Assembly: GCA_903927025.1 (NCBI GenBank) | Contig: CAIYLG010000056.1 | Span: 1-35,251, forward strand | Direction of reading: 5' to 3' | Length of the DNA stretch: 35,251 bases | DNA from: an uncultured Armatimonadota bacterium | GTDB taxonomy: Bacteria; Armatimonadota; Fimbriimonadia; Fimbriimonadales; Fimbriimonadaceae | Shown: positions 1 through 35,251 of the stretch, piece after piece | Layout of the letters: every line of letters starts with the position of its first letter | Numbering within the stretch: position 1 is the stretch's first letter | Notes under the pieces: model-generated | What the model was told of the DNA's origin: nothing | Databases searched by the model: none | Seen by the model: only the letters and a program-made list of their open reading frames with translations | Made by a program: the position numbers and the translations under genes

Positions 1-30
1 ATCGACAAATCCAGGTCGAAAGCTTTCTGA
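1..30 (+). CDS. Possible 3' end of an upstream gene
   Basis: One plus-strand frame is open from the window edge to a TGA at 28-30 and reads IDKSRSKAF. It is followed 31 bases later by a good intrinsic terminator, which suggests that a plus-strand gene ends about here. The piece is too short to name, and another reading frame could be the real one. Confidence 0.3.
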   Translation: MDKSRSKAF

Positions 31-61
31 ACAACTCTATTTCTTCTTTCAAGGGCAGACC

Positions 62-90
62 AGGCTCAATCGCAAGATTGGGTCTTTTTT
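62..90 (+). terminator. Intrinsic terminator of the upstream gene
   Basis: A 10-bp stem (62-71 with 76-85, including G-U pairs) closes a GCAA tetraloop, and the T run at 85-90 lies directly on its 3' side. A GNRA loop plus a T run is a classic rho-independent terminator. It separates the gene ending upstream from the one starting at 181. Confidence 0.7.
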
Positions 91-180
91 GTGCCCAAAG
101 CGTCCAATCCGATTGGAGAGCCCCGACTTGTCGGAATCGCGTAAACCTTGTCTATGCGATCTCTAACCAAAGCAAGATGA

Positions 181-2103
181 TTGTCTCCCACCTTTTTAGT
201 TCACTGGCGTAGCATAGGTTTCATGCTGGCAGCATCTCTCGCCGTTTTGATGGGACTAAGCGGTCTGTCGACAAAGGGGCAAAGCTCTCTTGACTCGGAC
301 GTCCGCCTAAGGGCCCCGATTACCCTTCGGCTCAAGTGCGTGGCTCTAAGTTCGATGGCAGATGCATTGGGCCGAGCGACAAAGGTGCCCTTAAAGGTCA
401 GCCCAGATATCGCTCAGCGAAAGGTCACCGCCATCTTCCATGACCGCCCTGCCAGTGAGTTCATGAAGGCACTTGAGACGGCGCTGATGATGCAGTGGAA
501 GAGGAGCGGCAATGGATTCACGCTCACCCTGCCCCTAAAGGTCGAAAGAGAAGAAGCAGAACAGCTTGAATCCGAGAGCAATGCCTATCGTGCCGGGCTT
601 GAGGAAGGCATTTCCGCACTCCGCGCCGCTGCTGGTCTTAGTGAAGCCGAGCGTGCGACCCGCACTGCAGAGATCGGTAAGAAAATGAGCGCCCTCATCT
701 CAAGATCCGATGATGAGGCGCAAAAGGCTTCCAGTGCCCTCATCGAAGATCAGATGGTCTTGCGAAACCTCCCGATGCAATCGTTGGTGTCCGCGATAGG
801 GATGCCACCGGCAAAACTGGCTGATGCACTTCTAGGCGGGACGGTTCTCTGCGCCTCTTCGAGGCCGCAGGACGGCCTTCCCGTTCTTGGTTCAGGGTTT
901 ATGGATCGAATCTTGAAGCAAAATCCGGAAGCGGTGGGTGCCCTCGCACTGATGCGGTTCTCGGAGGAGCATCAGTATCTCGAGGGGCGTACGATTGCGG
1001 CTTCTTCAGACCCAAGGCGAGGAAGTACGGTTTCTGGCTTCTTCACTTACACTCCGCTCCTTCACCATTCCGTCGGGCTAAAGTCGTCTCGTCTGCTTGC
1101 CCAGCTTCAGAAATGGAGTTCGATGAAGGATCCCAAGGTCCTCTCACAGCCGGTTGCGGTTGACGGGCCTAAAGAGCCAGATCCAGGCTACTTTTCCCGA
1201 TTTGGCGGGGGAGTGACCCTCACCGAACATCTCGAGTTCCTTGCCGACCATGCCGATATCCCAGTTATCGGAGACGCATTCCGAGTGTTTTGTTCCGGCC
1301 CTGGCTTTGCTGGAGGCGGAACTGTTGAATCCTATATCACCTCTCTGACAAAGTCGACTCCACCGATGGCGGGGAGAGATGGACCTACTGTCAGCTACGT
1401 TGCGAGTCAAAACGGATGGCTCATGGCTCGTCACAGCGCATATTGGCGGCGGATTTCTGCAGAAGTGCCAGAAGATGCCCTATCCGCACTTGAGCATGCT
1501 GCCACCGCAAAAGATCGGGCTGCCATTGATGACTATGCCGCGTTCGCAGTTGGACTGACACCTGCGCAAGTGCGCAGCTTCACTCATGCGGGCTACACGC
1601 GAGCGGTTCGGTTCGATGTCTTGCCGCTGGAGAAGACCATTCCATCCCTTCAGCTTTGGGGTTCGCTAACAGATGTGCAGCGACAACAGGCAAAAATCTC
1701 CGCTGGACCAGGCACGTTCGAGCCAGGACAGGCTCAGAAAGGCTTTGACCTTGCTGCTCTTACTCCTATACAGGCACAGATCGTTCTCTCGGGCTGGTCG
1801 GACAAGATGTGGAATGGTGAGGTCTCCTCGCTAGCTTGGCCCGCATTCTTCTCTCCAAAGGGACTTGCCAATTCCAAGACGTTGTTTGATCTGCGCGAAT
1901 TCTCTTTCGGCGGGGCTTCAGGCACGCGACCAGGTCCCGCTCCTGCGCGAGTAGGACTCAATGGCAGGCAAAGGCGACCAGGCATGGCAGTTCCAAATGG
2001 GGCCGCAATGCTTCAGGGTGCCTTCGAATACCATCTTGCAGGCGACGTCCAGATCACCGATACCTTCGTGGTATCCAGCACCCATCCTTCTGAAGTGAAG
2101 TAA
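181..2103 (+). CDS. Secreted protein with STN-like (secretin/TonB N-terminus-like) segments
   Basis: I do not recognise a named family for the whole protein (640 aa from TTG 181). An in-frame ATG at 223 gives a more conventional signal peptide (MLAASLAVLMGLSGLS) and may be the true start; no clear ribosome binding site decides it. Residues about 46-118 alternate short strands and helices in the manner of the STN domain of secretins and TonB receptors: a 'TLRLKCVALSSMADALGRA' stretch, then a short strand, then 'PASEFMKALETAL'. A second similar stretch lies at about 344-417 (VTLTEHLEFLADHADIPVI ... NGWLMAR). Residues 125-190 are charged and probably helical. The C-terminus is Gly/Pro/Arg-rich. 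It is probably exported to the periplasm; its role is unknown. The next gene starts 28 bases downstream on the same strand. Confidence 0.75.
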   Translation: MSPTFLVHWRSIGFMLAASLAVLMGLSGLSTKGQSSLDSDVRLRAPITLRLKCVALSSMADALGRATKVPLKVSPDIAQRKVTAIFHDRPASEFMKALETALMMQWKRSGNGFTLTLPLKVEREEAEQLESESNAYRAGLEEGISALRAAAGLSEAERATRTAEIGKKMSALISRSDDEAQKASSALIEDQMVLRNLPMQSLVSAIGMPPAKLADALLGGTVLCASSRPQDGLPVLGSGFMDRILKQNPEAVGALALMRFSEEHQYLEGRTIAASSDPRRGSTVSGFFTYTPLLHHSVGLKSSRLLAQLQKWSSMKDPKVLSQPVAVDGPKEPDPGYFSRFGGGVTLTEHLEFLADHADIPVIGDAFRVFCSGPGFAGGGTVESYITSLTKSTPPMAGRDGPTVSYVASQNGWLMARHSAYWRRISAEVPEDALSALEHAATAKDRAAIDDYAAFAVGLTPAQVRSFTHAGYTRAVRFDVLPLEKTIPSLQLWGSLTDVQRQQAKISAGPGTFEPGQAQKGFDLAALTPIQAQIVLSGWSDKMWNGEVSSLAWPAFFSPKGLANSKTLFDLREFSFGGASGTRPGPAPARVGLNGRQRRPGMAVPNGAAMLQGAFEYHLAGDVQITDTFVVSSTHPSEVK

Positions 2104-2131
2104 CAAGGCTGGAAGTCGCTAAAATCAAACC

Positions 2132-4132
2132 GTGATCTTTTGCCTAGCTATCATTGCTTCTCGAGCCGCGCTATCAACTCCTCAAGACCTCACCGTTTAC
2201 GAGGATAAGTTCGGAATCCCGAGCATCAGTGCTCCTTCCGACGCCGAGGCCGCTTATGCCCTCGGATATGTCGAAGCAAAGGATCATGCGGTTCGCATGG
2301 CAACCAACTACAAGCTTGCCAGAGGGCGTCTGGCTGAAATGGCCGGGAAGGGATCTCTCCTTCAGGATGGATTTATCCGCGGACTTGGATTTGAGGCAAG
2401 AGCACAGCAGGCAGCCAAAGAGATTTACGGAGAGCCTGCGGAAATCCTCCGAAGCTTTGTTGAAGGCGCCAACCGAGGCTTGCAAGAGCAAAAGAGCGCG
2501 CTTCCAGCATGGATTGAGCCTGTCACTGATGTTGATGTCCTTTCGTTAGTGCAGTTCATCAACGGCGCATTTCCGCTCCTCGACCTGTCTCAGCATTTGT
2601 CACCGGGCGCCGGTTCCAACCAATTTGCCCTGAGTGCCTCAAAGACAACAACGCGGCACCCGATCCTGTCAATGGACCCGCATCTTGCTTGGGATGGCCA
2701 GGATGGGGGAATCGTATGGCAGGAAGTTGCGATCTATACGCCTGATATCCATTTTCGCGGTGTGGTGATTCCGGGCGAACCGCTCGGTGTCATGGGCCAC
2801 ACCGATCGAGTTGCCTGGTCCATGACCAACAACAACCCCCTCCTCTACACGATCTACACCGTCAAGCTCAACCCTGCAAAGAAATCGGAATACAGCTATC
2901 ACGGTGTCTGGAAGCCATTTCGAACGGAAAAGGCAGAGATGAAGTATTTGGACAAAGGAGAGCTGAAATCCACGACTTCTCCGATGACCTTTACCGAATG
3001 GGGGCCAATGATTCCCTTTAGCAATCGCGCAGTTCGAGTCTCAATCCCAGATCCTGTGACAACCCTTGAGCAGTCCCTGGCGATGCTTCGAAGCAAATCT
3101 GGAGCGGAGTTCCGCAATGCGTTGAAGATGAGGGGGATCTCGATGTGGAACTACGTTTACGGAGACGTCGACGGCACCATTGGTTACCAATACAATGCGC
3201 TGGTTCCCCAGCATGATGAAACGGCTATCAAAGGCAGGACGGCAAGTGGGGACGATCCAAAGTCTGCCTGGGGCGATCTCTGGAGTCTCGACGCCCTTCC
3301 CCACGCGGAGAATCCTACATCAGGAATCCTGATCAACTGCAACTCAGATCCAAAGCTGACCGCTATTCACGAACCGCTCCCAGGTGATTGGCCTACGTAC
3401 GTCACCAGCTACGGGCCGACGACGCGATGGCAGATGCTGTCCAAGCTCCTAGATCAGCGCCTGAGGATCAGCCCGGAGCGGGCTCAGGAGATTGCTACGG
3501 ACTGCACCGTCCCTTTTGCAGACGAAACGATCAAGCGTCTGGCTGGACTGCTCACAATTGGAAAGCCTATTGAGGTTCTCAAGCAGTGGGACCGAAAGGC
3601 GACGATCGACTCGATCGGATGCGCGCTCTACACCTACTGGCTCAGAGAAAAGCCGGAGAATTCTGCACTGACTAAATTGTCCGTCTGGGATAAGGCGCAA
3701 CAAGAATCGGCGACAGCCTCGCTGGCCTCAGCCGCTCAGAAGATGATTGCGGAACAGGGAAGCCTTGAGGTGCGATGGGGTGGAATCCAATATATGCAGC
3801 GTGGTACGATCAAATTACCGGTGCAGGGATTTGGGTACGTAGTTCCAGGTTCTGATCTTGCGGCGGTCAGTCCCGCTTCAGCCGGCGCAGAAACGCTTAA
3901 GTCCGGTCAGTCTCACACAACGTTTGGTTCCAGTTTCCGAATGATCGTATCTCTTGACCCTCACGGAGTGCAGTCTTGGAGCGTTCTGCCATACGGCAAC
4001 TCGAGTAACCCTAAAAGCGTTCACTTCGCCGACCAAATGGAGCTTTATGCCGTAGGGAAGTACAAGCCCACTAACTTTGGCCTCGCCAGCGCTAAAAAAC
4101 TTGCTCAAAACAGCTACCGATTAATCCATTGA
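2132..4132 (+). CDS. Penicillin acylase family protein (Ntn hydrolase)
   Basis: This is a secreted amidohydrolase of the penicillin G acylase/acyl-homoserine-lactone acylase superfamily, which cleaves N-acyl amide bonds. A short N-terminal hydrophobic stretch (about 1-16, from a GTG start) is the likely signal peptide. The opening 'VYEDKFGIPSISA' and 'AAYALGYVEAKD' match the alpha-chain start of the family. 'GAGSNQFALS' carries the autoproteolytic/catalytic serine at residue 162 (codon 2615-2617), followed by the usual Asn. 'DPHLAW' and 'GEPLGVMGHTDRVAWSMTNN' are typical beta-chain motifs. At 666 aa it is slightly short for the family. The substrate cannot be read from sequence: beta-lactams, acyl-homoserine lactones, lipopeptides and acylated amino acids are all possible. 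Its stop overlaps the start of the next gene. Confidence 0.9.
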   Translation: MIFCLAIIASRAALSTPQDLTVYEDKFGIPSISAPSDAEAAYALGYVEAKDHAVRMATNYKLARGRLAEMAGKGSLLQDGFIRGLGFEARAQQAAKEIYGEPAEILRSFVEGANRGLQEQKSALPAWIEPVTDVDVLSLVQFINGAFPLLDLSQHLSPGAGSNQFALSASKTTTRHPILSMDPHLAWDGQDGGIVWQEVAIYTPDIHFRGVVIPGEPLGVMGHTDRVAWSMTNNNPLLYTIYTVKLNPAKKSEYSYHGVWKPFRTEKAEMKYLDKGELKSTTSPMTFTEWGPMIPFSNRAVRVSIPDPVTTLEQSLAMLRSKSGAEFRNALKMRGISMWNYVYGDVDGTIGYQYNALVPQHDETAIKGRTASGDDPKSAWGDLWSLDALPHAENPTSGILINCNSDPKLTAIHEPLPGDWPTYVTSYGPTTRWQMLSKLLDQRLRISPERAQEIATDCTVPFADETIKRLAGLLTIGKPIEVLKQWDRKATIDSIGCALYTYWLREKPENSALTKLSVWDKAQQESATASLASAAQKMIAEQGSLEVRWGGIQYMQRGTIKLPVQGFGYVVPGSDLAAVSPASAGAETLKSGQSHTTFGSSFRMIVSLDPHGVQSWSVLPYGNSSNPKSVHFADQMELYAVGKYKPTNFGLASAKKLAQNSYRLIH

Positions 4133-5049
4133 AACACCTGTCTCCTCGCCCAACAACCTTTATTGAAGTTTCCGAAGCGATTCCCCGCTCGGAGCTGCGC
4201 ATCGTGCTTGCTTCAGAGACGTTTCAGCACACGGGCAGCTTCAAGTACCGAGCGGCCTATCAAGTGGCGCGAAACGCCCCGCATTCACACATCATCACCG
4301 CGTCTTCTGGCAACTACGGCCAGGCATTGGCACTTGCCTGTCGTGTGTTTGACAAGCTTTGCACTGTAGTCATGCCAAATACGTCGGCGAAGGTGAAGGT
4401 GGATGCCGTGGCCAGTCACGGGGCTACCGTGGATCTGATCGACGTTGCCAGCATTTCCCGCGAAGATCGCATCGCGCAACTGGCGGCGGAGTATCCAAGC
4501 GCTTACATCACAAGTGCCTTCGACGACCCTTGGGTCATTGCTGGCAACTCGACGCTGGGAACTGAGATTCTTGAAAAATATCCGGAAGTCCAAAGCATTA
4601 TCGCTCCTGTCGGAGGGGGTGGACTTACTTCCGGTATCGCAAAGGCCGTCCAGGAACATAACAGAAGCGTTCTCGTGATCGGAGCAGAACCGGCCATGGC
4701 AAACGATGCATCGCAATCGCTAAAGGCGGGAAGGCTCATTTCGAATGAGCAGGAACCCCAGACCCTTGCCGATGGTGCTCGTACCCGAAGTCTTGGCAAG
4801 CGGAATTGGGAGATCCTCTTCACACAGGGAGGAATGGCAGAAGTGATCGAGGTGAGCGAGGAGACGATCTGCGAAGCGGTTCGTCTGCTCTTCCTAAAGG
4901 CTAACCTTAAGGTTGAGCCAACCGGCGCGTTGGCCTTTGCGGCCGTGCTCTCCAACCCGGAGAGATTCATGCACGGCGGACTCGTGTGCTGTGTAGTGAG
5001 CGGCGGAAACGTGGACCCACACGTGTACAGCCAGATTCTAAGCGGCTAG
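4129..5049 (+). CDS. Threonine-dehydratase-like PLP enzyme (fold type II)
   Basis: This is probably a serine/threonine dehydratase or a relative such as threo-3-hydroxyaspartate ammonia-lyase or serine racemase. The Schiff-base lysine is K39 in 'TGSFKYRAA'. The substrate loop is 'SSGNYGQA' at 59-66, the phosphate-binding loop is GGGGL at 162-166, and a C-terminal 'SGGNVD' is present. At 306 aa it matches the catalytic domain alone, with no ACT regulatory domain, so feedback-regulated biosynthetic IlvA is unlikely. The TTG start at 4129 overlaps the TGA of the acylase gene (ATTGA), so the two are probably translationally coupled; a hydrolase releasing an amino acid that this enzyme then deaminates is a possible link, by inference only. 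Its TAG shares a CTAG with the convergent pump gene. Confidence 0.88.
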
Positions 5050-8000
5050 TTTCTAGCCGATTTGGATTCAGACAGGAAGTACAACACGGGAACAGCTATT
5101 CTCGAGAGTAGCGTCGAAGCGATTTCTCCTGCCATTAGAGCAATAGCCAATCCCTGAAAGATCGGGTCAAAAAGGATCACAAACGAACCCACGATGACGG
5201 CTGCCGCCGTCAGCAGCATCGGCCGGAACCGGATCGCGCCAGCATCCACCACCGCTTGCTCAAGGGTAGACCCTTGTCTTCGCCTCAATTCGATGAAGTC
5301 GACAAGGATGATCGAGTTTCGAACGATGATTCCAGCTCCCGCAATGAATCCGATCATGGACGTCGCCGTAAAGAAGGCTCCCATCATCGCGTGGGCGGGC
5401 AGGATGCCTACGAGAGTGAGCGGGATCGGCGCCATGATGACGAGCGGTGTTTTGAAGTTCTGGAACCACGCCACCACGAGGATATAGATGAGCACCAGCA
5501 CCGCGGCAAAGGCGACGCCAAGGTCTCGGAACACCTCATAGGTGATATGCCACTCGCCGTCCCACTTCATTGCTGGCTTGCTGGTGTCCTCCGGCAAGTG
5601 AGTTGATAGGACGTTCAGCTTGATCCCTTTGGGGAGCTTCAGCTTGTCAATCGCCTCATCCATCTTGAGAATCGCATACACCGGGCTCTCGTGCTTGCCC
5701 ACCACGTCGCCGGTTACGTAGACGACTGGCAGAAGGTTCTTGTGATAGATGGTTTTGTCCGTCGGGACCTCTACAAGAGAGACCAACTCAGTTAGAGGCA
5801 CCGGACCTCCTTTTGAAGAATGAACTCGGATGCCAGCAAGCTTCTCCAATCCGCTTCGTTCCGCTCGAGGGAGGCGAAGAATGATGGGGACGTCTTCTCT
5901 CGCCGATTCATCGTGAAGGAGACCCACCGATGATCCGGCGAGGGCAATTGTAAGCGCTTCGCTCGCGGCCTGAACGCTGACTCCAGAGGCGGCCGCCTTC
6001 GTATCATCAACTTTGAGGTTGGTGGTGGACTGGTCATCATCCATGTACCAATCGACATCGGAGACTCCTTCGGTTGTATTGAAGACTTGCTTGATTTTGG
6101 TTGCAGTGTCGAGCCGACTCACTGAGTCTGGGCCGTAGACCTCCGCGACAAGCGTCTCCAGGACAGGGGGGCCGGGAGGAACCTCCGCGACCTTGATTCG
6201 CGCCCCCAATTGGCTCGCAATTCGTGCCAAATCTTCGCGGATGCGTCGCACGATGTCATGGCTCTGTGCTTTGCGATCCGCTTTGTCAACCAGGTTCACC
6301 TGGATGTCCGCCTGGTTAGAACCGGCACGCGTAAAGTAGTGACGAACGAGGCCGTTGAAGTTGTAGGGACCGGATGTTCCGGCATAGACTTCGCAGTCGG
6401 TTACCTCCGGGATCATTCGTGTATACGCCGCCAGAGTTTGGGCGGCGGCAGCCGTTCGCTCAAGGGTCGTGCCAGTAGGCATGTCAACGATGATCTGGAA
6501 TTCGTTCTTATTATCGAACGGAAGCATCTTCACGGTGACGGCCTTAATACCGACGAGCGCCATCGCTCCAAGAAGCATGGCGAAAACGGAACCAAAGAAC
6601 ACCGTCCTCACCTTCCATGAGCGGAGAAGGGGAGTCATGATGCGCCGATAGAGGCGAGTCAGCCCATCCTCCGGACCATCCTCGTCATGAGCATGCCTTC
6701 CGCTCCGTGAATTCTTGAGAATTCGTACCGCCGCCCAAGGGGTAACGATAAAGGCGATGAGCAGTGAGAACAGCATCGCCGAAGAAGCGCCGACTGGGAT
6801 TGGCCGCATATAGGGGCCCATCAAGCCACCGACAAATGCCATCGGCAGAATCGCGGCGATGACTGCGAACGTCGCTAGGATTGTGGGATTTCCAACCTCG
6901 TCCACGGCGGTGATTGCGGTCTGAATGGGCCCGGCTTCCTTGGCCGCCGGCATGCGAAGGTGGCGGACAATATTCTCGACGACTACGATCGCGTCATCCA
7001 CGAGGATACCGATCGAGAAGATCAGAGCAAAGAGGGTGATCCGGTTAAGTGTGAAGCCATACAGGTAGAAGACCAGAAGCGTCAGCGCCAACGTGACGGG
7101 GATAGCCACCAGAACCACCATCGACTCCTTCCAGCCTAGGACCAGTGCGATGAGCAGCGTTACCGATAAGACGGCAATGCCCATGTGGACTAGGAGTTCG
7201 TTCGATTTCTCCGCAGAGGTTGCCCCGTAGTTCCGAGTCGGGGTGACTTCAATATCGCTCGGAATAAGGGTCCCTTTGAGCGTGTCGAGTTTCGCCATGA
7301 CCGCGCCGACGACGTCTATCGCGTTCACACCCTGCCGTTTTGCGATGCTGAGGGTCACGCCGGTTTCGAACTTGGGTGAGCTTTGTGGCTGGGAGCGAGA
7401 GGTGAACTGAACATAATTGCCCGGTTCCTCCCCACCATCCGAAAGGGTCGCAACTTCGTTTAGGTGAATGGGATGACCATTTGAAACGCCGACAGTGCAT
7501 GCTTCCAAATCTGGCTGGGAAGAAAAGAACTGTCCACCACGAATGACCTTCTCTTGGTCTGATGAGGAAAATTTCCCCGAGACCTCGGAGTGATTCGAGC
7601 GGCTGATCGCGGCGGCGACATCCGAAGAAGTGAGGCCAAATCCAGCGAGCCGAGCCTGATCTAGGTCCACTCGCAGCTCTCGCTTTCTCCCCCCGATAAT
7701 TGCGGTCTCGCTCACATTGGGAACGCTCTTGACCGCTTGCTCAACCCTTAGGGCAACTTGGCGCAGAGTCACCGCGTCGACGGTGTGGCTATGAAGCGTT
7801 AGAGCGAGGATCGGCACATCGTCGATGGAGCGAGGCTTGATAATTGGCAGCGAGGCTCCAGGAGGAATCAGGTCGTAATGGCTTTGAATCTTTTCGCGAA
7901 GTCGAACTAGGGCTCGCTCCTGGTCCTGGCCGACCAAGAACCGAACGATGACCATTGACTGACCCGTGGTTGTGGTGGAGTAAACGTACTCAACGCCGGG

Positions 8001-8237
8001 TATCTCCCAGATGAGCTTCTCCAGCGGAGCCGTGACTCGCGTTTCCACCTCCTTGGCGGAGCTTCCGGGCATCGCCACGATCACATCGGCCATTGGCACG
8101 ATGATCTGAGGCTCTTCTTCGCGGGGAATTCGCAAGACGGCAAATCCACCCATGAGCAACGATGCAAGGATGATCAGCGGCGTCAGCTTGCTGTTGATGA
8201 AGGCGCCAGCTAGCCTGCCGGCAAGCCCGGTTTTCAT
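5046..8237 (-). CDS. RND-family efflux transporter permease (AcrB/HAE1-like)
   Basis: This inner-membrane proton-driven pump has 1063 aa, the usual RND length. It shows an N-terminal membrane segment, a periplasmic loop, a cluster of membrane helices, a second periplasmic loop and a C-terminal helix cluster. TM4 carries the paired proton-relay aspartates in '[17 protein letters not shown]'. The opening '[14 protein letters not shown]' matches the family's 'P..e.P.i' pattern after TM1. It lies downstream of its adaptor with an ATGA overlap (8234-8237), so the two form an operon. No TolC-type outer-membrane channel gene is nearby. Drugs or amphiphiles are likelier substrates than metals, but the sequence does not settle it. 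Confidence 0.95.
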
Positions 8238-9706
8238 CGCTGGTCAGCCTCAACACGCTTACCATCAGCGACGGTGTCGATGTGGTCTGTGACGATCCGC
8301 TCGCCTTGCGATAGGCCGGAAAGAATCTCAATAGAAGGGCCCTGTGGCTTCCCAAGTGTGACGATTCGTAGCCGAGCGATGCTTTTGTCATCAAGGACGT
8401 AAGCGTAGTGGAGACCTTCGCGCTCCCACGTTGCAGAAGCAGGGATCAAGATTCCCGCTGAAGTGGTGATCGGTATGAGCGCCTTGCCATACATTCCAGA
8501 CCGGAGCCAGGAAGGATTTCCAACAGAAAGCTTGACGATGTAGCTGTGGGATGTGGCGTCGCCTTGAGGCACGATGTCCAATACCTTTCCAGTCGTGGAC
8601 TTGGAATTTAGCAATACGGACAGCTTCTTGCCCTTTGGCACTTGGGCAAGCATGGTCTCGGGAACGGAAGCTTCCAGCAGGTAATCGCCCCCTTCAATAT
8701 CCAAAAGTGGGGAGCCAATCGTCGACATCGAACCCGGGTCGGCCAGGCGATGCACCACACGGCCAGCATATGGCGCGAAAACCTTTGTATAAGAAAGTCC
8801 AATCTGCGCCGCGTTGAGGCTCGCGGTCGCCTGTTCTCTCTGGGCATTGGCCACCGCCAAATCCTTCATGCGAATCTGAGTTAGAAGCGCATCAGCCTTC
8901 GCTTGGCTGAGAGCGGCGCGGGCCAGATCAATGGCCGCTTTCGCGCGCACCACGTCCTCTTGAGCGCCCCGAATCTCCTGAGAACGGGAGCCTTCAATCG
9001 CCATCTCCTCGGCTTGAGTGGCCGAGTCTCTGTGGGATTTGGCGACGTCATAGCGGTTCTGCGCAATGTCCAGTTCTCGCCGAGAGATGGCTTCGTCTGC
9101 GGCAAGGCGCTTCGCGCGGTCGAGCTCCTTCGAGGCAAGCAACAGGTTGGATTCTGCCTCTTGTGCCGCCAGATGCGCTTGGGCCAACTCTTGCTTTCGC
9201 GCGCCCTGCTGCACTTGGTCGCGGTGCGCAATTGCGGCCGCATGGATAGCGACTGCCTGCCTCACATGCGCTTCTGCCTGAGCAATTCGGGACTGGCTCG
9301 TCCGCGTCTCAACCTCAACCGATGTTTGCGCCCGATCTACACTGGCGCGAGCGGCCTGCAAAGCTGCGCTGCTGGAGGTGGAGGACGCCGCGAGTTCTCG
9401 ATCATCGATCGTGACCAGAAGCTGTCCAGGCAGAACAGTGTCGCCTTCGCGGACGTTCACGGCAGTGACTGTTCCGACCGCTTTGGAGGCTAGGGCAGAA
9501 TGGAGCGAGGCCCTCACGGTGCCACTCGCCTCGAAGTTGACCCTCACCCGCCCAAGTTCGACCTTGGTCACGCTCGCGTGCACGGTCACAGGCTCAGGAG
9601 CACGTGGTGATTCAGTTTCGGGTTTCCCGCAACCTGATATCCATAGAGTTGAAACCCCAACTGGGATCCAACGCACCATGCTTACAACCGACTTTGTCCT
9701 GAACAC
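8234..9706 (-). CDS. RND efflux adaptor lipoprotein (membrane fusion protein, HlyD/AcrA type)
   Basis: This periplasmic adaptor links the RND pump to an outer-membrane channel. A lipobox (ISGC, Cys26 from the GTG start at 9706) indicates lipid anchoring. An ATG at 9679 would give a shorter, also plausible signal peptide. A lipoyl half-motif (around '[19 protein letters not shown]') is followed by an unusually long Ala/Gln/Arg-rich coiled-coil hairpin (about residues 110-310). The second lipoyl half ('[17 protein letters not shown]') and beta-barrel domains come after it. The long hairpin resembles adaptors that reach a distant channel. It is the first gene of the two-gene pump operon and overlaps the permease by 4 bases. 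Confidence 0.93.
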
Positions 9707-9775
9707 TTCGGAACTAAAGAGCCCAAGTGCATCAAAAAGGATTCATTGGGCGCTGGAATCAATTCACCCGGGAGA

Positions 9776-9799
9776 TTTCCCCGGTTCTGTAGGGGGAAA
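9776..9799 (-). terminator. Hairpin downstream of rnpB
   Basis: TTTCCCC (9776-9782) and GGGGAAA (9793-9799) form a perfect 7-bp stem just past the RNase P P1 helix. It probably ends the rnpB transcript or protects its 3' end. No T run follows on the minus strand, so it is not a textbook terminator. Confidence 0.45.
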
Positions 9800-10119
9800 G
9801 GAGTCGGCCTGTAAGCCGGATTCTGTATTTGTACGGCGATTTATCTACGCGGCCAACCCGGGAAGTCGGCGAGCAGCGTCATCCTTCCCCTATTTGGCCT
9901 TGCTTCAGGTGGGGTTTGCACGGCCGAACGGTTACCCGCGTCGCCGGTGAGCTCTTACCTCACCATTTCACCCTTACCCCGGCAAGCCGAGGCGGTTTGT
10001 TTCTGTTGCACTTTCCGTCGAGTCACCCCGCCCCAGCTTGGCGAGCCTTGCTGGGCACCTTGCTCTGTGAAGTCCGGACTTTCCTCCCTTTCGGGCCGCC
10101 GTCCAGCCAACTCCTGCCT
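9796..10119 (-). ncRNA. rnpB: RNase P RNA (type A)
   Basis: This is the catalytic RNA that matures tRNA 5' ends. Read on the minus strand it shows the conserved 5' block GAGGAAAGTCCGGACTTC, the GTGCAACAGAAACA block, GGGTAAGGGTGAAAtGGTGA-type sequence, and near the 3' end AGATAAAT...ACAGAATCCGGCTTA. The P1 helix pairs 10105-10114 with 9800-9809 (ten pairs including G-U). The length of about 320 nt fits a bacterial A-type RNA. Ends are estimated from P1 and may be off by a few bases. Short open frames on either strand across this RNA are not genes. Confidence 0.96.
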
Positions 10120-10120
10120 C

Positions 10121-10126
10121 ACATTA
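10121..10126 (-). promoter_or_regulatory. Candidate -10 element for rnpB
   Basis: CATAAT on the minus strand lies about 7-12 bases before the P1 helix of rnpB and contains the TAA stop of the methyltransferase gene. Its distance fits a transcript starting at or very near the mature RNA end. No good -35 hexamer is visible at 17 bases. Confidence 0.4.
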
Positions 10127-10891
10127 TGGCTGCTTGGTGGCAACCCAGATCTCTTCAGCGGGCCAGTGCCGAGCCCAATCGAGCTTGATGTACTCAAATC
10201 TGGTGTCGGTAGCGTCTTCAGGGGGAGCAATGTCGATCAGATTCTCCACGATCAGCCCACAAGAACGGAGCAGCTGAATCATTGGGCCAGGAGGTAAGTG
10301 GAACTCAACGGAGTTCTCATCATATTCCACTCGACACAAGCCGAAGAGGTCTCGAATGAGCGCTGGCTGTGCAGTTCCAACGTCCGGCGTGCAGAGAATG
10401 GAGAGCGTGCTGTTTCGAAGGAAAACCAGTCGCCCGCCGGGACGAAGCAGCCGTGCCGCCTCGGGAATCCATTTGAAGGGATCGCACCAGATGCTTGCGC
10501 CATATTCGCTGATGGCGAGGTCGCAACAGCCATCGGGAAGAGGGACTTCCTCCGCGCTGGCTTCAATCAAGGGGAATGATTCACCAAATTCTGCCTGAAG
10601 AGATCTCGCGGTAGCGAGCTGCGCCGCTGTGATGTCCACGCCAATTGGGTTCATACCAAGTCGATGAAGCCACGCGGAAACATAACCGGTGCCACACCCG
10701 AGCTCCACGGAGTCCTTGCCCTTCCATTGGCTCAAATCCCCCAGGGCACCCACCGTACTCTCCGGAACCTCCCAAATCCCCCAGGTGATTTCCTTCGACT
10801 CCCACGCTCTGCGACCTGGTTCGACCCAGTCAGGACTCGTGCGCGTCCATTGGTCTCGGTTCTTGATCACGTGGATGGGAAGTTCGCTCAT
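10124..10891 (-). CDS. Class I SAM-dependent methyltransferase
   Basis: This 255-aa Rossmann-fold methyltransferase resembles the Methyltransf_11/UbiE-like group. Motif I is 'VELGCGTGYVSAWL' (about 62-75). An acidic residue ends strand 2 in 'GVDITAAQL', and a 'VPLPDGCCDLAIS' stretch matches motif II. 'RLLRPGGRLVFLRN' matches motif III. The acceptor is unknown; small-molecule acceptors are usual for this subgroup. Its start overlaps the stop of the preceding gene by 4 bases (10888-10891), and its stop sits inside the rnpB promoter region. Confidence 0.9.
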   Translation of the reverse strand: MSELPIHVIKNRDQWTRTSPDWVEPGRRAWESKEITWGIWEVPESTVGALGDLSQWKGKDSVELGCGTGYVSAWLHRLGMNPIGVDITAAQLATARSLQAEFGESFPLIEASAEEVPLPDGCCDLAISEYGASIWCDPFKWIPEAARLLRPGGRLVFLRNSTLSILCTPDVGTAQPALIRDLFGLCRVEYDENSVEFHLPPGPMIQLLRSCGLIVENLIDIAPPEDATDTRFEYIKLDWARHWPAEEIWVATKQP

Positions 10892-11253
10892 GTTTTGGCC
10901 TTTTGGGGTTTCAGGGTTTTCGAATACTCGAAGCTCTCGGAAAAATAGCGCGCAGTTAACGACGGGTCCCTCAACTGTTCGAGTGACATGGTGACGTACT
11001 CCTTCTGGACAACACCGTAAGCGTCAAACAGCTTTGAATTGTGGACGGCAAGGAAAGTTTCTCTGGCTTCAGGCGGCAGTCGGAGAGCGACAGCTCCGGA
11101 AGGGTGGAGAAAGCTGAACATGTTTCCATTCACTGAAGTAAAGGGCATCGTGGCACCCTTTCGCTCGACCTCAGGGCAACTTGCCACCATCACCTCATAC
11201 AAAGCGAGGGCTTTAGCCGGAGCCTCACTCGTTTTCCCCTTCGATCCTGCCAC
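10888..11253 (-). CDS. Small TfoX/YjbR-like protein
   Basis: This 121-aa protein starts at GTG 11253. The pattern 'MPFTSVNGNMFSFLHPSGAVALRLP' resembles the TfoX N-terminal/YjbR fold, in which a 'gNg.mf' hairpin is followed by a strand of the 'l.lrl' type. The lysine-rich N-terminus (AGSKGKTSE) may be disordered. The function of such stand-alone domains is not established, and a link to competence should not be assumed. It is translationally coupled to the methyltransferase (4-base overlap), so the two may act together. The family assignment is tentative; the gene itself is well supported by operon packing. Confidence 0.65.
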   Translation of the reverse strand: MAGSKGKTSEAPAKALALYEVMVASCPEVERKGATMPFTSVNGNMFSFLHPSGAVALRLPPEARETFLAVHNSKLFDAYGVVQKEYVTMSLEQLRDPSLTARYFSESFEYSKTLKPQKAKT

Positions 11254-11282
11254 CGCGGGGTTTTACCACGCCACGGCGTGCT

Positions 11283-11969
11283 TTACTTCACGGTCCAGAT
11301 CTTGTGCTTCTGCCAGTGTTTGATCATCCGCACGGCATATCCAAAGAAATTGAAGACGTCTCGATACAAATCGACAACTGCAGCAAGTTCTTCCCCCTGC
11401 CTTCTCCTAGCTAAAAGGGAGGCGAGGTCGTAGACCCAATAGATCACGAACATAGCATTCGTGCCCAGAGCGAAAGCCGCTCGTTCACGATCATAGTGGG
11501 ACAGGTTGGCAAATCCAGCAACCGCGGCGCTGCTGGCGATGAGACTCAGCAGCGCGCACCCGATGAAGCTGAAGTCGCGTCCGGCAAGGACGGTGTAGAT
11601 CACGACGCAGCAAGCGCCTATGAGGGGAGGGAAAACCGGCCAGCCACCCAACTCAATTTCTCGCAACCCCCATGCCACAAGAATTAGCACGGCAGGAAGG
11701 CATAGGGTGGATATCTTTGCCTCTGTTGGTTTGCCTCGAAGGGCAATTCTGACCAGATCCAATCCAGTGAGACACGTGCCAAGGCAGATGAGCGCCATGG
11801 CTAGCCCCATCTGTGGGAACGACAGGTGGACCATGATGGCGATGATCACTAAGCTTGCCAGATGAAGCAGCGCGACGCGACGAATGAAGAAGAGCCGAGC
11901 CGGATAAGGCTGTTCCGTAACGTTCCCAGGCACTTCCAGAGGCTCAGGAATGTAGTTTGGAACGTACAT
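11283..11969 (-). CDS. Multi-pass membrane protein, possibly BI-1-like
   Basis: This 228-aa protein has a Pro-rich N-terminus, about six hydrophobic helices and a basic C-terminal tail. Its end ('AAVVDLYRDVFNFFGYAVRMIKHW') recalls the 'LYLDfiNLF..lLrl' ending of the Bax inhibitor-1/YccA family, but with few other matches. I therefore treat it as an uncharacterised inner-membrane protein with a possible BI-1-like fold. It lies 11 bases downstream of hisI on the same strand and 29 bases before the TfoX-like gene, so a minus-strand operon is likely. Confidence 0.7.
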   Translation of the reverse strand: MYVPNYIPEPLEVPGNVTEQPYPARLFFIRRVALLHLASLVIIAIMVHLSFPQMGLAMALICLGTCLTGLDLVRIALRGKPTEAKISTLCLPAVLILVAWGLREIELGGWPVFPPLIGACCVVIYTVLAGRDFSFIGCALLSLIASSAAVAGFANLSHYDRERAAFALGTNAMFVIYWVYDLASLLARRRQGEELAAVVDLYRDVFNFFGYAVRMIKHWQKHKIWTVK

Positions 11970-11980
11970 TAGAGGTTGAC

Positions 11981-12343
11981 CTAATCCGTGAGTCGCTCAG
12001 AGTTGACGGCTAAGTCGCCGTCCTTGAGATCTCGGAAGAAACAGCTACGGTAGTTTTCGTGGCATGCCGCCCCTACTTGCTCCACCTTGATAAGAAGCAC
12101 ATCTTGGTCGCAGTCCACGCTGATGCTTTTTACGTGCTGCATGTGGCCGCTGGTTTCGCCCTTCACCCAAAAGCTCTTCCGGGATCGACTCCAGTAAGTG
12201 CATAGGCTGGTCTCAACTGTTCGCTGCAGAGACTCATGGTTCATCCAGGCCATCATCAGCACCTCGCCATTCGCATGGTCCTGAATAATTGCAGGGATCA
12301 GGCCGTTGGCGTCGTACTTCAGATTATCAAGGGCGTTGGACAT
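11981..12343 (-). CDS. hisI: Phosphoribosyl-AMP cyclohydrolase
   Basis: This cytosolic enzyme catalyses the third step of histidine biosynthesis, opening the purine ring of phosphoribosyl-AMP. The 120-aa protein is the stand-alone form without the HisE pyrophosphohydrolase domain. Signature stretches are '[12 protein letters not shown]', '[18 protein letters not shown]', the metal-binding 'VDCDQD' (76-81), and Cys94 and Cys101 in '[13 protein letters not shown]'. The ATG at 12341-12343 fits the family's N-terminus. No other his gene is in the window. It is divergent from the glycosyltransferase gene, with 65 bases between the starts to hold both promoters. Confidence 0.96.
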
Positions 12344-12408
12344 TCCCTGCAGTTTACCGGGATGGTTGCCTTAACCCTTTTCGGTCCGCGCGGGTACCTT
12401 TGAGGCAA

Positions 12409-13869
12409 GTGTCCTCACGCAACCGATGGCTTTTGGTTTGGGCGGCGGCGGTTGTTCCGCTGATTGGCTGGTGGATGTACGGCCTCTTCGATGTTGACGA
12501 AGGGTTCTATGGCGCAGTGGTTGCCGAGATGAACCGACGCGGCGAATGGATCACTCCCTACTACAACGGCAAGCCTTGGTTTGAAAAGCCGATCCTGCTG
12601 TACTGGCTGGCAAAGCCGTGCCTTGCCGTCTTCGGCGACATGATCGGGCCAAGATTGCCAAGCATCGTCTGCTCCATTGCCACATATGGGGTCGTAGCCT
12701 GGTTTGCGAAGCGTCGCTTCAGCGAAACCGCCGGGCAACTATCGATTCTCATGCTCGGCAGCAGCCTGCTCATGGTGGGTACCGGGCGCATGATGATGAC
12801 CGACCTGCCCCTGTTGCTTTGCCTAACCGCGGCCATGACCACCTTCTGGGAATCTTTGGTGGACAAGCCCTCGTGGCGAATTTGGACTGCATTCTTTCTT
12901 GGATTTGGCGTTTTAGCCAAGGGGCCTGTTGCCCTGATCCTCTTTGTGATCATTGCCGGCTGGACCTACTGGCGCGAGCCCCAGCTGCGTCCGAATTTCA
13001 AAGGTTCCTGGCTGCCTGGCTCGGCGCTGCTGTTCTTGGTCATTGCAACCTGGTACGTGCCGGCCTATCTGGCCAACGGTCAGTTGTTCGTCCAAAAATT
13101 CCTCATCGAGCAGAACATCGGTCGATTCACCGGCGGGGATGCGGCGCATACCCTGCCCGGAATTGGCGGTCTGCTTGCCGGCATTGGCGGCTACATCGGT
13201 GTGCTTCTACTAGGGATGCTGCCCTGGTCCCTGTTTATCTGGAAGGCTTGGCCACGCAGAAGTGAGGATGACGGAAGAGATGAGGAGGATGGCGCAGTCG
13301 AACGTTATGTAGCCACCTGGGCCGCCGTCATCTTTATTTTCTTCGCGATCAGCGGCGCCAAGCTGGTCCACTATCTTCTCCCGATGTTTCCGCCACTCGC
13401 CATCCTAGTCGGTGCATGGGCTGCGCGTGTGGCCAAGCGCCCGCAGATGTGGATTCAGCGGGGAATCGTTTGCTGCCTTTTTGTCGGGTTGCTCGCCCAA
13501 TTCGTCTTCCTTTGGTGGTTTGAAGCCAGCGGCCAAAAGGAGTCTCAGGCACTTGCACGCTACGTCCGACAAGAAGGTGGCAAAGTCGCCCTGTATCAAC
13601 TCGGCAGGAGAAACAAAGACCTCGGGACAGGCAAGCCAAAGCTACAGGAAACCGCCCTGCCATCCTTGGTGATGGTGCTCAATCAAGTCGCCCTGGAGTC
13701 TGACAATATCCTTGATATCGCGAACGGACCTACCCCGACTTGGATCATTACCCGCTCAAATCGGATTAAGCCTGAGGACTTCATTACGGTCCAAAAAACC
13801 GGACACATCCTCATGGAGCAGCGCCCGCCGGTGCCTCAAGAGAACTTCAAGCTGTATCGGTTGAAGTGA
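12409..13869 (+). CDS. ArnT/PMT-like glycosyltransferase (GT39/GT83 type)
   Basis: This integral membrane transferase takes a sugar from a polyprenyl-phosphate donor. I choose GTG 12409 (486 aa): an upstream TTG at 12289 would put 40 implausible residues inside hisI, whereas the GTG leads straight into the first membrane helix and has GAGG just upstream. The catalytic-loop motif 'FDVDEGFYGAVVAEM' (about 27-41) corresponds to the 'DE.RY...a.em' motif of ArnT and protein mannosyltransferases. 'GEWITPYYNGKPWFEKP' and 'LYWLAKP' are family hallmarks. About ten more hydrophobic helices follow, then a soluble C-terminal domain. The acceptor may be lipid A-like, a protein or a glycan; nothing nearby decides this. 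Confidence 0.9.
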   Translation: MSSRNRWLLVWAAAVVPLIGWWMYGLFDVDEGFYGAVVAEMNRRGEWITPYYNGKPWFEKPILLYWLAKPCLAVFGDMIGPRLPSIVCSIATYGVVAWFAKRRFSETAGQLSILMLGSSLLMVGTGRMMMTDLPLLLCLTAAMTTFWESLVDKPSWRIWTAFFLGFGVLAKGPVALILFVIIAGWTYWREPQLRPNFKGSWLPGSALLFLVIATWYVPAYLANGQLFVQKFLIEQNIGRFTGGDAAHTLPGIGGLLAGIGGYIGVLLLGMLPWSLFIWKAWPRRSEDDGRDEEDGAVERYVATWAAVIFIFFAISGAKLVHYLLPMFPPLAILVGAWAARVAKRPQMWIQRGIVCCLFVGLLAQFVFLWWFEASGQKESQALARYVRQEGGKVALYQLGRRNKDLGTGKPKLQETALPSLVMVLNQVALESDNILDIANGPTPTWIITRSNRIKPEDFITVQKTGHILMEQRPPVPQENFKLYRLK

Positions 13870-13870
13870 T

Positions 13871-13906
13871 AAATGGAGCGTCCCGTTGGATCGAGACGCT
13901 CCATTT
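13871..13906. terminator. Bidirectional hairpin between convergent genes
   Basis: A perfect 12-bp stem (13871-13882 with 13895-13906, AAATGGAGCGTC and its complement) has a 12-nt loop. It fills the 43-base gap between the glycosyltransferase and asnS. The A and T ends make it usable as a terminator in both directions, though the T runs are only three long. Confidence 0.75.
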
Positions 13907-13912
13907 ACTCGC

Positions 13913-15304
13913 CTAGAACTCGGCGTGACCTGGGGTGCGGTGATAGGGGATCACGTCGCGGATGTTCTTCATTCCCGTTACATACAGCAACAGGCGCTCG
14001 AAGCCGAGACCAAAGCCTGCATGGGGCGCCGAGCCATAGCGACGTAGATCCAGGTACCACCAGTACGCCTCCAGGGGCAGGCCCATCTCCAGAATTCGTG
14101 CTTCCAGAACGTCGAGCCGCTCCTCACGCTGGGAGCCACCGATGATCTCACCGATGCGGGGCGCAAGTACGTCCATCGCTCGAACGGTCTTGCCGTCCTC
14201 ATTGGCCCGCATGTAAAACGCCTTGATTTCCTTGGGGTAGTCGGTAAGGATTACCGGACGACCAACCTTCACTTCCGTAAGCCAGCGCTCATGCTCGCTC
14301 TGCAGGTCTGCGCCCCAGTGGATTGGATATTCAAACTTCTCGCCGCCCTGCTCCAGGAGCTTGATCGCTTCCGTGTAGGTAAGACGCTCAAAGGGACTGT
14401 TGACAACGTGTCCCAAGGTTTCAAGGAGTTGGGGCTCAATGCGTTGATTGAAGAACGCAAGATCATCTCCGCAGTTCTCCATGATGTCTCCGATAACTTC
14501 CTTGAGGAACTCCTCGGCAAGGTTCATGTCACCGGCTAGGTCGCAGAACGCCATCTCCGGCTCAATCATCCAGAACTCGGCAAGGTGCCTGCTGGTGCTT
14601 GAATTTTCTGCTCGGAATGTTGGGCCGAACGTGTAAACATTTGTGAGCCCCATTGCCAGGGTCTCCGCCTCAAGCTGACCGCTGACGGTCAGGAATGCTG
14701 GCTTGCCAAAAAAGTCTTCGCTGGGATCATGGGACGTCAGCTTGTACTTACCGTCGTGTGCCTCCAATTTTGTGCTGACGGCAAACATCGCCCCGGCGCC
14801 TTCTGCATCGCTGGCAGTTATGATCGGGGTGTGGATGTATTGAAATCCGCGCTTCTGGAAAAAAGTATGAGTCGCGTATGCGGCACGATTTCGAACTCGG
14901 TAAACCGCGCCAAAGGTGTTGCCCCTTCCTCTGAGGTGGGCAATTTCACGCAGGTATTCAAACGAAGCTCCCTTCTTTTGAAGTGGGTAGGTGACAGGGT
15001 CTGCCGCACCGTAAAGTTCCACAGAAGTTGCGAGCAGCTCCACAGACTGACCCGCCGCCGGAGACTCGACAATTGTGCCGTCGATTCTCAAACAGGCTCC
15101 CGTGGTGATCTGCTTCAGGATATCGGCCGGTACCACCCCTTCGTTGAAGATGACTTGAAGGTCTTTGAAGCAGGATCCGTCGCTCAACTGGACAAACGAG
15201 AGGCCCTTGCTGTCTCGTCGGGTCTTCACCCAACCGTATGCGGAAGTATCCGTTCCAGGTGCAAGCGCGAATAGGTCGCGGACGTAGGTGCGCCGATAGT
15301 CCAT
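13913..15304 (-). CDS. asnS: Asparaginyl-tRNA synthetase
   Basis: This cytosolic class IIb aminoacyl-tRNA synthetase charges tRNA-Asn. The N-terminal OB-fold anticodon-binding domain is '[21 protein letters not shown]' with conserved residues over about 1-105. The catalytic core has motif 2 in '[21 protein letters not shown]' (split here only for reference) and motif 3 'GFGLGFERL' at 430-438, followed by 'IPYHRTPG'. At 463 aa it is of normal length. The '[12 protein letters not shown]' and final '[11 protein letters not shown]' favour AsnRS over AspRS. The ATG at 15304 opens a standard N-terminus. It sits downstream of an unrelated minus-strand gene with a 48-base gap. Confidence 0.96.
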
Positions 15305-15352
15305 TTGACAGGGATTTTACCGCTCCTGCAGATTCCCCAATCGCCGAAGGGG

Positions 15353-16411
15353 CTACTTGACCTCTGGTGCCCGCGAAGGAAATAGAAACAGGTGCTTTCC
15401 TGCCTGCCGAATCTGTTGCTGCAGGTTGGAAACGGAGACGTCATAGAAGCCGGAATAAGGGTTTCCGATCGATTGCTTCAACAAGCTTCCGCTTGGTGAA
15501 TCCCAAGTTAACATCTGATCTAAGTGGGCTGACCCAAGCCAGATCTCTAGTTGCATATCTTTGCCCCAAGCACTCTTTGGGTCGGCAGACGTTGGCGTCA
15601 ATCCATGAGCCTCAAAGCAGGACAGGAGGTCTCGCACCGTTTCACAAATGGCTTCACGGCGAATCCCGGTTGCTAGGCGCAGGTTGTTCGTCGTTTCGCC
15701 ATTGACAATCATCGCACCGTGCGAAGACCGAACGAGGACGATAAGGTCTGCGGGGATTTTTGCTTTGATCTGATCGTTCACACTGACGGGCTTGCCATCT
15801 GGCATCATCGCGCCAGCTGGAACCGGATGGAATCCGGAGGTATCGGAGTGGCCCACTGGCCTCATCTGCCCGTTGAGCGGCCCCGCAACTTTGCCCATCG
15901 CCCATCCTCCGGGCAACTGACCCATTGGTGGCGCCATGCTATGAATGCTTGGGTGCGGAGCAGCTACCGGTCCGTGATTATCGGCTTGAATACCTGTAGC
16001 TGAACCTCCGGGGCGAGCCGTTTGTTCAGTAGGTGCAGCTGGGTTGGTCGTGGTGACTTGGATCCCAGGGGGCGGTAGCGGCAAGGGTGCCGTCCCAGCG
16101 GCAGCCGGGCCCGATGGCCAAAATTGTGACGTCACAAAGGCACCCAGCGCAGCGCCTACAACGGCGGCAACCGCCAGCATCGGCCACTTGTGGATAAACG
16201 GGGATGACTTCGGTTGCTTTTCATCGAGCCACCGATTCATCGCAACTCGTCCCTTTGCCTGGCGAAGCAGACTGGCCGCCTGAGCCTCCGGTACGTCAAG
16301 TCGCCTGGCGAGTTCCTCGACGCCAATCCGATGCTGCTCGGCCCACTGGGCCACGAACGCGCCGGTTTCCTCAGGAGTCAAAACGGTCTGTTCGGTTTCT
16401 ATCATCGTCAT
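15353..16411 (-). CDS. Single-pass membrane protein with RodZ-like layout
   Basis: I do not recognise the family. The 352 aa show an N-terminal helical region that could form a helix-turn-helix (about 14-55, 'IGVEELARRLDVPEAQAASLL'). One membrane helix follows at about 77-98, then a Pro/Gly/Met-rich linker (about 100-205) and a compact C-terminal domain with two cysteines. A cytoplasmic HTH, one membrane helix, a disordered linker and an outer domain is the layout of RodZ, but no specific RodZ motif is visible. AGGAG at 16419-16423 lies 7 bases before the ATG, so this start is firm. It is divergent from pyrG. Confidence 0.7.
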   Translation of the reverse strand: MTMIETEQTVLTPEETGAFVAQWAEQHRIGVEELARRLDVPEAQAASLLRQAKGRVAMNRWLDEKQPKSSPFIHKWPMLAVAAVVGAALGAFVTSQFWPSGPAAAGTAPLPLPPPGIQVTTTNPAAPTEQTARPGGSATGIQADNHGPVAAPHPSIHSMAPPMGQLPGGWAMGKVAGPLNGQMRPVGHSDTSGFHPVPAGAMMPDGKPVSVNDQIKAKIPADLIVLVRSSHGAMIVNGETTNNLRLATGIRREAICETVRDLLSCFEAHGLTPTSADPKSAWGKDMQLEIWLGSAHLDQMLTWDSPSGSLLKQSIGNPYSGFYDVSVSNLQQQIRQAGKHLFLFPSRAPEVK

Positions 16412-16467
16412 GGTAATTCTCCTACAATGGCACGCCTTCCTTCCAGCATTGCGCGTCTTGCATTCCG

Positions 16468-16505
16468 TATAATCATAAAAACCCCACTGCCCTTTCGCGC
16501 GAAAG
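16468..16505 (+). promoter_or_regulatory. Candidate pyrG promoter and leader palindrome
   Basis: A perfect TATAAT (16468-16473) has no convincing -35. A 14-base palindrome CTTTCGCGCGAAAG (16492-16505) begins 18 bases downstream, inside the predicted leader about 50 bases before the pyrG start. It could be an operator or a hairpin at the RNA 5' end. The leader does not start with the G-run used for pyrG attenuation in Firmicutes. Confidence 0.45.
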
Positions 16506-16557
16506 CCGCATGACCGTGCGTGAAAGATGTTGTGATGGTTTGTGAGGCAGAGGGAAA

Positions 16558-18183
16558 TTGACGAAATATATCTTTGTAACTGGGGGCGTAGTCAGTTCGA
16601 TAGGCAAAGGAATTGCGACGGCAAGCTTGGGCCGTCTCCTCCGCAATCGTGGATTCACGGTTGCTCCTATGAAACTCGATCCGTACATCAATGTCGATGC
16701 GGGCACCATGAGCCCTCACCAACACGGTGAAGTTTTTGTCACGGACGATGGAGCCGAAACGGACCTTGACCTTGGGCATTACGAGCGGTTCATGGACGTG
16801 AACTGCACCGCAGGTTCATCGCTCACCACCGGAAAAGTTTACAGTGCCGTCATCTCAGCAGAGCGTCGCGGTGACTACCTTGGCGGAACCGTGCAGGTCA
16901 TTCCCCACGTTACCAACGAGATCAAGCGTGCGATTCATGCCCTTGCCAAAGAGCAGGAAGCTGATGTGTTGATCGCCGAGATTGGTGGAACCGTGGGTGA
17001 CATTGAGTCGCTGCCATTTCTTGAGGCGATCCGCCAGATGCGAACGGACGTTGGCCATGAGAACACCATGTTCGTCCACGTGACGCTCATCCCAACCGTA
17101 GGCCCTTGGCAGGAAGTCAAAACCAAGCCCACTCAGCACAGTGTTTACAAGCTTCGTGAAATCGGTATTGCCCCAGACGTCCTGGTGTGCAGAACTGATG
17201 TGTCGCTCCCAAGCGATGTTCGGGAGAAAATTTCGCTGTTCTGCGGAGTTCCTCCGCAGGCTGTGATCGAATCGACAACGGTTTCAACCATTTACGAAGT
17301 TCCGCTCACCTATGAAGAGGCGGGCCTGGGAGACTTCGTGGTGGATCGGCTCAAGCTTGAGAAGCGCGACGCCAACCTGGTGCAGTGGAAGCAGCTGGTG
17401 GATACCCTCAAGAACCCCAAGCGATCCTGCACGATCGGCGTGGTTGGAAAGTACACGACCAACGGAGATGCCTACAAATCGATCGCCGAAGCGCTCACCC
17501 ACGCCGGAATTTCGAATGACAGCCACGTGCACATTCGCTGGATTGAGAGCGATAACCTTGAGAACGGCACGCCTCCCGAATCCTTCCTCCAAGACCTTGA
17601 TGGTCTAGTCGTTGGCCCTGGCTTCGGCGGACGTGGAATTGAAGGCAAAATTGAGGCGATTCGATACGCGCGAGAAGAGAAGCTTCCGTTCTTCGGAATC
17701 TGCCTCGGACTTCAGACCGCCGTGATTGAATTTGCTCGAAATGTTTGCGGACTCGAAGGGGCTAACTCCGAAGAGATGGTTGAGAAGCCACCGTATCCCG
17801 TGATTCACCTGCTTCCCGAGCAGAAAGAAGTCAAGGAGAAGGGAGCTTCGATGAGATTGGGTGCTTACCCATGCAACATCGTTCACGGCACGCTGGCCGA
17901 GAAGCTGTATGGCGGTCAGAGAATTGAAGAGCGGCATCGACATCGCTATGAAGTCAACAACGACTTCCGGGAAATGCTTCAAAACCATGGAATGATCATC
18001 TCCGGTGTTTCGCCAGACTATCGCCTGGTTGAAATGATCGAAGTCGGCGATCATCCGTTCTTTGTCGCAACCCAGGCCCACCCTGAATTCAAGTCAAGAC
18101 CAAACCGCCCTCACCCCTTATTTGAAGGGTTGGTAAAGGCAGCGGTCGAGCGAAAGGCGAACCTCGTTTCGAGTGTGTTGTAG
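16558..18183 (+). CDS. pyrG: CTP synthase
   Basis: This cytosolic enzyme makes CTP from UTP using ATP and glutamine. The N-terminal synthetase domain starts 'MTKYIFVTGGVVSSIGKG', which contains the P-loop. The TTG at 16558 is certain because the family begins exactly there. The C-terminal glutaminase domain has nucleophile Cys382 in 'FFGICLGLQ' and His508/Glu510 in 'QAHPEF'. The length of 541 aa is normal. GAGG-type sequences lie 4 and 10 bases upstream. The next gene begins 2 bases after the stop, so it is almost certainly co-transcribed. Confidence 0.98.
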   Translation: MTKYIFVTGGVVSSIGKGIATASLGRLLRNRGFTVAPMKLDPYINVDAGTMSPHQHGEVFVTDDGAETDLDLGHYERFMDVNCTAGSSLTTGKVYSAVISAERRGDYLGGTVQVIPHVTNEIKRAIHALAKEQEADVLIAEIGGTVGDIESLPFLEAIRQMRTDVGHENTMFVHVTLIPTVGPWQEVKTKPTQHSVYKLREIGIAPDVLVCRTDVSLPSDVREKISLFCGVPPQAVIESTTVSTIYEVPLTYEEAGLGDFVVDRLKLEKRDANLVQWKQLVDTLKNPKRSCTIGVVGKYTTNGDAYKSIAEALTHAGISNDSHVHIRWIESDNLENGTPPESFLQDLDGLVVGPGFGGRGIEGKIEAIRYAREEKLPFFGICLGLQTAVIEFARNVCGLEGANSEEMVEKPPYPVIHLLPEQKEVKEKGASMRLGAYPCNIVHGTLAEKLYGGQRIEERHRHRYEVNNDFREMLQNHGMIISGVSPDYRLVEMIEVGDHPFFVATQAHPEFKSRPNRPHPLFEGLVKAAVERKANLVSSVL

Positions 18184-18185
18184 CG

Positions 18186-18572
18186 TTGCCTTACATTACG
18201 AAGCCAGCACTTGAAGGCTACCGAAAGAAGCTCATCGACACAGGACGTCCGTTGCTGGAGAAGAACGTCGTTCCCGTCCAGGCCGCGATCATCGAGTTTC
18301 TCGACACCATCCAAGAGCTACTCTTTCAGAAGGCCCGCCGCCAGAGCAACCGTGAGGGAATGCTTGAAATGACGGCCACGTGGATCGGAATGGACTCGGA
18401 TCCGAGAGCAGTGGTTTCCAAATTCAAGAGGAACTGGCCAGGCACTGCCTTTGAAGGTTGCGAAGAGAAATTTTGGATCGGCCAGAGCGATGACGCCGTT
18501 CTGTTGCTATTTGCAGTAAGTTTTCCCGAAGATCGGTATTTGACAGGTCGAATCTTAATCACTTTTCAGTGA
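18186..18572 (+). CDS. Small conserved-looking protein coupled to pyrG
   Basis: I do not recognise this 128-aa protein. It begins at TTG 18186, two bases after the pyrG stop, with no separate ribosome binding site, so translation is probably coupled. The first 60 residues are helical and amphipathic (a 'LLEKNVVPVQAAIIEFLDTIQELLF' type pattern); the second half looks alpha/beta, with strands around 'DDAVLLLFAVSF' and 'LTGRILITFQ'. There is no signal peptide or membrane segment, so it is probably cytosolic. The start could also be a later in-frame codon. Confidence 0.6.
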   Translation: MPYITKPALEGYRKKLIDTGRPLLEKNVVPVQAAIIEFLDTIQELLFQKARRQSNREGMLEMTATWIGMDSDPRAVVSKFKRNWPGTAFEGCEEKFWIGQSDDAVLLLFAVSFPEDRYLTGRILITFQ

Positions 18573-18614
18573 ACTTTTTGATGGGATTGCGATTCAAAGG
18601 GTGCAGGTAATTAT

Positions 18615-18642
18615 GCGGGTATGCACTTATTGCTGCATCCGC
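18615..18642 (+). other. Hairpin in the 180-base gap before the pseudopilin
   Basis: GCGG-gt-ATGCA (18615-18625) pairs with TGCAT-CCGC (18634-18642) around an 8-base loop, with a 2-base bulge. No T run follows, so it is a leader structure or a weak terminator for the pyrG transcript. I see no convincing promoter in the rest of 18573-18754. Confidence 0.35.
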
Positions 18643-18754
18643 CCAAAGAATTGTTAAGAACCGTCTCAGAGTAGGCATTTGGACCTCTTGGCCGAATATT
18701 CTTCTTTCCGTTGCGCGCGTGGCAGTGCCGCCTCGGTGCGAGGAGACTTATTTT

Positions 18755-19711
18755 ATGAAGCGAGCCTTTACTCTTATCGAGCTGCTGGTGGTCATTGCGA
18801 TCATCGCTATTCTTGCAGCTATTCTCTTCCCTGTTTTCGCACAGGCCAAGTTGGCTGCCAAGAAGACCGTTGCTATCTCCAACCAGAAGCAGATTGGTCT
18901 GTCGATCATCATGTACGCTGGCGACTACGATGACACGTATCCTCGCGAAGATGGATGCACTTTGAACGATGCTATTAACCCAGCATTCAACAAGGTCGCT
19001 GCTGGCACTGACCCAACTCCTTACTGCAGCGGCGCGGCTAGCCCTGGCGGTTTCGCATTCCGAGACAACCACTACAGCTGGCAGAAGTGGGTCGTTCCTT
19101 ACACCAAGAACACCGGTCTTTTCATTGACCCAGTCCAGACCTACGATCCATATGGCTGGAACACCCTTGGCGAGCTTGAGGGCGGCTACATGCTCAACAT
19201 CGCTATCACAGGCGCCATGAACTCATGGAACAACCCAACCTACGCAACGACTGCCAACGCAGTTCGAACGTCTTGGACGGGCGGCACCACGACTTCAATC
19301 GCTGCTCCAGCTGAAGCGTTCATCCTTATGGAAGGACCTTTCAACGCAGTCGTTCCTGCCATGAACGTGTATGGCACTCCATCCACCTCCTACCCATTCG
19401 CGGTTAGAGAGCACTGGACGGGCTGGTTCTACAACCAGGGCGGTACGGGCCCTTGCAACAGCACAACTGTCCTCGACCCAACGATGTCGCCATTCTCACA
19501 GCAGGTTCCAATGTCCTACTGCGACGGCCACACGAAGGCGATTCCAGTCGGTCAGTTCCTTGCGAACACCCCAACGGCAGCTCAGTACACGGTCAGCACC
19601 GGTACCACCTGCTTCGGCTACGCTGGACCTAACGACAACGTCTACGCCAATATCCACATCGCAGCAGCTCCAACCTGGACTCAGCCTTGGCCAATGTGGG
19701 GTCTCCAGTAA
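18755..19711 (+). CDS. Type II secretion/type IV pilus-like pseudopilin, H-X9-DG class
   Basis: This exported pilin-like protein has 318 aa. The ATG at 18755 is preceded by AGGAG at 18741-18745. The leader is four residues (MKRA), followed by mature 'FTLIELLVVIAIIAILAA' with Phe+1 and Glu+5, as the prepilin peptidase and N-methylase require. The mature part has a long Tyr/Trp/Asn/Pro-rich C-terminal domain, and near the end 'MSYCDGHTKAIP' matches the DG motif of the H-X9-DG family, which is greatly expanded in Planctomycetes and Armatimonadota. Individual functions in that family are not known. A lipoprotein gene starts on the last base of its stop codon. Confidence 0.92.
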   Translation: MKRAFTLIELLVVIAIIAILAAILFPVFAQAKLAAKKTVAISNQKQIGLSIIMYAGDYDDTYPREDGCTLNDAINPAFNKVAAGTDPTPYCSGAASPGGFAFRDNHYSWQKWVVPYTKNTGLFIDPVQTYDPYGWNTLGELEGGYMLNIAITGAMNSWNNPTYATTANAVRTSWTGGTTTSIAAPAEAFILMEGPFNAVVPAMNVYGTPSTSYPFAVREHWTGWFYNQGGTGPCNSTTVLDPTMSPFSQQVPMSYCDGHTKAIPVGQFLANTPTAAQYTVSTGTTCFGYAGPNDNVYANIHIAAAPTWTQPWPMWGLQ

Positions 19712-19863
19712 TGCGGATCGCCTGTCTGCTTTTGCTCGTCCTGACTGCTGGCGTAATCCTTACGGGTTGTTCTGGCGGCGTTTCGGATGCTGATAAGGAT
19801 AAGTCCGCGACGAAGTTCAAGAGTTTGAACAAGAACGACGTCAACAAGGACGCCTCTCCTTAG
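19711..19863 (+). CDS. 50-residue lipoprotein coupled to the pseudopilin
   Basis: ATG 19711 overlaps the pseudopilin TAA by one base (TAATG), a translational-coupling arrangement. The product starts MRIACLLLLVLTAGVILTGC, a complete lipoprotein signal peptide with lipobox LTGC and Cys20. The mature 31 residues are polar, rich in Lys, Asp, Ser and Asn (for example 'KFKSLNKNDVNKD'), and probably lack a fold. A strong terminator follows 24 bases after the stop. A membrane-tethered peptide that accompanies the pseudopilin in assembly is a reasonable guess, but nothing proves it. Confidence 0.75.
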   Translation: MRIACLLLLVLTAGVILTGCSGGVSDADKDKSATKFKSLNKNDVNKDASP

Positions 19864-19887
19864 TCAATCGGCACGACAGGTCGAATG

Positions 19888-19925
19888 TGGGCTTCGTGAC
19901 TCTGGTCACGGAGCCCATTTTCTTT
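19888..19925 (+). terminator. Strong intrinsic terminator
   Basis: A 13-bp stem (19888-19900 with 19905-19917, one G-U pair) has a TCTG loop and is followed by TTTTCTTT at 19918-19925. It ends the pseudopilin-lipoprotein unit. Confidence 0.9.
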
Positions 19926-19981
19926 GTGGATGCGGGTATCACTGGGCTATTCGGGAACTTGCCCCATGGCGAACAATTTTG

Positions 19982-21619
19982 ATGACGATAGACCCATTTG
20001 AATTGGAGCTTCTGAACCGCATAGAGCGATTGATGCGGGAAGGGAACGCCCCGCAAGCCCTCAATGCCTGTAACTCCGCGCTTCGCGAATTACCAGATAG
20101 TCCAATGCTGCTCGCGGCAAAGTCGCGATGTCATTTTGTGCTTCAGCAGCTGCCGGAAGCAATCGCCGCGGGCCAACACTCGGTTGAGTTGGCGGCGACT
20201 GCGCAATCACGTGCCCAGCTTGCTTGGATGCTGATAGCCTCTGGAAACCGAGCGGTTGCGTTGGAACAATATCGCCTTGCCATCGATTTAGAACCTGAAT
20301 CGAGCGAGATCCACCTCCGTTATGCCCAGTGTCTTCAGGCGGCTGGGCAGAGGCAAGAGGCTATCGCCGAGTTCAAGGTCTCTCTTGCTTTGGATCCTGA
20401 GCAATCCGAAGCCGAAATCGGCTGGGCGGAAGCGCTCGTTGATCTGGGCAATCTGGAGGAAGCCGAACTTCATCTCAAACCCGCAGGCGGTACCGACCCC
20501 GTCCGCGCGACACGCCATGGCGTGCGTCTTCAGGTCCTAGGTCGTTTTGAAGCCGCCCGTGAGTGCTTTGAGCACTCGCTGAGTTTGTTGCCATTCCAGG
20601 GCGCCGCTTACTATTGGTTGGTCAGGGGCCAGCGAATCACTGAGAAAGATCGCGTCCTTGTGGATCGAATGCAGCAACTTGCGAGAGAGCCTCGCCTCCC
20701 GATGCCCGAGAAGGTCTACCTTCAGTACGCACTCGGCAAAGCTCGGGAAGACTTAGGCGAATACCGACTCGCGATACAGCACTTCGACGAAGCAAACGGC
20801 ATGGCGAGAGTTGTGCGCGGCATTCGGTTCAACGCAGATGCCTTGGTGGGATACAACGATTGGAGAATCAGGGCCTTTCAACCTGAGCCTCTGCATCAGT
20901 TCCAGGCATTTGGCTCCTCTAGCGAACTCCCAGTCTTCGTGGTTGGGATGATCCGATCAGGGACGACACTGGTGGAACAGCTATTATCCAACCATCCCGA
21001 CATTGAAGGGTGCGGCGAGCTTCTGTTCTGGAACGAACGACAGGAACAAATCAACAGCAGCATCGCCAAGGGCACGATTGACGCCAACTTAATCTCCTCG
21101 ACGGCTCAGGACTACCTGGATCAGCTCCGCCAATTTGCTCCAGCCGCCAAGCGAACCATCGACAAGATGCCGCTCAACACTTTCCTGGTCGGCCCCATCC
21201 ACTTAGTCTTTCCGAACGCAAAGTTCATCCATGTCAACCGCAGCCCGAAAGACACCTGTTTGTCCATTTACACCACCAACTTCGAGAGTTCACCAGACTT
21301 CGCCCATGACCAGGAGAACATCGCGTTCTACTATCGCGAATACCAGCGGTTAATGGAGCATTGGAGGAGCCTGTTGCCAGCAGACCGATTCCTTGACATT
21401 CAGTACGAAGAGTTGATCGACGACCCGGAAGCAACCTTACGGAAGGTTCTGCAATTCATAGGGCTTCCATGGCATGAATCATGCACTCACCCTGAGTCGA
21501 ACCGAAGAGCCGTGCGCACTCCAAGTGCTTGGCAGGTTAGGCAGCCAATCTATCAAAGTTCCAGTGAACGATGGCGGAAGTTCCAACCATGGCTCGGGGC
21601 AATCGCAGACTTGACCTAG
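19982..21619 (+). CDS. TPR-sulfotransferase fusion protein
   Basis: This is a likely PAPS-dependent sulfotransferase fused to tetratricopeptide repeats. About 1-275 (numbered from TTG 19979; ATG 19982 is one codon in and preferred) contain some six TPR-type helix pairs with the usual 'A...y..al.l.P' spacing. The Sulfotransfer_3-like domain has the 5'-phosphosulfate loop 'VGMIRSGTTLVEQLL' (322-336) and the 3'-phosphate motif 'FIHVNRSPKDTCLSIY' (416-431). The C-terminal 'RFLDIQYEELIDDPEATLRKVLQFIGLPW' pattern is typical of the family. No signal peptide is seen. The acceptor is unknown; TPR-sulfotransferases can act on peptides or glycans. Its TAG lies in a CTAG shared with the convergent gene. 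Confidence 0.92.
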   Translation: MTIDPFELELLNRIERLMREGNAPQALNACNSALRELPDSPMLLAAKSRCHFVLQQLPEAIAAGQHSVELAATAQSRAQLAWMLIASGNRAVALEQYRLAIDLEPESSEIHLRYAQCLQAAGQRQEAIAEFKVSLALDPEQSEAEIGWAEALVDLGNLEEAELHLKPAGGTDPVRATRHGVRLQVLGRFEAARECFEHSLSLLPFQGAAYYWLVRGQRITEKDRVLVDRMQQLAREPRLPMPEKVYLQYALGKAREDLGEYRLAIQHFDEANGMARVVRGIRFNADALVGYNDWRIRAFQPEPLHQFQAFGSSSELPVFVVGMIRSGTTLVEQLLSNHPDIEGCGELLFWNERQEQINSSIAKGTIDANLISSTAQDYLDQLRQFAPAAKRTIDKMPLNTFLVGPIHLVFPNAKFIHVNRSPKDTCLSIYTTNFESSPDFAHDQENIAFYYREYQRLMEHWRSLLPADRFLDIQYEELIDDPEATLRKVLQFIGLPWHESCTHPESNRRAVRTPSAWQVRQPIYQSSSERWRKFQPWLGAIADLT

Positions 21620-22413
21620 TTCTCGCGGGGTTTGTCGCCAAACAGCTTTGCAAGGGTCGGTTCCATGGCCTGAGCCCACATGACATAGCCCTTCGGCGTC
21701 GGATGCAGGTAGTCGCCCATTATCTCGGGGGAAATGGTTCCGTCTGAATTGAGGAAGACAGAGCTGAGGTCAAGGAACGTCACTCCGCGCTGTCGTCCAA
21801 GCTTGGATATGAGCTTGTTTACATCGGCAACTTGCTGGCGGGTTTGGCTATCTGGCTTGGGATCCCTTGGGAAAATGCCCAGCAACAGGATCTTTGTCCG
21901 CCGCAACTTGTGGTGAATCCGGTCGACAATGGCCTTTACACCTTCTGCGATGTCCTCCGAGGTGTTTACGCCCATGTTGTTCGTTCCAATCATGACCACG
22001 GCCAATTTTGGTTGAATGCCATCAATCTCGCCGTTGTCCAGCCTCCAGAGAACGTGCTGAGTCCGATCCCACCCAAAGCCAAGGTTAACCGCGTTGCGGC
22101 TTCCAAAATACTTATCCCACAAGGGCTGTCCAGGTCCGCCTGGCTGCGGCACTCCGCCCCACATGTGGGTGATGGAGTCTCCCACAAGAATGAGGTCAAC
22201 GTTTCCCTGCTTGACACGGTCAACGACCGCCTGGTGCCTTTCCATCCAGTTGTAGCTGTGTGCCTTTGTGGGGGCCTCATCAATTGCGGGCACGACCGTG
22301 TCTGGCAATGGCTTCTGCTGAGCTGAAGCAAGGGTCAGGCCGACGGATAAGAGGAGAATTGACAACGTCCAACGCTGGGGTCGCATGGACTTAATCATAG
22401 AAGATTGGGCCAT
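21616..22413 (-). CDS. Secreted SGNH/GDSL hydrolase
   Basis: This probable ester hydrolase of the SGNH superfamily, closest in pattern to platelet-activating-factor acetylhydrolase-like proteins, has nucleophile Ser80 in 'LVGDSIT'. The oxyanion residues are Gly in 'NLGFGWD' and Asn in 'GTNN'. The last block 'DYLHP' supplies Asp234 and His237. The signal peptide (about 11-32, ending ASA) points to export. ATGs at codons 1, 6 and 10 all fit; the later ones give more normal leaders. Substrates could include acetylated hemicellulose, which would suit the glycosidase genes just beyond prs, but this is only an inference from location. Confidence 0.9.
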   Translation of the reverse strand: MAQSSMIKSMRPQRWTLSILLLSVGLTLASAQQKPLPDTVVPAIDEAPTKAHSYNWMERHQAVVDRVKQGNVDLILVGDSITHMWGGVPQPGGPGQPLWDKYFGSRNAVNLGFGWDRTQHVLWRLDNGEIDGIQPKLAVVMIGTNNMGVNTSEDIAEGVKAIVDRIHHKLRRTKILLLGIFPRDPKPDSQTRQQVADVNKLISKLGRQRGVTFLDLSSVFLNSDGTISPEIMGDYLHPTPKGYVMWAQAMEPTLAKLFGDKPREN

Positions 22414-22434
22414 GGGCTGTGCTTGGAGCTGTAT

Positions 22435-23484
22435 CTAATCTTCGTCGCCGGCAAGTCGATGAAGCTGACTGAGAGATTCACCCAAGATCAGTCGCTTGCA
22501 CACTTCACCGATGAGCGGAGCAATTGGGATGATCTTCAATTTGCCCTGCGAAAAGCTGACTTTGTCATCTAGCGGAATGGAGTCGGTTACCACGAACTCG
22601 TCGACTGGCGAATCCACCAGCTTGGCCATCAGCTGCTGCGTGGTGAGGTTTTTATCGCAGAGCACTCCGTGAACAGCGAGCATTCGAACCGATGCCGCCC
22701 CTTCGTGCTTAAGCATTGCCGCGTCCTTCAAAACGGTATTGCCGGTGAGTATTTCGTCGTCTACAAGGAAGCAGTGCTTGCCCTTGATATTGCCTGTAAC
22801 GACCTTGACCGTCGGGGATTCTGAATGGTCGGTTCTCGACTTGTAGATGTAAGCCGGCTCAATTCCAAGGGAAGAGGGAACCTGCTCAAATCGCTTTGCG
22901 GCGCTGCTGTCTGCAAACACGACCGCACAGTCTTCTCGATTGAGAGTGCTGAGATACTCGTTGCGGATGTATTCCACCAGCATCGGCAACGCTGGAACTT
23001 CATCGGCAGTTGGGACGAAATACTGCTTGATGTGGGGGTCGTGCGGCTCCAGGAGCATCACACGACGAACGTTGAGCACCTTGTTCAAAATTTCAGGCAG
23101 CCGTTGCCCCATAACAGAGATTCGTGGTCGATTCTTTCGGTCAGATCGACTGTACGGCATGTACGGGAACACCACGAAGGTCTGCCGTGGATGGGCATTG
23201 TTGATGGCGTCCAGCAAGGCGAGCAATTCCACAATGTGATCGCTCACGGGTGGCGTTTGGGTATGGAGCACTACCACCACGTGGTCTCGGACATTGTCAA
23301 CCTGAACCTCAATGTTCTGATTGGAGAATGTGCTTACGGTGTGCTTGCCAGGCTCAACTCGGTAATGCTCGTGCTCAGATTCAAGACGATGGCGCAGTTC
23401 CGCCTCAACCTGGTGGGCCATCCCTTCCATGCCCGTGGTCGAGAAAACCTTAACCGTTGTATGTCCATTCGTCTTTGAACTCAC
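22435..23484 (-). CDS. Divergent ribose-phosphate pyrophosphokinase (PRPP synthetase-like)
   Basis: PRPP synthetases transfer pyrophosphate from ATP to ribose 5-phosphate. The 349 aa (GTG start at 23484) keep the overall type I phosphoribosyltransferase layout: 'FPYMPYSRSDRK' for the ATP-binding region, 'DPHIKQYF', a K-x-R in 'YIYKSRTD', and the PRPP loop 'FLVDDEILTGNT' (239-250). Several usual residues differ. The PDxGG-type segment reads 'FADSSAAKRF' (190-199), and the N-terminal 'DGE' site is not evident. It may be a working but divergent lineage-specific enzyme or a catalytically altered paralogue. It precedes the SGNH gene by 21 bases on the same strand. Confidence 0.82.
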   Translation of the reverse strand: MSSKTNGHTTVKVFSTTGMEGMAHQVEAELRHRLESEHEHYRVEPGKHTVSTFSNQNIEVQVDNVRDHVVVVLHTQTPPVSDHIVELLALLDAINNAHPRQTFVVFPYMPYSRSDRKNRPRISVMGQRLPEILNKVLNVRRVMLLEPHDPHIKQYFVPTADEVPALPMLVEYIRNEYLSTLNREDCAVVFADSSAAKRFEQVPSSLGIEPAYIYKSRTDHSESPTVKVVTGNIKGKHCFLVDDEILTGNTVLKDAAMLKHEGAASVRMLAVHGVLCDKNLTTQQLMAKLVDSPVDEFVVTDSIPLDDKVSFSQGKLKIIPIAPLIGEVCKRLILGESLSQLHRLAGDED

Positions 23485-23563
23485 GGCAACGATTGTACAG
23501 CCGTGAGCCCACTATTTGGGGGCGAAATCGTTCCGATGTGCTTTATGAACGAATGATTAACCG

Positions 23564-25744
23564 CTAATTTTTGATTGGGTCGCCAAACAGAACGCCACGA
23601 CCGTTTGTACCAATGTAAACGCGTCCATAAATCCTTGGGTCTCCAACGATCTGGTCCATCGTGCCAAACCCATGCTGTGCGTCGGTGAGGCAAATCCAAG
23701 TGCTGCCTCCATCGTCCGACCGAAAAGCCCCTTGGAGGCTGCCAATGGCCGCAATCACATAGATGCATGGCTCGGATTTTCCAGGTGCGGCCATTCCAAG
23801 ACCAACCGTTGAAACCAGAGAAAGGCCGTCAATCTTCTTGAACGACTTGCCTCCGTCTTCTGAGTGCATCAGAAAATTTCCACTTGCGAGCCACAGATCA
23901 CCTTCTCGATGAGATGCCACGCGCAACATTTCGCCACCCGTTGGCAGATTGATCGACGCCGCTGTGAAGCTAGCTCCCCCGTCTACGCTGCGGAAGATGT
24001 CGCCGTGACGCGGGTCAAACGCATAGAACGTCTTTGGATTCACGCGATCCGAGAACACTCGAAAGCCGATTTTGCATCCTTGGCACAGGGTCCAAGTTGC
24101 TCCATGGTCGGTTGAAACGCTAGGCGCCAGCCGTTCCGGGTTCCAGACGAAAGTTGCGCCGTCTGAAGATACGGCGATATGACCTCCGCCGCGCGCACCC
24201 TTAGGTTCAGTAAGGAACGGCGTCCACGATTTGCCGCCATCGGTCGAAAATCCTCCGGACTTCGAGCTGCCTCCGCCGCGCCCCACTCTTGCCATCGTCA
24301 TTGGATTGCTTTCGGCAAAGTCGATGCTGTCTGTGTTGTTGAACAGTGGATTGGTTGCCATCCCGTCCGGTGGGACCTTGGTGAGGTCGTCATGGCGAAA
24401 TCCGCCGATGTCCCCAAGTCCGGAAAATAGGTGCGCCCCGACAGGAGGACTTACTAAGTCGATCGAAGCGGTTTCTTCGAGTCCCTGGGCGCGAACTGTC
24501 CAATGCGTCGCTCCCCCGTTGTCGGCGGCGGATGCGTCTGAACAGCCCCAAATCGTGGCACCGGTTCCGTAAACGACGGTGTCAGGATGGTAAGGGTCAA
24601 TTGCCACCGTGCCCATCCACCAGCCGAACTTCGGCGACTTTTGGCCCCAGTTCAGGAAAGGTGACCCTGAGCTGTCTAGCTTTGCAGCGTCCTTCATCCC
24701 GGTCCAATGCGCCCCGCCATCGGTCGTGCGAAACACATCGTCGCCTAAAGACCACCGGTCCAAGGTTGTAACCGCCATTGTCCCTGGGTGCTTAGCGTCT
24801 AGGCTGAGTCCGGCATATCCAAACCCCTTTCCGGCATCGGGTGTGATGTTCGTCCAAACGTCTGACTTAGGATTCAACTTCCAAACGGCACCATCCGAAA
24901 TCCCATTGGGACCCGGCCCGTTGGAGTAGGTGAGGATGAGAGAGCCAGTGGTATCAAAGGCCGCATGGTGCGGAATCAGGTTGGGTTGCCCAGGTACCGC
25001 CGACCAAGATTTTCCAGCATCACGAGAGCGAAACAGGTGAGTGCCCTTCCCAGCCGCACCGGCGTAAATGTCAGGGGTAGCAGACTGCTTCCGACCGGAT
25101 CGGGTGTCAAAAACCTCAAAGCAGATTCCGATTCCATCGGTATGGAGCTTGATCGGGAATTCATCCTGCTTGGTCCATGTTGCTCCAAAATCCGAACTTC
25201 GCCAAAGACCGTTGTCTCGGGAACCAAAGTAGAGGATGTTCGGCATGTTTGGATCCACTGCGAGGCGCTCGCCGATTGAGCGGCCATCCATGTTTCCTCC
25301 CATCTTGAACGGCATGTCGGTCCTCTGGAAACTTCTGCCTTGATCAGAGGATCGAAGGATTGCCCCATTGCCGCCCCACTCGTTGGTGTAGGTGCCTGCG
25401 GCAATATACAGTCGCTTAGGATTGGTCGGGTCGAGTCCGATGCTTTCGACGCCGTAGAGGTTCCAATCGGGTCGCTGAATCCAGTCCATGAGCGGGATCC
25501 ACCGCTTTGTTTTGGGGTTCCATCGGTACGCACCGCCAATGTCCGTGCGTGCGTAGACCAAATCAGCTTGGGCCGGGTGATAGAGAATTCCGCTGACGAA
25601 GCCTCCCCCCACGATCTCGACGTTGTTCCATCGGTACGGCTGACGGGTCACTTTGGGCAGGTCCGCCCGGACCAGACACGCGAGTGACACCGCTGTCGCT
25701 AAGAGGATGCTCTTCGTTGAAATACTCATCTTCGCACCTATCAT
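23564..25744 (-). CDS. GH74 xyloglucanase
   Basis: This is a secreted endo- or reducing-end-acting xyloglucan hydrolase with a double seven-bladed propeller. The 726 aa start with a signal peptide (ATG at 25744 or, six codons in, 25729). The GH74 signature is clear: 'WNNVEIVGGGFVSGI', 'YARTDIGGAYRW' with candidate catalytic Asp68, 'GNMDGRSIGERLAVDPN' and repeated 'WRSSDFGATW'/'SVDGGASF' Asp-box turns. The second catalytic Asp is probably in 'GGHIAVSSDGATFVW'. No carbohydrate-binding or dockerin domain is appended. It faces a mannanase/xylosidase/galactosidase unit across a 147-base divergent region, matching xyloglucan breakdown. Confidence 0.93.
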   Translation of the reverse strand: MIGAKMSISTKSILLATAVSLACLVRADLPKVTRQPYRWNNVEIVGGGFVSGILYHPAQADLVYARTDIGGAYRWNPKTKRWIPLMDWIQRPDWNLYGVESIGLDPTNPKRLYIAAGTYTNEWGGNGAILRSSDQGRSFQRTDMPFKMGGNMDGRSIGERLAVDPNMPNILYFGSRDNGLWRSSDFGATWTKQDEFPIKLHTDGIGICFEVFDTRSGRKQSATPDIYAGAAGKGTHLFRSRDAGKSWSAVPGQPNLIPHHAAFDTTGSLILTYSNGPGPNGISDGAVWKLNPKSDVWTNITPDAGKGFGYAGLSLDAKHPGTMAVTTLDRWSLGDDVFRTTDGGAHWTGMKDAAKLDSSGSPFLNWGQKSPKFGWWMGTVAIDPYHPDTVVYGTGATIWGCSDASAADNGGATHWTVRAQGLEETASIDLVSPPVGAHLFSGLGDIGGFRHDDLTKVPPDGMATNPLFNNTDSIDFAESNPMTMARVGRGGGSSKSGGFSTDGGKSWTPFLTEPKGARGGGHIAVSSDGATFVWNPERLAPSVSTDHGATWTLCQGCKIGFRVFSDRVNPKTFYAFDPRHGDIFRSVDGGASFTAASINLPTGGEMLRVASHREGDLWLASGNFLMHSEDGGKSFKKIDGLSLVSTVGLGMAAPGKSEPCIYVIAAIGSLQGAFRSDDGGSTWICLTDAQHGFGTMDQIVGDPRIYGRVYIGTNGRGVLFGDPIKN

Positions 25745-25818
25745 TGCCCAGAAATCGGGCTTCAGGGCTATGATTTACCAATATATCAGCTGAAAAGTGC
25801 CCTTGTATCGGGTGAAAT

Positions 25819-25836
25819 AGCTAGAGTGCTCTAACT
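25819..25836. promoter_or_regulatory. Candidate operator between GH74 and GH26
   Basis: AGcTAGAG-TG-CTCTAaCT is an 18-base inverted repeat with one mismatch per arm, placed centrally in the 147-base divergent region. Size and layout fit a LacI- or GntR-type repressor site controlling both directions, although the centre is TG rather than the usual CG. No regulator gene lies nearby. Confidence 0.35.
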
Positions 25837-25891
25837 TGAGCGGACGTTGCTTTTAGGAAGGTAGCGGGCCGCCTGGGAGCAAAAGAATCTC

Positions 25892-27283
25892 ATGCTCATC
25901 CCGATCTTGTGCGCAGCTGCACTCCTTTCGGCTTCCAGGGACCAGACACCTGGTTCAGTTCATCTAGAAGCTGAAGACGGTGAATTGGTGGGCACGTCCG
26001 TGAGCACCGCAGGTGCCGGATTTTCTGGCAAGGGCTTTGTCACGGGGTTTGTCTCGTCCACTGCCAAGGTCATCCTACGGTTTTCGGCTAAGCCGGGGAT
26101 TTACGAAGCCAAGATCCGGTACTCATCCCCTTCTGGACCCAAAGGGTTTGGCGTCCGCGTGAACGGCCACTCATCCTCGGGCATGTTTCCCAAGACTGGT
26201 GACCGATTCGAAGTGATCTCGGCAGGCAAGGTCGAACTATCCGGCCAAAATGAGCTCGAGATCGAACGAGGCTGGGGCTATTTCAATGTGGACAGTGTCG
26301 ATTTTGTCCCTTCAGTGGTAAATCACCAGATGAAACCGCTCCCGGGGCGACTTGCCGATCTGAAGGCAAACGATTCCGCTAAATCTCTTTACGGCAGGCT
26401 GTCGCAGTCTTATGGGCATCGCACGCTTTCTGGCCAATACGATGCTGGCGAAAACTATGGCATCGCGGTGGCAACCGGAAAGACTCCCGCGATCTACGGT
26501 GGGGACTTCATGGATTACTCGCCTTCGCGCCTCAAGCATGGAACTCACCCCGAAGGAACGACTGAGGCTGTGATCAAGCAGGCAAAGGCTGGCCAAGCCA
26601 TCACTATGTCCTGGCATTGGAATGCCCCAACTGACCTTTTAGACAAGCTGATCACCGATGCAAAAGGCAACCATGTGGATCTCCGTTGGTACAAGGGCTT
26701 TTACACTGACGCCACCACATTCGATCTCGCGAAGGCACTGGATGACCCAAAGTCTGAGCGCTATTCAATGTTGCTCAGTGACATGGATGCAATAGCGGTC
26801 CAGCTCAAAAAGTTTCAAGATGCCGGCGTTCCGGTGCTATGGCGCCCCCTTCATGAGGCGGAGGGCGGTTGGTTTTGGTGGGGAGCAAAAGGGCCCAAAC
26901 CGTTCATCAAGCTGTGGCGAATCATGTTCGACCGATTCACCAGAATCCACCGCCTCCACAATCTGATTTGGGTCTTTACGGTCGGAGACAATCCCGATTG
27001 GTATCCGGGAGATGAGTTTGTGGACGTCCTCGGGATCGACGCCTATCCCAGCGACCACTCCGATGCGTTGAACCGCAACTGGGAATCGCTTAAGGCACAG
27101 TTTGATGGTCGGAAGCTGCTTGCCATCAGCGAGTTTGGCGGCGTGCCAGATATCCCGCGCATGCGGCGTTTTGGGGCGGAGTGGGCCTACTTTGTATCTT
27201 GGACAGGACAGATAAAACCTCCGGGGACTTCCACACAAGACCTCAGACGAATTTACAGTGATACGGGAGTTCAGAACCGATGA
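25892..27283 (+). CDS. Secreted CBM-GH26 beta-mannanase
   Basis: This enzyme endo-hydrolyses beta-1,4-mannan or glucomannan outside the cytoplasm. From ATG 25892 a short signal peptide (about 1-15) leads into a jelly-roll carbohydrate-binding module of CBM35/CBM6 type (about 22-140; 'VHLEAEDGELVG', 'YFNVDSVDF'). The GH26 barrel follows (about 160-463). The acid/base is Glu322 in 'WRPLHEAEGGWFWWG', the nucleophile is Glu414 in 'AISEFG', and 'SGQYDAG' and 'MSWHWNAP' are family motifs. GGGAGC lies upstream. Its TGA overlaps the GH31 start (ATGA), so the genes form an operon. Confidence 0.93.
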   Translation: MLIPILCAAALLSASRDQTPGSVHLEAEDGELVGTSVSTAGAGFSGKGFVTGFVSSTAKVILRFSAKPGIYEAKIRYSSPSGPKGFGVRVNGHSSSGMFPKTGDRFEVISAGKVELSGQNELEIERGWGYFNVDSVDFVPSVVNHQMKPLPGRLADLKANDSAKSLYGRLSQSYGHRTLSGQYDAGENYGIAVATGKTPAIYGGDFMDYSPSRLKHGTHPEGTTEAVIKQAKAGQAITMSWHWNAPTDLLDKLITDAKGNHVDLRWYKGFYTDATTFDLAKALDDPKSERYSMLLSDMDAIAVQLKKFQDAGVPVLWRPLHEAEGGWFWWGAKGPKPFIKLWRIMFDRFTRIHRLHNLIWVFTVGDNPDWYPGDEFVDVLGIDAYPSDHSDALNRNWESLKAQFDGRKLLAISEFGGVPDIPRMRRFGAEWAYFVSWTGQIKPPGTSTQDLRRIYSDTGVQNR

Positions 27284-29601
27284 AGTTCAGCGATGGCAAT
27301 TGGATGATGCGGAAGGGTGTCACGCCCTACTATGCGGCGGAAGCTTATGATGTTGAGGATCGTGGGTCCAGCCTGCGCGTGTATGCGCCTTCGCGCCCGA
27401 TCCGTCACCGTGGTGACACCCTTGAAGGACCGCTGCTCACGATCGAACTCGATTCTCCGATGGCGGACGTGATCCGAGTCAGCATGGTCAATCTCACTGG
27501 CTCGGACTCAAAGGGGCCAAACTTTCCCCTCGCCAGCCAAGAGGGATTCGAGGTTTATGCGGCCGTATCGGAAGAAATCTGCAGCCTTACAAGCGGGAAG
27601 CTCACCGCAAAGATCGATCGCAAGCGATGGAGCATCGACTTTTTGGCCCACGACGGCTCAGTAACCCATAGCCCAGATCGTGGAATGGGCATCATGAAGG
27701 TAGAAGGCGAAGGGCATTACATGATGGCCCAGCTCACCCTCGGGGTCGGCGAAGCAGTGTACGGCTTTGGCGAGCGATTCACTTCGTTTGTCAAGAACGG
27801 TCAAGTGGTGGACACTTGGAATAAAGACGGCGGTACCGGCAGCGACCAGGCCTATAAGAGTGTGCCGTTCTACATGACCAGCGCGGGTTACGGCGTGTTC
27901 GTCAATCACCCTGGCGATGTTTCTTTCGAAGTCGCTTCTGAAAAAGTCTCTCGGGTTCAGTTTAGTGTTGCCGGCCAGTCTCTGGAGTACTTCGTCATCT
28001 ATGGCCCGACGCCAAAGGAGGTTCTGCGAAAGTACACCCAGCTCACAGGACGCGCCGCGCTTCCTCCAGCTTGGTCGTTTGGTCTCTGGCTCACCACCTC
28101 GTTCACCACCAGCTACGACGAGCAGACCTGCACTGAATTCATTCAGGGCATGGCGGACCGAGATCTTCCGCTCCATGTCTTTCATTTCGACTGCTTCTGG
28201 ATGCGCGAATTCAACTGGTGCGATTTCACCTGGGATCCGCGGACTTTTCCAGATCCAGTGGGAATGCTCAAGCGGCTCAAAGAGCGCGGGCTCCGGATCT
28301 GCGTTTGGATCAACCCGTACATCGGTCAAAGATCACCCCTATTTGCGGAAGGGAAGGAAGGTGGCTACTTCATCAAGCGTGCCGACGGAAGCGTGTGGCA
28401 GACAGATCAGTGGCAGCCAGGAATGGCAATTGTTGACTTCACGAATCCCGCCGCAGTCGAGTGGTATTCCAGCCATCTCCGTCGCCTGATGACAATGGGG
28501 GTCGACTCGTTCAAGACCGACTTCGGTGAGCGTATCCCCACCGACGTTGTCTACTTCGATGGCTCTGACCCGGAGCGGATGCACAACTTCTACCCGTACC
28601 TCTACAACGAAGCCGTGTTCAACGTTCTGGAGCGGGGAAGAGGCAAGGGAGAGGCGACACTGTTTGCCCGCTCTGCCACCGCGGGATGCCAAAAATTTCC
28701 CGTCCACTGGGGTGGTGACTGCTACTCAAGCTTCGAGTCGATGGCGGAAAGCCTTCGTGGCGGGCTCTCACTTTGTTTAAGTGGCTTTGGCTTTTGGAGC
28801 CACGATATTGGTGGCTTTGAAGGAACGCCGCCGGTTGAGGTTTACAAGCGGTGGATCGCATTTGGACTGCTCTCCTCGCATAGTCGGCTTCATGGAAGCT
28901 CCTCTTACCGAGTGCCTTGGGTCTATGACACCGAAGCAGTCGATGTCCTTCGCTTCTTTACGCGGCTGAAGTGTCGCCTGATGCCTTATCTGTTTGCGTC
29001 TGCGGTTGAGGCGTCGCAAACAGGAGTGCCGGTCATGCGAGCGATGGTCTTGGAATTCCCTCATGACCCCGCCTGCACCACGCTGGACCGTCAGTACATG
29101 TTGGGCGATTCCCTCCTGGTCGCTCCGGTACTGTCGACTGATGGAAGCGTCACCTACTACTGCCCAGCCGGCGACTGGACGAACTTCCTCACGGGAGAAG
29201 TGATATCGGGTCCGGCTTGGCAAAAGGAGAAGCATGGCTTTCTCAGCGCGCCGCTGCTCGTAAAGCCAAACTCGATACTGGCGGTTGGAGAGGAAGACGA
29301 CAAGCCAGATTACGACTATGCAGGCCAGGTAACCCTGCGCATTTATCAGCTTGAAGATGGCGGATCTGCCAGCACCATCGTTCCGACTCTCCTTGGAGAG
29401 GCCGCGCTGACTGTCACTGCGAGTCGTGCAGGAGATCAAATCTCTGTTCACGTAGACGGCAAAGGCAACTGGAAGCTCCTGCTTATCGGAATCGATTCCG
29501 TGGGCGATGTTGCGGGAGGGGCAGCGGCATCTTCCTCGGATGGAACGCTGATCTTGCCCAGTGCGTCGCACGTCGAAATTAAACTCGATAAGGTGAAATA
29601 G
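27280..29601 (+). CDS. yicI: GH31 alpha-xylosidase (YicI type)
   Basis: This probable intracellular enzyme removes the alpha-1,6-xylose at the non-reducing end of xyloglucan oligosaccharides. The 773 aa match E. coli YicI (772 aa) in length and in motifs: nucleophile Asp414 in 'FKTDFGERIPTDV', acid/base Asp480 in 'VHWGGD', plus 'HFDCFWMREFNWCDFTWD' and 'GFWSHDIGGF'. There is no signal peptide, unlike the glycosidases on either side, so substrate must be imported. The ATG overlaps the GH26 stop by 4 bases. A 45-base gap separates it from the GH2 gene. Confidence 0.95.
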   Translation: MKFSDGNWMMRKGVTPYYAAEAYDVEDRGSSLRVYAPSRPIRHRGDTLEGPLLTIELDSPMADVIRVSMVNLTGSDSKGPNFPLASQEGFEVYAAVSEEICSLTSGKLTAKIDRKRWSIDFLAHDGSVTHSPDRGMGIMKVEGEGHYMMAQLTLGVGEAVYGFGERFTSFVKNGQVVDTWNKDGGTGSDQAYKSVPFYMTSAGYGVFVNHPGDVSFEVASEKVSRVQFSVAGQSLEYFVIYGPTPKEVLRKYTQLTGRAALPPAWSFGLWLTTSFTTSYDEQTCTEFIQGMADRDLPLHVFHFDCFWMREFNWCDFTWDPRTFPDPVGMLKRLKERGLRICVWINPYIGQRSPLFAEGKEGGYFIKRADGSVWQTDQWQPGMAIVDFTNPAAVEWYSSHLRRLMTMGVDSFKTDFGERIPTDVVYFDGSDPERMHNFYPYLYNEAVFNVLERGRGKGEATLFARSATAGCQKFPVHWGGDCYSSFESMAESLRGGLSLCLSGFGFWSHDIGGFEGTPPVEVYKRWIAFGLLSSHSRLHGSSSYRVPWVYDTEAVDVLRFFTRLKCRLMPYLFASAVEASQTGVPVMRAMVLEFPHDPACTTLDRQYMLGDSLLVAPVLSTDGSVTYYCPAGDWTNFLTGEVISGPAWQKEKHGFLSAPLLVKPNSILAVGEEDDKPDYDYAGQVTLRIYQLEDGGSASTIVPTLLGEAALTVTASRAGDQISVHVDGKGNWKLLLIGIDSVGDVAGGAAASSSDGTLILPSASHVEIKLDKVK

Positions 29602-29646
29602 ACTTATTGGGTACGTCTGCTCTTGTATCGCTCGACCATTAAAATC

Positions 29647-32427
29647 ATGAACCTCAGACTGTTCAGTCCGCTCACCCTTATCGCCGCCGCGATGTGCGCT
29701 TCTGCCGTCGCTTCGGCAGAAACTGCTGTCCGGCAGCACATCCTGTTTGACGACAACTGGAAATTCAAAACCGACCCCAACACCAGCATTGGAGGCAAGC
29801 AGATTGTCGACTGGCAGTGGGTTCCGGCGCCAGACGTCACTGATCTGGCTGTCCCCACTCTTCCAGATGCTCTTGCGAGCCAGGATTGGCGCAAGGGACA
29901 CGTCGGCGAGGATGTCTTCCACAATCGCTCGGGATTTGCCTGGTTCAAAACCACTCTTCCTGCTGGAATTTCCGCTGCGAAGGGCTCCAAGCGAGTCGTC
30001 CACTTTGACAGCGTGGACGACAACTGCGAAGTGTTCCTGAACGGCACGCTTCTCCTAAAGCACTATGTTTGGGACGATCCGTTTGATGTCGTCATTGACA
30101 GCGCGTATGATCCAAGCCGCGCCAATAGCCTGGTTGTCCTCGTTGAGAATACGGCAGGCGGCGGGGGAGTTTCGGGGCCAGTCGTCCTAACTTCTGCCAA
30201 GGATCAGGATCAACCCGAGTATGCCAAGCCAGCTTATAAGGACACTGCCTGGCGAACAGTTCACCTGCCTCACGACTACCTTCTAGAGGGCAAATTCACG
30301 CCAGCCGCCGATGCAAGTCACGGTTCGCTGCCACAAATCCCTGCGTGGTACCGAAAGACGTTCTCAGTTCCAACCGCCTGGAAGGGCAAAGAGCTTTCGA
30401 TCTCGTTTGATGGCGTCTATCGAAATTCCGTGATCTGGATCAACGGTCACCGACTGGGCAGGCACACCAGCGGCTACATCGGTTTCCAGCACGACCTCGT
30501 GCCGTACATCCACTACGGTGGCAAGAATGAGCTTTCCGTGTTTGTGGACCCACGCCAGTCTGAAGGCTGGTGGTACGAGGGGGCAGGCATCTACCGGCAC
30601 GTGTGGCTAGACATCACCTCACCGGTTCACGTCGCGCATGGCGGCACATTTGTGACGTCCAAGGTAAACGGAGTCAATGCCGTTTCAACGGTTGAGACGA
30701 CTGTTTCTAACGACACCGGGAAAGATAAGCTCTGCACGGTTTTGACCCAGGTGTTTTCCCCTGACGGTTCGAAGGTCGCCTCCAGCAGATCGACGCTACC
30801 CGTTGGAAAGTTCCATGCCAAGGCTGTTACCCAGAACCTCACAATTCCTAAAGCCCAGCTTTGGTCTCTTGAGTCTCCAAAACTCTATTCGCTTCACACC
30901 ACGGTTCTCCTTGGCGGCAGGACTGTCGACACCACCGAGACCAACTTTGGAGTCCGCACCCTTCGCTACGATGCGAAAACCGGCTTCTACCTAAATGGGA
31001 AGCCGGTCAAGATTCAGGGCACATGCAACCACCAGGATTTCATCGGAGTCGGCATCGGTATGCCGGACAGCGTGCTGGACTGGCGTATCAAGAAGCTCAA
31101 GGAGATGGGTTCCAACGCCTATCGCTGTTCGCACAACCCCGTTGCTCCTGAACTACTGGATGCCTGTGACCGACAAGGCATGCTGGTGATGGATGAGAAC
31201 CGTCACCTTGGAGAGGCGCTTGGTGGCAAGACGCCACATGGTGCCAAGTACGACGACCTCAGCGAACTGAGGGAGATGATCCTCCGAGATCGAAATCACC
31301 CCAGCATCATCATCTGGTCGATGTGCAACGAAGAACCGCTTCAGGGCTCTGACGAGGGCGGCAGGATCTTCGCCGCGATGATGAAGGAAGTCCACCGATG
31401 GGACACCACCCGCCCAATCTCCTGTGCCATGAACGGCGGTTGGGGCTACGGCATCACTTTGGTGGAAGACCTTCAGGGTGCCAACTACAACCCCAGCGGT
31501 TACGATGACTTCCACAAGAAATTCCCAGAGATGCCGTTCTTCGGCAGCGAAACCGCAAGCGCGGTCAGCACTCGGGGTGAGTATGTAAACGACCCTGTGA
31601 AGGGCTACGTGAGCGCTTACGATGTCAACGCTCCACCCTGGGCACAAACGGCGCAGGTGGCTTGGAAGGCCCTGGCTGATCGGCCCTATGCGGAAGGCGG
31701 CTTTGTCTGGACGGGCTTCGACTACAAGGGCGAGCCCACTCCCTATGGATGGCCATGCGTCAACAGCCACTTCGGCATCATCGACATGTGCGGCTTCCCC
31801 AAGGACAGCTACTGGTACTACAAGTCCTGGTGGGGCAAAGCCCCTGTCGTCCATGTGTTCCCTCACTGGAACTGGCCTGGCAAAGATGGCCAGAAGATTA
31901 ACGTCTGGGTTCACAGCAACTGCGACGAGGTTGAACTGTTCCTCAACGGCGTGAGCCAGGGCCGCAAGAAGATGCCTCATCTCGAGCATCTGGAGTGGAA
32001 TGTCAAGTATGTGCCGGGCACCCTGCTTGCGAAGGGTTACATCAATCACAAGCTGGTGACCACCGACAAGGTGGAGACCACCGGCAAGCCGGCAGCGATT
32101 GTGCTGAAAACGGATCGTAAGACGCTGACGCCTGACTCGGAAGACACGACCATGGTCGAAGTCCAAGTCGTCGACTCAAAGGGACGGGTCGTCCCCTACG
32201 CCAGCAATATGATCCATTTCGACATCAGTGGCGCCGGAGTTTGTCGAGGCGTCGGCAACGGCGACGCCAGCTGCCATGAACCCGACAAAACCAACCAGCG
32301 CTCCGCCTTCCACGGCCTGTGCATGGTGCTTGTTGGGTCAACAGACCGTAAGGGCAGCATCCACCTCAAAGCAACCGGAGCCGGACTCAAGTCCGCCAGC
32401 CTCGACTTCTTGTCGACGGCCAAATAG
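29647..32427 (+). CDS. Secreted GH2 glycosidase, probably beta-galactosidase
   Basis: This retaining glycosidase belongs to family 2. I start at ATG 29647 (926 aa), which opens directly into a signal peptide ending 'ASAVASA'; a TTG at 29623 would only add eight residues. Acid/base Glu562 is in 'WSMCNEE' and the nucleophile is Glu635 in 'FFGSETAS'. The C-terminus has Ig-like domains with 'NVWVHSNCDEVELFLNG'. Two sugar-binding jelly-roll-like segments occur in tandem before the barrel (about 60-170 and 230-325). Beta-galactosidase would remove galactose from xyloglucan or galactomannan; beta-glucuronidase or beta-mannosidase are less likely alternatives. It closes the hemicellulose operon and is followed by a terminator. 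Confidence 0.9.
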   Translation: MNLRLFSPLTLIAAAMCASAVASAETAVRQHILFDDNWKFKTDPNTSIGGKQIVDWQWVPAPDVTDLAVPTLPDALASQDWRKGHVGEDVFHNRSGFAWFKTTLPAGISAAKGSKRVVHFDSVDDNCEVFLNGTLLLKHYVWDDPFDVVIDSAYDPSRANSLVVLVENTAGGGGVSGPVVLTSAKDQDQPEYAKPAYKDTAWRTVHLPHDYLLEGKFTPAADASHGSLPQIPAWYRKTFSVPTAWKGKELSISFDGVYRNSVIWINGHRLGRHTSGYIGFQHDLVPYIHYGGKNELSVFVDPRQSEGWWYEGAGIYRHVWLDITSPVHVAHGGTFVTSKVNGVNAVSTVETTVSNDTGKDKLCTVLTQVFSPDGSKVASSRSTLPVGKFHAKAVTQNLTIPKAQLWSLESPKLYSLHTTVLLGGRTVDTTETNFGVRTLRYDAKTGFYLNGKPVKIQGTCNHQDFIGVGIGMPDSVLDWRIKKLKEMGSNAYRCSHNPVAPELLDACDRQGMLVMDENRHLGEALGGKTPHGAKYDDLSELREMILRDRNHPSIIIWSMCNEEPLQGSDEGGRIFAAMMKEVHRWDTTRPISCAMNGGWGYGITLVEDLQGANYNPSGYDDFHKKFPEMPFFGSETASAVSTRGEYVNDPVKGYVSAYDVNAPPWAQTAQVAWKALADRPYAEGGFVWTGFDYKGEPTPYGWPCVNSHFGIIDMCGFPKDSYWYYKSWWGKAPVVHVFPHWNWPGKDGQKINVWVHSNCDEVELFLNGVSQGRKKMPHLEHLEWNVKYVPGTLLAKGYINHKLVTTDKVETTGKPAAIVLKTDRKTLTPDSEDTTMVEVQVVDSKGRVVPYASNMIHFDISGAGVCRGVGNGDASCHEPDKTNQRSAFHGLCMVLVGSTDRKGSIHLKATGAGLKSASLDFLSTAK

Positions 32428-32435
32428 CCCCTCAA

Positions 32436-32464
32436 GCTCCTTCCCCATGCCCTGGGGAAGGAGC
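32436..32464 (+). terminator. Terminator after the hemicellulose operon
   Basis: GCTCCTTCCCC (32436-32446) and GGGGAAGGAGC (32454-32464) form a perfect 11-bp stem with a 7-base loop, 9 bases after the GH2 stop. AATTATTG follows rather than a pure T run. A smaller stem, CGCTTC-TGC-GAAGCG (32499-32513), comes next. Confidence 0.7.
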
Positions 32465-32637
32465 AATTATTGCTTCACTACCCTTCCCCAAAAGAGGGCG
32501 CTTCTGCGAAGCGAAGGTGTGGACCGATGGAATCGGGCCTAACCTGGTGACGAAGGCTCGGGTGCGTATTCCGGGCTCCTTTCGCACATTGATGTTGCCA
32601 AATCAGCTCATTCTCCACTTACTTCCCACTTTATTAA

Positions 32638-32892
32638 GGAATCGGGCGGACTTCCTCGAAAAGACCGCCACACTGGTCTTGGAGAAACTATATAGAAAAA
32701 TTAAGACCGAACCAGGACAACACAGATGGGTTCAAGTACGTAAAGTCGCTTAAAGATGCAGTCAAGCGCAGATTTGCCAACGAGTATCTGACCTGGATTC
32801 GAGCCGGTCGAGTTGGAATCGCCCCGGCCCGAGGCCGACTCTCACAGACGCACTGGCGCGTCATCTGCGCCAACCTCGATTCACTCGCATAG
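32638..32892 (+). pseudogene. Possible gene remnant (C-terminal fragment)
   Basis: A plus-strand frame is open from the TAA at 32635 to a TAG at 32890-32892 but has no ATG, GTG or TTG start. Its last 55 codons ('DGFKYVKSLKDAVKRRF', 'WIRAGRVGIAPARGRL') look coding in residue make-up and are basic. A 14-bp hairpin starts 8 bases after the stop, as expected after a real gene. I cannot assign a family. It could be the tail of a decayed mobile-element gene. The opposite-strand frame over the same DNA is less convincing. Confidence 0.25.
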
Positions 32893-32899
32893 GTTGGAT

Positions 32900-32933
32900 A
32901 TCGATATGGCTCGTAGCCGCGAGCCATATCGAT
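32900..32933 (+). terminator. Long inverted repeat, terminator-like
   Basis: ATCGATATGGCTCG (32900-32913) is the perfect complement of 32920-32933, giving 14 bp with a 6-base loop (TAGCCG), flanked by GGTT/AACC. No T run follows. It may be the terminator of the remnant just upstream or a recombination/mobile-element end. Confidence 0.5.
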
Positions 32934-33022
32934 AACCAGACTACAGGCATTCCCGCTTAATAGATCGTCTTTTTGCGACAGCGATGGCATCTGAGGACTT
33001 CAGATCTTATTCATAGAGAATT

Positions 33023-33049
33023 TTGACTGGGAAGTCTGATTCATATGTG
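33023..33049 (+). promoter_or_regulatory. Weak promoter candidate for the cysteine-rich cluster
   Basis: TTGACT (33023-33028) and TATGTG (33044-33049) are 15 bases apart, shorter than ideal, in A+T-rich DNA about 115 bases before the first ORF of the cluster. Otherwise the stretch 32934-33163 holds only a small hairpin (ATCTGA/TCAGAT, 32989-33005) and no gene that I can support. Confidence 0.3.
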
Positions 33050-33163
33050 AAAATAACAACAGAAGCTATCTTTAACTATGTAATATTGTCAAAAAAACGC
33101 AAAATGTGCGGTGTTGTAGGAGGTCCGGGCATTTGAGCTTAAAGTATTTGCAAAGGCGTATTA

Positions 33164-33683
33164 ATGCTCAAGTGCCGTGATGTCATAGTATTTGTACCGC
33201 TCGTATTGGCCAGTGCAATCGGCGTGATTTCTTTGCGAAGAGTATCTATTTCCGCTCAGCTCGGCGACTCTCGGTCAGCGGACGGGGGGGCAAATTGAGG
33301 AGGCACTACCCCGAAAAGGCACCAGAATTGCTCTGCCTGACAAAGACTATTTTGGCAGAAAAATCCAGAAAATGGCACAAAGGCCAATTGTTTCAATGCC
33401 ATCTTGTGAGTCCTGCACTTCAAAGCACATAAACTGGAGCACGCTTCGCTCCTTAAGTCGAGCGCAAACGGTTTTAGTGTTTTCGGAGTTGCCACGTGGA
33501 ACCAACAACGACTTGCGGTCGGATAGATTTCTTGTAATTCTGGACGATAAATCCCCAGTGTTGCCGCCGAAACTTCACGCGGTGGGTCCAGTGTGCGTCT
33601 GGATTGATCAGATGAATATAGTTACGGGTGGAACTTTGACATTTGCCCTTGATGCGGCTCCACTGAGGTCTAGCAGGCTTTGA
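33164..33683 (+). pseudogene. Membrane-anchored thioredoxin-like gene broken at a G7 tract
   Basis: ATG 33164 (AAAGG 7 bases upstream) opens a 44-codon frame with one membrane helix ('VIVFVPLVLASAIGVISL') that stops at TGA 33296. The frame one base later continues without a break to TGA 33681. The switch point is a run of seven G at 33284-33290: with six G the product would be one 172-aa protein. That product would have an N-terminal anchor, a strand-rich lead-in ('GTRIALPDKDYFGRKI'), a CxxC in 'PSCESCTSK' (Cys81 and Cys84), and a likely cis-Pro in 'VGPVCVWID' (Pro142), which is the thioredoxin pattern. The second part alone could start at ATG 33372 but would lack its anchor. Sequencing error, true decay and slippage-controlled expression are all open. 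Confidence 0.65.
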
Positions 33684-34237
33684 GCACTCGAGCATTCAGT
33701 TTGCTGGAAACGATCTCCTGCGTTGCCATCATCGCAATTGTAGCCGCACTGCTCACGCCTGTTTTTAGAAGTGCGAAGCTTGCTGGCCAGGTTACGGCGA
33801 GTGTGTCTAACTTGCACCAGATGCACCTTGCATTGTTGCTTTACCAAGCAAAGCAAGGAGAATCATCAGATGCAAACTCCATCTCTGCAATGGGGTTTCC
33901 AACTGTCTATCAACTTGACGGATTGGGACTGCCGGCCAAAGTTTGGAAGTCCCCTTGCGGGCGGAACCCTAGCTGGTTTCCAGCTCCGATCACTAAAGAG
34001 TATGAGTACTTCGCATCCACAAGCTTAACTCAGTTTGATGATGCATATCGCCATTTGCATGACAGAACCACTATGTTTATTGATATGAATTGTGCTGAAC
34101 ATGGCGATCCACTTATTAGTGACTATATTCCGCATAGAGCCCTAGGAGTTCAAATGTCTGGGGCCCTACTCAGACTACTAAAGCCTGGGGACTATATGTT
34201 TCAAGCTTGGTGGGCCGATAGCGAATCGCAACATTAG
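33680..34237 (+). CDS. Small pseudopilin
   Basis: TTG 33680 overlaps the stop of the thioredoxin-like gene (TTGA), giving 185 aa. The leader MSTRA is followed by mature 'FSLLETISCVAIIAIVAAL' with Phe+1 and Glu+5, so prepilin peptidase should process it. After the helix, 'NLHQMHLALLLYQ' matches the 'n.kqi.la...Y' region of related pseudopilins. The head domain has two cysteines ('SPCGRN', 'DMNCAEHG') that could form a disulfide, and it lacks the DGH ending of the larger pseudopilin at 18755. Base composition is more A+T-rich than in the housekeeping genes. Position suggests a shared operon with the thioredoxin-like and cysteine-rich proteins. Confidence 0.85.
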   Translation: MSTRAFSLLETISCVAIIAIVAALLTPVFRSAKLAGQVTASVSNLHQMHLALLLYQAKQGESSDANSISAMGFPTVYQLDGLGLPAKVWKSPCGRNPSWFPAPITKEYEYFASTSLTQFDDAYRHLHDRTTMFIDMNCAEHGDPLISDYIPHRALGVQMSGALLRLLKPGDYMFQAWWADSESQH

Positions 34238-34254
34238 AAATCGAGGAGAATTGA

Positions 34255-34560
34255 ATGAAGAAGACAATGGTTGTTTGCTTATCTTTCGTTATTGGCGCAG
34301 GATTGGCCTGGACCGATACTGGAAATCAGCCTTGTCCACCTGAGTCCTCCTTCTGCCCATGTGGGACCAATACTCTTGTCTCAGCAACACCTTGGTGTTG
34401 CAAAATGAGCCTTAACGGGTGCGCGCAATGGACGCTCAAGAAGTTCAACTGCAACACAGGATCAGGTTGCGCAGCGTCCACTGGTTATTACACGTCAGCT
34501 TCAGGCAACCCTGACTCTCCCTCCTGTGATCCTGGCAATGTGCCGTACTGTCACCCTTAG
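34255..34560 (+). CDS. Secreted cysteine-rich peptide (10 Cys)
   Basis: I know no family for this 101-aa protein. ATG 34255 has an excellent ribosome binding site (GAGGAG, 34243-34248, 6 bases away). A signal peptide (about 1-19, 'VVCLSFVIGAGLA') precedes a mature part of about 82 residues with ten cysteines, including a CxC (FCPCG) and a vicinal pair (PWCCK), and many Gly, Ser, Asn, Thr and Pro. The even number of cysteines and export point to five disulfides or metal binding. The thioredoxin-like gene two positions upstream would be a natural folding partner. It could be a surface adhesin tip, structural peptide, toxin or signal; the sequence does not say. Confidence 0.8.
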   Translation: MKKTMVVCLSFVIGAGLAWTDTGNQPCPPESSFCPCGTNTLVSATPWCCKMSLNGCAQWTLKKFNCNTGSGCAASTGYYTSASGNPDSPSCDPGNVPYCHP

Positions 34561-34586
34561 TTCTTGATGGTCGACTTTAAGAGACA

Positions 34587-35135
34587 ATGAGTGGTAATTC
34601 TCGAGTTTTGATTGTCGTTGGTGGAATTGCCGTATGTGGCCTGTTGTTCTGGCTCAAACCACCCCGGCGGACTATAGCAGATGTCGCTAAATCGACAACT
34701 GGTTGTATACAACGACGGGACGCAGATTGTGTTTTCGATTCAATACTTGAAGACGAAAGGCAGGCTCTTAACCTAACACCAAAGAAAATACAAGTCCTAC
34801 TTGACAGTTACGTGTTGCCCTGCTACGCCGATAGGCTTGGTTCTCCTAAAGTAGTTGCAACGCAGAATGATTCCCAGGGCACAGCAGAATATGGTGAGAT
34901 CTGGGAACGACCTAATCATAACAAGTTAATAATTGCGACAACTGCGGCAGCAACAGAACTTGGTCCGAGAACCATATGCTTGACCCAGTGGTTAATTTAT
35001 AATGCGATTGATGCTAAATACAGGGTGTCGCCAGAAGAAGACAAAGTCCGCCTCTACCGCATTGGGTTACAACGAGATAGCCAAACATTGATCAAGTTAG
35101 GATTTATGGGTATTGACCTGTTCCCCGTAGTTTGA
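34587..35135 (+). CDS. Membrane-anchored protein with four periplasmic cysteines
   Basis: I do not recognise this 182-aa protein. ATG 34587 has a weak AAGAGA upstream. One N-terminal helix ('VLIVVGGIAVCGLLFWL', about 7-23) followed by 'KPPRR' suggests a signal anchor. The outer domain has Cys in 'TTGCIQ', 'DADCVF', 'VLPCYA' and 'RTICLT', enough for two disulfides, and mixed helix-strand character. The TGA at 35133 coincides with the apparent left end (TGACCC) of an insertion sequence, so the natural C-terminus may be longer or different. It is the last gene of the cysteine-rich cluster. Confidence 0.72.
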   Translation: MSGNSRVLIVVGGIAVCGLLFWLKPPRRTIADVAKSTTGCIQRRDADCVFDSILEDERQALNLTPKKIQVLLDSYVLPCYADRLGSPKVVATQNDSQGTAEYGEIWERPNHNKLIIATTAAATELGPRTICLTQWLIYNAIDAKYRVSPEEDKVRLYRIGLQRDSQTLIKLGFMGIDLFPVV

Positions 35136-35251
35136 CCCACTTGAAGTGTGAAATCCGTCTGGAATCACATGAAGAAAACTGGCAAGCGCTACACCGAGGA
35201 CGAGATCCTGAAGGTGTTGAAGGAAATCGAAGCTGGCGGCGCGATAGCGTC
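35133..35251 (+). mobile_element. Left end of an IS3-family insertion sequence (partial)
   Basis: The probable terminal repeat begins TGACCCACTTGAAGTGTGAA at 35133, of the TGA-starting type seen in the IS407/IS3 group. It is followed 36 bases on by the start of an OrfA-like reading frame. The right end and any target duplication are outside the window. Confidence 0.6.
35169..35251 (+). CDS. IS3-family transposase OrfA, N-terminal part
   Basis: The frame from ATG 35169 to the window edge reads MKKTGKRYTEDEILKVLKEI and continues EAGGAIA. This matches the helix-turn-helix start of IS3-family OrfA proteins (MKK.R.TeeqIv.iL.e.eaG), which bind the IS ends. The C-terminal part and the frameshifted OrfB with the DDE integrase domain must lie beyond the window. 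Its ATG sits about 36 bases inside the apparent element end, the usual distance. Confidence 0.75.
   Translation, partial: MKKTGKRYTEDEILKVLKEIEAGGAIA

Follow-up and report, generated by a model that had tools for sequence, protein, structure and literature searches.

A putative xyloglucan and mannan locus of an uncultured Armatimonadota bacterium with predicted secreted trimming enzymes, a predicted cytoplasmic YicI-type alpha-xylosidase and no linked importer

The closest described routes for bacterial xyloglucan use differ in where the side chains are removed. In Ruminiclostridium cellulolyticum, according to the available part of that report (PMC4780118), xyloglucan oligosaccharides enter through an ABC importer that is essential for growth on xyloglucan, after which a cytoplasmic beta-galactosidase acts first and an alpha-xylosidase and a beta-glucosidase then act in turn. 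The affinity of that importer's binding protein for XXXG is approximately 10 times its affinity for XXXG mixed with galactosylated forms (PMC4780118); given such a preference, it would make sense to trim the oligosaccharides before uptake. In Xanthomonas, the accessible text proposes that galactose is removed before xylose in the periplasm, behind TonB-dependent transporters (PMC8245568). Therefore, the removal of galactose before xylose, which a preliminary description of the locus studied here had regarded as an unusual order, was already in print for both organisms.

The locus lies in a window of 35,251 nucleotides, by which we mean the whole stretch of DNA that was analysed. Neighbouring genes of prepilin-like type and one match of 62% to a Fimbriimonadaceae MAG (L151) fit an Armatimonadota (Fimbriimonadia-like) origin. 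Its four genes were confirmed where the preliminary description had placed them (23564-32427), with GH74 on one side and GH26-GH31-GH2 running divergently from it. The GH74 gene (23564..25744, minus strand) was identified as a xyloglucanase gene by phmmer, and its product is predicted to be secreted from its N-terminal hydropathy. A 147-nt intergenic region (25745..25891), presumed to hold the promoters, separates it from three tightly packed plus-strand genes (25892-32427), which encode a predicted secreted CBM35-GH26 enzyme (25892..27283), a predicted cytoplasmic YicI-type GH31 enzyme (27280..29601) and a predicted secreted GalA-type GH2 enzyme (29647..32427). GH26 and GH31 overlap in ATGA, and 21 nt separate GH31 from the GH2 open reading frame; therefore, the three genes very probably form one operon. 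The GH2 start is likely the ATG at 29647, 24 nt inside an open reading frame that begins with TTG. A search for operators found no inverted repeat of at least 8 nt in the 147-nt region between GH74 and GH26. Pfam or NCBIfam scans of 25 proteins of the window identified no importer family, in agreement with the earlier claim that the locus has no transporter; the only transport genes recognised encode an RND efflux pair (5046-9706). Pfam gave no match for seven of these proteins, including the products of four small open reading frames that follow the locus (33372-35132). One of the four (34255-34560) encodes a short protein rich in Cys whose N terminus resembles a signal. What looks by eye like the beginning of an IS-type transposase gene occupies the contig end (window 35170-35251), and a repeat may be what broke the contig there.

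The best solved relative of the GH74 protein in phmmer searches was the beta-1,4-xyloglucan hydrolase 2cn2 (629 bits), and the oligoxyloglucan reducing-end enzyme 1sqj scored below it (434 bits); the predicted mode of action is endo. The GH26 protein combines the Pfam domains PF02156 and PF16990, carries a CBM35 and has as its closest solved relative the GH26 endo-beta-1,4-mannanase 3zm8 (342 bits). It is most likely a beta-mannanase, and we take the Glu residues in LHEAEGGWFWW and ISEFGG to be its candidate catalytic residues. The usual Pfam domains are present in both GH31 and GH2. The GH31 protein matches the YicI model NF007940 over its full length (residues 1-768; 1262 bits, cut-off 606), aligns with E. 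coli YicI structures from residue 1 and is 57% identical to an Atlantibacter YicI (L219) over 772 aligned positions. The motifs DCFW, KTDFGER and WGGDC, which we take to be those of the YicI active site, are identical in these two proteins. By its sequence, the enzyme is a YicI-type alpha-xylosidase, with its activity predicted; alpha-xylosides are the substrates of YicI. The GH2 protein passes the beta-galactosidase GalA model NF041462 (1014.9 bits, cut-off 900), and its NE and SET motifs, presumably catalytic, are common to 7cwd and 5t98. Beta-galactosidase is its likeliest predicted specificity, in line with the earlier suggestion that it acts on galactose. An insertion of approximately 140 residues in its N-terminal part (window about 29780-30210) also occurs in the copies of four relatives (G004, G012, G019 and L135 of G017) and is missing from a G017 paralogue that adjoins GH74 (L052). 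The mean pLDDT of the GH2 AlphaFold model is 56.6, and much of the barrel falls below 50, so the model was set aside.

Cell location was judged from the peak hydropathy of 10-residue windows within the first 50 residues, a heuristic rather than SignalP. The peak was 0.08 for GH31, compared with 2.40 for GH74, 2.67 for GH26 and 2.30 for GH2, so the predicted split between three enzymes with secretion-type N termini and one without held up. A signal-like hydrophobic N terminus was found in all six GH2 and all four GH26 proteins examined, the window included, and in none of the 13 YicI orthologues of the lineage, again counting the window. All 13 start directly with the YicI N terminus, and 12 of them were also placed in an N-terminal alignment; for two of the 13 (G009 and G001), the start was taken where YicI aligns, and their open reading frames extend a few residues further upstream. 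In the hydropathy scan, some orthologues peaked at 1.0-1.7, but these peaks lie within the domain, at residue 32. Neither the alignment nor the hydropathy scan revealed a hidden export signal on GH31, and such a signal is therefore unlikely, since the signal-free YicI N terminus is kept throughout while the GH2 and GH26 signals are retained, and the claim that GH31 lacks a signal peptide stands as a prediction.

The order GH26-GH31-GH2 is shared by the window and three further species of the genus (G004, G012 and G019). In these three relatives, a gene of M13 peptidase type lies upstream of GH26 (Pfam-checked in G012), whereas in the window GH74 directly adjoins GH26. In G019, a gene with 44.8% identity to the GH27-type enzyme of the source genome lies approximately 3 kb downstream of GH2. 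Another relative, G002, has GH74-GH31 beside a LacI regulator, and G017 carries two layouts: a GH2-GH31 (YicI) pair beside a LacI regulator and GH3 (L135 5801-10902), in which YicI has no signal, and a secreted-type PA14-GH31 with GH74, GH2 and LacI (L052 10918-13785). The alpha-xylosidase thus seems to occur on either side of the membrane within one genus. Across the 13 lineage YicI loci, YicI lies beside GH2, GH26 or GH74 in six and has no GH74, GH26, GH2 or GH3 near it in seven, one of which (L140) is cut at a contig end. For comparison, we used the best-scoring 80 YicI loci from other genomes among the matches listed, which are not a random sample. Within this set, 77 loci have neither GH74 nor GH26. 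GH74 is near YicI in two, an Opitutae MAG (L145), where it is divergent as in the window, and Virgisporangium (L205), where a CUT1 permease is present as well. In a third, a Bacillota MAG (L196 1135-15462), GH3, YicI, LacI (by eye), GH95, CBM35-GH26 and CUT1 permeases lie together, so GH26 is paired with YicI in another phylum too. The grouping of GH74, GH26 and GH2 with YicI is recurrent but not general, and the presence of GH74, GH95 and GH26 near YicI outside the lineage supports xyloglucan as the target.

Given secreted GH74, GH26 and GH2 and a cytoplasmic GH31, all as predicted, we agree with the preliminary description that oligosaccharides would need to be imported. However, a reading of the missing transporter as an anomaly did not survive comparison. 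Among the best-scoring 80 YicI loci elsewhere, 45 had a CUT1-like permease and one a GPH transporter within 8 kb, and 34 had neither; this test detects a permease only if it resembles one of the search probes. Restricting the count to the 59 loci whose flanks both reach 8 kb or more gave 34, one and 24, respectively. In the lineage, no CUT1 or GPH importer lay within 8 kb of any of the 13 YicI loci; in five of these one flank is shorter than 8 kb, and none of the eight with two full flanks had an importer either. Fisher values for the difference from the controls were 0.00009 for all loci and 0.0016 for those with two full flanks, with kinship ignored. In G005, a gene of the nucleoside-symporter family (MFS) lies approximately 2.5 kb upstream of YicI. 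An unlinked importer is thus common elsewhere and seemingly the rule in this lineage. Because none of the 13 loci has a linked importer, the case for one rests on genome content, and if our reading is correct, the lack of a linked transporter must not be read as a lack of uptake.

The source genome has 44 ABC permease-domain matches, 43 of them over the cut-off, and at least 15 CUT1-type permease pairs were found among the 20 loci compared. Since CUT1 systems are many and unlinkage is common, unlinked ABC importers are the simplest explanation for the absent transporter. SusD-like_3, the one SusD family searched, had no match in the genome, and the TonB receptor barrel, also searched as one family, had a single match, on contig C53 rather than on the contig of the window. 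A YicJ-like GPH transporter was considered and rejected, as the best MFS_2 match reached only 57.3 bits (contig C59); its neighbours by eye are a nucleotidyltransferase and a glycerol kinase. In four CUT1 systems of the source genome (L096, L097, L099 and L100), the binding protein and the first permease are seemingly fused into approximately 800 residues, and a similar apparent fusion in G017 (L255) is cut by the end of the stretch.

Three weak indications point to one CUT1 system, which spans 10560-13651 of contig C9, as a tentative candidate, which we do not claim as the importer. Its binding protein is the best match in the source genome to the YicI-linked binding protein of an Opitutaceae locus (L176; 335 bits, compared with 305 for the next protein of the genome). 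However, L176 fell outside all five of the genome's own paralogues in the tree of this family, so the link is not specific; the tree had 28 rows, L246 gave none, and the L237-L240 branch (length 4.19, odd make-up) probably reflects wrong-frame picks. For co-occurrence, the C9 protein alone was searched in 20 genomes of the genus, with at least 63% counted as present, so that G016 (57%) was scored as absent; the genomes were labelled by hand. Proteins of this type occurred in six of the 20 genomes, including all four with the GH26-GH31-GH2 cluster (Fisher 0.003) and six of the eight with both GH74 and YicI (Fisher 0.0007). The same six genomes also rank as the largest, and size and kinship therefore explain the co-occurrence equally well. 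In G012, GH95 lies near the C9-type importer; by eye, no GH95 was seen near it in the fetched stretches of the other four relatives or the source genome. The search by sequence for a transporter elsewhere in the genome thus yielded many CUT1 importers, but no particular one could be pinned down.

Overall, we favour, with moderate confidence, a model in which the locus serves xyloglucan and mannan through secreted trimming, import by an unlinked ABC system and YicI action inside the cell. The seven lineage loci in which YicI stands alone lower that confidence slightly. The host is probably diderm. GH74 would cut xyloglucan and GH26 the accompanying mannan outside the cell, where the oligosaccharides would be pared down towards XXXG by the secreted GH2 and by a GH95 fucosidase whose gene lies elsewhere in the genome. 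Uptake of the alpha-xylosylated oligosaccharides into the cytoplasm would follow through a CUT1-type ABC importer encoded away from the locus. There, YicI, which would take xylose off the non-reducing end, and a cytoplasmic GH1 beta-glucosidase would act by turns. Galactose would most likely come off outside the inner membrane, and xylose inside it. We infer the activities, the localisation, the co-regulation, the outer-membrane passage and the importer identity in this scheme. The source genome encodes a GH1 beta-glucosidase without a signal (TIGR03356, 513 bits, cut-off 478.5), three GH95 matches over the cut-off (two strong; the copy on contig C62 is signal-like), a GH94 enzyme approximately 2.3 kb from a CUT1 system and four GH3 enzymes; together with YicI, this set could be enough to dismantle XXXG inside the cell. 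Contig C52 encodes a GH42 enzyme without a signal next to a CUT1 system. The source genome also encodes two more GH74-like proteins, both distantly related, on C60 (L055 8770-11052; near a LacI-like gene, by eye) and C13 (L056 9469-10470), with identities to the window GH74 of 32% over nearly the full length and 39% over the C-terminal part, respectively.

The steps beyond GH74 could be divided differently. The N termini of all four GH3 enzymes are signal-like, although in two cases this holds only when an internal start is taken, and part of the beta-glucosidase activity may therefore lie in the periplasm. There, GH3 and/or GH31 enzymes that are secreted might break the oligosaccharides down to isoprimeverose, so that only this disaccharide is imported and then split inside by YicI; the G017 layout, with GH3, LacI, GH2 and YicI side by side, would suit this, as would the cleavage of isoprimeverose by R. 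cellulolyticum Xyl31A (PMC4780118). We nevertheless regard this route as unlikely, given that a GH1 beta-glucosidase without a signal exists, that none of the four GH3 enzymes reached a curated NCBIfam cut-off (their best models were xylosidase or arabinopyranosidase types), and that the xyloglucan binding protein of R. cellulolyticum, in the part of the report available, did not bind isoprimeverose (PMC4780118). Removal of alpha-xylose outside the cytoplasm is possible because the source genome also encodes a secreted-type GH31 on contig C20 (881 aa, with a signal-like N terminus and PA14), and G017 places a PA14-GH31 beside GH74, GH2 and LacI in the same genus. It is conceivable but quite improbable that all debranching is extracytoplasmic, by this GH31, GH2 and GH3, with monosaccharide uptake and YicI serving some other alpha-xyloside or alpha-glucoside. 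The seven lineage loci where YicI lacks GH74, GH26, GH2 and GH3 neighbours fit such a division, but the six with GH2, GH26 or GH74 beside YicI, and the GH74 neighbours in two other phyla, do not; moreover, the C20 enzyme has a different domain order and scored only 103.8 bits against the alpha-xylosidase model.

The substrate itself might also be read differently, with the operon aimed mainly at beta-galactosylated (galacto)glucomannan and xyloglucan as a companion substrate. CBM35-GH26 leads the operon, the GH27-type gene of G019 follows GH2, and, among solved structures, the C9 binding protein comes closest to MBP1 (4r9f, 158.8 bits), which presumably binds mannan sugars. However, YicI enzymes act on alpha-xylosides, and the GH74 and GH95 partners point to xyloglucan, which leaves this reading very improbable. 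Returning to the favoured model of outside trimming and YicI action inside, we speculate that the lineage may, as a rule, separate its polysaccharide loci from its importers and draw on a shared pool of related, unlinked ABC systems, with specificity residing in the secreted trimming by an enzyme encoded in one operon with YicI and not in a transporter of its own; as a general principle, this is rather unlikely.

The locus is real and partly conserved; its enzyme families are known, and their arrangement is somewhat new. We take PA14 to be the mark of the periplasmic GH31 of Xanthomonas and Cellvibrio, and the GH31 of the locus has neither PA14 nor a signal. Also missing is the linked TonB-dependent transporter of such loci, since the sole TonB_dep_Rec match is the one on C53; with that match and no SusD-like_3 in the genome, a SusC/SusD pair of the Bacteroidetes type was not found either. 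Compared with the E. coli-type yicJI pair, represented by Atlantibacter L219, the window has the YicI orthologue but no counterpart of the transporter-like gene (YicJ by position) that ends 3 nt upstream of YicI there. In the literature found on xyloglucan or transporters in Armatimonads and Fimbriimonas, a body with subscription journals mostly outside it, we met no description of this layout.

As in R. cellulolyticum (PMC4780118), xyloglucanases would be extracellular, GH31 and a beta-glucosidase cytoplasmic, import by ABC transporter and galactose removed before xylose, the two GH31 enzymes being likened by description rather than by sequence. In the available account of that organism, however, the beta-galactosidase is the cytoplasmic Gal42A, the beta-glucosidase is Glu3A and the ABC genes lie next to those for the enzymes, whereas here GH2 is predicted to be secreted and no ABC genes are linked. 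More broadly, in contrast to the Gram-positive locus for xyloglucan oligosaccharides, ABC genes lie beside the alpha-xylosidase in none of 13 lineage loci and GH2 is signal-like in six of six. Anaerocellum bescii (Athe_2052-2054), from what its report makes accessible (PMC12710961), similarly combines extracytoplasmic depolymerisation with ABC import of XXXG, although it is Gram-positive, its importer is known, and the likeness is again one of description and not of sequence. With the Xanthomonas locus, as partly available to us (PMC8245568), the present one shares GH74, GH31, an extracytoplasmic beta-galactosidase (predicted here), galactose before xylose (proposed here) and GH95 (unlinked here), but the former has two linked TonB-dependent transporters, GH35 and a periplasmic GH31, and the latter a YicI-type GH31, predicted to be cytoplasmic, and no linked transporter. 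The biochemistry itself is ordinary, as is the order of the two steps; the new part seems to be their division by the inner membrane. If this is correct, the locus would represent a third layout for bacterial xyloglucan use, with galactose removed outside and xylose inside, that sits between the TonB systems, with their periplasmic debranching, and the ABC systems, in which debranching is cytoplasmic.
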